Shown in pieces: positions 1 to 64,000 of a DNA stretch of 64,000 nucleotides. The notes beneath the pieces were generated by a model that worked only from the letters and a program-made list of their open reading frames with translations, was not told the origin of the DNA and ran no database searches. How positions within the stretch are numbered: the first letter of the stretch is position 1; each line of letters opens with the position of its first letter. Both the position numbers and the translations under genes were made by a program. The DNA is from an uncultured Ignavibacteria bacterium (GTDB lineage: Bacteria > Bacteroidota > Ignavibacteria > Ch128b), in assembly GCA_937944105.1 (NCBI GenBank), contig CALDZP010000028.1, positions 1 to 64,000 of the forward strand. The letters run 5' to 3'.

Positions 1-248
1 ACCTTCCAGATAATGTTGCTGGATGGTTTATTAGTGGTGGTAGTGGAGTGATACCAAGAATTGAAATCGATTATTATGCAACAGAGCTTACAACAACATC
101 TCACGAGTTTGGTCATTTTGTAAATTATAAAATGTGGAATAACTTTTTAATTAGTAATGATGGGTGCTCTGATCTAGGCGGAAATACTGTTCCCGGACCG
201 GTCGTATTTATAAGGAAGGGTGGGCAATTTTTTATTCTTTCGCAGTAA
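1..248 (+). CDS. Secreted zinc metallopeptidase, internal fragment (runs in from the left edge, frameshifted)
   Basis: The frame is open from the first bases of the window, so the N-terminus lies outside it. It encodes a HEFGH (HExxH) zinc-binding motif at about 102-116, typical of zinc metallopeptidases where the two His bind zinc and Glu is the catalytic base. The frame stops at 248. The protein evidently continues in the next frame: from about 206 that frame reads IYKEGWAIFYSFAVRNY, and EGWA (215-226) is the kind of downstream Glu motif expected after HExxH in such enzymes. The change of frame falls roughly between 170 and 210 and corresponds to one missing base (modulo 3). It could be a real mutation, a sequencing error or, less likely, programmed. 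Confidence 0.7.
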   Translation, partial: LPDNVAGWFISGGSGVIPRIEIDYYATELTTTSHEFGHFVNYKMWNNFLISNDGCSDLGGNTVPGPVVFIRKGGQFFILSQ

Positions 249-388
249 GAAACTATACTAATAAAGTCTATAGTGATGACATAAGATTTAGCGATGACAA
301 TACCGAAAAGGCTCCTTTTGAGTCTCCTAGATTTTATAATATTAGATACACATCAGTTGACCCTAATATATCTGCTTTTGCTTGCTAT

Positions 389-2455
389 TTGTGGAATCTG
401 TATGATAACTATGAAAATAGCATTTTTGAAGCGAATACATTTTTAGGTGATAATGATGACATAAGCGGCAAATCATTACTTACGTTTGAGACGATGCGTA
501 CACCAATTAAAGATTGTGCATCAAAATTTCACAACCAATTTAAAAATTCAATATCCAATGATGAAAAACTTTCAACAAATGATATTTATAGCTTTATGTT
601 TGAAAATTCAAATAATATAATGCGTTCTGCTCAAGTAGGCAATGCAAGTATCCAAGTAGTTTCAAATAGTCAAATTAGTTTTAATTGGATATCAAATAGT
701 TATAGCAATTATAGTGGCTTTTATGATTACCGTAATCGTGAAAACGGTTACAAGATATTTAGACAAAATGGGAGTAACTGGGATTTGGTTAGCACAATCC
801 CATTTGGCTCAAATAATTATATTTTACATACGTCGCAAACTTGGGGTAACTATAAATTAACTTCATATAACTCAAGTGGCGAAGCCAGTATTCCTTTCTT
901 TGTAAATTTACCCTTTATTTCCCCAAGTGTTTCAAGTTTCACACAATCACCAAATCCATTATATCGTGGTAATAGCGGGTCAGTAACTTGTAATCTCTCG
1001 CAAGGAAATGGCAACTTAAATTTTACTTGGTCAATCGTTTCTGGGAATACCGGTTTTTCAATTTCAAATGTAAACTCTCAGAGCGTCTCTATTCATTATA
1101 GTAATACAGATGCAATTGAGAAAACAATATCAAAAAATATTTCGACACCTAACGAGATACCAGTTGAAGGTCCAACCGGAGCAGTACTGAAATGCAAAGT
1201 GTGGAATACTGCTGGTGTTGATTCGGCAAATGTTTTTATAAATCTTGCAACAACAGCGCACGGATGTCCGTTTGTTTACACCTGGAACGGAGAAACCTGG
1301 GTTGAGGACAATAACATTTTGCCTCAAAGTCAAGACCCTGATTTGTTAGGGCAAGATGTAACTGACTTTTATCAACTATACACAAAGCCAATCTTAGATG
1401 AAGGGAAATACTATCTTGCAGTTGGTGAGTTTGAAGAAGAAATATCTTACTTAGACCAACTGAAACTACTTATTGTTGACCATCCGCAAGAAACATTTAT
1501 CACTGCTGATGACGAAGGAGAGATAATTCAATTTACAAAACCAGCATATTTTGCAAATGCACAACTCGATTCGATTGATGTTTACAAAAAGCTTGTTGGA
1601 TTAGGCAGCATAAAAGCAGAAGTAAGCATAGACGACACATTAAGTCTATCATTTGAAGATGTTAGCGTAGGAACAGAAAAATGGTTATTGCTAATAGGAC
1701 AACAACAACCTATAAACAAAGATAAAATAGCCGGAAGCATTCTGGGTGGCGGTAAGGAAAACACGGCATTCCGATTAAGAAAGAACCCAACCTATCAATG
1801 GGTATTAGTGCCTGATGTAAATTCAAGTTCTTTGCAAGTTGACATAGCATTTAAAAGCGAAGCAGAAATAGATTATACAGAGTTAAGTCATAAACTTGAG
1901 CTACCATTTACTGTTTATACGCCTCAACTTTTATATGCAGAACATTCTACTTATGGAGATGTAACAAGTCTCTTGAATCAGATAGACGAACAATATTCAG
2001 TACTCAATACTGATGAGATGATAACCTTAGAGTACTCAGCACCGCCAATAAACGAAGGAATGGAAAGGACAATTATATTAGTTTCAAGAGGAAGATACGA
2101 ACGATTAGAAAACAATATGTTAGCAAAAGGTAAATCTCAAACCGAAAACAAAAATCAGAATTTATCATCAACTGAAAATCCAAGTTTTGTTTATGAATAC
2201 GGATTGAGTCAGAATTATTCGAATCCTTTTAATCCGGTAACAACAATTTCCTATCAAATAAAAGAACAAGGATTGGTTCAGTTAATAGTTTATGATTTGC
2301 TTGGAAGTGAGGTTGCTACTCTTGTAAATCAAATAAAACCTGAAGGCGAATATTCAGTTAATTTCGATGCAAGTAATCTACCAAGTGGAGTTTATATCTA
2401 CTCATTAAGAGCGAATGACTTTGTTCAGAATAGCAAGATGACATTGTTGAAATAA
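389..2455 (+). CDS. C-terminal part of the secreted metallopeptidase, with T9SS sorting domain
   Basis: The formal start is a TTG at 389, but the frame is open and protein-like back to about 206 with no start codon, so this is the continuation of the frameshifted peptidase above. After the end of the catalytic region there is a fibronectin/Ig-like stretch (about residues 80-285) with Ser/Asn-rich beta strands. Next comes a domain beginning HGCPFVYTWNGETW that resembles domains in other large secreted Ignavibacteria proteins. The last ~85 residues hold a type A Por secretion sorting domain (NYSNPFNPVTTISYQI, then LPSGVYIYSLRAN and a basic end), which directs export through type IX secretion and attachment to the cell surface. 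Substrate unknown. Confidence 0.75.
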   Translation: MWNLYDNYENSIFEANTFLGDNDDISGKSLLTFETMRTPIKDCASKFHNQFKNSISNDEKLSTNDIYSFMFENSNNIMRSAQVGNASIQVVSNSQISFNWISNSYSNYSGFYDYRNRENGYKIFRQNGSNWDLVSTIPFGSNNYILHTSQTWGNYKLTSYNSSGEASIPFFVNLPFISPSVSSFTQSPNPLYRGNSGSVTCNLSQGNGNLNFTWSIVSGNTGFSISNVNSQSVSIHYSNTDAIEKTISKNISTPNEIPVEGPTGAVLKCKVWNTAGVDSANVFINLATTAHGCPFVYTWNGETWVEDNNILPQSQDPDLLGQDVTDFYQLYTKPILDEGKYYLAVGEFEEEISYLDQLKLLIVDHPQETFITADDEGEIIQFTKPAYFANAQLDSIDVYKKLVGLGSIKAEVSIDDTLSLSFEDVSVGTEKWLLLIGQQQPINKDKIAGSILGGGKENTAFRLRKNPTYQWVLVPDVNSSSLQVDIAFKSEAEIDYTELSHKLELPFTVYTPQLLYAEHSTYGDVTSLLNQIDEQYSVLNTDEMITLEYSAPPINEGMERTIILVSRGRYERLENNMLAKGKSQTENKNQNLSSTENPSFVYEYGLSQNYSNPFNPVTTISYQIKEQGLVQLIVYDLLGSEVATLVNQIKPEGEYSVNFDASNLPSGVYIYSLRANDFVQNSKMTLLK

Positions 2456-2471
2456 AACAGTTAGAAAAATA

Positions 2472-2498
2472 AGAGCAAGCTTATAAGATTGCCCTTTT
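2472..2498 (+). terminator. Possible intrinsic terminator after the metallopeptidase
   Basis: An imperfect palindrome AGaGCAAgCT-TATA-AGaTTGCcCT (two mismatches) is followed by TTTT, 17 bases after the peptidase stop. The position fits a terminator, but the stem is weak. Confidence 0.4.
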
Positions 2499-2734
2499 AA
2501 TTATCGCACGTAAATATAATTAACCAACCAAATGTACATTGTATTTCTGCCTTGTTTTGATTTGGAATCAAGTCAAGGATGGAGCGGTTATCGTATTTAA
2601 TTTCATCCCTCGTTTTATATATTTATTTTAAAATCACAGCTTACCAAAAAATGTTGACTCTCTTAGGTAAAAACTAATTTCTATGATTAGATGTGGGTGA
2701 AAACCTGCAAAATTTTTAAAAAATTGAAGGTTTA
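2499..2734. other. Non-coding stretch, no recognised feature
   Basis: No convincing reading frame or RNA gene is seen between the possible terminator and the ybaB promoter. The only structure noticed is an imperfect 12-bp inverted repeat with a 3-base loop at 2551-2577 (10 of 12 positions pair). It has no U-tract, so it is not a terminator. Confidence 0.4.
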
Positions 2735-2766
2735 TTTGTATATCTTTGAAATTTGCATTATATTTG
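2735..2766 (+). promoter_or_regulatory. Predicted Bacteroidetes-type promoter for ybaB-recR
   Basis: TTTG at 2735-2738, exactly 20 bases, then TATATTTG at 2759-2766, matching the TTTG-N19-21-TAnnTTTG consensus of the Bacteroidetes housekeeping sigma factor. It lies about 60 bases before the ybaB start. Other TAnnTTTG copies at 2741-2748 and 2782-2789 lack a well-spaced upstream box. Confidence 0.5.
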
Positions 2767-2826
2767 AACGGCTTTTTCGTATACTTTTGAAAAAATATTT
2801 ATAGTTATAAACTAATTGAGGTATCA

Positions 2827-3153
2827 ATGAAACCAAATTTGAATGATTTGCTGAAACAAGTTCAAAAAATGCAATCTGATCTTGAAAAATTTAATTTAGA
2901 ATTTGGAGAAAAAACATTTGAATTTGATGCTGGTGCTGGTGCAGTTAAAATTACCATTAATGGAAAAAAAGAAATTGTTGGTTTGGATATTCAAAAAGAG
3001 ATTATTAATCCTGATGAAAAAGAAATTTTAGAAGATTTAGTAATAGCAGCAGTCAATAAAGCAATCCGTGAAGTTGAAAAGATTTATCAAGAAGAGCTAC
3101 AACAAAGAACTAAAGGATTTATTCCACCGGGAATTAATATACCAGGATTTTGA
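2827..3153 (+). CDS. ybaB: YbaB/EbfC family nucleoid-associated protein
   Basis: A 108-residue protein of normal family length. It starts MKPNLNDLLKQVQKMQ, with an amphipathic N-terminal helix, a beta core (VKITINGKKEIVGLDI) and a C-terminal coiled helix. YbaB/EbfC proteins are small dimeric DNA-binding proteins that coat the nucleoid, and their genes nearly always sit directly before recR, as here. The stop TGA overlaps the recR ATG by one base (TGATG), so the pair is translationally coupled. The start ATG follows TTGAGGTATCA, a usable SD. Its precise role in repair or nucleoid structure is unsettled across the family. Confidence 0.93.
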   Translation: MKPNLNDLLKQVQKMQSDLEKFNLEFGEKTFEFDAGAGAVKITINGKKEIVGLDIQKEIINPDEKEILEDLVIAAVNKAIREVEKIYQEELQQRTKGFIPPGINIPGF

Positions 3154-3752
3154 TGATAATAGCAGAACCTCTTGAAATAGCAATTCAGGAATTAAGTAAG
3201 TTACCAGGAATAGGCAGAAAGACTGCCTTAAGATTATCAATTTTTATTTTAAGACAATCAAATGAAGATGTCAATCGTCTTGTAGAAGCCATTTCTAATC
3301 TTAAAACTAAATTAAAGTTTTGTAAAGAATGTTTTAATCTTGCTACTGAGGATTTATGTCCAATTTGCTCAGACCCAGATCGTGATTCAAAGTTAATCTG
3401 TGTAGTTGAAGATATAAATGATGTCATTGCTATTGAAAAAACTAATGAATATAAAGGTGTTTATCATGTACTTGGTGGTGTATTATCTCCACTTGAAGGA
3501 ATAGGTCCAAATGAATTAAAAATTAAAGAATTGATTTCAAGGATTGAGAAATTAATTCCATCCGAGATTATTTTAGCATTGAATCCCAGCACAGAAGGAG
3601 AAGCTACATCACTTTATATTGCTAATATTTTGAAAGATAGAAATTTAAAGATTACTCGTATCGCAAGAGGAATTCCAATTGGTTCTGACCTTGAATTTGT
3701 TGATGAAGCAACAGTAATAAGAGCACTTGAAGGAAGAATTCAAATTAAGTAA
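3153..3752 (+). CDS. recR: Recombination mediator RecR
   Basis: About 199 residues, the usual RecR length. Visible parts are an N-terminal helix-hairpin-helix (LSKLPGIGRKTALRL), a four-Cys zinc finger (CKECFNLATEDLCPIC), a Toprim domain (CVVEDINDVIAIEKT, then GEATSLYI) and the conserved GIPIGSDLEFVDEATV segment. RecR works with RecO/RecF to load RecA on gapped or damaged DNA. A TTG one codon earlier (3150) is also in frame, but the ATG at 3153 overlapping the ybaB stop is the better start. The stop TAA overlaps the next ATG by one base. Confidence 0.95.
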   Translation: MIIAEPLEIAIQELSKLPGIGRKTALRLSIFILRQSNEDVNRLVEAISNLKTKLKFCKECFNLATEDLCPICSDPDRDSKLICVVEDINDVIAIEKTNEYKGVYHVLGGVLSPLEGIGPNELKIKELISRIEKLIPSEIILALNPSTEGEATSLYIANILKDRNLKITRIARGIPIGSDLEFVDEATVIRALEGRIQIK

Positions 3753-4486
3753 TGTATAAAGATTGGTTTAAATACTGGTTTAATTCTCAGCAATATTTAT
3801 TACTTTATCAGAATAGAAATGAAGAAGAAGCAAAGCATTTCTTTCGTCTTGTTAAATCTAATCTTCCATTGCAGAAAAATTGGAAAGTGATCGATTTTTG
3901 TTGTGGATATGGTAGATTGGCGAAATTATTCGCTGAGAATGGATTTGATATTACTGGAATAGATTTAAGTCAGTTTTTAATTGAAAAAGCAAAAAGAATA
4001 TTTAGTGAAAAAAATTTGAATGGTGAACTTAAAGTTTGTGATGTGAGAAATTTCAATGAAAATGAAGTTTATAATCTTGGTGTAAATTTCTTCACAAGTT
4101 TTGGTTATTTTTCAGATGAAGAAAATGAGATTACTCTAAGCAATTTTTGTAAAAGTATAGTGAAAGAGGGATGGATAGTGTTAGATTATTTTAATCCGGA
4201 ATATGTTTTAAAGAATTTAGTCTTAAATGAAAAATTTCAATATGATAATCTGGAGTTTGTAATAAACAGGAAGATTGAAAATAATCGCATAAATAAAATA
4301 ATATCAATTAAATCTCATGATAAAAATGAGCTTTATTCTGAGTCTGTAAAAATTTATTCACATAAAAATTTTGAAGAGATGTTTGCCAGAAATAATTTTA
4401 TCATAGAAAAAATATTTGGTGATTATGATGGACGACCTTTTGATGCCGATTCACCACGAATGATAATTTTTGCAAAAAGAGTATGA
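3752..4486 (+). CDS. Class I SAM-dependent methyltransferase
   Basis: A 244-residue protein with the Rossmann-fold SAM site in the order expected: motif I VIDFCCGYGRLAKLFAENG (about residues 46-64), acidic strand-2 end ITGIDLSQ, and KVCDVRNF for motif III. It starts at the TAATG junction with recR and ends in an ATGA overlap with the next gene, so it belongs to the ybaB-recR transcript. The substrate cannot be told from sequence; small-molecule or tRNA methylation are both possible. It is not a known partner of RecR. Confidence 0.85.
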   Translation: MYKDWFKYWFNSQQYLLLYQNRNEEEAKHFFRLVKSNLPLQKNWKVIDFCCGYGRLAKLFAENGFDITGIDLSQFLIEKAKRIFSEKNLNGELKVCDVRNFNENEVYNLGVNFFTSFGYFSDEENEITLSNFCKSIVKEGWIVLDYFNPEYVLKNLVLNEKFQYDNLEFVINRKIENNRINKIISIKSHDKNELYSESVKIYSHKNFEEMFARNNFIIEKIFGDYDGRPFDADSPRMIIFAKRV

Positions 4487-5064
4487 GAGTAGTTATACTT
4501 TTGAGTTTAATTTTTATCATTATTGGTTGCGATATTTTCAAAACGCGTATTCCAGAAAATCCAGTTCAATCGAGAGATACATGGATTCCTGCAACGACTG
4601 TAGACATCTTAATAGAAAATTTGAAAAGTTCCTTATCCGAGAGATCAACGGAAAACTATCTAAAATGTCTGGTAGACTCAACAATAACTGGTAAAAATTT
4701 TTCATTTATTCCAGCAACTGAAAGTTATGCAGTTTATTCGACTTTATTTTCAAACTGGAATATTCAGAGTGAAAAAATTTATTTTGAAAATCTTAAATCA
4801 AAGTTAAAAGAAGGTAATACACTAACGCTTTCCGTTTTCAATGAAGAACGTGGATCAATTCAAGGAGATAGTTTAAATTACTCTGCTGATTATTTGCTAA
4901 TAGCTGAACACTCAATTGAGAGTTTGCCAAAAGAATTTCGAGGTCATTTACAATTCACTATTTTACGGAATGTTAAAGGGGAATGGTCAATTTTAAGCTG
5001 GAAGGATAATAAAAAAGATCAATATTTGACCTGGAGTGATTTAAAGGGGAGATTTAGCTATTAA
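4483..5064 (+). CDS. Hypothetical lipoprotein
   Basis: Not a family I recognise. It has 193 residues, with an N-terminal hydrophobic segment MRVVILLSLIFIIIGC ending in a lipobox (IIGC, Cys16), so it is predicted to be exported and lipid-anchored. The mature part starts DIFKTRIPENP, includes a helical region (TVDILIENLKSSLSE) and ends in beta strands (FTILRNVKGEWSILSWKD) with an alpha+beta look resembling NTF2-like folds. It overlaps the methyltransferase by ATGA and the next lipoprotein frame by a few bases. The pair probably acts together at the envelope; function unknown. Confidence 0.75.
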   Translation: MRVVILLSLIFIIIGCDIFKTRIPENPVQSRDTWIPATTVDILIENLKSSLSERSTENYLKCLVDSTITGKNFSFIPATESYAVYSTLFSNWNIQSEKIYFENLKSKLKEGNTLTLSVFNEERGSIQGDSLNYSADYLLIAEHSIESLPKEFRGHLQFTILRNVKGEWSILSWKDNKKDQYLTWSDLKGRFSY

Positions 5065-5566
5065 ACACAAAATAATTGTTGGGAGTATTTTAATATTTTT
5101 TAACGGTTGTTTTAATCCTTTTGCTCCTGCTTGGGATGAATTACAGGAAGCTGGTACAGGCTTAATTTCTGATCAAACTGATGTTGAAGGTGTTTTCAAA
5201 AATTTTCAATACGCATATACATTTAAGGATACAACAATCTACGGCGGATTACTGGCTGATAATTTTATTTTTGTTTATAGAGATTATGAACAAGGATTTG
5301 ATGTTTCATGGGGTAGAGATGAAGATGTAAGGATTACACATAATCTTTTCAACAGTGTTCAAAAAATTGATTTAATATGGAATAATATCATTTCAAGCTC
5401 AATTGATTCAAATCAAGCTATTGTGATAAGAGGTTTTAACATAAACTTTACTTTTAACCCAACGGATATCATTCGTATAAACGGAAGGGTTAATTTAACA
5501 CTTGAAAAAAACAATGCCACCAACAAATGGTTAATAACAAGGTGGCGAGATGAGTCGAACTTTTAA
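5060..5566 (+). CDS. Hypothetical lipoprotein with an ATT start codon
   Basis: A 168-codon open frame with no ATG, GTG or TTG near its beginning. The best start is ATT at 5060-5062, overlapping the previous gene's TAA (tATTAA) and preceded by a strong SD (AAAGGGGAG, about 9 bases upstream). The product begins (M)KHKIIVGSILIFFNGCF, a basic then hydrophobic signal with a lipobox-like FNGC, so it is a probable lipoprotein. The mature part is beta-rich (FKNFQYAYTFKDTTIYGG; VIRGFNINFTFNPTD), like the preceding lipoprotein's C-terminus. No stop interrupts the frame, and base use matches neighbouring genes. It ends just before phosphomutase. Family unknown; a sequencing error hiding a normal start is the alternative. 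Confidence 0.75.
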   Translation: MKHKIIVGSILIFFNGCFNPFAPAWDELQEAGTGLISDQTDVEGVFKNFQYAYTFKDTTIYGGLLADNFIFVYRDYEQGFDVSWGRDEDVRITHNLFNSVQKIDLIWNNIISSSIDSNQAIVIRGFNINFTFNPTDIIRINGRVNLTLEKNNATNKWLITRWRDESNF

Positions 5567-5577
5567 TGAGGTAAAAT

Positions 5578-6990
5578 ATGCAAATTAAATTCGGAACTTC
5601 AGGTTGGCGAGCTGTTATCGCCGATCAATTCACTTTTGATAATGTCATTCTTGTTACACAAGCAATTTGTGATTTACTTAAAAAGAACAAAGAAACCAAC
5701 AATGGAATTATTATCTCCAACGATACTCGTTTTCTCGGAGATGAATTTAAGAAAGTTGCTGCACAGGTAGTTGCTTCAAACGGAATCAAAGTGTATATCA
5801 CAGAGAGAGATACACCCACACCTGTTATTGCTTTTGAAATTGTTAGACGAAAATTAAATGGCGGAATTAGTTTTACAGCCAGTCATAATCCACCAAAATA
5901 TCAAGGACTAAAATTCTTTGGTTCCCATGGAGGTTCTGCTTTCACCAAAGATACACAATGGATTGAAGCGCGATTAAAATCAAAGAAGGTGAAAGTCACA
6001 AAATTACAATCGTATGAATCGCTTGTTGAAAAGAAAAAAATTGAAGTCATCAATCCAAGAAGAAATTACCTGAATTATCTTGGTGATATTATAGATATTC
6101 GTGCAATTTCAAAGGCTAAACTTAAATATGCTTACGATGCAATGTACGGAACCGGGCGAGATTATTTAGATACTTTCCTTATTGAATGTGGTTGTGATGT
6201 CCGAACACTTCATCATTTTGCAGATCCTAATTTTGGTGGAATAACACCAGAACCAACTCCAGAAAATTTAACCGAAATCCGGCAAATTGTCGCAAATGAA
6301 AAACATTTCTTTGGAATTGCCACTGATGGAGACGCCGATCGTTTTGGCATTATCGATCGGGATGGAACATATTTTGACGCAAATTACTTTTTACCAGTTC
6401 TTTTAAAGTATATTATTGAAACTCGTCCAAACTGGTCTGGGAGTGTTGTTCGTTCACTGGCAACTTCACATTTACTTGATATTGTCGCATTTAAAAATAA
6501 AATCAGAGTACATGAGACCCCAGTTGGATTTAAATATATCGGCGAAATAATGACAAGAGAAGATGTACTACTTGCCGGTGAAGAGAGTGGGGGACTAACA
6601 TTTTTTGGGCATGTTCCTGAAAAAGATGGCATTGCTGCCTGTCTTTTTGCAATTGAAATAGTTGCAAAAACCGGAATGAGTCTTGGTGAGCATCTTGATA
6701 CGATTTATCGTGAATATGGAATGAGGGTTAATCTTAAGGAAAGAATTCGACTTGATGAAAAAATTGCCGCAAAACTCGAAAAGATTCTAAAAGGAGAACC
6801 GCTTAAGAAACTACTCGGCAAGAAAATTGTTAAGACTGATGTGCGTGATGGTTTGAAAATGATAAACACCGAAGGGGATTGGCTGTTAATTAGATTGAGT
6901 GGGACTGAACCTATTGTAAGACTTTATGCTGAATCAAAAACGCATGAAAAAGCTGAGAAAATTCTCGAAGAAGGTAAAGCTTTAATATAA
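5578..6990 (+). CDS. Phosphoglucomutase/phosphomannomutase family enzyme
   Basis: 470 residues, full length for the alpha-D-phosphohexomutase superfamily. It has the phosphoserine loop SFTASHNPPKYQGLKFF (active Ser near residue 100), the metal-binding DGDADRFGIID loop, the sugar-binding GEESGG loop and the phosphate-binding RLSGTEPIVRLYAES near the C-terminus, all in order. It interconverts hexose-1-phosphate and hexose-6-phosphate (glucose or mannose; possibly glucosamine, although GlmM proteins are normally distinguishable). A good SD (GAGG) precedes the ATG. Its stop overlaps the ftsX start by one base. Confidence 0.92.
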   Translation: MQIKFGTSGWRAVIADQFTFDNVILVTQAICDLLKKNKETNNGIIISNDTRFLGDEFKKVAAQVVASNGIKVYITERDTPTPVIAFEIVRRKLNGGISFTASHNPPKYQGLKFFGSHGGSAFTKDTQWIEARLKSKKVKVTKLQSYESLVEKKKIEVINPRRNYLNYLGDIIDIRAISKAKLKYAYDAMYGTGRDYLDTFLIECGCDVRTLHHFADPNFGGITPEPTPENLTEIRQIVANEKHFFGIATDGDADRFGIIDRDGTYFDANYFLPVLLKYIIETRPNWSGSVVRSLATSHLLDIVAFKNKIRVHETPVGFKYIGEIMTREDVLLAGEESGGLTFFGHVPEKDGIAACLFAIEIVAKTGMSLGEHLDTIYREYGMRVNLKERIRLDEKIAAKLEKILKGEPLKKLLGKKIVKTDVRDGLKMINTEGDWLLIRLSGTEPIVRLYAESKTHEKAEKILEEGKALI

Positions 6991-7871
6991 TGAGAATTTT
7001 GTTCTTGATTAAAGAAAGTCTGTCAGGATACAGGAGATACAAACTCTCCTTTTTCCTGACAGTTTTTTCAATCTTTATTGCCTTAAGTCTTTTAGGATTT
7101 TTTTTATACCTTTTCATTAATGCTCAATTACTGGTAAAGGAGATCAGGAATCGTGTTCAGGTTGAAGCATTTTTTTATAATTATGTTAAGAATTCACAAG
7201 CTGATAGTTTAATTAGAAGATTAGAACAAATTAATGGCGTTTCTAGAATTAGTTTCATTTCGAAAGAAGAAGCAAAAGAAAGATTTGTTAAGGAAACAGG
7301 AATTGAATTCAAAGAGATCCTAAGTTACAATCCTTTGCCTGCTTCAATTACAATAGAGATAAAACCTGATTATATTAATAAAATTTTTATTGATTCGCTT
7401 AAAAAAGTTTTACTGGCCACTAATTTAATTTCAGATGTCATTTATAATCAGGAATTTCTTGATGTAATTGAAAAACGTACATCCACGTTTCAAAAAGTAT
7501 TGATAATTATTTTTTCAATCGTTTCAATTTCTACAATATTGTTAATTTCAAATACAATTCGTCTTGCAATGCAAAATAAAATTGATGTTATTAATACTAT
7601 GAGGCTTGTTGGTGCTACTCACCTTTTTATTGAATTACCATTCTTGATTGAAGGAATAATTGTAGGTTTTCTTGGTGGTTTATTAGCATCATGTTTTGTA
7701 TATGTTATGCATCTTGTTCTTGATCGAATTATTATTATTGAACTTTTAATTGACAAGAATTCTTTGATCCTTATTTTGACCGGAATTATTGGGTTAGGAA
7801 TTTCGCTTGGTTTATTTGGTAGTTATTTCACAATTAAAAAGTTTCTAAAGGGAAGCTCATTTCCAAAATAG
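6990..7871 (+). CDS. ftsX: Cell division permease-like protein FtsX
   Basis: 293 residues with the FtsX plan: a cytoplasmic N-tail, one membrane helix (about residues 20-44), a periplasmic domain of ~120 residues (including NGVSRISFISKEEAKERF), then three C-terminal helices near 168-190, 211-238 and 254-280. In other bacteria FtsX forms an ABC-type complex with the ATPase FtsE and activates cell-wall hydrolases at the septum. FtsE is not next to it here, which is common in the Bacteroidetes/Ignavibacteria side of the tree. It begins at a TAATG overlap with the phosphomutase. Confidence 0.9.
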   Translation: MRILFLIKESLSGYRRYKLSFFLTVFSIFIALSLLGFFLYLFINAQLLVKEIRNRVQVEAFFYNYVKNSQADSLIRRLEQINGVSRISFISKEEAKERFVKETGIEFKEILSYNPLPASITIEIKPDYINKIFIDSLKKVLLATNLISDVIYNQEFLDVIEKRTSTFQKVLIIIFSIVSISTILLISNTIRLAMQNKIDVINTMRLVGATHLFIELPFLIEGIIVGFLGGLLASCFVYVMHLVLDRIIIIELLIDKNSLILILTGIIGLGISLGLFGSYFTIKKFLKGSSFPK

Positions 7872-7927
7872 AATTTTGCTTTTAATTTTATTATTATCTA
7901 AATAAAAACTAAAGATTTTGTCCATTT

Positions 7928-10900
7928 ATGGCTGATACATCATATTCGAAAGATGAAAGAATAGCTGAGCTCCTCAGATTTATGGATGAAGTAAATGAGC
8001 TCTTATCTGATGAATTCAATCAAAATCTTTTTGATAGTATTATTGATAAGGTAGGTAAGTTCTTTAAAGTCAGTAAAATTTTTTATGTAAAATGTTTTGG
8101 AATTAATTATTGGGAAGTAAGGGTAAGCTGGAGTTCAGAAAAACAAATATTAAAATCACACATTAGTGGAAATTGGGAAAATCTTGTTGCTCTATTCTCT
8201 TATCTTTCGACAGGTAATCCCGTTACAGATGATTTATCAGATTATTCTCAAGAACTGACAAAATGGAAGAGTTACTTTGGGGCAACTTATATTTTATTGA
8301 TTCCAGTTATTAGAGAAAAAAAACTTGTTAGTATTTTTGTTCTACAGGATGTAGAAAAAAAATTTTTTTATGATGACGAAATCTTAATCCTGAAGCTAAT
8401 TTTTTCAAGGTTGATTCATCTGTTTGATTTAAATAATCGAATAGAATTTTTAAGAACCACTACCTCCGAGCTTAGAAAAGAATTTGATAGTTTCAATAGG
8501 CTTTATAATTTAATACCCGCTCTTATTATTCAGAAATCTGAAAACTTGAAGTATGAAAACGTTAATGATAATTTCTTAAAATTCCTGGGCAAGAAGAAAT
8601 TTGAAGTTTTAGGCAGATCCGATTTTGATTTCTTTCCTGAAACAATTGCACAGGAAATCATTAAAGCTGATCTACAAACCATCGAAAGTGGTAAAAGTTC
8701 AACCGTTATTCAAGAAATAAAAATTGATAATAAGAATTACTATTTCATCTTTCATAGATTGGTTTTTTACGAATCTCAGTCAGAGTTAAAACACCTTCTT
8801 TCTGTTGCATTTGATATTACAGATATATATGAAGAAAAAATAAAATCAGAACTGGCGAGTAAAACAAAATCTGAATTTCTCGCAAACATAAGTCATGAGC
8901 TTCGAACTCCACTCAATAGTATAATTGGATTCACCGAATTATTACTTCAAGAAAATCTTGAACCAGAACAGAAGGAAATACTTTCAAACATTCGACAGAG
9001 TTCTCATTCTTTACTCGAACTTATCAATGATATATTAGATCTTAACAAAATAGAAGCTGGAAAACTCGATTTAAATCCAGCACCCACAAACCTTTTTAAT
9101 TTACTCCAAGACATAAAAAATCTTTTCATAGAAAGGTTTAAGTCCAAAAATCTTCAACTTGAAATTATCTATGATGATAATGTACCTGAATCAATTCTTG
9201 TCGATCCACTCAGATTAAAACAAGTCTTGATAAATTTAATAGGTAATGCTTATAAATTTACTAATGCAGGAAAAGTCACAGTAAGTGTTAAAAATTTATC
9301 AACTACAAAAGGAATAGGTGACACTGTATATCTCCAATTTTCTGTAAAAGATACAGGGATCGGAATACCGGAGGATAAACTTGACTTAATTTTTGAAGCA
9401 TTTACTCAAGCTGAAAAAGATACGACTCATAAATTTGGTGGAACTGGTTTGGGTTTAACAATTTCAAAAAAGTTTGTTGAAATGATGGGAGGCAAAATTT
9501 CTGTTGAAAGTGAAGTAGGAAAAGGCTCAACTTTCTCTTTTGTGATTCCATTTGAAGTTGTAAAAACTATAGAAGAGACAAAAGAATTTGAAGAACTTGA
9601 AAGAACGGCAGAATTAAAATCACCATATATACCTTTAATATTAATTATCGAAGATGATCTTGAAACTGCAAAAATTATTGAAAGACACTTAAAAGCAAAA
9701 GAATATAGATTTTTAATTTCTCAAACTGGGAAAGATGGGGTTGAAAACGCAAAACGTTATCAACCTGATTTAATATTACTTGATATATTTTTACCCGATA
9801 AAAGTGGTTGGGAGGTTTTGAAAGAATTAAAATCTGATGTGCTTACAAAATCAATTCCTGTTGTTATTTGTTCAATTCAAAAAGAGATAAATAAGGCGTT
9901 CTCTCTTGGAGCTGTAGAGTATCTTGAGAAACCTGTAAATGTTCAAAAACTTCAAAACTTGATTAAAAATATAAAAGAAAAATTTTCAATTAAGGATAAA
10001 ATTATTGTTGTTGATGATGATGTAAAAGTGCTTCAAAGAATTGAACAAATTCTAATTAAAAACGGCTTTGAGGCAAGATGTTTTGATAATCCAGAACTTG
10101 CATTAAAAAAGATAAAGGAAGGTGGTTCTCCGGCACTAATTATCTTAGACCTGATGATGCCAGTTATGGACGGGTTCCAATTTTTATCAGAAATTCGGAA
10201 AGATGGCGATTTAGCCGATGTCCCAGTTATTATTCTTACCTCCAAAAAATTGGTTGACGAAGAAATTAATTTTCTTGAAGAAAAAACAAGTGGTATTTTC
10301 TTCAAAGAATCCTTTGATGAAAAACAATTCCTTGATAGATTAGATAAGATTATTGAACGCATACGGGATTCAAAAAAAGTTTCCACAATAACATCTTTTA
10401 AAGTTGACAAAGAAATAGAAAAACCCACTATACCGCCACTTAACATTTTACTCGTCGAAGACAATTTGATGAATCAAAAATTTATGTCACATATTCTTAA
10501 AAGACTTGGTGCAACATTCGAAATAGCTATAGACGGTAAGGATGCTATTGAAAAAGTTAAGAAGCAAAAATTTGATTTGATTTTAATGGATATTCAAATG
10601 CCAGTAATGGATGGACTTGAAGCAACTCGATATATAAGAAATCAGCTAAACATAAAAGATATTCCCATTATAGCTTTAACTGCTCATGCTATGAAAGGCG
10701 ATAAAGAAAAATGTCTTGCTGCTGGTTGCAACGGTTATGTAACTAAACCTATCGATCAACAAAAATTGGTGGCTGAAATTATGTCAGTAATAAAATCAAC
10801 AGAACCTGAATATGAAGATATCAGTCCTTACTTTCAAGGTTTTTCAAGAGAAGAAATTCTTCAACTTAGAAATGATTATATTCAATCATTAAGAAAAGAA

Positions 10901-11113
10901 GTTGAAGAGTTAGATAAAAAAATTTCTCCTAAGGAATTTGAAGCTTTCAAATTTTTTGGTCATAACATTAAAGGTAATGGCGTAGCTTATGGTTTTCCTG
11001 AAATTTCAAAATTTGGTGCAAAGCTGGAAGAAGCAGCTAATAATCAAGATTATCCAACATTAATTACAGTTTTTAATGAACTTAAAAGTTATCTGGATAA
11101 CGTAAAGGTATAA
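7928..11113 (+). CDS. Hybrid sensor histidine kinase with three receiver domains and an HPt domain
   Basis: 1061 residues, no membrane helices, so cytoplasmic. In order: a GAF-like sensor (about 20-170); a PAS domain (190-300, FNRLYNLIPALIIQKSENLK onward); HisKA with phospho-acceptor His323 (ISHELRTPLNSI); HATPase_c (N box NLIGNAYKFT, G boxes DTGIGIP and GGTGLGL); REC1 (Asp619); REC2 (Asp741); REC3 (Asp888); and a C-terminal HPt with His1012 (FGHNIKGNG). All key phosphorylation residues are present, giving a built-in multistep phosphorelay. No response regulator or obvious target lies next to it, so the output is unknown. No good promoter was found in the 56 bases before it. Confidence 0.93.
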   Translation: MADTSYSKDERIAELLRFMDEVNELLSDEFNQNLFDSIIDKVGKFFKVSKIFYVKCFGINYWEVRVSWSSEKQILKSHISGNWENLVALFSYLSTGNPVTDDLSDYSQELTKWKSYFGATYILLIPVIREKKLVSIFVLQDVEKKFFYDDEILILKLIFSRLIHLFDLNNRIEFLRTTTSELRKEFDSFNRLYNLIPALIIQKSENLKYENVNDNFLKFLGKKKFEVLGRSDFDFFPETIAQEIIKADLQTIESGKSSTVIQEIKIDNKNYYFIFHRLVFYESQSELKHLLSVAFDITDIYEEKIKSELASKTKSEFLANISHELRTPLNSIIGFTELLLQENLEPEQKEILSNIRQSSHSLLELINDILDLNKIEAGKLDLNPAPTNLFNLLQDIKNLFIERFKSKNLQLEIIYDDNVPESILVDPLRLKQVLINLIGNAYKFTNAGKVTVSVKNLSTTKGIGDTVYLQFSVKDTGIGIPEDKLDLIFEAFTQAEKDTTHKFGGTGLGLTISKKFVEMMGGKISVESEVGKGSTFSFVIPFEVVKTIEETKEFEELERTAELKSPYIPLILIIEDDLETAKIIERHLKAKEYRFLISQTGKDGVENAKRYQPDLILLDIFLPDKSGWEVLKELKSDVLTKSIPVVICSIQKEINKAFSLGAVEYLEKPVNVQKLQNLIKNIKEKFSIKDKIIVVDDDVKVLQRIEQILIKNGFEARCFDNPELALKKIKEGGSPALIILDLMMPVMDGFQFLSEIRKDGDLADVPVIILTSKKLVDEEINFLEEKTSGIFFKESFDEKQFLDRLDKIIERIRDSKKVSTITSFKVDKEIEKPTIPPLNILLVEDNLMNQKFMSHILKRLGATFEIAIDGKDAIEKVKKQKFDLILMDIQMPVMDGLEATRYIRNQLNIKDIPIIALTAHAMKGDKEKCLAAGCNGYVTKPIDQQKLVAEIMSVIKSTEPEYEDISPYFQGFSREEILQLRNDYIQSLRKEVEELDKKISPKEFEAFKFFGHNIKGNGVAYGFPEISKFGAKLEEAANNQDYPTLITVFNELKSYLDNVKV

Positions 11114-11144
11114 CTTTTAGCATTTTTTACCTATCTATCTTTAG

Positions 11145-11175
11145 TTGAGAAATCTGCTTCCCTTTTGTAACTTGC
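11145..11175 (+). promoter_or_regulatory. Possible promoter for the glmS operon
   Basis: TTG at 11145-11147, a 20-base spacer, then TAACTTGC at 11168-11175, one base off TAnnTTTG. It includes the 12-base TTTTGTAACTTG (11163-11174) that recurs before xseA at 24706-24717. The match to consensus is weaker than at the other promoters. Confidence 0.3.
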
Positions 11176-11262
11176 ATTTGTATGAAATTATTTTATGAAT
11201 TAATAAATAATTTTTATAACCTTCCTGACCTTTAAATATCAATAAAATAAAGGGTAATAAAA

Positions 11263-13095
11263 ATGTGTGGAATAGTGGGCTATATTGGCTTCAGACAAGC
11301 CATACCTATTTTATTAAATGGCTTGAAAAGACTTGAATATAGAGGTTATGATTCAGCGGGGGTAGGTTTTGTAAATAAAAAAAGAATTACAATTATCAAG
11401 TCATCTGGTAAAATTAACAATCTCGAAAAACTTCTAAGTGAAATTGATGAAGAAACTTCACTCGGGATTGGTCACACCAGATGGTCAACTCATGGGGCAC
11501 CAACTGATTATAACGCACACCCTCATACTAATGGGAATCGTACTATTGCTATTGTTCATAATGGAATAATCGAAAATTATAGAGCTTTAAGAACAATGCT
11601 TAAAGAGATGGGTTATCAATTTTCGAGTGAAACGGATAGTGAAGTAATTGCCCATCTTATTTCGCATTTTTACGAAAGAGAAAGAAATCTTTTTGATGCT
11701 ACCAGACTTGCACTTCACGAAGTTGAAGGTGCTTACGGAATTTGTGTTATATCTTCACATGAACCTGATAAAATTATTGCTGCAAGAAAAGGAAGCCCTT
11801 TGATTATTGGTGTTGGTGATGGTGAACATTTTGTTGCATCTGATGCACCTGCAATTCTTGAATATACCAACAATGTAATTTTTCTTGAGGATGGAGATAT
11901 TGCTGAAATAACTTCGGGAAAATTTGTAATTCGATCCTTGGATAATCAAATTCAGGACAGAGAAATTGAAAAATTAGACCTTGATATTTCTACAATTGAA
12001 AAAGGTGGATTTCCTCATTTTATGCTAAAAGAAATTTTTGAACAACCTGAATCAATACAAAATTCTATTCGTGGTCGTGTTATTCTAAGTGCAGGAAATG
12101 TTAAGCTTGGGGGATTAGAATCTGTTGTTGATGATTTGATTAATGCAAATAGACTTATTTTAACCGCTTGTGGAACATCATGGCATGCAGCTCTGATTGG
12201 CGAATATATGTTAGAGCAATATGCTGAAATTCCGGTTGAAGTTGAGTATGCTTCAGAATTTCGGTACAGAAATCCAGTAATCAGGAAAGATGATGTTGTA
12301 ATTGCTATAAGTCAATCTGGAGAAACAGCAGATACTTTAGCGGCTATTCGTGAAGCTAAGAAGAAAAATGCTCTTGTCCTTGGAATTTGTAATGTAGTTG
12401 GTTCATCAATTGCAAGAGAAACCCAAGCAGGTGTTTACATTCATGCTGGTCCTGAACTGGGTGTTGCATCAACTAAAGCATTCACATCACAATTAGCTGT
12501 ACTCGCATTAATTTCAGTTTTTCTTGGAAGACGAAAAAATCTTCCTTTCAGTTATGGAGAAAAAATCTGTCAGGAACTTTTAAGTTTACCTGGTAAAATT
12601 TCTCAAATTCTTGAACAAGCTGAATATATTAAATCAATTTCTGAAAAGTTCATTGATGCAAAGAATTTTCTATATCTGGGTAGAGGATACAATTTTCCCG
12701 TTGCATTGGAAGGGGCACTTAAATTAAAAGAAATTTCTTACATTCATGCTGAAGGTTATCCAGCTGCTGAAATGAAACATGGTCCAATTGCTCTGGTTGA
12801 TGAGAATATGCCCGTTGTTTTTGTTGCAATCAAAGATTCAACCTATGATAAAGTTTTATCAAATATTGAAGAAGTAAAAGCAAGAAAAGGTAAGGTTATA
12901 GCAATAATTAGTGAAGATGATCATCAGATTCGTTCAATTGTTGATTTTGTTATACCTATTCCAAATACAATTGAAATGCTGTCTCCCATTTTAACAATTA
13001 TTCCACTACAATTAATGGCTTATTATATAGCGGTTGCAAAAGGATTGAATGTTGATCAACCAAGAAATTTAGCTAAAAGTGTAACAGTAGAATGA
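11263..13095 (+). CDS. glmS: Glutamine--fructose-6-phosphate aminotransferase (isomerizing)
   Basis: 610 residues, the full GlmS length. The N-terminal glutaminase domain begins MCGIVGYIG, with the nucleophile Cys2 exposed after Met removal, and carries the family motifs GHTRWSTHG and HNGIIENY. Two SIS sugar-isomerase domains follow (TACGTSWHAALIGEY, SQSGETADTLAAI; LGRGYNFPVALEGALKLKE), and the C-terminus ends LAKSVTVE as in the family. It makes glucosamine-6-phosphate from fructose-6-phosphate and glutamine, the first step to peptidoglycan and lipopolysaccharide amino sugars. A 16-base gap with a GGAGG SD links it to the next gene. No glmS ribozyme is evident upstream. Confidence 0.97.
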   Translation: MCGIVGYIGFRQAIPILLNGLKRLEYRGYDSAGVGFVNKKRITIIKSSGKINNLEKLLSEIDEETSLGIGHTRWSTHGAPTDYNAHPHTNGNRTIAIVHNGIIENYRALRTMLKEMGYQFSSETDSEVIAHLISHFYERERNLFDATRLALHEVEGAYGICVISSHEPDKIIAARKGSPLIIGVGDGEHFVASDAPAILEYTNNVIFLEDGDIAEITSGKFVIRSLDNQIQDREIEKLDLDISTIEKGGFPHFMLKEIFEQPESIQNSIRGRVILSAGNVKLGGLESVVDDLINANRLILTACGTSWHAALIGEYMLEQYAEIPVEVEYASEFRYRNPVIRKDDVVIAISQSGETADTLAAIREAKKKNALVLGICNVVGSSIARETQAGVYIHAGPELGVASTKAFTSQLAVLALISVFLGRRKNLPFSYGEKICQELLSLPGKISQILEQAEYIKSISEKFIDAKNFLYLGRGYNFPVALEGALKLKEISYIHAEGYPAAEMKHGPIALVDENMPVVFVAIKDSTYDKVLSNIEEVKARKGKVIAIISEDDHQIRSIVDFVIPIPNTIEMLSPILTIIPLQLMAYYIAVAKGLNVDQPRNLAKSVTVE

Positions 13096-13111
13096 AAAAA
13101 TTGGAGGTTAT

Positions 13112-14431
13112 ATGACTCGAAAAAGAGTAATTATAATGGGTGCTGCTGGTCGCGATTTTCATAACTTCAATGTCTTTTTTAGAGATAAAGAGGAATATGA
13201 AGTCGTGGCTTTTACAGCTACCCAAATACCAAATATAGAAGGTAGACTTTATCCACCAGAACTTGCAGGTAAATTTTATCCAGATGGGATTAAAATTTAC
13301 CATGAGAATGAATTAACCGATCTTATTAAGAAGTTCAAAGTTGATGATGTTGTATTTGCTTATTCGGATGTAACATTTGAGCATGTAATGACTAAAGCAT
13401 CTGAGGCAAATGCAGCAGGTGCAAATTTTGTATTACTTGGTGTCGACCAAACAATGTTGAAAAGCACTAAACCTGTTGTTGCTGTCCTTGCTGTAAGAAC
13501 AGGTTGTGGTAAAAGTCAAACTTCTCGATATGTAGCAAGTCTTCTAAAAAAAGCTGGCAAAAAAGTAGCTGCAGTTCGTCATCCTATGCCTTATGGTGAT
13601 TTAAACGCCCAGAGGGTTCAGCGATTTGCTTCAATTGAAGATTTGCATAAATACAATTGTACGATTGAAGAAATGGAAGAATATGAACCCCACATTGTTA
13701 ATGGAACCATTGTTTATGCAGGAGTCGATTATGAAGAAATTCTTCGCCAAGCTGAAAAAGAAGTAGATGTTATTTTATGGGATGGTGGAAATAATGATAC
13801 CCCATTCTTTAAACCTGATTTAACTATTACAGTTACTGATCCTTTAAGACCAGGACATGAACTTAAATATTATCCAGGTAATACTTCGTTGAGAATTGCT
13901 GATGTTGCAATTATTAATAAAATTTCATCTGCAAAAAAAGAAGATATAGAAACAGTTAGAAATAATATTAAAAAAGTCAATCAAAAAGCAATAATAATAG
14001 AGGCAGATTCTCCAATTGATATTGAGGATCCAGAATTAATAAAAGGTAAGAGAGTCCTTGTAGTTGAAGATGGTCCAACTTTAACTCATGGTGAAATGAA
14101 ATTTGGAGCAGGAGTTGTAGCTGCATTAAATAATGGAGCAAAGGAACTTGTTGATCCACGACCTTTTGCTGTAGAATCAATTCAGGAAACTTATAGAAAT
14201 TATCCTGAAATTGGGACGCTTTTACCAGCAATGGGCTATGGTCAAAAACAAATTAAAGATCTTGAAGAAACGATTAATAGAACCGATTGCGATGTGGTCG
14301 TAATTGGAACACCAATTGACTTAAGAAGGGTAATTAAAATTAATAAACCAGCAACTCGTGTTAAGTATTATCTCAAAGAGCTATCATCTCCATCTATTGA
14401 GGATATTTTGAAGGAGAAAGGTATTATATGA
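13112..14431 (+). CDS. Cyclic 2,3-diphosphoglycerate synthetase-like P-loop protein
   Basis: 439 residues resembling the proteins annotated as cyclic 2,3-diphosphoglycerate synthetase. An N-terminal Rossmann-like domain (RVIIMGAAGRDFHNFNVFF) is followed by a P-loop NTPase core with Walker A AVRTGCGKSQTSR (Lys134) and a Walker B-like VILWDGGNNDTPFF. Archaeal cPGS makes an osmolyte from 2,3-bisphosphoglycerate, but bacterial homologues are of uncertain function. Here it overlaps carbamate kinase by ATGA and is followed by ornithine carbamoyltransferase, which points to carbamoyl-phosphate or amino-acid metabolism rather than osmolyte synthesis. The family call is fairly sure; the activity is not. 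Confidence 0.8.
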   Translation: MTRKRVIIMGAAGRDFHNFNVFFRDKEEYEVVAFTATQIPNIEGRLYPPELAGKFYPDGIKIYHENELTDLIKKFKVDDVVFAYSDVTFEHVMTKASEANAAGANFVLLGVDQTMLKSTKPVVAVLAVRTGCGKSQTSRYVASLLKKAGKKVAAVRHPMPYGDLNAQRVQRFASIEDLHKYNCTIEEMEEYEPHIVNGTIVYAGVDYEEILRQAEKEVDVILWDGGNNDTPFFKPDLTITVTDPLRPGHELKYYPGNTSLRIADVAIINKISSAKKEDIETVRNNIKKVNQKAIIIEADSPIDIEDPELIKGKRVLVVEDGPTLTHGEMKFGAGVVAALNNGAKELVDPRPFAVESIQETYRNYPEIGTLLPAMGYGQKQIKDLEETINRTDCDVVVIGTPIDLRRVIKINKPATRVKYYLKELSSPSIEDILKEKGII

Positions 14432-15372
14432 AAAAAATTGCAGTCGTTGCATTTGGTGGTAATGCAATAATTCGTGGAGATCAAATAGGAACAATTGAAG
14501 AACAAGAACAAAACACATACGAAACCTGTCTTGATGTAATTCCTCTCCTTGAGAGAGGTTATGAACTAGTTATTACTCATGGTAATGGTCCTGTTGTCGG
14601 GAATATTTTACAAAGAAATGAAGCTGGCTGGGAAATGTATAAAATCCCGAAAATGCCCCTGGATATTTGTGTAGCCGATTCTGAAGGTGGTATGGGATAT
14701 ATGATCGAAATGCAAATGATGAATGCATTAAATTCAAAAGGAATGAAAAAATCGGTTGTTACTCTCATTACTCAGGTTGAAGTTGATAAAAATGATCCAG
14801 CATTTGCAAATCCTACCAAACCAATTGGTAAATTTTATTCATATGAAGAAGCTGTTAAATTTCAGAAAGAACATGGCTGGATAATGAAAGAAGATCCTCG
14901 AAAAAGAGGATGGAGAAGATTGGTACCTTCTCCAAAACCAATTAATGTGATAAAAAAAGATTTAATAAAACAACTGGCAGGTGAAGGTCATATTGTAATT
15001 GCTTGTGGTGGTGGTGGTATTCCAGTTTATAGACATCCTGATGGAAATCTCGAAGCAATTGAAGCCGTTATTGATAAGGATCTAGCATCAGCTTTACTTG
15101 CTAAACAAATTAATGCAGATGCATTTTTCATTCTTACAGATGTGCCTAAAGTATCAATAAATTTCATGAAACCAGATCAAATTGATCTTAATGAATTATC
15201 TACTTCTGATGCAAAAAAATATCTTGCTGAAGGACAATTTCCACCTGGAAGTATGGGTCCAAAAATTGAAGCAGCAATTGAATTTGTTGAATCTACTGGC
15301 AATGAAATGATAATAACAGATGCCAGAGAGCTGCACAATCCAAATTGTGGAACAAAAATTTATAAAGGATAA
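14428..15372 (+). CDS. arcC: Carbamate kinase
   Basis: 314 residues, normal for the amino-acid-kinase-fold carbamate kinases. Motifs seen are AFGGNAIIR at the start, THGNGPVVGNI, CGGGGIPV and VIDKDLASALLA. The enzyme interconverts carbamoyl phosphate + ADP with ATP + carbamate/ammonia. Usually it works catabolically after arginine deiminase and OTCase, but no arcA deiminase is in this window. A biosynthetic direction, as proposed for some thermophiles, is possible. The start overlaps the upstream cPGS-like gene by ATGA; OTCase follows after 15 bases with a GAGG SD. Confidence 0.93.
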   Translation: MKKIAVVAFGGNAIIRGDQIGTIEEQEQNTYETCLDVIPLLERGYELVITHGNGPVVGNILQRNEAGWEMYKIPKMPLDICVADSEGGMGYMIEMQMMNALNSKGMKKSVVTLITQVEVDKNDPAFANPTKPIGKFYSYEEAVKFQKEHGWIMKEDPRKRGWRRLVPSPKPINVIKKDLIKQLAGEGHIVIACGGGGIPVYRHPDGNLEAIEAVIDKDLASALLAKQINADAFFILTDVPKVSINFMKPDQIDLNELSTSDAKKYLAEGQFPPGSMGPKIEAAIEFVESTGNEMIITDARELHNPNCGTKIYKG

Positions 15373-15387
15373 CGAAGAGGTAAAGCT

Positions 15388-16320
15388 ATGGCGATAAATA
15401 TGAAAGGTAAAAGTCTGGTAGAAATTCAAGATTTAAGTCTTGAAGAAATCTACCAGATTTTTGAACTCAGTTCAGCACTCAAATTAAAATTATATTCTGG
15501 TGAACCACATAAGTTATTAGAAGGCAAAACTCTGGGAATGATTTTTGCAAAACCATCGACGAGAACCAGAGTATCTTTCGAGGTTGGAATTTATCAACTT
15601 GGTGGTATTGGAATGTATTTTGGTCCAAATGATTTGCAACTAAAACGTGGAGAAACAATTCAAGATACTGCGCGTGTTCTTTCAAGATATTTAGATGGAA
15701 TAATGATTAGAACATTCAGTCATCAAGATGTAATTGACCTTGCAAGATTTGCTTCAATTCCTGTTATAAATGGATTAACCGATTTACATCACCCATGTCA
15801 GGTTTTAGCTGATTTATTTACAATTCTTGAAAAGAAAAGAACTCTTCGTGGTTTGAAGTTAGCTTATGTTGGTGATGGAAATAATATGGCTCATAGTCTA
15901 CTTCAGGGTGCTTCAAAAGTTGGAATGGATATTTCAGTTGCTACTCCAAAAGGATATGAACCATTAAAAGATATTGTTAATCAAGCAATTGAAAACGCAA
16001 AATATTTTGGATCAAAAGTAGAGGTTGTTGAAAGCCCGCTCGAAGCTGTGAAAGATGCTGATATTGTTTATACTGATGTTTGGGCAAGTATGGGACAAGA
16101 ATCGGAAGCCGAAGAAAGAAAGAAAATATTTGCACCATATCAGGTTAATCCTGATTTAGTAAAATATGCAAAAGATGATTATATATTTATGCATTGTTTG
16201 CCAGCTCATCGTGGTGAAGAAGTTGTTGATGAAGTAGCTGATAGCCCCAATTCAGTAATCTTTGATGAGGCGGAAAACAGATTGCATGTTCAAAAGGCAA
16301 TTATGGCATTGGTGATGTAA
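15388..16320 (+). CDS. argF: Ornithine carbamoyltransferase
   Basis: 310 residues with the carbamoyl-phosphate loop KPSTRTRVSFEVG, HHPCQVLADL, the ornithine-side SMG loop (WASMGQE) and HCLPAHRGEEV. These features mark ornithine rather than aspartate transcarbamylase. It joins carbamoyl phosphate and ornithine to give citrulline (or the reverse when coupled with carbamate kinase). It is the last gene of the glmS-cPGS-arcC-argF run and is followed by a strong terminator. The symbol could equally be arcB, depending on the physiological direction. Confidence 0.92.
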   Translation: MAINMKGKSLVEIQDLSLEEIYQIFELSSALKLKLYSGEPHKLLEGKTLGMIFAKPSTRTRVSFEVGIYQLGGIGMYFGPNDLQLKRGETIQDTARVLSRYLDGIMIRTFSHQDVIDLARFASIPVINGLTDLHHPCQVLADLFTILEKKRTLRGLKLAYVGDGNNMAHSLLQGASKVGMDISVATPKGYEPLKDIVNQAIENAKYFGSKVEVVESPLEAVKDADIVYTDVWASMGQESEAEERKKIFAPYQVNPDLVKYAKDDYIFMHCLPAHRGEEVVDEVADSPNSVIFDEAENRLHVQKAIMALVM

Positions 16321-16340
16321 TTAAATTTTTAAGATATAAA

Positions 16341-16378
16341 AAAATAAATGGTCGGTTATTACCGACCATTTTATTTTT
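16341..16378. terminator. Bidirectional intrinsic terminator
   Basis: A perfect 9-bp stem ATGGTCGGT / ACCGACCAT (16348-16356 and 16361-16369) with loop TATT, flanked by A-rich sequence on the left and a T-rich run on the right. It can end argF transcription on the plus strand and the minus-strand decarboxylase transcript. Confidence 0.9.
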
Positions 16379-16474
16379 AAGCGTGAGGAGGATTTAAAAT
16401 TTTATATATAAATTTAATTCATCAAGCGATTAAAACTTTCTGAAAAAGTTGAAATATCAATCTCAATAATAAAA

Positions 16475-17851
16475 TTATTGAAGGACTTTTTTGAGGAAAA
16501 CGTTTCTCATTTCTTTGAAGATGTCATCAATGTAAAAATAGTGCTCTGGTTTCATTAACACCGATCTTAAAATAATTACTTCCGATGAATCGGTTTGAAT
16601 TTCAGGAAATAGTTTTTTAAAGAACTGAGCTTTTAATCGATACTTTGAAACATAAATAGGATAATTTTTATTATTCATAAGTTCATTAAAAAGTTTTTCA
16701 CTTAAGAAGTTTATTTTTGATGTTGTTTTAGCTGCTGGAAAATAATTAACTATATCCAGTTCAGGATAAATTACTGGTGTAAAAATTTCACTATTAATTA
16801 ATAGACTGTAAAATTTAATTGCTGCTTTTCGAGTTAATTCAAGAATTTTATAAAAACCATTTTTACTTGTTAAAGAAAAAGATTTAATTGTTGCCCAGAG
16901 TGCAGCTGCAGAAGCTCCTGGTCTTGAACACTCCAGAGTTACTTCACCTAAATGTAATTCTTTTGAGGTAAAATAGGTATAAGGAGAATCATGTTTATAA
17001 AATTTACCAATTAAAGGATCTTTGAATAAAATACTACCGCAACCGTATGGTTGTAGTCCATGTTTATGGGGGTCAATCACAATACTATCAGCAAAATGTA
17101 TCTTATCAAATATTTTTTTCTCAATTAAACTGGAATTATTATTAGCCAAGATTTTGAAAAATCCTCCATAAGCTGCATCAATATGAAGTCGAAAATTATA
17201 TTTTGATTTTAATTTTAATATTTCATGAATTTCATCAAGTGCACCAAATCCTGTTGTTCCAAGAGTAGCCACAACCGTTCTAATTTTCCCGGATTTTAAT
17301 TTTTTTTCTAAATCATTTAAATCGATTTTACCCCTTTCATTCATTTTGATTAATTCATATTTGAAATCTAAAACTTTTGATAATCTTGTATGCGTGTAAT
17401 GAGCATTTTCACATATTGCGAAATAACCATTTCTGGTTGACAATTTAGAAATCCAGAGTCCTTCAAGATTAGCCATTGTTCCACCGGAAGTTAGATGACC
17501 AATAAATTTTTTATACCCGATCATCTTAGCAAGTTCGGCAATAACTTCCTTTTCCAAAAAACTTGTTTCTGGTCCACCATCAAGTGCATGATTATTAGAG
17601 TTATAAAGCATGGCAAAAAAATAACTTATTGAAGAAATATCTGCAGGAGGTTTAATCATTTGTCCGATATAATTTGGATGAAATGTCGGGTACGTGTTTT
17701 TGAGTCTTTTAAATAGTTTATCTAAAACTTTAGTTTGCTTTTTGTTAAGTTCAAATAATTTAAGTGGTTCGAATGGGGGAAATAATGTTTTATAATCGTC
17801 GTAAAATTTTTTTGCTTTTAATAGTAAATCAGTATAAGTTTGTTTAGACAT
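16475..17851 (-). CDS. Pyridoxal-phosphate group II amino-acid decarboxylase family protein
   Basis: 458 residues. It has the PLP-binding Lys in VIDPHKHGLQPYGCG, the upstream Asp strand HIDAAYGG, an early TSGGTMANLEGL phosphate-binding turn, and an NYIGQMIKPP N-terminal segment near the active site. These are hallmarks of the group II decarboxylases (glutamate, aromatic amino acid, aspartate, tyrosine). Substrate cannot be assigned. The CSRPGASAAALWA segment is also as in the family. The ATG has a good SD (GGAGAACTA). It stands alone, ending at the bidirectional terminator, about 250 bases after the patatin gene and separated from it by the inverted-repeat element. Confidence 0.87.
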   Translation of the reverse strand: MSKQTYTDLLLKAKKFYDDYKTLFPPFEPLKLFELNKKQTKVLDKLFKRLKNTYPTFHPNYIGQMIKPPADISSISYFFAMLYNSNNHALDGGPETSFLEKEVIAELAKMIGYKKFIGHLTSGGTMANLEGLWISKLSTRNGYFAICENAHYTHTRLSKVLDFKYELIKMNERGKIDLNDLEKKLKSGKIRTVVATLGTTGFGALDEIHEILKLKSKYNFRLHIDAAYGGFFKILANNNSSLIEKKIFDKIHFADSIVIDPHKHGLQPYGCGSILFKDPLIGKFYKHDSPYTYFTSKELHLGEVTLECSRPGASAAALWATIKSFSLTSKNGFYKILELTRKAAIKFYSLLINSEIFTPVIYPELDIVNYFPAAKTTSKINFLSEKLFNELMNNKNYPIYVSKYRLKAQFFKKLFPEIQTDSSEVIILRSVLMKPEHYFYIDDIFKEMRNVFLKKVLQ

Positions 17852-17970
17852 TAGTTCTCCAAAAATTTGTTTGACAGAATGAAAATACTAAAATATAATC
17901 GTTTTATTAGTAGTTGATTAGTTGAAAATAGAATTTGAAAGTATTAAATTAAACTAGTTCTTTTAAATGA

Positions 17971-18054
17971 ATAAGAGAGGGAGGAATCCCACCTTAAACT
18001 TGCCCAATATAGCCAATAACCCCCCATTAAAAGAATTACCTCCCTCTCTCCATT
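17971..18054. repeat. Long inverted-repeat element, possible structured RNA
   Basis: AGAGAGGGAGG (17974-17984) is repeated as its exact complement at 18039-18049, 54 bases apart. On the minus strand the stem extends inward imperfectly (GGGAGGUAAUUC with GGGAUUCCUCCC), and the enclosed segment is G-rich with runs of 6, 3 and 3 Gs. It is far more GC-rich than its flanks, has no U-tract, and matches no RNA family I recognise. It could be a small RNA, a 3' processing element of the patatin mRNA, or a dispersed repeat. Confidence 0.5.
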
Positions 18055-18099
18055 AAATAGAAAACTGGCAAAAATTAAATTATCTGAAATTTGAAAGTT

Positions 18100-19044
18100 T
18101 TAAAGTAGATTTAAATTTTTTAGGTCCTTCTTCAGATTAGGTATTTTACTGTAAGTACTTTTTTCGCCACATTCTATTAATTCTTTTGATCTATAAAATT
18201 CAAGCATGTGGAAATTCTGGATCGGAGGGTTTATCAATAAATTTGGTGGGTAATATTGTAAGTACAAATTTACGAGTTGATTTTCCATGATAGAAAAGCT
18301 TTGAAATAATGTCTCTAACATATTTGGATATTCTGGCTCGGATGTTCTATCCTTTTCATCAAGAAGATTAGAAAGCATATTTTCCGGCAAAAAATCAGAA
18401 AGTTTGTTGATGAAATAACTTTTTTTAATTCTTTTAATGACCAGATCAAATTTATCACTACTTTTAGTCTTGATATTTTTAATTTTTATAGGAGATCTGG
18501 TAACATTGACAGCTATTATATACTTTGCTCTCAGCTTTGAAGCAACACTTACAGGAAGAGGATTTACAATTCCACCATCTACGAAATATCTCTTCTTATA
18601 GTAATGAGGTTTGACAAGTCCTGGTACAGCAACTGACGAGACAATCGAATCAACAAGTGAACCAGAATTAAAAATTACTTCTTTTCCACTCACAAGATCG
18701 GTTGCTACAGCAAAAAATGGATACTTTAAATCTTCGATGTTTAGATTTTGTAAATATTGATTTAAAAAGTCTCGAATTTTTTCAGTATCAATAATTCCAA
18801 ATTTTGGGAACGATGGAATTAACATCTTCAAAGTAAAAAGTTTATCAACACTTAATGCAATTTTTGCCATTTCCTCAGGAGAATATCCAGCGCAAAAGAA
18901 ACCGCCAATAAAAGCACCCATGCTTGTGCCTATCACTAAATCAATCGGGATTTTAAAACGTACAAGAGCTTTTAAAACTCCAATATGAGCTAATCCTCTT
19001 GCGCCACCGCTACCAAGTACTAATGCAACACCATTTTTTTTCAT
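18100..19044 (-). CDS. Patatin-like phospholipase family protein
   Basis: 314 residues. The N-terminus carries the oxyanion motif LGSGGARGLAHIG, nucleophile Ser41 in GTSMG, and catalytic Asp156 in the DGG triad (YFVDGGIVNPLPV), the full Ser-Asp dyad of patatin lipases, closest in style to the RssA/YchK group. It likely hydrolyses acyl chains of lipids in the cytoplasm; the substrate is unknown. It follows pyrC by 66 bases on the same strand and may be cotranscribed with the pyrimidine genes, with no functional link evident. The C-terminal ~100 residues are helical and family-variable. Confidence 0.88.
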   Translation of the reverse strand: MKKNGVALVLGSGGARGLAHIGVLKALVRFKIPIDLVIGTSMGAFIGGFFCAGYSPEEMAKIALSVDKLFTLKMLIPSFPKFGIIDTEKIRDFLNQYLQNLNIEDLKYPFFAVATDLVSGKEVIFNSGSLVDSIVSSVAVPGLVKPHYYKKRYFVDGGIVNPLPVSVASKLRAKYIIAVNVTRSPIKIKNIKTKSSDKFDLVIKRIKKSYFINKLSDFLPENMLSNLLDEKDRTSEPEYPNMLETLFQSFSIMENQLVNLYLQYYPPNLLINPPIQNFHMLEFYRSKELIECGEKSTYSKIPNLKKDLKNLNLL

Positions 19045-19109
19045 AAAAATTAAACCATTAACTGAAAAAATTATCTCTACTTGCTGTTTAATATTTTTTG
19101 CAAAAGGAA

Positions 19110-20399
19110 TTAAATTATGCTGATTAATTTGTTCTCAAAATATAGTTTTGAATTGTTTAATACACCAACTGCTTTACCTTTTAATTTCCATCCATGAAAA
19201 GGGGAATTAATACTTTTTGATTTGAAAGAAAACTTATCAACAACCCATTCACAATTTAAATCAAGAATTGTGAGATTTGCTTCAATCCCTGTTTGAATTT
19301 TTGCTTCTCTAAGTTTAAAGATTTTTCTTGGATTTACAGACATTTTATAAATTATTTCTTCTAAAGAAAGGATACTGGTATGGAATAATTTTGTTAATGT
19401 TAAACCAATTGATGTTTCAAGTCCAACTATTCCAAAAGGAGCATAAATATATTCCCATTCCTTTTCCTCAATTGAATGTGGTGCATGATCACTGGCTATT
19501 ATATCGATTGTTCCATCTTTAAGTCCTTTAATTATTGCATTTATGTCAGCTTGTGTGCGTAGTGGTGGATTTACTTTGGTATTAGTATCGTATGTTTCTA
19601 CAATATCATCGGTGAGTGAGAAATGATGAGGTGTAACTTCTCCCGTAATCTTTAAATTTTCTTTTTTTGCTTGACGTAATACTTCTACTGTTTCTTTTGC
19701 TGATATATGAGCAAGATGAAGTTTTCCTCCAGTATATTTTAATATAGCAATATCTCTCAGAGCAATGATTACTTCGGCAAGAGATGGATGAGGTGGCAAA
19801 CCAAATTTTGTTGAATTAATACTTTCGTTCATTACTCCATTTTCAGTTAATGATTTATCTTCGCAATGTTCTATGATAGGAAGATCAAACATAGAAGAAT
19901 ATTCAAGTGCATATTTCATAATTTTTGAATTTGATACAGGTTCGCCATCATCGGAAAAAGCAACAACCCCGGCTTCATACATTTCGCCAAGTAACGCTAA
20001 TTCTTTACCCTCACGTTTTTTGGTGACAGCACCAATTGGATATACATCAATAATTGAATTTGCAGCTCTATCTTTTACGAATGTAACAACTTCGGCACAA
20101 TCGATTGCAGGGTCAGTATTTGGCATACAACAGACAGCAGTAAAACCTCCATTCATTGCTGCCTCAATTCCAGATTGAATTGTCTCTTCGTCTTCCCTAC
20201 CAGGTTCTCTAAAATGAACATGTGCATCAGCAAATCCAGGAACAATAACAAAATTTTTCAAATCATAAACAGCATCGGCTTTATCTTTTATGTTTGATTC
20301 GACCTTAGTAATTATTCCATTTTCAACTAATAAATCTAACTCGTCACTTAAATTAACTTGAGGGTCTAAAAGGTAAGCATTTTTTAATAATATTTTCAT
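19110..20399 (-). CDS. pyrC: Dihydroorotase
   Basis: 429 residues, the size of class I (multifunctional-type) dihydroorotases. It has the metal-binding DAHVHFREPGREDEETI motif near residue 60, EHCED, HLAHISAKETVE and ASDHAPHSIEEKE, which supply the remaining ligands and catalytic Asp of the amidohydrolase barrel. It closes carbamoyl-aspartate to dihydroorotate, step 3 of pyrimidine synthesis. It lies 14 bases after pyrB in the pyrR-pyrB-pyrC order and so shares the attenuator before pyrR. Confidence 0.95.
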   Translation of the reverse strand: MKILLKNAYLLDPQVNLSDELDLLVENGIITKVESNIKDKADAVYDLKNFVIVPGFADAHVHFREPGREDEETIQSGIEAAMNGGFTAVCCMPNTDPAIDCAEVVTFVKDRAANSIIDVYPIGAVTKKREGKELALLGEMYEAGVVAFSDDGEPVSNSKIMKYALEYSSMFDLPIIEHCEDKSLTENGVMNESINSTKFGLPPHPSLAEVIIALRDIAILKYTGGKLHLAHISAKETVEVLRQAKKENLKITGEVTPHHFSLTDDIVETYDTNTKVNPPLRTQADINAIIKGLKDGTIDIIASDHAPHSIEEKEWEYIYAPFGIVGLETSIGLTLTKLFHTSILSLEEIIYKMSVNPRKIFKLREAKIQTGIEANLTILDLNCEWVVDKFSFKSKSINSPFHGWKLKGKAVGVLNNSKLYFENKLISII

Positions 20400-20413
20400 T
20401 TTATAGCTCTTCT

Positions 20414-21340
20414 TTAATTGTTTTCAGATCTTGTACCAATTAAATATAAAACAGCCATTCTTACAGCAACACCATTAGTAACCTGTTCAAGAATAACAGA
20501 ATTTGAACCATCAGCTATATCGGAAGCTAATTCAACTCCACGATTGATTGGACCAGGGTGCATAATCAAAATTTCTTTTTTTGATTTGAGTAGTCGTTCT
20601 TTAGTTACTCCATAGAGTCGATGATATTCTCTTAAGGATGGAAAATTAGAAGCAGCTCCTCTTTCAAGTTGAATTCTTAAAATATTTAATACATCAGCGA
20701 ATTTGATTGCATCATCAATATTTGTGAAAACTGTCACCCCAAGTTTTTCAAGATCTTTTGGGATCATTGTTTTAGGACCACAAACAGCTACATTTGCTCC
20801 CATTGTAATTAAACCAAATATGTTGGACATTGCAACTCTACTATGTGAAATATCACCTACAATACATACATTCAAGCCCTCGAGTTTTCCAATTTTTTCT
20901 CGTATGGTATACATATCAAGAAGTGCTTGAGTTGGATGTTCATGAGTTCCATCTCCTGCATTAATTACATTTGCTTCAATCAATTGAGTTAGGTAGTGGG
21001 GTGATCCAGCCGCAGAGTGACGAATGACAACCATATCAATTTTCATTGCTTCGATATTTCTGACAGTATCTTTAAGTGTTTCACCTTTTGTTAGTGAACT
21101 GGTGGATGCGGAGAAATTGAGAACATCAGCGGATAATCTTTTTTCTGCAAGTTCGAAAGAAATTCTTGTTCGAGTTGAGCTTTCAAAAAATAAATTAACA
21201 ACGGTTTTACCCTGTAAAGTCGGTACTTTTTTAATCGGTCTTTCAATTATTTCACGAAATGTTTTAGCAGTATCCAGAATTAATTCTATATCTTTTTTCG
21301 GTACACCATAAAGGCCCAACAAGTGTCTAGAGCTTAACAT
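20414..21340 (-). CDS. pyrB: Aspartate carbamoyltransferase catalytic subunit
   Basis: 308 residues with the carbamoyl-phosphate loop FESSTRTRISFELAE, DGTHEHPTQALLDMYTI and HPGPINRGVEL, which separate it from the OTCase at 15.4 kb. It commits carbamoyl phosphate and aspartate to pyrimidine synthesis. No pyrI regulatory chain is adjacent, as in the PyrR-controlled operons of Gram-positives. It has its own SD (AAGGAG) 19 bases after the pyrR stop. It competes with argF for carbamoyl phosphate. Confidence 0.96.
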   Translation of the reverse strand: MLSSRHLLGLYGVPKKDIELILDTAKTFREIIERPIKKVPTLQGKTVVNLFFESSTRTRISFELAEKRLSADVLNFSASTSSLTKGETLKDTVRNIEAMKIDMVVIRHSAAGSPHYLTQLIEANVINAGDGTHEHPTQALLDMYTIREKIGKLEGLNVCIVGDISHSRVAMSNIFGLITMGANVAVCGPKTMIPKDLEKLGVTVFTNIDDAIKFADVLNILRIQLERGAASNFPSLREYHRLYGVTKERLLKSKKEILIMHPGPINRGVELASDIADGSNSVILEQVTNGVAVRMAVLYLIGTRSENN

Positions 21341-21359
21341 TTAATAACTCCTTTTATGG

Positions 21360-21970
<611 letters not shown>

Positions 21971-21978
21971 TTATTTAT

Positions 21979-22009
21979 CCTTTTCTATCTCGCTGGATAG
22001 AATTAAAGG
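21979..22009 (-). promoter_or_regulatory. Predicted PyrR-binding hairpin overlapping the leader SD
   Basis: On the minus strand TTCTATC-CAGCGA-GATAGAA forms a perfect 7-bp stem with a 6-base loop; the segment UCCAGCGAG fits the core UCCNGNGAG of the PyrR recognition consensus. Below a 5' bulge (UAA), a lower stem CCTT/AAGG pairs with the AAGG of the leader-ORF SD. Upper stem, 5' bulge and lower stem match the known shape of PyrR sites. Binding would lock the SD away. Confidence 0.75.
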
Positions 22010-22031
22010 TTAATTTATTATTTTGTTGGAG

Positions 22032-22063
22032 CAAAAATAAGACAGCATAGTATATGAATCAAA
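22032..22063 (-). promoter_or_regulatory. Predicted pyr operon promoter
   Basis: On the minus strand TTTG, exactly 20 bases, then TATTTTTG, a full match to TTTG-N20-TAnnTTTG. Transcription should start near 22025, about 15 bases before the PyrR hairpin, giving a leader of roughly 130 nucleotides before pyrR. Confidence 0.65.
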
Positions 22064-22065
22064 TT

Positions 22066-22097
22066 TTTGTTCATGAATTTTTTATGAGTAATTTTTG
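22066..22097 (+). promoter_or_regulatory. Possible promoter for the TonB-dependent receptor
   Basis: TTTG (22066-22069), a 19-base spacer and TAATTTTTG (22089-22097), one base longer than the TAnnTTTG box. It is divergent from the pyr promoter with their -33 regions touching. Confidence 0.35.
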
Positions 22098-22123
22098 TTA
22101 ACAAGAGAAATTGGTAAAAATCA

Positions 22124-24667
22124 ATGGTAAGTAATTCAACATTTTTACTTTTTATCTTTTTAATATTAAATCTTAACTTGAAAGCTGGTGAAATTAAAGG
22201 AAGGGTTATAAGTGAAGATAATACACCTATTCCCAATGTTAATCTAATTTTAGTTGGTACTAAGTACGGGACCAGTTCAGATCTAAATGGATTCTTTAGA
22301 ATTGAAGGTGTAGCCCCAGGTAAATATAAACTACAGGTTAGTGCAATTGGATTTGAAACAAAATTAGTTGAAATAAACCTGCTTCAAAATAAAATTGTAG
22401 ATTTAATAATTCAATTAAAACAAATTCCTGTTGAAATTCAATCAATAGTAGTGTCAGCTGCAAGAATACAATCGCAAGAAGATACCCGGACCAGTTTAGT
22501 TAATGTAGAGCCAAAATCAGTCAAAATCCTTCCTGGTGCAGGTGAAGATATACTAAGAACTTTGCAAGCTTTACCTGGTGTAAATGCAATCAATGATTTT
22601 TCTTCACAACTTGTGATTAGAGGTAGTGGTCCAGATCAAAATTTAATTGTTTTCGATGATGTGGAGGTTTTTAATCCTTACAGATTGTACGGTGCGATAA
22701 GTATGTTTAATCCAGAAACTGTAAATGAAATCAACTTAATTACTGGGGGATTTCCTGTTAGATATGGTGATAGGCTTTCGGCTGTTCTCGATGTAACTAA
22801 TCGAGATGGTTCAACTCGAAATTATTTTTCCGGTAATGCCAATTTAAATTTATCTAATGCTAATATAGTACTTGAAGGTAAACATCCATTTGGTTTAAAT
22901 GGAAGCTGGATTTTTAATTCACGGCGAACTTATTATGATTTGATATTAGAACCAATTGTAAAGAATGCAGGATTAATTAAGGGCGATTTCTCCTTCCCTA
23001 ATTTTTATGATTTTCAATTCAAAAGTTCTTTGATTCTTTCGCAAAAACATAAGTTGTCTTTTTTAATGGTCTATTCAAAAGATGGAGTTCAATTAATAAC
23101 GAATGGGAAACGGGTTCAACCTGATAGCTTTGGTATCAATGATCAATCGGTCAATAATATTTACTCATTCAGTCATAGATTTAGTTCGAAAAATTTTAGC
23201 AATAAGTTTATCATATCTTTATATACCAATAAGGGTAAAACTTATTTTGATTCGAAATTTCTTGATCCAACATTAAACAGGGAGGAATTTAAAGGTGGAG
23301 TCAACGATACTTTGTATAAATATCTACTAAATTTTTCTTTTAACTCTTTGTTTGATTTTCAAAAACTTTCCTTTGAAGATAGATTCTTTTTCTATTCTGG
23401 AAAGTCCAATTTTGAATTTGGTGCTGGCATTGATATGATGACAACAAAAATTAATTTTGACTTAATTCTTGATCCACAATTAAGAGCTATTCTAAATTCT
23501 TTTTCAAACTTTAGAACAATTCTGGACAGGTTCAAATCAAATATTGATTATTGGAGATTTAAATTTTATGGTCAGACAAATTTCCCTCTTTTTTCTGGTG
23601 GTAATTTATTTTTAAGTCCAGGAATACGTTTTGATTACTATGATATTATTGAAAAGTCCTACATCTCACCAAGAATTGGACTATCTTATGCATTAAACGA
23701 TATAACTACATTGAGAGGATTTATCGGAATTTTCTATCAATCCCCTGGATATGAAAAACTTCGAGATCAGAATATCCTGTATGATTTCTCGGATAAATAC
23801 AAAGATAAACTGCAAGCTGAAAAAGCTTATCACTACATTTTAAGTTTTGAAAGATTTTTAACAACTGAATGGCAATTTAAGTCAGAAATTTATTTGAAAG
23901 ATTTTAGAAATTTAATTGTTCCATTAAAAGTTAAAGGCACTCAGTTTGTAACCAGTCAAATTCCAGGAAGAAATCCTAAATTTTTAGATGCCTGGACTGA
24001 ACCAATTGTAATCACCAGTGATTCCATGACCACTATCCCAACCAATAATTCAAAGGGAACATCTTATGGATGGGAAATTTTTATTGCAAAAGTAAGTAAA
24101 GAAAGATCAAGTAAGATTGATGGTTGGATTTCATATTCATTATCATATTCAACTCGAGAAGAAAATGGATACAGAATTCCTTTTAGATTTGAGCAAAGAC
24201 ATACCTTTAATCTGGTAATTAATTACAAATTTTTCGAAAATTTAGAACTTGGTATAAGATGGCAGTATGGAAGTGGGTTGCCCTACACACAACCTGTTGG
24301 AATTAAACCAAGAATTTTATTAGTAGACAGAGATAATGACGGTAAACCAGAAACTCCTGAAATTGCAACTAGATTTAATTTCAATTCAAACCAGCCAAAG
24401 GAAGTAATTTTTAACATTGATTATGGTTTAGATCCAAACTTTTATAATGCAAGAAAACCAGATTATCACCGAATGGATTTACGACTGAGCTATTACTCAT
24501 TCTTCTGGAATTTGAGTTGGCTTTTTTACCTCGATATTATCAATGTTTATAATCATAAAAATGTAATTGGTTACGATTATTATATTGATTCGAATCTTCA
24601 GCTAAAGCGCAGAGAAACTTATCAGCTACCATTTTTCCCAACAATTGGTGTTAGTGTAAGATTTTAA
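22124..24667 (+). CDS. TonB-dependent receptor with N-terminal carboxypeptidase-regulatory-like domain
   Basis: 847 residues. A signal peptide (to about residue 21) is followed by a CarboxypepD_reg-like beta-sandwich (GEIKGRVISEDNTPIPNVN...SDLNGFFRIEGVAPGKY, residues 22-105). The plug domain comes next (LQALPGVNAINDFSSQLVIRG, DDVEVFNPYRLYG, VRYGDRLSAVLDV), then a ~600-residue beta-barrel ending in an aromatic residue (GVSVRF), the outer-membrane insertion signal. This is the SusC-like domain order, but no SusD partner follows, so glycan import is not implied. Ligand unknown. Transcribed divergently from pyrR. Confidence 0.9.
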   Translation: MVSNSTFLLFIFLILNLNLKAGEIKGRVISEDNTPIPNVNLILVGTKYGTSSDLNGFFRIEGVAPGKYKLQVSAIGFETKLVEINLLQNKIVDLIIQLKQIPVEIQSIVVSAARIQSQEDTRTSLVNVEPKSVKILPGAGEDILRTLQALPGVNAINDFSSQLVIRGSGPDQNLIVFDDVEVFNPYRLYGAISMFNPETVNEINLITGGFPVRYGDRLSAVLDVTNRDGSTRNYFSGNANLNLSNANIVLEGKHPFGLNGSWIFNSRRTYYDLILEPIVKNAGLIKGDFSFPNFYDFQFKSSLILSQKHKLSFLMVYSKDGVQLITNGKRVQPDSFGINDQSVNNIYSFSHRFSSKNFSNKFIISLYTNKGKTYFDSKFLDPTLNREEFKGGVNDTLYKYLLNFSFNSLFDFQKLSFEDRFFFYSGKSNFEFGAGIDMMTTKINFDLILDPQLRAILNSFSNFRTILDRFKSNIDYWRFKFYGQTNFPLFSGGNLFLSPGIRFDYYDIIEKSYISPRIGLSYALNDITTLRGFIGIFYQSPGYEKLRDQNILYDFSDKYKDKLQAEKAYHYILSFERFLTTEWQFKSEIYLKDFRNLIVPLKVKGTQFVTSQIPGRNPKFLDAWTEPIVITSDSMTTIPTNNSKGTSYGWEIFIAKVSKERSSKIDGWISYSLSYSTREENGYRIPFRFEQRHTFNLVINYKFFENLELGIRWQYGSGLPYTQPVGIKPRILLVDRDNDGKPETPEIATRFNFNSNQPKEVIFNIDYGLDPNFYNARKPDYHRMDLRLSYYSFFWNLSWLFYLDIINVYNHKNVIGYDYYIDSNLQLKRRETYQLPFFPTIGVSVRF

Positions 24668-24738
24668 TTAATAATTTCTTCAATTGTTTTTTAAAAAAAT
24701 CATTTTTTGTAACTTGATTTATAAAAAATAAAAAATTT

Positions 24739-25923
24739 ATGATTGATCAGACCAAAATATATTCTGTGTCAGAAATTAACCGTGAAATAAAAATTTTGTT
24801 AGAATCGGCTTTTGATTCAATAACTGTTGTCGGTGAAATATCGAACTTTAAAGCATATCAATCAGGTCACTGGTATTTTACACTAAAAGATGAATACTCA
24901 CAGATAAGTTGTGTTATGTGGCGTGGATTAAATTCTTATGTATTTTTTACACCTCAAGATGGAATGAAAGTAATTGTTAATGGAAGAATTAATGTTTATG
25001 AGCCTCGAGGAAATTACCAAATTGAAATAATTTCGATGAAACCACTTGGAGTAGGTGAGTTACAAATTGCTTTTGAAGCTCTGAAAAGAAAATTAGCTGC
25101 TGAGGGATTATTTGATGAAAGATTTAAAAAGCCAATTCCAAAAATTCCTTCAAGTATTGGAATTGTAACAAGTAAAGATGGTGCTGCTTTAAGAGATGTT
25201 TTAGCAGTAATAAGAAGAAGATTTCCTATTGTTGAAGTCGTACTTGCACATACTTCTGTTCAAGGTGAAGGAGCAGCAAATGAAATAGCCGATGCCTTAG
25301 ATTTAATGAATGAATATGGTGAAGTAGATGTGATCATTCTCTGTCGTGGTGGTGGTTCATTAGAAGATTTATGGGCTTTCAATGAAGAAGTAACTGCTAG
25401 GGCAATTTTTAGATCCAAAATTCCTGTAGTGACTGGAATTGGGCACGAAGTTGATTTCACTATTGCTGATTTTGTTGCTGATTTGAGAGCGGCTACACCT
25501 ACTGCTGCTGCAGAACTTGTAACACCAAGACTTGAACAACTAATTGAGATTCTAAAAGATTTTGACGATTCACTTTACAATTTAATTCTTAAATTTTTAG
25601 AAGATAAAAGGGAACGACTGAAAAATGAGCTTAGAAGTTATGCTTTTATTTTACCTGAATCTTTACTAAATAATACTCAACAAAAATTTGATTTTGCTTT
25701 TTATAAATTTAACCAATCAATTCAAACATTTATGAATAATAAAAAACAGATTTTAAATAAATTGTCTAATACGATAAATTTGTCAGATCCAAAATTAACT
25801 TTATCAAAAGGATTTGCAATAATCTGGCAAAATGATAAAATCATTTCGAGAAAATCAATGTTTGCACAATTCACTGAAACAGAAATTGAATTTTATGATG
25901 GAAAGGTAAAAGTGAATGGCTAA
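24739..25923 (+). CDS. xseA: Exodeoxyribonuclease VII large subunit
   Basis: 394 residues, slightly shorter than the ~450 of E. coli. It has an N-terminal OB-fold (VVGEISNFKAYQSGHWYFTLKDE) that binds single-stranded DNA, then the catalytic core with IGIVTSKDGAALRDVL, ILCRGGGSLEDLWAFNEE and TGIGHEVDFTIADFVADLRAATPTAAA split over conserved loops, and a C-terminal coiled-coil. With XseB it degrades single-stranded DNA from both ends. It overlaps xseB by 8 bases, giving a stable coexpressed pair. Confidence 0.95.
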   Translation: MIDQTKIYSVSEINREIKILLESAFDSITVVGEISNFKAYQSGHWYFTLKDEYSQISCVMWRGLNSYVFFTPQDGMKVIVNGRINVYEPRGNYQIEIISMKPLGVGELQIAFEALKRKLAAEGLFDERFKKPIPKIPSSIGIVTSKDGAALRDVLAVIRRRFPIVEVVLAHTSVQGEGAANEIADALDLMNEYGEVDVIILCRGGGSLEDLWAFNEEVTARAIFRSKIPVVTGIGHEVDFTIADFVADLRAATPTAAAELVTPRLEQLIEILKDFDDSLYNLILKFLEDKRERLKNELRSYAFILPESLLNNTQQKFDFAFYKFNQSIQTFMNNKKQILNKLSNTINLSDPKLTLSKGFAIIWQNDKIISRKSMFAQFTETEIEFYDGKVKVNG

Positions 25924-26161
25924 ATCGAAATCAACATTTGAAAAAGATTTTGAACGTCTTGAAGAAATTGCTTTAATGCTTGAGTCGGGAGATATTACTC
26001 TTGAAGAAGCATTAAAATTATTTGAAGAGGGCGTTACCTTGTCAAAAAGATTAATTGAAACTTTAAATCAAGCTGAATTAAAAGTCAATGAACTTCGAAA
26101 AGATTTGAATGGTATTATCAAAAAAACTAAACTCGAAAGCAATTCGGAACAGGAACAATGA
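25916..26161 (+). CDS. xseB: Exodeoxyribonuclease VII small subunit
   Basis: 81 residues, typical for XseB: FEKDFERLEEIALMLESGDITLEEALKLFEEG is split here as a charged helical hairpin that wraps the XseA coiled-coil. It starts inside the end of xseA and ends in an ATGA overlap with dxs. The xseA-xseB-dxs order also occurs in many other bacteria. Confidence 0.94.
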   Translation: MAKSKSTFEKDFERLEEIALMLESGDITLEEALKLFEEGVTLSKRLIETLNQAELKVNELRKDLNGIIKKTKLESNSEQEQ

Positions 26162-28065
26162 AAGAATACAAGTACTTAAATCAAATAAATTCACCATCTG
26201 ATTTGAAAAAAATTCCAATTAAAGATTTAAAAATTGTTTGTGAAGAAATCAGAAATTACATGATTGATGTTGTCTCGCAAACAGGTGGTCACCTTGGCGC
26301 AGGACTAGGAGTTGTTGAACTAACAGTTGCTCTTCATTATGTTTTTGATACACCTTATGATAAACTTGTATGGGACACAGGACATCAAGCTTACCCTCAT
26401 AAAATTATAACAGGAAGAAGAGAAGCATTAAAAACGATTCGTCAACTTGGTGGAATAAGCGGTTTCTTAAAAAGAACAGAAAGTGAGTATGATGTTTTTG
26501 GAGCGGGACATGCAAGTACAGCAATCTCAGCTGCATTGGGAATAGCAACTGCACGGGATTTTTTAAAGGAAAAGTTTAAAGTTGTTGCCATTGTTGGTGA
26601 TGGTGCAATGACAGGTGGAATGGTTTATGAAGCAATGAATAATGCAGGTTTACAAAAGAGAGATTTGATTGTAGTTTTAAATGATAATAATATGTCAATT
26701 GCTCCAAATGTATGGCAGTTTTCAAAATATTTTACGGAAATTACCTCATCTCCACAGTTTAATAAATTTAAAGCACAAGTTTGGGAACTTACTCACCGAT
26801 TGGATGATTTTGGCGATAGAATTAGAAAAGTCATGGGAAGAGTTGAAGGTGGTATCAAAGCAATTATAACTCCAGGTGCTTTATTTGAAGCTTTAGGATT
26901 TAGATACTTCGGTCCATTCAATGGTCATAATGTTCAACAGTTGATTAAAATCTTTTCGCATGTAAAAGAATTAAAAGGTCCAATTTTAGTTCATGTAACA
27001 ACTCAGAAAGGGAAAGGGTACAAACCAGCAGAAGAGGATCATCAAAAACTTCATGGTGTGACTCCATTCGATAAAATTACAGGAAAATCAATTAAGAAAT
27101 CAGAGGTTCCAAGTTATACAAAAATCTTTGGTGAAGCACTTGTTGAAATTGCTAGAATGAATGAGAAGGTGGTAGGAATTACTGCTGCTATGCCCGATGG
27201 AACAGGGTTGGATATTTTGCAACGAGAAATTCCAGAAAGATTTTTTGATGTGGGAATTGCCGAACAACATGCTGTAACATTTGCTGCTGGTCTTGCAACA
27301 GAAGGCATTATTCCAGTTGTGGCTATTTATTCTACATTCTTGCAAAGAGCTTTTGATCAAATTATACACGATGTAGCTATTCAAAAACTTCCAGTTGTTT
27401 TTGTTCTTGATCGTGCCGGGCTTGTTGGTGCCGATGGTCCAACACATCATGGTGCTTTTGATTTAACTTATCTTCGACTTGTTCCCGGAATGGTATTAAT
27501 GGCACCGAAGGATGAAGCAGAATTAAGAGATATGCTTTACACTGCTATTGAATATAGAAAAGGACCAATTGCATTAAGATATCCACGGGGTAATGCTTTG
27601 GGAGTTACTTTGAATAAAGAATTCAAAAAAATTCCAATAGGAAAAGGAGAAATAATTAAAAAAGGAAATGATGTTGCTTTTCTTGCAGTGGGCAGTATGG
27701 TTAATTATGCAAACATTGCAGCAGAAAATTTGCTTAAAGAAGATATTTCTGTCGAAGTAGTTAACATGAGATTCATTAAACCACTCGATGAAGAATTGTT
27801 ATTAGATATATTTAAGAGATTTGAAAAAATCTTTGTTCTGGAAGAAAATACCATTATAGGTGGATTAGGTTCAGCAGTGCTTGAATTTGCTTCTAAGATG
27901 GATGTAAAATCAGATATCGAATTAATTGGTCTACCCGATCAATTTGTTGAACATGGAACACAACAAGAATTGCATGCAATGTTAGGAATTGATCCACAAG
28001 GAATTTCGAATAGAGTTCGGGCGGAGCTCCATTCCCTCAGCAAACATGTTTCAGAAAATAATTAG
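26158..28065 (+). CDS. dxs: 1-deoxy-D-xylulose-5-phosphate synthase
   Basis: 635 residues, full length. The thiamine-diphosphate motif is GDGAMTGGMVYEAMNNAG followed by NDNNMSI; the N-terminal part has WDTGHQAYPHKIITGR. The pyrimidine-binding domain has FDVGIAEQHAVTFAAGLA, and the transketolase C-domain has ALRYPRGN. It condenses pyruvate and glyceraldehyde-3-phosphate, opening the non-mevalonate isoprenoid pathway needed for quinones and undecaprenyl carriers. It starts on the xseB stop (ATGA). Confidence 0.97.
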   Translation: MKEYKYLNQINSPSDLKKIPIKDLKIVCEEIRNYMIDVVSQTGGHLGAGLGVVELTVALHYVFDTPYDKLVWDTGHQAYPHKIITGRREALKTIRQLGGISGFLKRTESEYDVFGAGHASTAISAALGIATARDFLKEKFKVVAIVGDGAMTGGMVYEAMNNAGLQKRDLIVVLNDNNMSIAPNVWQFSKYFTEITSSPQFNKFKAQVWELTHRLDDFGDRIRKVMGRVEGGIKAIITPGALFEALGFRYFGPFNGHNVQQLIKIFSHVKELKGPILVHVTTQKGKGYKPAEEDHQKLHGVTPFDKITGKSIKKSEVPSYTKIFGEALVEIARMNEKVVGITAAMPDGTGLDILQREIPERFFDVGIAEQHAVTFAAGLATEGIIPVVAIYSTFLQRAFDQIIHDVAIQKLPVVFVLDRAGLVGADGPTHHGAFDLTYLRLVPGMVLMAPKDEAELRDMLYTAIEYRKGPIALRYPRGNALGVTLNKEFKKIPIGKGEIIKKGNDVAFLAVGSMVNYANIAAENLLKEDISVEVVNMRFIKPLDEELLLDIFKRFEKIFVLEENTIIGGLGSAVLEFASKMDVKSDIELIGLPDQFVEHGTQQELHAMLGIDPQGISNRVRAELHSLSKHVSENN

Positions 28066-28073
28066 GTGGCTGT

Positions 28074-29078
28074 ATGAAAAAAGAACTTGAGATTGGAATA
28101 ATTGGTTGTGGTGCTGTTGCTCAAATCATCCATTTACCTATATTAAAGAAAATGTCGAATGTAAAAATTAAAGCTATTTGTGATGTTGATAAGAGAAAAA
28201 TTTTAGCAATTAAAGAGAAATATAATATTGATTTAGTTTATACTGATATAAAAAAGTTTTTTGTTGAAAATGAATTTGACGCCGTTATGATTTTGACACC
28301 TACAAATACACATAAAGAAATAGCAGAGTTTGCAAGTGAATATTGTAAAAATATTTTCATTGAAAAACCTGTTGCTCGTAATTACAAAGAGACGGAAGAA
28401 CTTAGGAAATCACTGGAGAAAGCTAATGTAAATGTAATGGTTGGTTTTAACATGAGATTTCGACCCGATGCAATGCTTATGAAAAGTTTGGTCGAAGCAA
28501 AAGAATTTGGAATTCCATATCTTATTAGAGTTGGTTGGTTCAGACCAAAAAGTTCCTCCCAAAACTGGTTTGTAAAAAAATCATATGCAGGCGGTGGTGT
28601 TATAATGGATCTTGCTATAAACATTATTGATTTAGCAATGTGGATGCTTGATTATCCAGAAGTTTTTTCAGTTACTGCTTATAATTTTTATCACACTTCT
28701 AAAGATGTTGAGGATTCAGCAACAGCAATGATTAAAACAAAAGATAATCAAGTAATTACTTTTGAAGTCAGTTGGATTCTTAGCAACGAAACCGAATTTT
28801 TTTATTTTAATCTTTTTGGAACAGAGGGAGCAGGATTATTAAATCCATTGAGAATATTCAAACAAGTTGGAACTTCACAACTGGAATTAACTAATCCGAA
28901 TAGAGCAACTTCAGCTAATTTGTACTTTAAATCTTACGAGAATGAATTAAAACATTTTTTTGCTGCTGTTAATGGACTTGGTAAGTGGGTATCTACTTTG
29001 AGCGAAGCTTCTGCTCGAATGAAATTAATTGAGGCAATTTATAAGTCAGCCCTGTCAAATAGAGAAACCAAGTTATAA
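28074..29078 (+). CDS. Gfo/Idh/MocA family oxidoreductase
   Basis: 334 residues. An N-terminal Rossmann fold binds NAD(P) (IGIIGCGAVAQIIHLPIL, residues 6-23), followed by the conserved FIEKPVARNYKE with the family Lys-Pro and a C-terminal alpha/beta domain with GGGVIMDLAINIIDLAMW, where His of the usual GxxxDxxxH motif is replaced by Asn-Ile-Ile-Asp. Such enzymes oxidise or reduce sugars, inositol or related compounds; the substrate cannot be told. The start follows dxs by 8 bases with an AGGTGG SD, so it is likely cotranscribed with dxs. Confidence 0.85.
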   Translation: MKKELEIGIIGCGAVAQIIHLPILKKMSNVKIKAICDVDKRKILAIKEKYNIDLVYTDIKKFFVENEFDAVMILTPTNTHKEIAEFASEYCKNIFIEKPVARNYKETEELRKSLEKANVNVMVGFNMRFRPDAMLMKSLVEAKEFGIPYLIRVGWFRPKSSSQNWFVKKSYAGGGVIMDLAINIIDLAMWMLDYPEVFSVTAYNFYHTSKDVEDSATAMIKTKDNQVITFEVSWILSNETEFFYFNLFGTEGAGLLNPLRIFKQVGTSQLELTNPNRATSANLYFKSYENELKHFFAAVNGLGKWVSTLSEASARMKLIEAIYKSALSNRETKL

Positions 29079-29120
29079 TATTTTAGAAGATAATAATTAT
29101 TTAATGAGTTTACATGTTCA

Positions 29121-29151
29121 TTGATTTTAGAGCATAATATTTTTATTTTTG
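29121..29151 (+). promoter_or_regulatory. Predicted promoter for rplU-rpmA
   Basis: TTG (29121-29123), exactly 20 bases, TATTTTTG (29144-29151), fitting the TTG-N20-TAnnTTTG pattern. It lies about 28 bases before the rplU ATG, leaving a short leader with SD GAAAGGA. Confidence 0.6.
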
Positions 29152-29179
29152 TAATCTAAAGATTAATGAAAGGAAAAAA

Positions 29180-29488
29180 ATGGAAGCTGTACTTAATATT
29201 GCAGGTTTTCAATTTAAGGTTAAAGAAAATGATAAAATATATGTTCCAAAATTAGATGTTGAAGTTGGAAAGAATATACAACTTCAAAATGTATTGATGT
29301 TGATAGATGGAGAAAAAGTTCAAATTGGTAAGCCATATATTGAAGGGAAGTCGGTATCTGCAAAAGTTTTAGAACACACAAAAGACGATAAAGTCCTTGT
29401 ATTCAAAAAGAAACGAAGAAAAGATTACAAAAAATTAAGAGGACATCGTCAACATTTAACAAAAATATTAATTGAAAAGATAAATTAG
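29180..29488 (+). CDS. rplU: 50S ribosomal protein L21
   Basis: 102 residues. The sequence follows the L21 pattern: N-terminal VLNIAGFQFKVKENDKIYV, central VGKNIQLQNVLMLIDGEKV and the basic C-terminal FKKKRRKDYKKLRGHRQHLT that contacts 23S rRNA. It is followed after 9 bases by rpmA, the standard pair. A recognisable promoter and SD precede it, and a strong terminator follows rpmA, so the pair forms its own operon. Confidence 0.97.
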   Translation: MEAVLNIAGFQFKVKENDKIYVPKLDVEVGKNIQLQNVLMLIDGEKVQIGKPYIEGKSVSAKVLEHTKDDKVLVFKKKRRKDYKKLRGHRQHLTKILIEKIN

Positions 29489-29497
29489 AGGTGATAT

Positions 29498-29752
29498 ATG
29501 GCCCATAAAAAAGGACAGGGTTCAACTAAGAACGGTCGAGATTCCAATTCCCAGAGATTGGGTGTAAAAGCCTTTGGCGGTGAACTTGTAACAGCAGGAA
29601 GTATTATTGTTCGTCAGAGAGGTACAAAATTTCATCCGGGGTTGAATGTTGGTATAGGTGGAGATGATACTTTATTTGCTAAAGTCACGGGTAAAGTTCA
29701 ATTTGTTACGAGAGCAAACAAAAAAGTTGTAAACGTTATTCCCTTGAATTAA
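29498..29752 (+). CDS. rpmA: 50S ribosomal protein L27
   Basis: 84 residues starting [20 protein letters not shown], the conserved flexible tail that reaches the peptidyl-transferase centre, then [21 protein letters not shown] split over the beta core. There is no Firmicutes-type cleaved N-terminal extension. SD is AGAGGTG. Confidence 0.97.
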
Positions 29753-29765
29753 CTGTTTGAAGTTT

Positions 29766-29800
29766 AAAAAAAACCGAGGTTAAACCTCGGTTTTTTATTT
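29766..29800. terminator. Bidirectional intrinsic terminator between rpmA and mdh
   Basis: Stem CCGAGGT / ACCTCGG (29774-29780 and 29784-29790), extended by flanking A8 and T6 runs that pair with each other, loop TAA. The run of As on one side and Ts on the other allows termination in both directions for these convergent genes. Confidence 0.9.
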
Positions 29801-29812
29801 TTAAATTTTTTT

Positions 29813-30778
29813 TCAATATCCCAGTCTTTTCATATCAGCGACAAGGTTTTTAACTGCATTAACTGAGTTATCAAACAATGCTTTTTCTTCTTCATTCAAA
29901 TCAATTTCAATAACTTTTTCAACTCCAGATTCACCTAAGACGACCGGCACACCGACATAATAACCATCGACACCATATTCTCCTTGCAAATAGGCACAAA
30001 CAGGAAGTACTCTTTTCTCATCATAAATAATTGATTCGACCATAGCAATTGTAGAACTTGCTGGCGAATAAAAAGCAGATCCTGTTTTTAATAATTTCAC
30101 AACTTCACCACCAGCCATTTTTGTTCTTTCAATAATTGCGTTCATTACTTCATTAGCTTTTTCTTTATTGCCATATTTTTTCTCAAGTAATTCCATTACT
30201 GGAATGCCGTTTACATTTGCATAGCGTTTTAATGGAACCATTGTGTCTCCATGACCTCCAAGAACTAAGGCGTTAATATCTTTCACAGATACTCCTAATT
30301 CCCATGCTATAAAAGTTGCAAATCGAGATGAATCAAGCACGCCCGATTGTCCCATCACTCTATTTGGTTCAAATCCACTTATATTTTTGAATAAAGTAAC
30401 CATCGCATCAAGTGGATTTGAAACAACAATAACAATGGCATTTGGGGAAGTATTTTTTACATTTTCGGCGACAACTTTCATAATTTCGGCGTTTGTTGTT
30501 AAAAGATCATCACGGCTCATTCCAGGTTTTCTTGGAAGACCAGCGGTAATGATGACAATATCGCTATCCTTTGTGTCTTCGTATGAATTTGTGCCGGTGA
30601 TTTTCAAATCGAAACCATCGACTCTTGCAGCTTCGGCGATATCTAGAGCTTTGCCCTGTGGCATATCTTGAACAATATCATATAGAACCACATCGCCGAG
30701 TTGACGCTTCGCTATAAGTTGAGTTAAGACTCCACCGATATTGCCGCCACCAATTAAGGATATTTTTTTTCTTGGCAT
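29813..30778 (-). CDS. mdh: Malate dehydrogenase (LDH-like type)
   Basis: 321 residues. The NAD site is [19 protein letters not shown]; the substrate loop [15 protein letters not shown] carries the Arg expected for malate/oxaloacetate rather than lactate; the catalytic His is in [12 protein letters not shown]. It belongs to the tetrameric, LDH-like MDH group common in Chlorobi and Bacteroidetes, and functions in the citric acid cycle. The SD is strong (GAGGAGG). It lies 22 bases after the RsbW-like gene and ends at the bidirectional terminator. Confidence 0.95.
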
Positions 30779-30800
30779 AATTCCTCCTCTATATTTTATT

Positions 30801-31214
30801 TTAGTTATTTAATTTGATTTTAAGGATCAGGCTACTGCCTTTTGGAGATTTTTCTACATTTAATTCATCAACAAAATGTTTCATTATGTAAATGCCTCTA
30901 CCATGTTCACTCAATAAATTTTCAGGTAAAGTTGGATCAGGAACTTTATCCAGATCGAAACCCTCCCCTTCGTCTGTTACAATTATCTTTATCAAATCAT
31001 CGGTTACGATAAATTCTAGCTCAATTTCCTTTTTTATGTCGTTTTTATTTCCATGAATTATTGCATTGTTAACGGCTTCTGTTATTGCAAGCAATATATT
31101 ATTATACTTATCGGAGGGAATCTTTATACCTACTAATGCTTCATCAAGATAATTTGGAAGATTATCTATTTCGAATATTGAAGTTTTTAAATTGTATTTT
31201 AATTGTCTAAACAT
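30801..31214 (-). CDS. RsbW-like anti-sigma factor / serine-protein kinase (HATPase)
   Basis: 137 residues with the GHKL ATPase boxes of the RsbW/SpoIIAB group: N box [15 protein letters not shown]1 [16 protein letters not shown] and G2 [19 protein letters not shown]. These small kinases phosphorylate anti-sigma antagonists or bind sigma factors in partner-switching systems. No STAS antagonist, PP2C phosphatase or sigma factor is adjacent, so its partners are elsewhere. It may be leaderless: a TAATTTTG box lies only 7 bases before the ATG and no SD is seen. It precedes mdh closely, probably by cotranscription rather than by shared function. Confidence 0.85.
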
Positions 31215-31221
31215 TGCACTA

Positions 31222-31250
31222 CAAAATTATAAAAAATTTAAGAGAGACAA
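31222..31250 (-). promoter_or_regulatory. Possible promoter giving a near-leaderless mRNA for the RsbW-like gene
   Basis: On the minus strand TTG (31248-31250), an 18-base spacer and TAATTTTG (31222-31229). The spacer is one or two bases short of the usual 19-21. The predicted start of transcription falls at or next to the ATG. Confidence 0.35.
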
Positions 31251-31258
31251 TTAAGATA

Positions 31259-33187
31259 TTAAAATAAAATATAAGAATTAAAATTGAGATTTATATTTCT
31301 TCGTGTATTTTGATTTGTTTGTCGAATATATTCAATCCAGCATTTAAAATTTAGATAAAAATCTTTTGTATAGTAAAGAAATCCCTCAAGAATTGGTCCT
31401 ATACTATTCATTTGAAATATTATTTGTTTTTCTTTTCCTCTGAAGTTGAATTCAGTAAGCGAAGTAAATCTAATTCCTGCTGAAATAAAACTTAGGCTGG
31501 AAAGTTCATAACCTAATTTAGATTCCAACATCTTCTCATTTAAAAAACGACCTGGTAATGAAGAAAATTTTTTCCAGTAAAATATGCCTTGTTCGGAAAA
31601 TCTTAAATTAAAATTAATCGCTAAAAAGTATTTTTTTGCTAAAAAAATTTTTGTTGAATCTTGAAATCCAAATTGTCTGAATACAAAACTCTGTGTTGTT
31701 TGAAATTGATCTTCAAAATCATAAACTGTATAATTTGCCAGTACCTCAAAATAATTTTTTGTTAAAAGCTTACTGCTTTTGTATGATGTACCTGAAGAAA
31801 ATCTTAAAACTCTGTTCCAATTATTATTTGAACTTTTTTCCTTATAAATATAAATCAAATGATTATTAAATGATTCAAGTAAAAATGAAGTACTCAATCT
31901 GTTGTTAAAATATTTAAGATAAATAAGCCTGATTACAAATAACAATTCATCTCTATCATCTCTTGTAATTGCTAACGGATTGAAATAATTATCAAGTGTA
32001 GGTGTATCGTATCTTAATTTAGAAACAGAAGCTTCTGTTGAAAGTGTATCATAAGATATGATATTGATTTTATTCTGAATTCCCAATGATATTCTTGATG
32101 AGAAATTATTTTTTTGTAATTCTTCATCAAGTCTTTGATAGTAAAGGTACTCAGGTATTGCTGAAATTCGTTTTATAGAATGTTTCTCTGATCTTTCCAG
32201 GTATGAGAATCTGATTATTGAATTTAATTTATTAAATAAGACCTGAGTTTCGCTATTCAAATACATTCTGAATTCTTCTACTTTAGAATCAAATAAATTT
32301 TTTGAAGGCTCATTTAGGTTTTTATACTTAAGTTTTTTTTCAACAACTCTGTAATAAATGTTTCCATTTAAACTGGCATTAATTAATGAAGTGGTGATAA
32401 GATCAAATTTTTGTGAAAAGTCAATAATATTGTCAACTCTTTTTTCAATGTTGAAATTAGTATTAAAAATTCTTGCTGTGCTGGAATCTATTTGAGTAAA
32501 GTAATCACGGTCAATTTTGTGGAAAGAAAACCTTGTTGTGGCAGATAACTGATCGGTAATAAAATTTTCCGCATTAAATTCTGAATTAATTAACTGATTT
32601 TTTCTAATATTCAGCTGGTCATTAATAATTTTAAAGTTTCCAGTCAATCTGGAATTCAAAATGTATTCATTGAAATATGATTCAAAACCAAAAGATTTTC
32701 CTGTTTCAACGATTTCAAACTGTTCTTCAGATTTGTAACCAAAGAATGGTGAAAGATGAAAAGTCGAATAAGGATTTGAAATTAGCCATCCCTTTATAGA
32801 AAAATCTTTAAATCTGCTTATTCCAATTTTTCGATTGTCATTTATTCTTTTTGACTCAACTGAAATAGAAGGTTGAAACCAATTTATAATTTTATATCGA
32901 CCTCTTAAATCAAAATAATTCTCATCTCGAATGTTTTTAATATTCGAGAAAATGATATTAGAACTAAACCTATTATTTAGTTTAAAATAAAAGTTGTTGA
33001 CCTCATAATTAGAGTTTATTGAAGATGTAAAATTGTGAAGATTTAAAAATTTATTATAGTTAGTAAAAAAGTTGGTTGAATTGATCTTTAAGGATGTATC
33101 TGGTATTATTTGAATTTGAGCAATTGAGCAAGATGAAAAAAAAATGAAGACAATAAATATTGATATTAATTTAAATTTCAAAAACAT
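31259..33187 (-). CDS. Hypothetical outer-membrane beta-barrel protein
   Basis: About 642 residues from the ATG at 33187 (a GTG one codon upstream is also possible). It starts with a hydrophobic export signal (FKLISIFIVFIFFSSCSIAQ), which could be cleaved after AQ or be a lipobox at SSC. The rest is a long series of alternating hydrophobic/polar strands with many aromatic residues and ends NINLNFNSYILF, with a terminal Phe as in outer-membrane barrels. I recognise no family; it has the look of a large porin-like or assembly barrel. It overlaps the 3' end of the beta-CASP gene by 17 bases, so the two are cotranscribed. Confidence 0.7.
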   Translation of the reverse strand: MFLKFKLISIFIVFIFFSSCSIAQIQIIPDTSLKINSTNFFTNYNKFLNLHNFTSSINSNYEVNNFYFKLNNRFSSNIIFSNIKNIRDENYFDLRGRYKIINWFQPSISVESKRINDNRKIGISRFKDFSIKGWLISNPYSTFHLSPFFGYKSEEQFEIVETGKSFGFESYFNEYILNSRLTGNFKIINDQLNIRKNQLINSEFNAENFITDQLSATTRFSFHKIDRDYFTQIDSSTARIFNTNFNIEKRVDNIIDFSQKFDLITTSLINASLNGNIYYRVVEKKLKYKNLNEPSKNLFDSKVEEFRMYLNSETQVLFNKLNSIIRFSYLERSEKHSIKRISAIPEYLYYQRLDEELQKNNFSSRISLGIQNKINIISYDTLSTEASVSKLRYDTPTLDNYFNPLAITRDDRDELLFVIRLIYLKYFNNRLSTSFLLESFNNHLIYIYKEKSSNNNWNRVLRFSSGTSYKSSKLLTKNYFEVLANYTVYDFEDQFQTTQSFVFRQFGFQDSTKIFLAKKYFLAINFNLRFSEQGIFYWKKFSSLPGRFLNEKMLESKLGYELSSLSFISAGIRFTSLTEFNFRGKEKQIIFQMNSIGPILEGFLYYTKDFYLNFKCWIEYIRQTNQNTRRNINLNFNSYILF

Positions 33188-34565
33188 CACCTCTCGAGGG
33201 TATGTAAATATCTTTGAAATTGTTTTTCTTTAAAAGATTTTTGAATGTATTTAGTTCTGTTTCTTCACCATGTACTAAAAATATTTTATTTAATACATTT
33301 TTATCAAAATTTTGAAAATATTGAAGAAGTTCATTTTGATCTGCATGTGCTGATAAAGAATCAAGAACGGTTACTTTAGCTTTTACCTTGTATTCTTCAC
33401 CGAAAATTTTGACAATTTTTTCCCCATCGGCAATTTTTCTACCAAGTGTTTCTTGTGCATTATATCCTACAATCAATATTTGATTATTTGGGTTTTCAAT
33501 ATTGTTTGCAAGGTGATGAAGTATTCTACCAGTTTCACACATTCCCGAAGCTGAAATTATTATTGCTGGAACTTTGAGGTCATTTAATGCTTTTGATTCA
33601 TCTACCGATGAAGTAAAATGTATATAATCAAAATTAAAAGGATTTTTTCCCTGTTTGATATAAGAATATGTTTCAGCATCATATTCTTCTATATGTTTTT
33701 CATAAATTTTAGTAATTGTAGTTGCAAGCGGGCTATCGATATAAATTGGAAATTGGAAATGAAATTGATCAAAAATTTCGTGGAATAAAAGAATTAACTG
33801 TTGTGTTCTGCTTTCACTAAATGCAGGAATAATTATTTTCCCATTTCTTTTCAAAGCATAAAAAATACAATCGATTAATATATTCTTTGTTTCCCAATTC
33901 GATTGATGTAACCTTCCACCGTAAGTAGCTTCAGATATTAAAATGTCTGGAGTTTCAATCATATCGGGATCTTTAATTATTGGTAGATTTGGTCGTCCTA
34001 AATCTCCAGTAAATGATAAATTGATTATTCTACCATTTTCTTTAATCTTTAGTTGAGTAATTGCAGAGCCTAGAATATGACCGGCGTTGAAAAATGTTAA
34101 TTCAATTTTATCATCAAGAGATATTTTTTCATATAAATTATAACCTTCAAAAAAATGTAATGAGTTTTCAGCGTCCTTTTGAGTATAAAGTGGTAATAAT
34201 GGAGGTTCTTTCTTTTTCTTTCGAATTTTATTTACAAATTCCACATCTTTTTCTTGAATATGACCACTATCAAGTAACATCACCTGACCAAGATCTTTTG
34301 TAGCTTTCGTACAGATTATTTTTCCACGAAAACCTTGTTTAACTAAATTCGGAATATTACCAATATGATCAATGTGTGAATGAGAAACAATTAAATAATC
34401 AATTTCAGAAGGATTAAAGAAATTGAAATTAGTGTTAAATTCATAAAAAGTTTTTCTTTTTCCTTGATAGAGTCCACAGTCTAATAAAATTAATTTATCA
34501 TTGGACTCGATTAAATGCATTGAACCGGTAACAGTTCTGGTTGCTCCAATGAATCTAAGTTTCAT
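33171..34565 (-). CDS. Beta-CASP metallo-beta-lactamase-fold RNase (CPSF-like)
   Basis: 464 residues. The metal site HSHIDHIGN (motif 2, HxHxDH), GHILGSAIT (motif 3), SFTGDLGR (motif 4), the beta-CASP part with SGMCETGRILHHL, and a C-terminal RMMBL segment ending with KIFLVHGEETELNTF. Such zinc enzymes are RNA endo/exonucleases related to CPSF73 and bacterial YSH1-like proteins. This one is shorter than RNase J and lacks its extra C-terminal domain, so the CPSF-like bacterial group is the better match. It is first in a minus-strand run that continues with the outer-membrane protein. RNA target unknown. Confidence 0.9.
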   Translation of the reverse strand: MKLRFIGATRTVTGSMHLIESNDKLILLDCGLYQGKRKTFYEFNTNFNFFNPSEIDYLIVSHSHIDHIGNIPNLVKQGFRGKIICTKATKDLGQVMLLDSGHIQEKDVEFVNKIRKKKKEPPLLPLYTQKDAENSLHFFEGYNLYEKISLDDKIELTFFNAGHILGSAITQLKIKENGRIINLSFTGDLGRPNLPIIKDPDMIETPDILISEATYGGRLHQSNWETKNILIDCIFYALKRNGKIIIPAFSESRTQQLILLFHEIFDQFHFQFPIYIDSPLATTITKIYEKHIEEYDAETYSYIKQGKNPFNFDYIHFTSSVDESKALNDLKVPAIIISASGMCETGRILHHLANNIENPNNQILIVGYNAQETLGRKIADGEKIVKIFGEEYKVKAKVTVLDSLSAHADQNELLQYFQNFDKNVLNKIFLVHGEETELNTFKNLLKKNNFKDIYIPSRGDVFEI

Positions 34566-34793
34566 TTCATTTACAATTTTTTAAAAGTTACGAAAATTTT
34601 TCACACTAACTTTGCAAAAAACATTAAAACAATTTTATTTGAATTGTTTACATTAACAAATATTTAAAATTAATGATGTTTATAAATTCATTTAAAATAT
34701 TTATAATTGCAGGAATTTTTTCATAAAAATTAGAACACAGATTAAGTAATAACTTTTTTCTAAAGGTAGTAACAATCAACTTATAGGAATTAG

Positions 34794-35363
34794 ATGAATC
34801 AGGCAAAACTGGATTACCTACTCAAAGTTAGAGTTCCCGTTACAATATTTGTTATCATTGTTTCTTTTGTCATCACATATTATGTTTCACGACCAGAGAG
34901 AGATAATATAGGATATTCACCAGAGCAACCCATACCTTTTTCCCACAAGTTACACGCTGGAGAGATGAATATTGATTGTCAATACTGTCACACTTCAGTT
35001 ACTAAAACAAGATTTGCATCCATACCATCTGTTAGCACTTGTATGAATTGTCATTCGGTTGCAAGAAAAAATAGACCAGCTATTATTCAATTAACAGAGA
35101 TGTACCAGAAAAATATTCCTGTCAGATGGAAAAGAGTCCATAAACTTGCTGATTTTGCATATTTCAACCACAGTGTTCATGTTAATCGTGGTATTGATTG
35201 TGCTGAATGTCACGGGGATGTACGAAATATGGATGTAATTAAGCAAGTCTCATCTTTCACAATGGCGAGTTGCCTTGATTGTCACAGGAATGCACCACTA
35301 AAATTAACTTATGTTTCTAATATCAGGAAAGGCCCAGAAAATTGTTTTGCCTGTCATAGATAA
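34794..35363 (+). CDS. actA: Alternative Complex III subunit ActA, pentahaem cytochrome c
   Basis: 189 residues, an N-terminal membrane anchor (about 13-31) and five CxxCH haem sites: CQYCH (62-66), CMNCH, CAECH, CLDCH and CFACH at the very end. This matches the pentahaem ActA subunit of Alternative Complex III (MFIcc), which oxidises menaquinol and passes electrons to cytochrome c or directly to an oxidase. It opens a plus-strand locus of about 14.7 kb holding ACIII and cytochrome oxidase. The SD is AGGAATTAG-like; no clear promoter was found in the 228-base gap before it. Confidence 0.93.
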   Translation: MNQAKLDYLLKVRVPVTIFVIIVSFVITYYVSRPERDNIGYSPEQPIPFSHKLHAGEMNIDCQYCHTSVTKTRFASIPSVSTCMNCHSVARKNRPAIIQLTEMYQKNIPVRWKRVHKLADFAYFNHSVHVNRGIDCAECHGDVRNMDVIKQVSSFTMASCLDCHRNAPLKLTYVSNIRKGPENCFACHR

Positions 35364-35375
35364 TGGAGAAATTGT

Positions 35376-35552
35376 ATGAAAATCCTGAATCAAAAATTTT
35401 CAAGAAAAAAATTTTTTAATCATCTCATAAAGAGCGGAATATATACCACACTAATTCTGAAGACTTCAGTTACCAAGTTTTTCAATTCAAGTGAGAAATC
35501 AAAAATTTATTTTAGAGAAAATTCGGAATCAGTCAAAAGACAGAATAATTAA
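35376..35552 (+). CDS. Small unknown protein between actA and actB (58 residues)
   Basis: ATG at 35376 with a good SD (TGGAGAAATTGT), 12 bases after actA and 12 before actB, filling the gap exactly. The product is very basic and starts MKILNQKFSRKKFFNHLIKS. The SRKKFF followed by a modest hydrophobic stretch (IYTTLILKTSV) resembles a Tat-type signal remnant. No domain is recognised and no cofactor motif is present. It may be a small ACIII assembly or accessory subunit, or a decayed gene; spacing and SD argue that it is translated. Confidence 0.55.
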   Translation: MKILNQKFSRKKFFNHLIKSGIYTTLILKTSVTKFFNSSEKSKIYFRENSESVKRQNN

Positions 35553-35564
35553 AAAAGGTCAGAA

Positions 35565-38500
35565 ATGAACGAGAATAATTCAAAAAAATACTGGAAAAGT
35601 TTAAGAGAATATTACAATCCTGAAGAATTAAAAAAAATAAAAGAAGATGAATTTTTAGAAGGGACTATTGACGGAATTGATTTATCGGGTATGCCTCCAA
35701 TTTCAAGAAGAAGATTTTTTGCTTTGCTTTCTGCATCATCTGCATTTGCATTTGCAGCGTGTTCTAATTACAAAGATAAGGGAGAGATTGTTGCTTACAA
35801 TAAAAAGCCCGATGAAGTTATTATTGGTAAGGCAAATTATTATGCATCAACATTAAATTGTTGTTCTAATAATTGCTCTGTCCTTGTAAAGACTCGTGAA
35901 GGTAGACCAATAAAAATAGATGGTAATCCAGATAATCCTATAAATCGGGGAAAAATTTGTGTTAGGGGTCAAGCTTCAATACTCAACTTGTATGATCCAG
36001 AGAGATTAAAGAGTCCCCTGCAAAAAAGTGGCGGGAAACACTTTGTGCCGATTAGCTGGAGAGAGGCTAATAAAACCATCACAGCTGCATTAAAAAATGC
36101 AGTTAATCAGAATAAAGAAATTGCCATTATTTCAAACAAAATAACTTCACCTACCACAGCGTTGGTCTTAAATGAATTTATTGCTAAATACCCCATAACA
36201 CGAATTTATTCATATTCAAGTTTTTCAAATCAAAATAAATTAGCTGCTTGGAAGGAAGTTTATGGAACAAATTTTCTACCTTCAGTTAATTTGAATAAAG
36301 CTAAAGTAATTTTAGCCCTGGAAAGTGATTTTCTTAATACCGATGGTGATGTTGTAAAACAAATAAGAGAATTCACTCAAACAAGAAATGTAAATGACTT
36401 AAAGAATTTTAGTCGACTTTTTGTAATTGAAGGAAACTTAACATTAACTGGTTCAAATGCTGATTATAGAATTAAATTGCGACCTGATTTTCATAAAGAA
36501 TTTTTGTATGGTTTATTAAATGAATTGTTGAAAAGAATAAATTCAAATCTTCAATTACCAGATAAACTTATTTCTAATATAAATTCAATCAATTTAGATT
36601 CTATAACTTCTAAATTTGGGCTTCCAAAAAAAGAAATTGAAATTCTAGTTAATGATTTAATTTCAAATCGTGGTAGAGCAATTGTGCTGGGTGGTAATAC
36701 ACTTGGTAAAACTGAACATATTCTCATTAACATTATTAACGAAATTCTCGATGCAACAAAACTCTATGATTTCAACTCAACTTATGTAAATATTGTGGAA
36801 GAATCGTCAGTAGAGGATATAAAAAATCTAATTGATAAATTAAACAGTAATCAAGTTGGTGTTGTTATCAATTTTGATTCAAATCCCGTTTATGATTTTG
36901 CATATCTTAATTTTGTTAGTGCTTTGTCAAAAGTCGAGAATGTTATAACTCTATCAGAACAAAAAACTGAGACCACAGCGGTAAGTAAATTTATTCTTCC
37001 TATTCATAACGATCTTGAAAGCTGGAATGATTTTCAGACTCGTAGTAATTATTTAAATCTTCAACAGCCTGTGATCTCACCGATATATGATACCCGACAG
37101 AAAGAGTCCATCTTAATAACTTGGACAACCGAAGAAGTCTATTATGATTCAATTTATCAGAAAAAATTAAAATCGAGATGGCAAAAAGAAATCTACCCGA
37201 AATTTTCATCTAATTTGGATTTTGATACATTCTGGTTTTCAAGTTTACACGATGGGTTTATCGAGCTTAAAATTACGGATTCTGTCACTCCTAAATTTAG
37301 ATTAACATCGTTTGAAGATAATTTTAATCCAAGATATGATAGTTTAATGCTTTCAATTAGACCTCATCCATACTTGTTCGATGGTAAATTTGGAAACAAT
37401 GGTTGGTTACATGAATTACCACATCCAATTTCAAAAGTTGTTTGGGATAACTATGCTGCCATTCCTCCTTCTTTAGCAAAAAAGATGAATCTTCAAAATG
37501 GTGATGTGGTGGAAATAAATAATGGCTTGAAAAAAGTCAGGGTACCAGTATTTATTCAAGCGGGTTTGGCTGATAATTTAATTTGTGTAGAAGCCGGGTA
37601 TGGAAGAGAGGAGTGTGGTGAAATTGGAAAAGGAATTGGTTTTAATATCAATTTTCTAATTAATCCGAATTCAAATTTACCATATAATGATTATGTCCAA
37701 ATTTCAAAAACTAAAGAAAAATATGAATTGGTAACAGCTCAAGAACATCATTCGCTTGATGATACTTTCGTTAAAGATTTTCATAGAAAAAGAAAAATCA
37801 TACAGGAAGGTACATTAACTCAATATGAAAAAGATCCTGATTTTATTCAAAAAGAACGACCTGAACTAATGAGTATTGTACACGAGTTTAAGTATGAAGG
37901 CGTAAAATGGGCAATGGCAATTGATATGAATAAGTGTATTGGTTGTAATGCTTGTGTTGTCAGTTGTGTTGCAGAGAACAATATTCCAATGGTTGGAAAG
38001 GAACAGGTTGCTAAAGGTCGAGAAATGCACTGGATGAGAATAGACACTTACTATTCTGGAACACCTGACGATGTCGTTGTTAGTAATCAACCAATGTTAT
38101 GTCAACATTGTGATAATGCTCCATGTGAAAATGTCTGCCCAGTTTCTGCAACCAACCATAGCCCGGATGGCTTGAATCAGATGGCTTACAACAGGTGTGT
38201 TGGAACAAGGTATTGTTCAAACAACTGCCCTTATAAAGTTAGAAGATTTAATTTCTTGGATTTTAGAAAAGAATTTGCTACAGAATATCAATATCAGGAG
38301 CCACTTAATTTTCTTAATAATCCTGAGGTAACTATAAGATCACGCGGTGTTATGGAAAAATGTACATTTTGTGTACAGAGAATTATGGAAGCTCGACAAG
38401 AGGCAATTCGAGAAGGAAAAAATTTTGATGGAGCTGGAGTAACTACCGCATGTCAACAAGCTTGTCCTTCAAACGCAATTGAATTTGGTAATATGTTAGA

Positions 38501-38627
38501 TAAGAATTCAGAGATCTCAAAACTTAGAAATCATAAGTTAGCTTATTATGTACTGGAAGAAACTAATGTTAAACCAAATGTGACTTACATAGCAAAACTT
38601 AGAAACATTAACTCGGAGAATTTATAG
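35565..38627 (+). CDS. actB: Alternative Complex III subunit ActB (fused molybdopterin-like and iron-sulfur parts)
   Basis: 1020 residues. It begins with a cytoplasmic N-tail and a Tat signal ([21 protein letters not shown]; Cys66 a possible lipid site). The B1 part (about 90-730) has the fold of molybdopterin oxidoreductases, starting with the CCSNNC-type cluster region, but in ACIII it carries no Mo cofactor. The B2 part has four cysteine groups: [37 protein letters not shown] and CTFCVQRI...CQQACP, expected to bind three [4Fe-4S] and one [3Fe-4S]. The fused form is typical of Rhodothermus-type ACIII. The stop overlaps the actC GTG start (TAGTG). Confidence 0.95.
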
Positions 38628-39997
38628 TGAGAACAATTGATTATTCAATTGAACATCCCGTAATTGAACAAAATCCTTCATTGAATTCAATCAATGAAGA
38701 TATAGCACGCCCATTGGAGACCAAACCACCTAAAGGTTGGTATATTGCAATTTCAATAAGCCTGACAATGCTTTTAATTGGTGCAGTAAGTTTAGGTTAC
38801 ACTTTTTATAAAGGTGTTGGTGTGTGGGGTGTTAATCAACCTGTTGGGTGGGGATTTGACATTGTAAATTTTGTTTTCTGGGTTGGTATTGGACACGCAG
38901 GAACCCTGATCTCAGCAATTTTATTTTTGTTGAGACAAAGGTGGCGAACTGCAATTTCAAGGTTTGCCGAAGCTATGACAATTTTTGCTGTTATGTGTGC
39001 TGGATTATTCCCGCTAATTCATACAGGTCGACCATGGTTAGATGGTTATTTATTACCTTATCCAAATCAACATGCTCTCTGGGTTAATTTTACATCGCCT
39101 TTGTTGTGGGATGTGTTTGCAGTTTCAACATATTTCACTGTTTCATTAGTTTTCTGGTATATTGGTTTAATTCCAGATCTTGCAACACTGAGAGATCGAA
39201 CTAATAATAAAATTAAGAAGCTAATTTATTCTATATTAAGTCTGGGATGGCGACATTCTAACCGTCACTGGCAACATTATGAAATGGCTTATCTAATTTT
39301 AGCAGGATTTGCAACTCCACTTGTTCTCTCTGTTCATACAATAGTTAGCTTTGATTTTGCCGTTTCAATTATGCCAGGATGGCATACTACAATTTTTCCG
39401 CCATATTTTGTTGCCGGAGCTGTTTTTTCAGGGTTTGCAATGGTTCAGAATGTTTTAATTGTAATTAGAAAAGTTTTTAAGATCGAACATATTATTACAT
39501 TGAATACGCTTGAAAAAATGAATAAGGTAATGCTTGCTACTGGACTTATGGTAGGTTATGCTTATGCAATGGAATTTTTCATTGCATGGTACAGCGGTAA
39601 TCCAATTGAACAATTTGTTTTCTTAAACAGAGCCTTGGGTCCTTATGCGTGGGCATATTGGACTATGGTTGCTTGTAATGTCATTTTTACACAATTATTC
39701 TGGTTCAGAAAGATTCGGAGATCTATTCCTGTAATGTTTGTAATTGGTGTTCTTGTTAATGTAGGAATGTGGTTTGAAAGATTTGTGATTGTTGTTACAA
39801 GTTTATCAAGAGATTATTTACCTTCGAGCTGGGGAATGTATATTCCAACAATTTATGATATAGGAATTTTGATTGGTAGCTTTGGTTTATTTTTTACACT
39901 CATATTCTTATTTATTCGAACATTACCTGTTGTTTCAATTGCTGAAGTCAAAGCAGTTTTACCTGGATCTCAGCCATCACACGGAGGTCACAATTAA
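38627..39997 (+). CDS. actC: Alternative Complex III subunit ActC (NrfD-like quinol-binding membrane protein)
   Basis: 456 residues with about ten transmembrane helices. It belongs to the NrfD/PsrC family and includes the conserved segments [39 protein letters not shown] and [20 protein letters not shown] split over loops and helices. Together with ActF it forms the quinol-oxidising membrane core of ACIII. It begins GTG overlapping the actB stop and ends on the actD-actE start (TAATG), so all act genes are translationally coupled. Confidence 0.95.
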
Positions 39998-41136
39998 TGG
40001 AAGATAAAAATCTTTATGCAGTTGCTGCGATATTTGATAATGTAAATAAATTAGTTAAAGCTGTTGATAAAATTAATGAAGCGGGCTACAAAGAGTATGA
40101 TGTGCATTCGCCATATCCAATTCATGGTTTACCACAAGCAATGAAATTAAAATCTTCAAAACTTGGTTATGTTACTTTGTTCTTCGGTTTTGCTGGAGCG
40201 ATATTTTCTTTTCTTTTCATGTACTGGGTAAACGTTATTGATTATCCTCTTGTTGTGGGTGGAAAACCTTTCTATCAATTACCAGCTTATATCCCTGTAA
40301 TGTTTGAAGTAACAGTGCTTTCAGCAACAGTTTTTACTGTTGTCTGGATGCTGTTTGTCATGTTTAAATTTCCTAATGCAAGTCATCCTCTTTTAGAAAC
40401 CGATTATATGAAAAAAGTTAGTGTGGATAGATATGGGATTTCAATACAAGTTAAAGATGAAATTTTTGATTTAAATCAAGTTAAACAATTATTTAAGCAA
40501 CTTGGAGCAGAAGAAGTTCATGAGATATATTATAAACTGAGTGAATTAAAAGATAAACCTAAAATATTCGACAAAAAATTTATCTCTTTTCTTGGTTTAA
40601 CTGTAATCATTGTTTCTGGAATTACATATTTTATTCTTAATCAACTCTTATTTATGTCACCTTTCAATTGGATGCATGAGCAATTTAGAATTAATCCTCA
40701 AACCACAACTACTGTTTTCAAAGATAATTTTGGAATGAGAACACCTGTGGAAGGAACAGTTGCTCGTGGTTATCTACCTTACCCATTCAAAGGAAAACCA
40801 ACTGAGGCTGAAAATTTATTAGTTAATCCTTTAATCCCCTCTAAAAGTGTTTTAGAACTTGGTAAACAAAAATATTTAATATTCTGTTCACCTTGTCATG
40901 GAAATTATGGTATGGGTGACAGTCGCCTGAGAGGTCAATTTCCAAATCCTCCAACCTTACATTCTGATAGAATTAGAAATATGAAAGATGGAGGAATATT
41001 TCATATAATCACAGATGGACAAAATGTAATGCCTGGTTATGCGTCACAAATAACTGAAGAAGAAAGGTGGGCAATTATTCATTACATAAGAGTTTTACAG
41101 AGATCAGTAAATCCAAAGGAGAGCGATTTAAGATGA
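39997..41136 (+). CDS. Alternative Complex III ActD-ActE fusion protein
   Basis: 379 residues that join two normally separate subunits. Residues 1 to ~185 are ActD (DUF3341): the N-terminal AVAAIFDNVNKLVKAVDKIN, then DVHSPYPIHGL, then two membrane helices. Residues ~195-379 are ActE: a membrane helix (FISFLGLTVIIVSGITYFIL), then a monohaem cytochrome c with CSPCH (297-301) and distal Met in NVMPGYASQIT. In Rhodothermus they are separate proteins and ActE is a lipoprotein; here the fused helix replaces the lipid anchor. The frame continues without interruption and ends in an ATGA overlap with actF. Confidence 0.9.
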   Translation: MEDKNLYAVAAIFDNVNKLVKAVDKINEAGYKEYDVHSPYPIHGLPQAMKLKSSKLGYVTLFFGFAGAIFSFLFMYWVNVIDYPLVVGGKPFYQLPAYIPVMFEVTVLSATVFTVVWMLFVMFKFPNASHPLLETDYMKKVSVDRYGISIQVKDEIFDLNQVKQLFKQLGAEEVHEIYYKLSELKDKPKIFDKKFISFLGLTVIIVSGITYFILNQLLFMSPFNWMHEQFRINPQTTTTVFKDNFGMRTPVEGTVARGYLPYPFKGKPTEAENLLVNPLIPSKSVLELGKQKYLIFCSPCHGNYGMGDSRLRGQFPNPPTLHSDRIRNMKDGGIFHIITDGQNVMPGYASQITEEERWAIIHYIRVLQRSVNPKESDLR

Positions 41137-42317
41137 GTGCAGAATTTCAAAATTTTGATAAGAAAAATTTACCAGTAAAAACTAAATATATTGCTTTTGG
41201 TATTTTGGGAGTTGGAATCATTTTAAGTCTTCTTGCATTTATTATTGATTTTAAGCGGGCTGTAGCAAACTACAATATTATATTTACTTTCCTTATTAGT
41301 ATTGCTGTTGGCAATCTTTTTTGGTTTGCAATTGAATATTTATCAGGTGCTGTTTGGTCCACCGTTATGAGAAGAATAAATGAAATTTTTATTTCATTTA
41401 CACCTGTTTTTTTTGTTATAGGTTTATTTGTCATATTTAATACTCATTCTATTTTTCATTGGTCTCATGAAGAAGCAGTAAAAACTGATAAGCTTTTAGA
41501 AGCAAAATCACCTTATCTTAATCAAAGTTTTTTTACCATCCGATATATCATATATTTTTTGTTCTGGACTTTGTTTGCTTTTATGATGACAAAAAATTCA
41601 TTAAAGCAAGATGAATCTAAAGATCAAATTCTTACATATAAAAATTCAAAACTTTCGGCAATCTTTATTCCTATCTTTGCAATTACTTTAACATTTTTTG
41701 CAATTGATTTCTTAATGAGTACAGAACCTCATTGGTTTTCTACAATTTTTGGAGTTTATTATTTTTCTGGAACAGCACTTGCATCACTTGCAGTTGTAAC
41801 GCTTACTATAGTCTTACTTCATGAAAAAGGTTATTTTGGAAATCTACTTAAGAGGGATCATTTTTATAATTTAGGTGCTCTCCTTTTTGCATTTGTAAAT
41901 TTTTGGGCATATATAGCCTTCAGTCAGTTCCTTTTAATTTGGTACGCCAACCTTCCTGAAGAAACTTTCTGGATGATTCATCGATGGGAAAAAGGTTGGG
42001 AGATTTTTTCTTTTATCTTAATTTTCGGACATTTCTTAATCCCATATTTTTCACTTTTATCGCAACAAGCAAAAAGTAATCTAAAAAGATTAAAAATAAT
42101 GTCAATCTGGATTATTCTAATGCATTTTATAGATTTATATTGGTTAGTGATGCCTTCGCTATACAAAGAATTAACTTTTGGTTGGATAGAAATTTCTTTT
42201 ATGATTCTTGTAACTGGAATTGTGTTGACTCTTTTTGTAATCCGATTTAATAAACTTAAAAATATTATCCCTATTGGTGATCCTAAGCTCAAAAGAAGTC
42301 TGGAGTTTCACTTATGA
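41133..42317 (+). CDS. actF: Alternative Complex III subunit ActF (NrfD-like)
   Basis: About 394 residues, with ten predicted membrane helices, a paralogue of ActC. The frame is open further upstream to 41067, but the ATG at 41133 that overlaps the actDE stop (ATGA) is the right start, since the preceding residues translate the end of actDE in another frame. Conserved parts include IAVGNLFWFAIEYLSGAVWS and FAFVNFWAYIAFSQFLLIWY in separate helices. It pairs with ActC in the membrane and overlaps the next cytochrome gene by ATGA. Confidence 0.93.
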   Translation: MSAEFQNFDKKNLPVKTKYIAFGILGVGIILSLLAFIIDFKRAVANYNIIFTFLISIAVGNLFWFAIEYLSGAVWSTVMRRINEIFISFTPVFFVIGLFVIFNTHSIFHWSHEEAVKTDKLLEAKSPYLNQSFFTIRYIIYFLFWTLFAFMMTKNSLKQDESKDQILTYKNSKLSAIFIPIFAITLTFFAIDFLMSTEPHWFSTIFGVYYFSGTALASLAVVTLTIVLLHEKGYFGNLLKRDHFYNLGALLFAFVNFWAYIAFSQFLLIWYANLPEETFWMIHRWEKGWEIFSFILIFGHFLIPYFSLLSQQAKSNLKRLKIMSIWIILMHFIDLYWLVMPSLYKELTFGWIEISFMILVTGIVLTLFVIRFNKLKNIIPIGDPKLKRSLEFHL

Positions 42318-43264
42318 AGAATACTTTGAAAAAGATAAATCTATTACAGGATGAGATAAACTTTAAAGAATTATTTACGAATCCAGCGAGGTTATTTGGT
42401 TATTCTTATTTTTATGTCTTAATTGTACTTGTTGGAATTGGTATATACTTTGTTCAAAATCTAACATTAATTAACAAAAATTCAATTGTTCCTGTTGTAA
42501 AGTCTGATACATTAAATGTTGAAAAAGATCTTCCTTTTTCTTTACCTGTAGACATTCCTCCAGTAGATGTTTTCAAGTTAAGTGAAGCAACACCAGAGCT
42601 GGTTGAAAAAGGGAAAATTTTCTATAATGCAAATTGTTCTTCATGTCATGGTGAATCAGGTAAAGGTGATGGACCAGCCGGAACATTCATGAAACCGTTA
42701 CCGAGAAATTTTACAACCAGTGAGGGCTGGATTAATGGAAGAAAAATTTCCGAGATGTATAAGACTTTACAGGAAGGAATTATTAAAAGTGGTATGCCAG
42801 CATTCAATCATATTAATCCAGAAGAATTATTTGCTGTTATTCATTATATAAGAACATTTGCAAACGACTTTCCGAAGGACTCAAAAGAAGAACTACAGAA
42901 TTTAAATGATACTTATAAACTTTCAGAAGGAAAAAAATCAGCTGGTCAAATTCCGACTTCGAAATCTTTTTTCCTTATTCTTACTGAATCCTCAGCAAAA
43001 AGAAATATGTTTAATCAAATAGTTCAGAGACTAAATAATGATGCCAAGTATGATTATTTAATTATTTCCAAGGAAAGATTTGCTGGTTTCCTTGCTAACT
43101 TAGACAATCAGAACTTGAATGAAAAAGAGTTTTATAATTTACTGAAAATTAACCCAATCTTATACGGCATTAGTCCAAAATTTAATTTGTTAAATGATAT
43201 TGAAAGAAAGAACTTTTTTGAGTATTCAATGAGTTTTATAAGCAAAAGAATGGAGAAGATGTGA
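42314..43264 (+). CDS. Membrane-anchored monohaem cytochrome c
   Basis: 316 residues. One N-terminal membrane helix (about 34-53) is followed by a cytochrome c domain with CSSCHGESGKGDGPAG (haem Cys108, His112) and the distal Met in SGMPAFNHI. A C-terminal ~100-residue extension starting near KSFFLILTESSAKRNMF has no recognised domain. It probably shuttles electrons between ACIII and the oxidase, given its place between actF and SCO, or is an extra ActE-like subunit. It overlaps actF by ATGA and the SCO gene by one base. Confidence 0.88.
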   Translation: MKNTLKKINLLQDEINFKELFTNPARLFGYSYFYVLIVLVGIGIYFVQNLTLINKNSIVPVVKSDTLNVEKDLPFSLPVDIPPVDVFKLSEATPELVEKGKIFYNANCSSCHGESGKGDGPAGTFMKPLPRNFTTSEGWINGRKISEMYKTLQEGIIKSGMPAFNHINPEELFAVIHYIRTFANDFPKDSKEELQNLNDTYKLSEGKKSAGQIPTSKSFFLILTESSAKRNMFNQIVQRLNNDAKYDYLIISKERFAGFLANLDNQNLNEKEFYNLLKINPILYGISPKFNLLNDIERKNFFEYSMSFISKRMEKM

Positions 43265-44049
43265 TGAAATTATTTAGATTTTTCTTTGTTTTTATTTTTC
43301 TGGTTTTGCTTTCAAATTTTTGTAAAATTTATCCCAACCAGGATGTAACAAAAAAAGCTGCTCTGGAGGAACAACTTGGTAAATATATTCCTTTGACATC
43401 CAAATTTTATAATGAATATGGAGACCAAGTAACATTAAAAAATTTGATTAAGAAACCAACTATTTTAACATTGGTTTTTTATGAATGCAAGGGGATTTGC
43501 ACTCCACTTTTGACAGAACTTGCTGAAGAAATTAATAAAGTTGATCTTCAACTGGGTAAAGATTATCAAATTATAACGATAAGTTTTGATCCCGAAGAAA
43601 CACCAGCCCTCGCTAAAGCTAAGAAAGTGAATTACATTAAACTACTAAATAATAAACCTCCAGAGGATGCATGGACTTTTTTAGTGGGCGATTCAGTTAA
43701 TATATACTCAGTAACAAATTCAGTGGGATTTTATTTTTTTAAAGAAGAAGATCAGTTTGTTCATCCAGGTGCATTGATTTTTATTTCACCTGATGGAAAG
43801 ATAACTCGTTATCTTCTTGGAATTGATTTTTTACCGTTTAATATTAAAATGGCAATTCTTGAAGCTGGGGAAGGAAAAGTTGGACCTACCATCGCTAAGC
43901 TAATAAAATTCTGTTATGCTTATGATCCTGAGGGTAGGACATACGCATTAAATATTACAAGAGTCATAGGAATTTTAACATTAATTGCAGTAGGAATTTT
44001 CATAATTTTTTTGATTTCAAAACCAAAGAAAAAGTCTGAGGTAAAATAA
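43264..44049 (+). CDS. SCO1/SenC family copper chaperone
   Basis: About 261 residues from the ATG at 43264 (TGATG overlap; the GTG at 43261 is less likely). A signal peptide precedes a thioredoxin-like fold with the copper-binding CKGIC (CxxxC) and the distal His in [16 protein letters not shown]-terminal membrane helix ([20 protein letters not shown]) anchors it. SCO proteins deliver copper to the CuA site of oxidase subunit II, encoded 3 kb downstream, so the location fits. Confidence 0.93.
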
Positions 44050-44051
44050 TA

Positions 44052-45707
44052 ATGACAACTTTAAATGTTCCAATTAATGAAGGAAATGGTAATCATTTGG
44101 ATTATCTTCATTCACCAAAAAAGTATAAAGGTATTTTAAATTGGATTCTATCGACAGACCATAAAAAAATTGGTATTCTTTATCTAATCTCAATGCTAAC
44201 GTTTTTTTCTGTAGGTGTTTTTTTTGGTTTTTTGATGAGGTTAGAGCTAATTTCACCAGGGAAAACAATCATGGAGCCTCAAACTTACAATCAGATTTTC
44301 ACTCTTCATGGAGTGATAATGATTTTTCTTTTTATAATTCCTGGGCTTCCAGCAGTCTTTGGTAATTTCTTTTTACCGATAATGATTGGTGCAAAAGATG
44401 TTGCTTTTCCAAGACTTAATTTATTCTCATGGTGGTTGTTCATTACAGGTGGTTTAGTTGCATTAATTTCATTATTCTTACCAGGTGGACCTGCAGATAC
44501 AGGGTGGACGTTTTACATTCCTTATTCGGTGAGAACTTCTACAAATGTAATTCCAGCATTGATCGGAGCTTTTATACTTGGCTTTTCTTCAATTTTAACG
44601 GGATTAAACTTTATAACTACGATTCATCGTTTGAGGGCTCCTGGAATGTCCTGGTTTAAGATGCCTTTGTTTGTTTGGTCACTATATGCCACAGGCTGGG
44701 TTCAAATACTTGCTACTCCAATTGTCGGTATTACTCTTTTACTTGTTGCAATTGAAAGATGGTTTGGAGTCGGAATTTTTGATCCATCACTTGGTGGTGA
44801 TCCAATTTTGTATCAGCATCTTTTCTGGATTTATTCCCATCCTGCTGTTTATATTATGATTCTCCCTGCTATGGGAGTTATTTCGGAAATTATTCCAGTA
44901 TATGCGAGAAGAACAATTTTTGGCTATAAATTTATTGCTTTTTCAAGTTTGGCTATTGCACTTTTTGGTTCTTTAGTATGGGCGCATCATATGTTTACCG
45001 TTGGAATGAGTGATACTGCTATGTGGATCTTTTCACTTCTAACTTTTCTTGTTGCTATTCCAAGTGCAATTAAAGTTTTCAACTGGGTTTCAACTTTATA
45101 CAAAGGTTCTATACTACTTGAACCAGCCATGTTATTTGCGCTTTCCTTTATTTTTAATTTTACTATTGGAGGATTTACCGGTTTGATGCAAGGTGCTTTA
45201 GCTCTTAATATTCATATTCACGATACCTCTTTTATCGTTGCTCATTTTCATTATGTAATGTTTGGGGGAACAGGATTTGGAATTTTTGCTGCGCTGCATC
45301 ACTGGTTTCCAAAAATGTTTGGAAAAATGTATAACAAAAAGGTAGCAAAATTATCGTGGCTATTTCTTTTCATTGGATTTCAACTGCTTTACTTCCCGTT
45401 GTTTATAGCCGGTTATCTTGGAATGCCAAGAAGATATTATGATTATTTACCTGAATTTCATATCTGGCATTTTATTTCTACAATAGGTAGTTGGATTTTG
45501 ATTACTGGACTAATAATTATGTTCACTAATTTAATTATAGCTTTACGAAAAGGTGCAAAAGCTCCTGCTAATCCATGGGGTGGGGTAACACTTGAATGGT
45601 CAATTCAATCTCCACCAACTCATGAAAATTTTGAAGTGATACCTGTTATTGAAAACGAACCTTATGATTACAGTCATTTTGAAGAAAAAGAGGAGATTAA
45701 AAATTGA
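44052..45707 (+). CDS. ctaD: Cytochrome c oxidase subunit I, A2-type
   Basis: 551 residues, 12 or more membrane helices, with the haem and CuB ligands in conserved places: helix II His in [22 protein letters not shown] in helix VII and HFHYVMFGG in helix X. In helix VI it has [12 protein letters not shown] (Tyr261-Ser262) instead of GHPEVY, so the proton-channel Glu is absent. That is the marker of the A2 subfamily, as in Rhodothermus caa3. It reduces oxygen to water and pumps protons. It begins 3 bases after the SCO gene and overlaps subunit III by ATGA-type coupling. Confidence 0.96.
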
Positions 45708-46330
45708 ATCAAATAGCTGAAACTTTAGCGAGTGAGCATATCCATCGGGATGAGGTCGGTGCTAAAATTGGAATGTGGCTTTTTCTCTTTACAGAATTGA
45801 TTCTATTTGGTGGTATGTTTTTAGCTTATGCTGTTTATAGATTTTCTTATCGTGATTATTTTGCTTTAGCTTCAAAAGAACTTGATGTCTTCATTGGGTT
45901 GATAAATACACTTATACTGCTTACAAGTAGTTTGACAATGGCAATGTCGATTACGGCACTTAGAAGAGGCAATAAAAAATTGTCACTGATTTTTTTATCA
46001 TCAACAATAATATTTGCATTGCTGTTTCTTGTTAATAAATATTTTGAGTGGTCAGCAAAATTCAATCATGGTTTGTTTCCAGGTTCTAACGATTTACTAT
46101 CTCTTCCTCGTGGTGAAATAATTTATTTTGGCTTGTACTATGTTATGACTGGTTTGCATGCAGTGCATGTCATTATTGGTATGATAATACTTCTTTTTAT
46201 GTTGTTTTATATTAAATCTAATAAGGTTAATCAAGATTATTATATTATGCTTGAAAATAGTGGTCTTTACTGGCATTTAGTTGATATTATCTGGATTTTC
46301 CTATTCCCATTATTTTACTTAATTCATTGA
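45704..46330 (+). CDS. ctaE: Cytochrome c oxidase subunit III
   Basis: 208 residues with five membrane helices: [18 protein letters not shown] near the N-terminus, [15 protein letters not shown] and [19 protein letters not shown] at the end, the standard COX3 signatures. It stabilises subunit I and its proton entry side. It overlaps the end of subunit I by 4 bases and precedes subunit IV by 8. Confidence 0.95.
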
Positions 46331-46338
46331 GGTAAGGT

Positions 46339-46626
46339 ATGGAACACAAAAATAATCACATTGTTGGATACGGAACTTATATTTTTGTCTGGTTAACTCT
46401 TGTTACACTTACAGCTTTGACGGTCACAGTTGCAAGTTTTGATTTAGGAGGCTTTTCAATTGTCGTTGCTTTAATTATTGCTTCGGTTAAAGCTTTGTTA
46501 GTAATGTTAATTTTTATGCATCTGAAATTTGATGATAAAATTTTCAGAATTTTTGTTGCAGTCGCATTTTTAACTTTAATGATTTTTATAGTTTTAACAT
46601 TTTCTGATTATTCATTTATCAGGTAG
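46339..46626 (+). CDS. ctaF: Cytochrome c oxidase subunit IV (bacterial type)
   Basis: 95 residues with three membrane helices and the pattern YGTYIFVWLTLVTLTALTV ... VKALLVMLIFMHLKFD of the prokaryotic subunit IV (CyoD/CtaF-like) proteins. It is an assembly or stability subunit without cofactors. SD is GAGGTAAGGT. It sits between subunits III and II. Confidence 0.9.
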   Translation: MEHKNNHIVGYGTYIFVWLTLVTLTALTVTVASFDLGGFSIVVALIIASVKALLVMLIFMHLKFDDKIFRIFVAVAFLTLMIFIVLTFSDYSFIR

Positions 46627-46631
46627 GAAAT

Positions 46632-47264
46632 ATGATATTAAACGCATCTAATTTCGTAAAAGAAGTTGACGGAGTATTTTTATTTATTCTCGGGATTTCT
46701 TTGTTTTTGTTGGTTTTGATAACTGTTTTAATGGTTGTATTTGTTATAAAGTTTAATAGAAAAAGAAATCCTAGATCAAAAAATATAAAAGGAAATATGG
46801 CTTTAGAAATAATCTGGACTGTCATTCCAACGTTGCTTGTTGTCGGTATGTTTTATTATGGATGGTATGGATACAAAAAAATGACAGCGGCACCAAAAGA
46901 TTCTTTTGAAATTAATGTTACTGGCCGAATGTGGGTATGGGAATTTACATATCCTAATGGGAGAAAAACTGATACATTAGTAGTCCCGATTAATAAACCT
47001 ATTAAACTTAATCTTAATTCACTTGATGTAAATCATTCTTTCTTCATACCAGCTTTTAGAATTAAAAAAGATGTGATTCCAAATAAAAACAATTACCTCT
47101 GGTTTATTTCAAATGAAGTTGGTGTTTATGATATAGCATGTGCTGAGTATTGTGGACTCAGACATTCATATATGTACTCAAAACTTTATTCTCTGCATCA
47201 AAATGAATTTGAAAAATGGTATGGTTCGGTTTCAGATACTGTTTCATTGAAGACAGGTAAATAA
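46632..47264 (+). CDS. ctaC: Cytochrome c oxidase subunit II
   Basis: 210 residues. Two N-terminal membrane helices, then the cupredoxin domain with RMWVWEFTYPNG, the CuA ligands VNHSFFIPAFR (His) and CAEYCGLRHSYM (two Cys, His, Met). There is no fused cytochrome c, so this is an aa3-type enzyme served by separate cytochromes, unlike the caa3 of Rhodothermus. The position after subunits I, III and IV is unusual, as subunit II is commonly first. The stop overlaps the haem O synthase start by one base. Confidence 0.95.
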   Translation: MILNASNFVKEVDGVFLFILGISLFLLVLITVLMVVFVIKFNRKRNPRSKNIKGNMALEIIWTVIPTLLVVGMFYYGWYGYKKMTAAPKDSFEINVTGRMWVWEFTYPNGRKTDTLVVPINKPIKLNLNSLDVNHSFFIPAFRIKKDVIPNKNNYLWFISNEVGVYDIACAEYCGLRHSYMYSKLYSLHQNEFEKWYGSVSDTVSLKTGK

Positions 47265-48133
47265 TGAAGAATTTAAATTACTATTTTAAGATACTTTTAG
47301 AGCTCACAAAATTCAAGATAACCTCTTTTGTAACGATTACAACTTTTTTGGGTTATGTACTTTATTCAAAAACAATTGATTTAAATATCGTTGGTGTTTT
47401 ATTAGGTGTCCTTTTGCTTTCAGGAGGTTCAGCTATTTTTAATCAATATCAGGAAAGAGAATCTGATGCATTAATGAACAGAACACAAAATAGGCCGATA
47501 CCTTCTGGAAAAGTTAAACCATTAGTAGCTTTTATACTTGGGTTTCTTTTTTCTTTAGGTGGTTTTATTATTTTGTTAGTAAGATATAATTTAAGTGCCG
47601 CATTACTTGGTTTACTTGCAATGTTCTGGTATAATGTTGTTTATACTCCATTGAAAAGAAAATTTGTACTCGCCGTAGTACCTGGTTCTTTAATTGGATC
47701 AATACCTCCAGTTATAGGTTGGGTCGCTGCTGGTGGTTATATATTTGATGATTCAATTTTAATGATTGCTTTCTTCCTTTTTATCTGGCAAATTCCTCAT
47801 TTCTGGCTACTTCTCTTGTTTTTTGATAGCGAATATAAATCTGCAGGGTATCCTTCTTTATCTGATTATTTTTCAAAAGAACAAATCATTAGATTAACTT
47901 TTATGTGGATGATTGCACTTGCTGTCACTTCTTTGGGTTTGCCATTATTTAGTTTAATTGAAAATCAATTTATCAGTTATGGGCTTGTTATTACATCAGC
48001 TTGGCTAATATGGAATTCAATAAAACTTATCAAGCATAGCGAAGAAAGAAAAATTTTAATTACAGGTTTTAGAACAATTAATACGTTCGTTTTATTAATA
48101 GTTTTTCAACTATCTATTGATAAACTTTTGTAA
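47264..48133 (+). CDS. ctaB: Protohaem IX farnesyltransferase (haem O synthase)
   Basis: 289 residues, a UbiA-type prenyltransferase with about nine membrane helices. The first Asp-rich region is NQYQERESDALMNRTQNRPI and the second lies near FFDSEYKSAGYPSLSDYF. It adds a farnesyl tail to haem B, needed for the haem A of the oxidase encoded just upstream. Haem A synthase (ctaA) is not in the window. One-base overlaps on both sides (TAATG) tie it to the locus. Confidence 0.95.
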   Translation: MKNLNYYFKILLELTKFKITSFVTITTFLGYVLYSKTIDLNIVGVLLGVLLLSGGSAIFNQYQERESDALMNRTQNRPIPSGKVKPLVAFILGFLFSLGGFIILLVRYNLSAALLGLLAMFWYNVVYTPLKRKFVLAVVPGSLIGSIPPVIGWVAAGGYIFDDSILMIAFFLFIWQIPHFWLLLLFFDSEYKSAGYPSLSDYFSKEQIIRLTFMWMIALAVTSLGLPLFSLIENQFISYGLVITSAWLIWNSIKLIKHSEERKILITGFRTINTFVLLIVFQLSIDKLL

Positions 48134-49479
48134 TGAGGGAAATTATGTTTTTAATGAGTGAATTAACATTACCTTTTAATTATAACTATACTAATGTTCT
48201 TAAATTAGTATCCATTTTAGCGCATTCATTATTTTACTTTTATTTTTTTTGGTTGACAGGTACAGCGATCGTAAGTTATTTTTTAGAATTTTTTAAGAGG
48301 GATGATGCTTCAAAACAATTTGTCAAAGTTCTATTGCATTTCCCATTGAAAAAAATTTCTACCCTCATTGTCCTTGGTATTATTCCTCTAATAGTTATTT
48401 ATTCTATTGATCTAATTTGGTTAAAAGGAAATGAATTTGATTCAATCCATAATTTATCATTAATAAATTTATTTTTGTTTATCCTTTCCATTCTAGCACT
48501 TTACTCATACAGATCAACTTTTGATTTATTAGTTGTTTTTTCAAAGACTGTTTTAGATAAGGATTCCAAAGATTTAATCGAATTAATGGAATCGAATTTA
48601 AAAAAACATAAGCTTAGTGGTTTAATTGGAACAATAGGATTATTATCATCATTATTTCTTTATTCCATTCTAAATGTTGCTAAACTCGATTATAATCAAA
48701 TTGATTACAGGTTTGACTTTTTTTCTTATTTACTGAATGTCCAAGTCTATTTAAAATTTTTGTATTATTTATTAATCTCGATTTCGTTGGTATATCTTGT
48801 TAATTTATTCCTTAATTTTGGATGGGCTGAAACACAATTAGAGGGGTCAATAGAATTAAATGATTTCATTAAAGAAAGATCACTTAAAGGGGCAATGATT
48901 TCTGTATTAGTTCAACCTGCATTTATTTTGATTGAATTATTACTTTTTCCTAAAAATAGTTTGTCATATATGATTTTCTTAACAAGTGGTATAGCTGTAA
49001 TTTTAGTTTTTATAATTCTTAATCAATTAAATGCTTATAGTAAAGAGAGTATTTCAAATTATTTGAAATATTCATTCTTTATGTTTATCATGGTGGTGAT
49101 TTCAATTTCATCAAGGGATGTTATTGGAATATCGAATGTTTTGAAATCAAAAACAGTGGAAATTGCACAAATGTATACAACCTATGAAGAAAACTTAAAG
49201 AATAAACTAAATATCAAGACCGTTTCCATTAATGGTGAAGAAATTTTTTCAGCAAAATGCTCCGCATGTCATCGATTTGATGCAAAATTGGTTGGTCCAC
49301 CATACAATACAGTTCTTCCGAAATATGAAAATAATAGAGAACAACTTGTTAAATTTATCTTAAATCCTGTTAAAGTTGACCCTGAATATCCACCAATGCC
49401 TGCCCAGGGATTAATTCCACCTGAAGCTGAGGCAGTAGCAGATTATATTTTGAAAGTTTATAAGGAAAATAGTAAATAG
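48133..49479 (+). CDS. Polytopic membrane protein with C-terminal cytochrome c domain
   Basis: 448 residues. The N-terminal ~350 contain about eight membrane helices of no family I can name, with a hydrophilic stretch near residues 140-155. The C-terminal ~85 residues form a cytochrome c: CSACH (376-380), then a Met-containing YPPMPAQGLIPPEAEAVADYI. It ends the respiratory locus. It could be a membrane-tethered electron donor to the oxidase or a distinct redox protein using a haem in the helices; no histidine pattern decides this. Unrecognised as a whole, but clearly part of the electron chain. Confidence 0.8.
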   Translation: MREIMFLMSELTLPFNYNYTNVLKLVSILAHSLFYFYFFWLTGTAIVSYFLEFFKRDDASKQFVKVLLHFPLKKISTLIVLGIIPLIVIYSIDLIWLKGNEFDSIHNLSLINLFLFILSILALYSYRSTFDLLVVFSKTVLDKDSKDLIELMESNLKKHKLSGLIGTIGLLSSLFLYSILNVAKLDYNQIDYRFDFFSYLLNVQVYLKFLYYLLISISLVYLVNLFLNFGWAETQLEGSIELNDFIKERSLKGAMISVLVQPAFILIELLLFPKNSLSYMIFLTSGIAVILVFIILNQLNAYSKESISNYLKYSFFMFIMVVISISSRDVIGISNVLKSKTVEIAQMYTTYEENLKNKLNIKTVSINGEEIFSAKCSACHRFDAKLVGPPYNTVLPKYENNREQLVKFILNPVKVDPEYPPMPAQGLIPPEAEAVADYILKVYKENSK

Positions 49480-49498
49480 TGATATAGTTCGTTCTTAA

Positions 49499-49529
49499 TT
49501 GATAAACATTCATTTATTAAATATATTTG
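49499..49529 (+). promoter_or_regulatory. Predicted promoter for the DUF177-rpmF-fab operon
   Basis: TTG (49499-49501), 20 bases, TATATTTG (49522-49529), a full match to the consensus, 22 bases before the DUF177 start. The leader is short and lacks a good SD. Confidence 0.6.
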
Positions 49530-49551
49530 TAACTGTTTTAATTGAATTAAA

Positions 49552-50049
49552 ATGAAAATCAAAATATCCTCCCTTTCAGAAGGGAGGCATTTTTATAAGC
49601 TGGATGCAACTGTTGAAGAACTTGAATTACCAGTTGAGTTTTTTGGAAAAGTTAAAGTTCAGGTTCTTCTCGAAAAAACAAAAGATCACATTCTATTACG
49701 AGTTACATTAAATGTTCATCGACATTGTGAATGTGATAGATGCTTAAGAAAATATGATCGTGAGTTTTTGAATGAATATCATATGTTTTATATACACGAC
49801 ATAAGCAATAAACACCTCTATGATGAAGATGTTGTTACGGTAATTAGAAAAGATCAAGATTACATTGATATTTCAAATGATGTTCGAGATTATGCAATGC
49901 TCGCAATACCAATGAAAAATCTTTGCAAAGATGATTGTAAAGGTCTTTGCCCTAAATGCGGTGCAGACCTTAACTTTGAAAAATGTACCTGTGAAATTGA
50001 AAAAGTTGATCCAAGATGGTTAACACTTAAAGAATTATTAAAACAATAA
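49552..50049 (+). CDS. yceD: DUF177 (YceD-like) domain protein
   Basis: 165 residues. It has the family's C-terminal signature CKDDCKGLCPKCGADLNFEKC and an upstream CECDRC pair, so zinc binding is likely. YceD/DUF177 genes sit before rpmF in a great many bacteria, and the protein is implicated in 23S rRNA/large-subunit maturation; the mechanism is open. It is followed by rpmF after 15 bases with an AAAGGA SD. It starts close to its own promoter. Confidence 0.9.
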   Translation: MKIKISSLSEGRHFYKLDATVEELELPVEFFGKVKVQVLLEKTKDHILLRVTLNVHRHCECDRCLRKYDREFLNEYHMFYIHDISNKHLYDEDVVTVIRKDQDYIDISNDVRDYAMLAIPMKNLCKDDCKGLCPKCGADLNFEKCTCEIEKVDPRWLTLKELLKQ

Positions 50050-50064
50050 GAAAGGATTGAAAAG

Positions 50065-50247
50065 ATGCCAAATCCAAAAAGACGACATTCCAAATCTAGA
50101 ACAAGAAAAAGAAGAGCCCATTTCAAAACTGCTACTCCATCACTTTCTACTTGTGCAAATTGTGGTGAACCAAAATTACAACATCGTGCTTGCCCAAATT
50201 GTGGATTTTATAAGGGTAGAACAATGTTTGTTCCTAAAGCATCGTAA
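50065..50247 (+). CDS. rpmF: 50S ribosomal protein L32
   Basis: 60 residues starting MPNPKRRHSKSRTRKRRAHF, with a four-Cys zinc ribbon (CANCGE ... CPNCGF). This is the zinc-containing C+ form of L32. It is placed between DUF177 and plsX, the most conserved arrangement of these genes. Confidence 0.97.
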   Translation: MPNPKRRHSKSRTRKRRAHFKTATPSLSTCANCGEPKLQHRACPNCGFYKGRTMFVPKAS

Positions 50248-50265
50248 ACAAATCTGGGGTAAATT

Positions 50266-51297
50266 TTGGATAATAATCCTCAACAGTGTGTAATTGCTTT
50301 AGATGCTATGGGTGGTGATAATGCACCTCTGGTTACTATCAGAGGTGCTGCTCAAGCTTTAGAAGAAAGTAATGGAAGATTTAATGTCCTTCTGGTCGGT
50401 AGAAAATCTGAAATAGAAAAAATAATTAAACAAGAAAATTTAAATTTTCCTTTAGAAAACATTATCCATGCCGACGATGTTATCGGCATGGACGATGTTC
50501 CTACTACAGCTCTTAAAAGAAAAGATTCATCTCTGGCTGTTTGCGTCAAATTAATTAAAGAAGGTAAAGCTCACGCTTTTGCAAGTGCTGGAAATACTGG
50601 AGCTGTTATGTCAATATCAACCTTGCAACTTGGTAGAATTGAAGGTATAAATCGCCCAGCACTTGGTGCTATTATACCTACATTAAAAAACAAATGTTTG
50701 GTACTTGATGTTGGGGCTAATGTAGATTTAAAACCGACTAATCTATATGAATTTGCTGTGATGGGTTCTGTTTTTATGCAGGAAATTTTTAATGTCAGTT
50801 CTCCTAAAATAGGTCTTCTAAGTATTGGTGAAGAAGATTCTAAAGGAAATGAATTAACGATTAATGCTAACAAGTTGCTGCGAGAATCAAAATTAAATTT
50901 CTACGGAAATGTTGAAGGAAGAGATGTTTTAAAAGGGGAAGTCGATGTTATTGTTTGTGATGGTTTTGTGGGTAATGTTGTGCTAAAATTTGCAGAAGGA
51001 TTTCTGCATTTTCTTTTGAGAAAATTTAAGGATTCAGCAGAAAAAAGTTTTTTAAATAAACTAAGAATTGGAATTTCTAAAAGTATATTAAAAGATATTT
51101 TAAAAGTTTTTGATTATCAAGAATATGGTGGTGTACCTTTATTTGGTGTAAATGGTATCTCCATAATTGGTCATGGATCAAGTAGCGATCTGGCTATAAA
51201 GAATATGATTTTTCGAGCATACGAAACTCATCAACACAAGATAATTGAAAGAATAAGAGAGTCAATCCAAAAATTTCATCTAAATGATAATTATTGA
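50266..51297 (+). CDS. plsX: Phosphate acyltransferase PlsX
   Basis: 343 residues. Characteristic sequences are VIALDAMGGDNAPLVTIRGA at the N-terminus, ASAGNTGAVMSIS, LDVGANVDLKP, CDGFVGNVVLKFAEG and GVNGISIIGHGSS. It makes acyl-phosphate from acyl-ACP for phosphatidic acid synthesis with PlsY. The start is TTG at 50266 with a GGGG SD; no earlier ATG fits. It sits between rpmF and fabH and links ribosomal and lipid genes in the conserved order. Confidence 0.96.
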   Translation: MDNNPQQCVIALDAMGGDNAPLVTIRGAAQALEESNGRFNVLLVGRKSEIEKIIKQENLNFPLENIIHADDVIGMDDVPTTALKRKDSSLAVCVKLIKEGKAHAFASAGNTGAVMSISTLQLGRIEGINRPALGAIIPTLKNKCLVLDVGANVDLKPTNLYEFAVMGSVFMQEIFNVSSPKIGLLSIGEEDSKGNELTINANKLLRESKLNFYGNVEGRDVLKGEVDVIVCDGFVGNVVLKFAEGFLHFLLRKFKDSAEKSFLNKLRIGISKSILKDILKVFDYQEYGGVPLFGVNGISIIGHGSSSDLAIKNMIFRAYETHQHKIIERIRESIQKFHLNDNY

Positions 51298-51316
51298 AAA
51301 TTAAGGAGCATCGTCT

Positions 51317-52324
51317 ATGAGTAACTCAGAATCAAAATACAATGCAAGAATTATTGCATTTGGAAAGTATGTGCCTGATAAAGTTCTTGACAATAAATAT
51401 TTTGAGTCAATAGTTGATACAACGGATGAATGGATTACAACGCGTACAGGAATTAAAGAGAGAAGGATTTTAGAAAAGGGTGCAACCTCTGATCTGGCTG
51501 TAAAAGCAATTCAAGATATGGTTAGAAGATTTAATATTGATTTGGATACAATCGAAGTAATGATTGTTGCAACTGTAACGCCAGATATGTTTTTCCCTTC
51601 TACAGCGTGTGTAATTATGGATAAATTAGAGATGGAAAACACCTGGGGCTTTGATTTATCAGCAGCTTGTTCAGGATATATTTTTGCAGCCTCAACCGCC
51701 AGAGCATTCATTGAAAGTGGACTTTATAAAAGAGTTCTTGTTGTTGGTGCTGATAAAATGTCTGCCATCACAGATTATACGGACAGAAACACTTGTATTT
51801 TATTTGGTGATGCTGCAGCCTGTACACTTTTTGAGAGAACTGAAAATAAAAATGATGGAATTATTGATGAATTATTGTATTGCGATGGGTCAGGTAGAAA
51901 TCATCTTTACATGCTTGGTGGTGGTAGTTTGAATCCAGCTTCTCATGAAACGGTTGATAAAAAAATGCATTATATTTATCAGGATGGAAAAGCTGTCTTT
52001 AAAGTAGCTGTTATTGGAATGGCAGAAGTAGCTTATGAAATAATGGTTAGAAATAACTTAAAACCAGATGATGTAGCTTATTTAGTTCCTCATCAAGCAA
52101 ATCTTAGAATTATTGAAGCCACTCGACAAAGAATGGGTATCGATCCTGAAAAAGTCATGGTCAATATCCACAAATATGGAAACACTACTGCGGCTACTAT
52201 TCCTCTGTGCCTCGTTGATTATTATGATGAAGGTAAATTAAAAAAAGGTGATAATTTAATACTTGCCAGTTTTGGAGCTGGTTTTACCTGGGGTGGTATT
52301 TATCTAAAATGGAGTCTTGATTAA
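51317..52324 (+). CDS. fabH: 3-oxoacyl-ACP synthase III
   Basis: 335 residues of the thiolase fold with the Cys-His-Asn triad: Cys118 in AACSGYIFAAS, VPHQANLRIIEATRQRMG (His) and NIHKYGNTTAATIP (Asn). It condenses acetyl-CoA (or branched acyl-CoA) with malonyl-ACP to start each fatty acid chain. SD is AAGGAGCATC. The last base is shared with the fabD ATG. Confidence 0.96.
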   Translation: MSNSESKYNARIIAFGKYVPDKVLDNKYFESIVDTTDEWITTRTGIKERRILEKGATSDLAVKAIQDMVRRFNIDLDTIEVMIVATVTPDMFFPSTACVIMDKLEMENTWGFDLSAACSGYIFAASTARAFIESGLYKRVLVVGADKMSAITDYTDRNTCILFGDAAACTLFERTENKNDGIIDELLYCDGSGRNHLYMLGGGSLNPASHETVDKKMHYIYQDGKAVFKVAVIGMAEVAYEIMVRNNLKPDDVAYLVPHQANLRIIEATRQRMGIDPEKVMVNIHKYGNTTAATIPLCLVDYYDEGKLKKGDNLILASFGAGFTWGGIYLKWSLD

Positions 52325-53256
52325 TGGCAGCTTTAGTTTTTCCCGGTCAAGGTTCTCAATATGTTGGAATGGGTAAAGATTTATATAATGATTTTTCTGT
52401 TTGCAAGAACATCTTTGATCTTGCAAATCAATTATTGGGAATCGATTTGAAAAAGATTTGTTTTGAAGGACCAGAGGAATTATTAAAACAAACAGAAAAT
52501 ACTCAACCTGCGTTATTCGTTCATAGCCTTGCGATATTTGAAGTAATAAAAGAATATTATAAAAATATTGAATGTGCTGCTGGTCATTCTCTCGGTGAGT
52601 ATTCTGCATTAACTGCTGCTGGTGTTTTTAATTTTGAGGATGGATTGAAAATAGTTAGACTTCGTGGAAAATTAATGCAAGAATCTGGAAATCAAAATCC
52701 CGGTACAATGGCTGCTATTGTTGGTCTATCTACAGAAAAAATAATTGAGATTTGTAATAGTTTGAAAGATACTGGTGTTGTTCAACCTGCGAATTTTAAT
52801 TCACCTGGCCAGATTGTTATATCGGGTGATTTAAATGCTGTAAGAAAAGCTATTGAGCTTGCTAAACAAAATGGAGCAAAACTTGCAAAGGAATTAGTTG
52901 TAAGTGGTGCTTTTCACTCACCATTGATGAATCATGCCTATGAAAACATTGCCAGGGAATTAGAAAAGATGAATATGTCGGAACCAAAATTTCCTGTCTA
53001 TTCAAATGTGACAGGTGATAAATTTCAAAGCATTGAGCAGATTCGAACTCTTTTAATTGAACAAATTGTTAGTCCTGTTAGATGGCAACAAATAATCGAA
53101 AAAATGATAGAAAATGGGATAACAACATTTATTGAAATTGGTGCTGGTAAAGTTTTAACTGGATTGATTAAACGAATCAATCCGAATGTAAATGTTATTA
53201 ATATTGGTACATCAGAAGAATTAAAGAGATTTTTAGAAAATGGAAAAAATAATTAA
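52324..53256 (+). CDS. fabD: Malonyl-CoA:ACP transacylase
   Basis: 310 residues. It has FPGQGSQYVGMGKDLY, the nucleophile Ser in AGHSLGEYSAL, the His in SGAFHSPLM and the late IEIGAGKVLTGLIKR. It loads malonyl groups on ACP. The gene overlaps the next one, a DUF3109 protein, by 17 bases. Confidence 0.96.
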   Translation: MAALVFPGQGSQYVGMGKDLYNDFSVCKNIFDLANQLLGIDLKKICFEGPEELLKQTENTQPALFVHSLAIFEVIKEYYKNIECAAGHSLGEYSALTAAGVFNFEDGLKIVRLRGKLMQESGNQNPGTMAAIVGLSTEKIIEICNSLKDTGVVQPANFNSPGQIVISGDLNAVRKAIELAKQNGAKLAKELVVSGAFHSPLMNHAYENIARELEKMNMSEPKFPVYSNVTGDKFQSIEQIRTLLIEQIVSPVRWQQIIEKMIENGITTFIEIGAGKVLTGLIKRINPNVNVINIGTSEELKRFLENGKNN

Positions 53257-53830
53257 GGGACTAAAAATAGATCCTTTGATTTTTACTTTTCCTTTTGTTC
53301 AGGGATGTAATATAAGTCTTTGCTCTGGAGAATGTTGCTGGTATGGTGTTTATGTTGATTTAAAAGAAATGGAACTTATTCTTGAAAAAAAAGAATTAAT
53401 TAAACAATACATGGATGAAACTCAAACAAAAGATGAATCAATGTGGTTTGAGGAAATAGAAGAAGATAAGGACTTTGATTCTGGCTATTGTGCCGGTACG
53501 CAAATTTATAACCATAAATGTGTGTTTCTTGATAAAAATGGTTATTGTTCACTTCAAAAAGCAGCTACCGAAAATGGAGAGTTTATGTGGAAATATAAAC
53601 CCATTTATTGTGTTATATTTCCACTGACCATTTACAACGGAACTTTAACCGTTGATGATGAACATATTGCAAGGTTACATTATTGTAGTAAGTCTCGTCA
53701 TCAAATATCTACCGTTTTTGATGCAACAAAAAAAGAATTAATTTATTTACTTGGTGAAGATGGTTATAATGAATTGTTGGAGTATAAAAAACAATTAATA
53801 GGAGAAAAAAGCATTGAAATTACAAAATAA
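53240..53830 (+). CDS. DUF3109 family protein
   Basis: 196 residues with a rich cysteine set: CNISLCSGECCWYG near residue 23, then CAGTQIYNHKCVFLDKNGYC, IYCVIFPLTIYNG and an HYC near the C-terminus. This pattern is as in DUF3109 (YkgJ-like, possible metal or iron-sulfur cluster) proteins found across Bacteroidetes and Chlorobi. Its function is unknown. The insertion between fabD and fabG, overlapping both frames, suggests tight coexpression with fatty acid synthesis, but a direct role is not shown. Confidence 0.85.
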   Translation: MEKIIKGLKIDPLIFTFPFVQGCNISLCSGECCWYGVYVDLKEMELILEKKELIKQYMDETQTKDESMWFEEIEEDKDFDSGYCAGTQIYNHKCVFLDKNGYCSLQKAATENGEFMWKYKPIYCVIFPLTIYNGTLTVDDEHIARLHYCSKSRHQISTVFDATKKELIYLLGEDGYNELLEYKKQLIGEKSIEITK

Positions 53831-54557
53831 AGTTGCTTTGGTTACTGGAGGTTCCCGAGGAATTGGTGCAGCAATTTCAAAAGCACTTGCATTGGAAGGA
53901 GCTAAAGTAGTTTTTACTTATCATTCTAATCCTGATAGTGCACAGAAAGTTTTGGATGAAATTAGAATCAATGGGGGTGAAGGTAGAATTTTTCAAGCAG
54001 ATGCAAGTAGTTTCACAGATGCTCAAAAAACGGTTGATTTTGTTCTAAGCGAATTTAATGCTCTTCATATACTTGTAAATAATGCAGGTATAACAAGAGA
54101 TAGTTTAATTTTAAGAATGTCTGAAGAGGACTGGGATGAAGTTATCAATACGAACTTAAAAAGTGTTTTCAATTATTCAAAAGCTGCAATCAAACCAATG
54201 ATAAACCAGAGAGAAGGTAAAATTATTAATATAAGTTCGGTTGTTGGAATAATAGGAAATGCTGGTCAGGCAAACTATGTTGCTGCTAAGGCAGGCGTAA
54301 TTGGTTTAACAAAAACTTTAGCTCGTGAATTTGCCAGTAGAAATATCAATGTTAATGCTATCGCACCAGGTTATATTGAAACAGATATGACTGCAAAATT
54401 AACTGATACCCAGAAACAAGCGATATTAAATTTAATCCCCTTAAAAAGAATAGGTAAACCTGAAGAGATTGCTAAGGCTGTTGTATTCCTGGCATCTGAT
54501 GATGCAAATTATATTACAGGACAGGTTTTATGCGTCGATGGTGGTATGGTGATGTAA
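53814..54557 (+). CDS. fabG: 3-oxoacyl-ACP reductase
   Basis: 247 residues of the short-chain dehydrogenase family: NADP motif VTGGSRGIGAAISKAL, NNAG, catalytic Ser in NISSVVG and YVAAK (Tyr-x-x-x-Lys), then NAIAPGYIETDM. It reduces beta-ketoacyl-ACP. The start is a TTG at 53814, 9 bases after GGAG and inside the end of DUF3109; the first in-frame ATG would cut into the NADP-binding core. Confidence 0.95.
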   Translation: MKLQNKVALVTGGSRGIGAAISKALALEGAKVVFTYHSNPDSAQKVLDEIRINGGEGRIFQADASSFTDAQKTVDFVLSEFNALHILVNNAGITRDSLILRMSEEDWDEVINTNLKSVFNYSKAAIKPMINQREGKIINISSVVGIIGNAGQANYVAAKAGVIGLTKTLAREFASRNINVNAIAPGYIETDMTAKLTDTQKQAILNLIPLKRIGKPEEIAKAVVFLASDDANYITGQVLCVDGGMVM

Positions 54558-54630
54558 TTAAAAAAGAAATTTTTTCTATGTTAAATAGATAAATAAATTC
54601 TTATATTAACAAACAAAAAAGGAGATAAAA

Positions 54631-54864
54631 ATGGACATACAAGCAAAAGTTAAAGAAATCATTATGGATAAGCTTGGGGTTGAAGAAAGCCAAATTACCC
54701 CTGAAGCATCTTTCATAAATGATTTAGGTGCTGATTCACTTGATATAGTAGAATTAGTGATGGCTTTTGAACAAGCTTTTAATATCTCAATTCCCGACGA
54801 AGACTCAGAAAAGATTCAAACCGTCGGAGATGTCTATAAATATCTTGAAGAAAAATTACAATAA
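54631..54864 (+). CDS. acpP: Acyl carrier protein
   Basis: 77 acidic residues with the phosphopantetheine Ser in [15 protein letters not shown]. It carries the growing acyl chain for the Fab enzymes encoded around it. It has a strong SD (AAAGGAGATAAAA). The 73-base gap before it has no clear promoter box, but acpP mRNAs are usually made in excess, so a separate start is possible. Confidence 0.97.
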
Positions 54865-54892
54865 TTATCAAAAACTAATCTAAGAAAACCTT

Positions 54893-56137
54893 ATGCATCG
54901 AAAAAGGGTTGTAGTGACCGGAATTGGGGCTGTGACCCCAATCGGTCTAAATATCAATGAATTCTGGAAAAATCTTATCGAAGGAAAAAGTGGAGCAGCT
55001 TTTATAACAAGATTCGACGCAAGTAATTTTGACACAAAATTCGCGTGTGAAGTAAAAAACTTTGACCCACTTAAGTACTTCGATAGAAAAACAGTTCAAC
55101 GTCTTGATATTTTTACTCAATTTGCTTTAGTTAGTACAGAAGAAGCAATCCAGAATTCACAATTAAAATTAGATGCAATTGATAAAAACAGAGTTGGAGT
55201 TGTATTTGGATCAGGAATAGGTGGAATGTGGACCTGGCATCATCAATCTGAAATTGTTTTTAAAGGTGGCGGTCCTCAAAAAATTTCACCATTCTTTGTT
55301 CCAATGATGATAAGTGATATTGCTGCAGGACATATTTCCATTAAATACGGTTTTAAAGGTTTAAACTATGCTACAACATCAGCTTGTGCTACTTCAGCTC
55401 ATGCAATTGCAGTAGGAGCAATGCATATACAAAGAGGTGATGCAGATGTTGTTATTGTTGGTGGTAGTGAAGCTTCCATTTGTCCTATGGGAATTGGTGG
55501 ATTTAATGCAATGAAAGCACTTTCAACTCGGAATGATCAGCCTGAGAAGGCAAGTAGACCGTTTGATAAAAATAGAGATGGCTTTGTGATGGGTGAAGGC
55601 TCAGCTACTTTGGTCCTGGAAGATTATGATTTTGCAATGAAAAGAGGTGCTCAAATTTTAGGCGAATTGGTTGGTATTGGTTTGACTGCTGATGCTTATC
55701 ATATAACTGCACCTGCACCTGGTGGTGAAGGTGCTGTAAGGTCAATGAGGCTATGTATTGAAGATGCTGGTATAAAACCAGAAGAAGTTGATTATATCAA
55801 TGCGCACGGTACATCAACTCCTTATAATGACAAGAATGAAACCGAAGCTATCAAAACGTTATTCGGTGAACATGCTTATAAATTGATTGTGTCTTCAACA
55901 AAATCTATGACAGGACATTTACTTGGAGCTGCAGGTGCAATTGAAGCGGTTGTTACCATCTTAACAATAATGAATGACATTATACCTCCAACTATTAATT
56001 ACGAAGAACCTGATCCTGAATGCGATTTAAATTATGCTCCTAATAAAGCAGTTGAAAGAAAAGTAAACTATGCCATTAGTAACGCATTCGGATTTGGCGG
56101 ACATAATGTGTCACTATTGTTTAAAAAGTTTCAATAA
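54893..56137 (+). CDS. fabF: 3-oxoacyl-ACP synthase II
   Basis: 414 residues. The active Cys is in TTSACATSAHAI; the two His are in NAHGTSTPYND and STKSMTGHLLGAAGA; the C-terminus has SNAFGFGGHNVSLLF. It elongates fatty acids by condensing acyl-ACP with malonyl-ACP. It lies 28 bases after acpP and 2 before the TTG of rnc. Confidence 0.97.
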   Translation: MHRKRVVVTGIGAVTPIGLNINEFWKNLIEGKSGAAFITRFDASNFDTKFACEVKNFDPLKYFDRKTVQRLDIFTQFALVSTEEAIQNSQLKLDAIDKNRVGVVFGSGIGGMWTWHHQSEIVFKGGGPQKISPFFVPMMISDIAAGHISIKYGFKGLNYATTSACATSAHAIAVGAMHIQRGDADVVIVGGSEASICPMGIGGFNAMKALSTRNDQPEKASRPFDKNRDGFVMGEGSATLVLEDYDFAMKRGAQILGELVGIGLTADAYHITAPAPGGEGAVRSMRLCIEDAGIKPEEVDYINAHGTSTPYNDKNETEAIKTLFGEHAYKLIVSSTKSMTGHLLGAAGAIEAVVTILTIMNDIIPPTINYEEPDPECDLNYAPNKAVERKVNYAISNAFGFGGHNVSLLFKKFQ

Positions 56138-56139
56138 AG

Positions 56140-56910
56140 TTGTTTATAGAAAAAATCCTTACACTATTTTTTAAGAAAAAGAAAAAAAAATTCGATAAGT
56201 TAATTGAGTACCGACTAATTAGAATAGAAAAATTAGTCGGTACTAAAATTAATAATCCCTATCTATATATTGAGGCTCTAACTCATCGTTCGGGTGTTAA
56301 TATCTCTCCACTTAGAAAAAAAATTTCCAATGAAAGACTTGAGTTTTTAGGAGATTCAGTCTTAAATCTCGTTGTGACAAAATATATTTTTTCAAAATTT
56401 ATTAACGAAGATGAAGGACAAATGACAATTTTACGCTCGAGATTTGTTAACAAAGATATTTTATTAAATGTAGCGAATAAATTAAAAATATCAGAATTAC
56501 TTTTTGTTAATGAAAATGCAGCCTCGGCTATAGAATCGGGGGCAAAGTCAATTCTTGTTGATTCTGTTGAAGCATTAATAGGTGCTATTTATCTAGATCT
56601 GGGGTTTGATGTTGTAAATAAATTTATTATGCGATATATCATCAAACCTAATATTAACTTAGTAAATGTTAAAGATCAGAATTTTAAAAGTCAATTGCTT
56701 GAATATGTTCAATCGAAAAAGCTTTCGTCTCCAAAATATGATGTGATTAAAGAAGAAGGACCACAACATGCTAAAAAATTTACAGTTCAGGTTTCCATTA
56801 ATGGAAAGCCACTAGGTATTGGTTCAGGCAACACAAAGAAAGCAGCTGAACAGTTAGCGGCTAAACAGGCAATTGAAAGCATTAAAAAAATTCTTGATAA
56901 TTCCAAATAA
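56140..56910 (+). CDS. rnc: Ribonuclease III
   Basis: 256 residues. The RNase III signature ERLEFLGDSVLNLVVTKYIF includes the catalytic acids, with VEALIGAIYLDLG as the second; a C-terminal dsRNA-binding domain ends with KKAAEQLAAKQAIESI. It cuts double-stranded RNA in rRNA and mRNA processing. The start is TTG, two bases after the fabF stop and without SD, so it depends on reinitiation. Codons 15-17 are AAA AAA AAA (56182-56190), and the following codons form a 14-bp perfect hairpin (56207-56244), features that may limit its own synthesis. Confidence 0.95.
   Translation: MFIEKILTLFFKKKKKKFDKLIEYRLIRIEKLVGTKINNPYLYIEALTHRSGVNISPLRKKISNERLEFLGDSVLNLVVTKYIFSKFINEDEGQMTILRSRFVNKDILLNVANKLKISELLFVNENAASAIESGAKSILVDSVEALIGAIYLDLGFDVVNKFIMRYIIKPNINLVNVKDQNFKSQLLEYVQSKKLSSPKYDVIKEEGPQHAKKFTVQVSINGKPLGIGSGNTKKAAEQLAAKQAIESIKKILDNSK
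56207..56244 (+). promoter_or_regulatory. Perfect 14-bp hairpin inside the rnc 5' coding region
   Basis: AGTACCGACTAATT (56207-56220) and AATTAGTCGGTACT (56231-56244) pair without mismatch around a 10-base loop. The duplex is long enough to approach an RNase III substrate and lies ~65 bases into the rnc message. E. coli rnc is autoregulated by cleavage of a leader stem-loop; this could be an intragenic equivalent. The coding sequence is intact through it. Confidence 0.55.
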
Positions 56911-56985
56911 TTTCATACCAAATTTTGACTTATACCTTTCTTATATTTGAAAAAAATATTTCCTTAAACAGTTGGAAAATAAACT

Positions 56986-59871
56986 ATGGAACAAAAAAAT
57001 TTATTCGAACAATTCTCCTCCCGTCATATTGGACCCAATTTCTCTGAAATAAATGAAATGATTAAGGAAATTGGGGTCGATTCTTTAGATCAATTAGTTG
57101 ACGAAACAATTCCTGAAAATATTAGATTCAGAGAAAGATTAAATTTATCTGAACCATTAACTGAACACGAATTTATTCAACACATAAAGCAAATTGCCTC
57201 AAAAAATAGAGTTTACCGTTCATACATTGGGCTTGGATATTATGGAACAATTGTTCCGAGTGTAATAAAGCGAAATATACTTGAAAATCCAGGATGGTAT
57301 ACTCAATATACTCCATACCAGGCAGAAATTTCTCAGGGCAGATTAGAAGCCCTTATGAATTTTCAAACAATGATTTCCGAGCTAACCCGATTGCCTATTA
57401 CAAATGCTTCGCTCCTTGATGAAGGAACAGCTTGCGGTGAAGCAATGAATATGCTTTATGCAATTTCACAATCTAAAAATCCTGATGCAAATATTTTTCT
57501 AGTTGATTCAAAAGTTTTTCCTCACACTATTGATGTTGTAAAAACGAGAGCAATTCCTCACGGAATAGAAGTAATAGTTACAAATGAGTTAGAACAAAAA
57601 TTAAATGAAAAAGTATTTGGAATTCTTGTTCAATACCCTGATGGTGATGGAGAGATACGGGATTATTCAAATTTATTCTTTAAAGCAAAGGAAAAAAATG
57701 TTTTAATTGTAGCTGCGGCTGATATAATGTCTTTGGTCCTCTTAAAATCTCCAGCAGAATTTGGTGCTGATGTAGTAGTAGGTTCAACTCAAAGATTTGG
57801 TGTTCCTATGGGCTTTGGTGGACCACATGCAGCATATTTTGCTACCAGAGAGGAATATAAGCGATTTGTACCTGGTAGGATCATTGGTTTATCTATTGAT
57901 CGTCATGGTGACCCAGCATATAGAATGGCTCTTCAAACAAGGGAACAACATATAAAAAGAGAAAAAGCAACGAGCAATATTTGTACAGCTCAAGTTTTAC
58001 TTGCGATTATGGCTTCAATGTATACGGTTTATCATGGACCAGAAGGATTGAAAAGAATTGCTAATAGAATTCATTTATTTACAAATTTTCTAAACCAAAA
58101 ACTTAAACAACTCGGATATAATCAAGTTAATAAATATTTCTTTGATACATTAAAAATTGATTTTAACTCAAGTCCCGAACTAATTGGTAGAATAAAAGCT
58201 CTTGCAGAACAAAAAAAGATTAATTTTAATTATTTCACTAAATGTTGTGTTGGAATTTCTCTTGATGAAACTGTTACTCTAAAAGATTTAAATGACATCT
58301 TAGAAATTTTTCATGAAGTCAAAGAAATCAATTTTGAACCAATTGAAAAAATTGAAAATATTGAAAGTAATTTGCCAGTCCAGTTTATCCGTCAAGATGA
58401 AATTTTACAACAAAAAGTTTTCAACTCTTATCACACCGAAACGGAGATGATGAGATATATTAGAATGCTTGAGTCAAGAGATTTATCCCTTAATTATGGA
58501 ATGATTCCACTGGGGAGTTGTACAATGAAATTGAATGCGGCAACTGAGATGTTAGCTTTATCCATGGATGAATTTGCCAATATCCATCCTTTTGTTCCAT
58601 CAGAACAAGCAGAAGGTTATTTGGAATTAATTAATGAACTAAGTAAAGACTTACTTGAAATTACTGGTTTCGATGGGATCTCATTACAACCTAATTCTGG
58701 TGCTCAAGGTGAATTTACTGGATTAATGGTAATTCGTGCATATCATCATTCAAGAGGAGAAAATCAGAGAAATGTAGTTTTAATTCCAGCTTCAGCTCAT
58801 GGAACCAATCCTGCAAGTGCTGTAATGGCTGGAAATAAAGTCGTGGTAGTGAATTGTGACGAGTCGGGCAATATTGATATAAGCGATTTGAAACAAAAAG
58901 CAGAAATGTTTAAGGATAAATTATCTGCATTGATGGTAACTTACCCTTCTACACATGGGGTATTCGAGGAAGAAATTAAGGAGATTTGTGAGATTATTCA
59001 TTTTTATGGTGGACAGGTTTATATGGATGGAGCAAACCTAAATGCTCAAGTTGGTTTGACCAAACCAAAATTAATTGGTGCTGATGTTTGTCACCTAAAT
59101 CTTCACAAAACTTTTGCAATTCCTCATGGAGGTGGTGGCCCTGGAATGGGACCAATTGTAGTCGCTAAGCATTTAGTTCCTTTTTTACCAAATCATAATT
59201 TTATTAAAACAGGTGGGGAAAAAGGAATAACTGCTGTTGCATCAGCACCTTTTGGAAGCGCAAGTATTTTGACTATTTCATATGCTTATATAAAAATGAT
59301 GGGTGTGGATGGATTAACACTTGCATCTCAAGTTGCAATCTTAAATGCAAATTATATCAAGGCAAAACTTGAAAAGTATTATAAGGTTCTTTATACAGGT
59401 AAAAGAAATAGAGTAGGCCACGAATTAATTTTTGATGTTAGGGAGTTTAAATATTCTGCAAATGTTGATGTAGAGGATATTGCGAAGAGGTTAATGGATT
59501 ATGGTTTTCATGCACCTACTGTATCTTTCCCTGTACCTGGCACACTGATGGTTGAACCAACAGAAAGTGAAAATAAAAAAGAACTTGATAGATTTTGTGA
59601 TGCAATGATTAAAATTAGAGAAGAAATTCATGAAATTGAAGTGGGGCTTATGGATAAAGAAGATAATCCACTTAAAAATGCACCGCATACTTTAAAGGAT
59701 TTAGTAAATGAAAATTGGACACACAAATATTCTCGCGAAAAAGCTGTCTTCCCAACAATATTTACACGAGTAAATAAATTTTGGCCGTATGTGTCTCGTG
59801 TCAATAATGCTTACGGAGATAGAAACTTAATTTGTACATGTGATCCAATTGAACTTTATATGGAAAGTTAA
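56986..59871 (+). CDS. gcvP: Glycine dehydrogenase (decarboxylating), P protein
   Basis: 961 residues: the single-chain form that fuses the P1 and P2 halves found as separate proteins in many bacteria. PLP-binding Lys is in [17 protein letters not shown] in the second half. The N-terminal half has [17 protein letters not shown]. It decarboxylates glycine and moves the aminomethyl group to the lipoyl H protein. gcvT and gcvH are not in the window. A TATATTTG box (56942-56949) lies 37 bases upstream, but without a well-spaced TTTG. The next gene follows by 1 base. Confidence 0.97.
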
Positions 59872-59872
59872 T

Positions 59873-60268
59873 ATGGATAATTTCTGTGAAATTCTTAGTA
59901 ATGCTAAAAATATTGCGGTAGTCGGTATTTCAAATAAACCTGGAAGAGATTCGGGTTGGATTGCAAAATTTCTTAAAGAAAATGGTTTTAATGTGTTTGG
60001 TGTAAATCCTGCTTTGGAAAAATTTGATGAAATTCCAATTTATAAATCCTTAAAAGAAATTCCACAACAAATTGATATTGTAGATATATTTCGAAGATCT
60101 GAGTTTGTTGTAGATATTGTAAAGGAAGCAATTGAAATAAATGCTAAAGTTATATGGATGCAATTGGGTGTAGTAAATTATGAAGCGGAAAAATTAGCAA
60201 AAAGCTCAGGCTTAAAAGTAGTTATGAATCATTGCATTGCAGTTGAATTCAGGAGATGTTTTGGTTGA
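59873..60268 (+). CDS. CoA-binding domain protein (YccU-like)
   Basis: 131 residues from the ATG at 59873 (an earlier in-frame ATG at 59840 lies within gcvP and is not preferred). It is a single Rossmann-like CoA-binding domain: NIAVVGISNKPGRDSGWIAKFL, then VFGVNPALEKFDEIPIY and VIWMQLGVVNYEAEKLA with the late MNHCIAVEFRR. This group resembles the CoA-binding part of succinyl-CoA synthetase and is widespread without a settled role. It overlaps the next gene by 13 bases. Confidence 0.88.
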   Translation: MDNFCEILSNAKNIAVVGISNKPGRDSGWIAKFLKENGFNVFGVNPALEKFDEIPIYKSLKEIPQQIDIVDIFRRSEFVVDIVKEAIEINAKVIWMQLGVVNYEAEKLAKSSGLKVVMNHCIAVEFRRCFG

Positions 60269-61626
60269 AACTAATTGTTTTATTTTTACTCAGCTTGTTA
60301 CTTCAATTTAAGTTATTGTTCGCATATATTCATATCGATACAACATCCGAAGTATTTCATTCGAAAGAACTTAATTTTTCTTTTTTTGATAGTGATAGTA
60401 TAAAAATAGATGAAATAAGAATTCTGGGAAATAAAAAAACTAAATCGGAAACAATTCTACGAGAGTTACATTTTGATCAAAATAAAATAGTTACAAAAAA
60501 TGATTTAAAATTTTTTGAGAATAGAATTTTGAGTCTTGGTATTTTTAATGATGTGAAAGTTTTTGTTTCTCGTGAGTTTGATAAGAATATCATGATAATT
60601 TTAGTTCAAGAATCGTGGTACATTTGGCCTTTGCCATTTATTGATATAGCTGATCGAGATTGGAAAAAAATTACATATGGTTTGAATGTAGGAATTCAAA
60701 ACCTAACGGGAAAAAACGAAAGTCTCAATACAGGTTTCAGTTTAGGATATGATCCTAAATTTTATTTAAGTTATTTTAACCCGAATTTCAGTTTTGAAGA
60801 TAAACTTATTTTTATGTTTAAAACCTCAATTCAAAAGAGAAAAAATAAGAGCCTTAAATCGATTAGTTTGGATGACAAAAATTACAATGAAAAATATTTT
60901 AACATTGAAATTGGAATTGGAAAAAGAATAAATCTTTTTAATTTAATTTTAACATCATTTGCTTATGAATATTTACAAGTTGAGAAATACTTGCCATTAA
61001 GAACGGTTTCTGAAAATGGTATTGATAAATTTTTCTCAATCCTAATTAATTACACTTTTGATTCAAGAGATTTTTCTGCTTATCTAAAGTCAGGCACAAA
61101 TTTAAATTTAGCTTATAAAAAGGTTGGACTTGGTGAATCAGTTGTCAATTACCATATTTTTGCAATTGAAACAAAAAAAATTGTTCAACTTGGTTATCCC
61201 ATTTTATACTTTAGAAATTATTCAAGATTTCTTTCTGGTACTAAATTGCCTTTTTATGCTAATAGTTTTGTTGGTTATCGTGATCGTTTGCGAGGGTATT
61301 TTAATGATGTATTTGAAAGTAATTCGATGACGTTTTCAAATTTTGAATTAAGATTTCCATTGATCGAAAAGTATATTTTACAATTCGATTTACCACTAAT
61401 CCCAGAAGAACTTATAACATATAATCTAAGCATTGATATTCATGCTTTTTTTGATAATGCGTTATTGTTTAATAATAATCAAAGTTTAAAGACTACAAAG
61501 GCTTTCAATGGATTTGGTTTTGGATTTTCTTTTCTTTTCTTACCTTATCGTTCCATTAATCTTGAAGTTGCATGGAATCAACATTATAATTCACAAATAA
61601 TTTTTGATTTGAATTTTCCCTTTTAA
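60256..61626 (+). CDS. Outer-membrane protein with POTRA and beta-barrel domains (BamA/TamA-like)
   Basis: 456 residues. An N-terminal signal (VLFLLSLLLQFKLLFAYIHI) precedes one POTRA domain (IDEIRILGNKKTKSETILRE ... GIFNDVKVFVSRE, about 50-115) and then a barrel of the surface-antigen D15 type, ending with aromatic FDLNFPF. It is much shorter than BamA, which has five POTRAs, so it is not the main assembly factor. It is more likely a small TamA-like or single-POTRA assembly or transport protein. It overlaps the CoA-binding gene by 13 bases and precedes rsmE by 1 base. Confidence 0.8.
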   Translation: MFWLKLIVLFLLSLLLQFKLLFAYIHIDTTSEVFHSKELNFSFFDSDSIKIDEIRILGNKKTKSETILRELHFDQNKIVTKNDLKFFENRILSLGIFNDVKVFVSREFDKNIMIILVQESWYIWPLPFIDIADRDWKKITYGLNVGIQNLTGKNESLNTGFSLGYDPKFYLSYFNPNFSFEDKLIFMFKTSIQKRKNKSLKSISLDDKNYNEKYFNIEIGIGKRINLFNLILTSFAYEYLQVEKYLPLRTVSENGIDKFFSILINYTFDSRDFSAYLKSGTNLNLAYKKVGLGESVVNYHIFAIETKKIVQLGYPILYFRNYSRFLSGTKLPFYANSFVGYRDRLRGYFNDVFESNSMTFSNFELRFPLIEKYILQFDLPLIPEELITYNLSIDIHAFFDNALLFNNNQSLKTTKAFNGFGFGFSFLFLPYRSINLEVAWNQHYNSQIIFDLNFPF

Positions 61627-61627
61627 T

Positions 61628-62344
61628 ATGGATTTGTTTTATAATCCTCAATTAAGCAAAACCCCGAGTTTTTTAAAGTTTCAAGGTGAAGAATTTCATC
61701 ACATAACAAGAGTATTAAGATATGACATTGGTCAAGAGCTTTTTATAACTAATGGTAAAGGATTAATTGCAAAGGCTAAACTTATTAAAATATCAAAGAG
61801 CGAATGTGAATGTGAAATTATCAATATTGAATCATTCATTCCTTCAGAGAAAAAAATACTTGCATTATTGCCAATTTTAAGAAATCAAGAAAGATTTGAA
61901 TTCGCACTGGAAAAGTTAACAGAGTTAGGAGTGACTGAGATAGTTCCTTATTATAGTGAAAGAACAGTAAAGAAGAATTATCGTAAAGATAGAGCACAGA
62001 AAATTTTAATTTCAGCTATTAAACAATCATTCAATCCATATTTGCCAGATCTTAGTGAATTAATTTCGTTCAAAGATTTCTTTAATTCTATTCATCCAGA
62101 TAATTTAATACTTTTCGGAAAACCTGACGGTAAATTACTAATTAATTTGAAAGATAGTATTAACATTAACTATTACAAAAATTTTATCATTACAGTTGGA
62201 CCAGAAGGTGATTTTACTGAGAGTGAATTGAATTTATTAAATGCTAAGGGTGGAATTGCAGTAAATCTTGGAGGAAACAGATTGAGGAGTGAGACAGCTA
62301 TTATCTGTCTGCTCTCTCAATTAAAAATGTTAATAGCTTTTTAA
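61628..62344 (+). CDS. rsmE: 16S rRNA (uracil1498-N3)-methyltransferase
   Basis: 238 residues of the SPOUT knot family: N-terminal PUA-like region with EEFHHITRVLRYDIGQELFI, ALEKLTELGVTEIVPYYSERT and the SAM knot TVGPEGDFTESELNLL ... NLGGNRLRSETAII. It methylates U1498 of 16S rRNA. It ends 6 bases before the end of convergent punA with no visible terminator between them. Confidence 0.94.
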   Translation: MDLFYNPQLSKTPSFLKFQGEEFHHITRVLRYDIGQELFITNGKGLIAKAKLIKISKSECECEIINIESFIPSEKKILALLPILRNQERFEFALEKLTELGVTEIVPYYSERTVKKNYRKDRAQKILISAIKQSFNPYLPDLSELISFKDFFNSIHPDNLILFGKPDGKLLINLKDSININYYKNFIITVGPEGDFTESELNLLNAKGGIAVNLGGNRLRSETAIICLLSQLKMLIAF

Positions 62345-62350
62345 AAGGAA

Positions 62351-63169
62351 TTAAATCTTCCAGCTACGGGGAAGTTCTTTTATTATAGTTTTTAGAAGTT
62401 TGGAAAATTTATCTTTTACAATATTTGCTGTATCAGTGACTTCATCATGGCTCAATTTATTTTCGGTTATTCCTGCTGCATAATTGGTTATACAGGATAT
62501 GGCAATTACCGGTAGATCGTTATTTGATGCATATAATACTTCTGGTATAGTAGACATTCCCACTGCGTCACAACCAGCTTTCTTCAAAAAACGAATTTCT
62601 GCGGGTGTTTCATAACTCGGACCAGAAGAGTAAACATAAACTCCTCTTTTCAATTCGATTTCATTTTGTATACTTAGTTCAAAAATAAAGTCATTTAATT
62701 CTTTTTTTATTGCAAATTTATTTTTTGGATATTGAGCCAGTGATCTGAATTTAGATTTATAATGAATGAAAAATAAATCATCAATCAACATTAAATCAGC
62801 GGGCTTTAAATGTTCAGAAATCCCACCTGCCGCATTTGTAACGATTAAATATTTGGAATTAAATAATTTTGAAATAACCGAAGGAATTACAACTTGATCT
62901 ATGGAATATCCTTCATATAAATGAATTCTACCTTTGAAAACTAAATGATATGAATTACTATACTCACATAAAAAAACTTTACCAGAATGTCCAGGAATTG
63001 TAGATATGGGGTAGCCTTCAATTTCACTTGTATTTATTGAAGTAACTAAATTTAGTTCATCCGCAAAATCACCAAGCCCTGAACCTAAAATTATAGAACT
63101 TTTAATTTTAACATCACCAAATTTTTTTTTGATTGGTTCAAAAATTTTTTGAAAGTTAATTGAAGCCAT
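62351..63169 (-). CDS. punA: Purine nucleoside phosphorylase
   Basis: About 272 residues from the ATG at 63169, which overlaps the transporter's stop (TGATG); a GTG one codon earlier is possible. It has the trimeric PNP motifs ILGSGLGDFADEL, PGHSGKVF, GRIHLYEGYS, TNAAGGISEHLKP and GPSYETPAEIRFLKKAGCD with MSTIPEVLYA. It splits inosine or guanosine to base and ribose-1-phosphate with phosphate. The direct overlap with the CNT transporter makes a nucleoside uptake and salvage pair. Confidence 0.94.
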   Translation of the reverse strand: MASINFQKIFEPIKKKFGDVKIKSSIILGSGLGDFADELNLVTSINTSEIEGYPISTIPGHSGKVFLCEYSNSYHLVFKGRIHLYEGYSIDQVVIPSVISKLFNSKYLIVTNAAGGISEHLKPADLMLIDDLFFIHYKSKFRSLAQYPKNKFAIKKELNDFIFELSIQNEIELKRGVYVYSSGPSYETPAEIRFLKKAGCDAVGMSTIPEVLYASNNDLPVIAISCITNYAAGITENKLSHDEVTDTANIVKDKFSKLLKTIIKELPRSWKI

Positions 63170-64000
63170 CACAAAATGAATCCCGCAATTGTTGCAGTTA
63201 ATAAGTTCGCCAGAGTTCCACCGGCTACAGCTCTTAATCCAAGTGATGCTAAATCTTTCCTTCTTTCAGGAGCGAGAGGAGATATTCCACCAATTTGAAT
63301 AGCAATTGATGAAAAGTTTGCAAATCCACAAAGAGCAAAAGTCGCCATAGTTATTGACTTTTCTGAAATAAATTTTCCTTGTTGTATCAAGGAAGACATA
63401 TCCAGATAAGCGACAAATTCATTCAATACGATTTTAGTCCCTATAAGACTACCAAAATTTATTGCATCATGCCATGGTATACCAATAGCCAGAGCCAGAA
63501 ATTGGAGAATTAAGCCAAAAACTAATTGTAAGTTTAAAGGTTGCTTGAAGTGCTCAATTGTTATAGCATTTAATCCAGTAAAACCGCCAACCCATTCCAA
63601 TAAATAATTTATCAGAGCAATTAGAGCAATGAAAGCAATTAACATAGCTCCTACATTTAAGGCAAGTTTTAAACCATCAGAAGCTCCTCCGGCAGCTGCT
63701 TCGATGGCATTGGAAGCATTTTTTTCAATTTTAACCTTTACAGTTCCTTTTGTAACGGGTTCACCTGTTTCAGGAAAAATTATTTTTGAAATCGCAAGGG
63801 AAGCGGGAGCAGCCATGACACTTGCTCCAAGTAGATGAGTTGCAAATTTTAGTTGAGCAGCATCTATAGGTAAATTATGTGCCACAGCATAAGCTGAACC
63901 CAACATTTGGATATATGCAGCCATAACACCACCAGCAATAGTTGCCATGCCACCAACCATTATTGTTAACAACTCGGAGTTAGTTAAATCTTTTATAAAG
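63169..64000 (-). CDS. Concentrative nucleoside transporter (NupC/CNT family), partial
   Basis: The 3' part of a gene whose 5' end lies beyond the right edge; the frame is open to base 64000. About 277 residues are visible, starting FIKDLTNSELLTIMVGGMA, the CNT signature region, then AYIQMLG, GLKLALNVGAMLIAFIALIA and FALCGFANFSSIAIQIGGIS, as in the C-terminal core of NupC-type proteins. These use sodium or proton gradients to import nucleosides. The stop overlaps the punA ATG, so the nucleosides probably feed straight into phosphorolysis. Confidence 0.93.
   Translation of the reverse strand, partial: FIKDLTNSELLTIMVGGMATIAGGVMAAYIQMLGSAYAVAHNLPIDAAQLKFATHLLGASVMAAPASLAISKIIFPETGEPVTKGTVKVKIEKNASNAIEAAAGGASDGLKLALNVGAMLIAFIALIALINYLLEWVGGFTGLNAITIEHFKQPLNLQLVFGLILQFLALAIGIPWHDAINFGSLIGTKIVLNEFVAYLDMSSLIQQGKFISEKSITMATFALCGFANFSSIAIQIGGISPLAPERRKDLASLGLRAVAGGTLANLLTATIAGFIL

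Follow-up and report, generated by a model that had tools for sequence, protein, structure and literature searches.

Why does a gene for RNase III carry, within its own codons, a stem of the kind that RNase III cuts? The question arises from rnc in the window, i.e. the whole stretch of DNA analysed here (64 kb of the 2.7-Mb genome G000, which consists of 96 contigs). A sequence-only reading of the window had described 14 paired bases free of mismatches inside rnc codons, and on recheck the hairpin was found exactly so. An explanation should account for its position, for its conservation in some relatives and absence from others, and for the features that lie around it.

The rnc locus and its hairpin

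The open reading frame was identified as RNase III by a match to TIGR02191 (227 bits). Among the matches listed, its closest named relatives are Melioribacteraceae and Ignavibacteriae MAGs, with at most 48% identity, and G000 is accordingly described as Ignavibacteria-type. The inferred TTG start lies 2 nt past the fabF stop codon, and the two genes are probably on one transcript. The features of the locus are collected in Table 1. In the same genome, 23S rRNA was matched just as three pieces of its 3′ part (G000:C27:24996-25660, locus L218) and a search of G000 for 16S rRNA found none, which is probably due to an assembly gap.

Table 1. Coordinates of the features at the fabF–rnc locus, numbered along the window.
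Feature	Positions	Strand	Remarks
fabF	54893..56137	+	upstream of rnc
rnc, RNase III gene	56140..56910	+	256 aa, inferred TTG start, stop included
A9 run	56182..56190	+	real, not conserved; judged to lie outside the element
Weak lower stem, 5′ side	56199..56205	+	7 predicted pairs with 56247-56253; not in relatives
Hairpin 5′ arm, AGTACCGACTAATT	56207..56220	+	codons for E-Y-R-L-I; kept in G001, G002 and G003
Hairpin loop	56221..56230	+	10 nt, sequence not conserved
Hairpin 3′ arm, AATTAGTCGGTACT	56231..56244	+	codons for K-L-V-G-T; kept in G001, G002 and G003
Weak lower stem, 3′ side	56247..56253	+	pairs with 56199-56205

The two arms, AGTACCGACTAATT and AATTAGTCGGTACT, form 14 perfect Watson–Crick pairs that close the loop. 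The hairpin spans rnc codons 23–35 (+68 to +105) and lies about 70 nt downstream of the fabF stop. In G000 the lower stem would add 7 A-U-rich predicted pairs and bring the helix to 21 bp in total; the relatives lack it, and the argument is therefore built on the core of 12–17 bp. The predicted 64-nt fold has an energy of −22.8 kcal/mol (z −8.0), and no other perfect stem in the window with a loop of at most 30 nt is as long as the 14-bp stem. Dinucleotide shuffling gave an expectation of 0.033 perfect stems of at least 14 bp (loops of 3–30 nt) per 64 kb, against one observed. At this rate about one such stem per 2.7-Mb genome could be due to chance, so that the length by itself is just mildly notable. 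As judged from the sequences, the significance of the hairpin comes from its conservation and not from its length. No Rfam family matched the 64-kb window at the gathering score, and no intrinsic terminator (a G+C-rich stem followed by a T run) was detected in 55900-57100.

Conservation of the stem in related genomes

The family comparison set consisted of five further genomes (G001–G005), which are all of the order that was sampled. Two are congeners of G000 (G001 and G002), one represents a sister genus (G003), and two belong to genus g3 (G004 and G005). Loss of the stem in close relatives had been named in the sequence-only reading as an outcome that would refute its proposal; instead, the stem is kept in both congeners and in the sister genus, i.e. 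in four species of two genera, at about 57–75% identity of the rnc proteins to RNase III of G000. In G002 13 pairs are kept. In G001 there are 12, and one T-A pair has become A-T through a change of TAC to AAC (Tyr to Asn) together with a change of ACT to TCT (Thr to Ser). G003 has a stem of 14 pairs (12 Watson–Crick and 2 G-U), of which one differs on both sides; its predicted fold contains 17 pairs. Helix length across the four species thus ranges from 12 to 17 bp.

Both g3 genomes, with rnc about 50% identical, lack the stem, and it was absent from 24 further rnc genes of the class in which it was looked for. A covariance-model search returned only the four known stems as strong matches. 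Other pairs of rnc genes of the class at comparable divergence have no conserved stem as strong, and there is no class-wide excess of hairpins at the same rnc site outside the two genera. Within this sample of sequences the stem is lineage-specific. A weak dip at offset −72 in the class scan may reflect the codons for Gly...Pro in the GYKINNP motif.

Other structures occur in the N-terminal codons of some rnc genes. In a distant one, at L021 2137-2179 (−) and in the same codon region as the stem, the covariance model scored a weak match of 21.7 bits (E 0.025); it is an 8-bp stem, AAACCGAA...TTCGGTTT, which is missing from a congener (L015) that gave no match. The rnc gene of G004 (locus L006) has a different hairpin somewhat upstream in its N-terminal codons, TCACTAA...TTAGTGA with an inner GAAGA...TCTTC, of which G005 has just the inner part.

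Probable selection beyond the protein sequence

Conservation of a stem inside codons could simply follow from conservation of the protein. In the rest of rnc, identical residues use the same codon in 45–55% of cases (0.45–0.55), against 0.50 expected under saturation. By this comparison of sequences the synonymous sites of rnc outside the stem are saturated, and the stem codons are nonetheless kept. Each protein was then held fixed and its codons were drawn at the codon usage of the window. The probability of pairing as good as that observed was 0.0006 for G000, 0.0013 for G002, 0.0009 for G003 and, for G001, 0.0089 when pairs are counted or 0.0019 when run length is used. These values are approximate in that the codon usage of the G000 window was applied to all four genomes. 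Several codons of the arms are rare, given as the fraction of their family in the window: CGA 0.14, CTA 0.09, GTC 0.11 and TAC 0.21. At the CGA site the g3 relatives have the arginine codon AGA, which is commonly used in the window. On these sequence comparisons, protein constraint fails to account for the conservation of the stem.

The stem was also compared with its surroundings by scanning 10 neighbouring genes (11.2 kb), aligned by codon across the four genomes, with a 12-pair window. The rnc stem ranked first by a wide margin: 45/48 of its pairs are Watson–Crick, and the best stems elsewhere reach 39 or fewer. None of the other nine aligned genes has a comparable conserved stem. The conservation case is built on n=4 sequences, some from assemblies of ungraded quality. 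It is very probable that the stem is under selection as RNA.

Possible roles of the hairpin

The explanation that we favour, with a probability of roughly 0.6, is that the hairpin is a self-cleavage site of RNase III within the rnc coding sequence by which the enzyme limits its own message. In this mechanism a compact, cis-acting RNA hairpin would form in the rnc message in the cell and RNase III would cut it. Such a cut, made within codons of rnc, would open the message and set off its decay, while the fab part of the transcript, which lies upstream, would stay behind. The resulting feedback would keep RNase III low.

Self-cleavage is considered the best explanation because there are precedents for it, because a 12-bp stem can suffice, and because the usual RNase III substrates are present. 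The gene that carries the hairpin itself encodes the enzyme that cuts such stems, and the element is a stem-loop in the rnc coding sequence, as an autoregulatory site of this type should be. A stem of 12 bp is enough for the E. coli enzyme to cut one strand (PMC8708148), and the helix here has 12–17 bp. The stem is kept beyond the needs of the protein in two genera. G001 and G003 have long pre-rRNA stems of the ordinary type, which indicates that the usual substrates of RNase III exist in these organisms; no sequence common to the hairpin and the pre-rRNA processing stems of G001 was seen. Some points stand against self-cleavage. Efficient double cutting usually needs roughly two helical turns; the conserved helix is shorter than this, and the lower stem that lengthens it is not shared. 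The stem is also lacking in g3 and in the rest of the class sample, as far as these sequences go, and covariation taken by itself falls short of significance with four sequences.

RNase III of E. coli, S. aureus and Streptomyces is documented to control its own synthesis by cutting its message, and the place of the cut differs between them. In S. aureus, RNase III limits its own synthesis by cleavage within the rnc coding sequence, and the authors noted that the site is variable whereas the feedback itself persists (PMC3386247). Similar to the present case, the S. aureus site is a stem-loop in codons that is conserved among relatives (the staphylococci), with RNase III as the cutter in a negative feedback (PMC3386247); here the cutter is presumed. 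In contrast, the S. aureus stem is long and irregular, is cut at U+296 and is one of three hairpins, with cleavage shown both in vitro and in vivo (PMC3386247), whereas the stem described here is short and nearly perfect, lies at +68 to +105, and we infer its cleavage. For absB/rnc of S. coelicolor, the account in PMC10126417 describes self-cleavage within the coding sequence (Xu et al. 2008), with one site in a stem-loop in the rnc cistron of a polycistronic transcript. It differs by a second site upstream of rnc and by cuts reported in loops (PMC10126417), and the operon and lineage are unrelated. The E. coli system had been named in the sequence-only reading: RNase III cuts a leader stem of the rnc-era message (rncO) and thereby limits its own synthesis (PMC8708148), as we propose here. 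That stem belongs to the 5′ untranslated region (PMC8708148), whereas the present one is in codons.

Confirmation of cleavage would make the hairpin a new site for a type of control that is already known. An additional site that apparently arose independently, in a deep group of mostly uncultured members, would point to a general feedback whose site is evolutionarily mobile. More tentatively, the hairpin might be a young, lineage-specific feedback element that now shapes the protein, in that the Tyr to Asn and Thr to Ser replacements of G001 keep an RNA pair; self-control sites of RNase III would then come and go repeatedly at different positions of rnc. The hairpin is a short RNA with natural compensatory variants, which makes the proposal directly testable.

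The most serious alternative, though we consider it clearly less probable than self-cleavage, is a selected mRNA element that acts independently of RNase III. It could be a barrier that guards the 3′ end of the fab message against decay from downstream, or it could slow early elongation of rnc. The position just past the fabF stop and just inside rnc would suit an element that separates the expression of the two genes, and all of the conservation evidence fits such a role equally well. However, no stem of this kind is conserved in the other nine genes of the alignments, and the choice of rnc as its host is better explained by RNase III itself.

It is improbable that the stem arose by chance and was kept by common descent and the protein sequence. 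The expectation of about one perfect 14-bp stem per genome is compatible with this, as is the small number of genomes. Over the four sequences 2 pairs are changed on both sides, 2 have one-sided changes to G-U and 8 are invariant, and the resulting covariation score was reached by 54/500 shuffles. Covariation alone is therefore not significant with four sequences. Of the checks suggested beforehand, that on synonymous sites showed constraint, and that on covariation yielded some two-sided changes that are not significant by themselves. Against chance stand the saturation of synonymous sites elsewhere in rnc, the retention of rare codons in the arms, and the status of the stem as an outlier among all stems scanned. 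When the partner arm was slid by one to three columns, the fraction of paired cells fell from 93% to 12–46%.

Slightly less credible still is a role in DNA, in which the inverted repeat would serve as an operator bound by a dimeric protein and not as an RNA stem. Symmetric changes in both arms would suit the binding site of a dimer too, but two arm positions of G003 break the DNA symmetry and yet remain paired in RNA, since each is a G-U pair in the mRNA. There is no promoter-like site at the stem. The genomes of the genus contain no further copy: each has the core motif ACCGACTA...TAGTCGGT a single time, in rnc. The motif was found in 3/385 class genomes outside the family, compared with 12 genomes for a reversed-pattern control. 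A repeated or mobile element was rejected on these counts. A pattern scan of viral contigs gave 82 matches.

The A9 run and the TTG start

The weakest explanation, to which we give hardly any credence, is programmed or accidental frameshifting on the A9 run with the hairpin as stimulator and a truncated product. The layout described in the sequence-only reading was confirmed, with the A9 run 16 nt before the stem and an early stop in both other frames (TAA at 56200 in one and at 56196 in the other), but slippage at the run, suggested as something that may truncate the product, is contradicted by the relatives: the run is A7 in G002, and G001 and G003 have no run of 7 or more, while all three keep the stem. 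A slippery run conserved alongside the hairpin, as expected for a −1 frameshift signal, is thus not seen, and such signals usually have a spacer shorter than the 16 nt present here.

The TTG start had been taken as a weak start that adds to low expression. That view was abandoned, as TTG is the usual rnc start in the class: it is the first candidate start at the fabF–rnc junction in 24/30 class loci (L001–L030). Across the class, rnc thus seems to have a weak start.

Other RNA structures in the class scan

Of the local RNA structures that recur in the class scan, the strongest (mean z −1.48, with 35% of loci below −2) sits just before fabF, with the THRS codons of rnc about 1450–1500 nt further downstream, in L016, L018, L022, L024, L025 and L036. 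This is probably the acpP–fabF junction. A strong and distinct hairpin, GCCAATCACC...GGTGGTTGGC (z −5.9), was observed in L046, from an unrelated Bacteroidota MAG; it too lies among N-terminal codons of rnc, and the THRS codons follow about 120 nt later.
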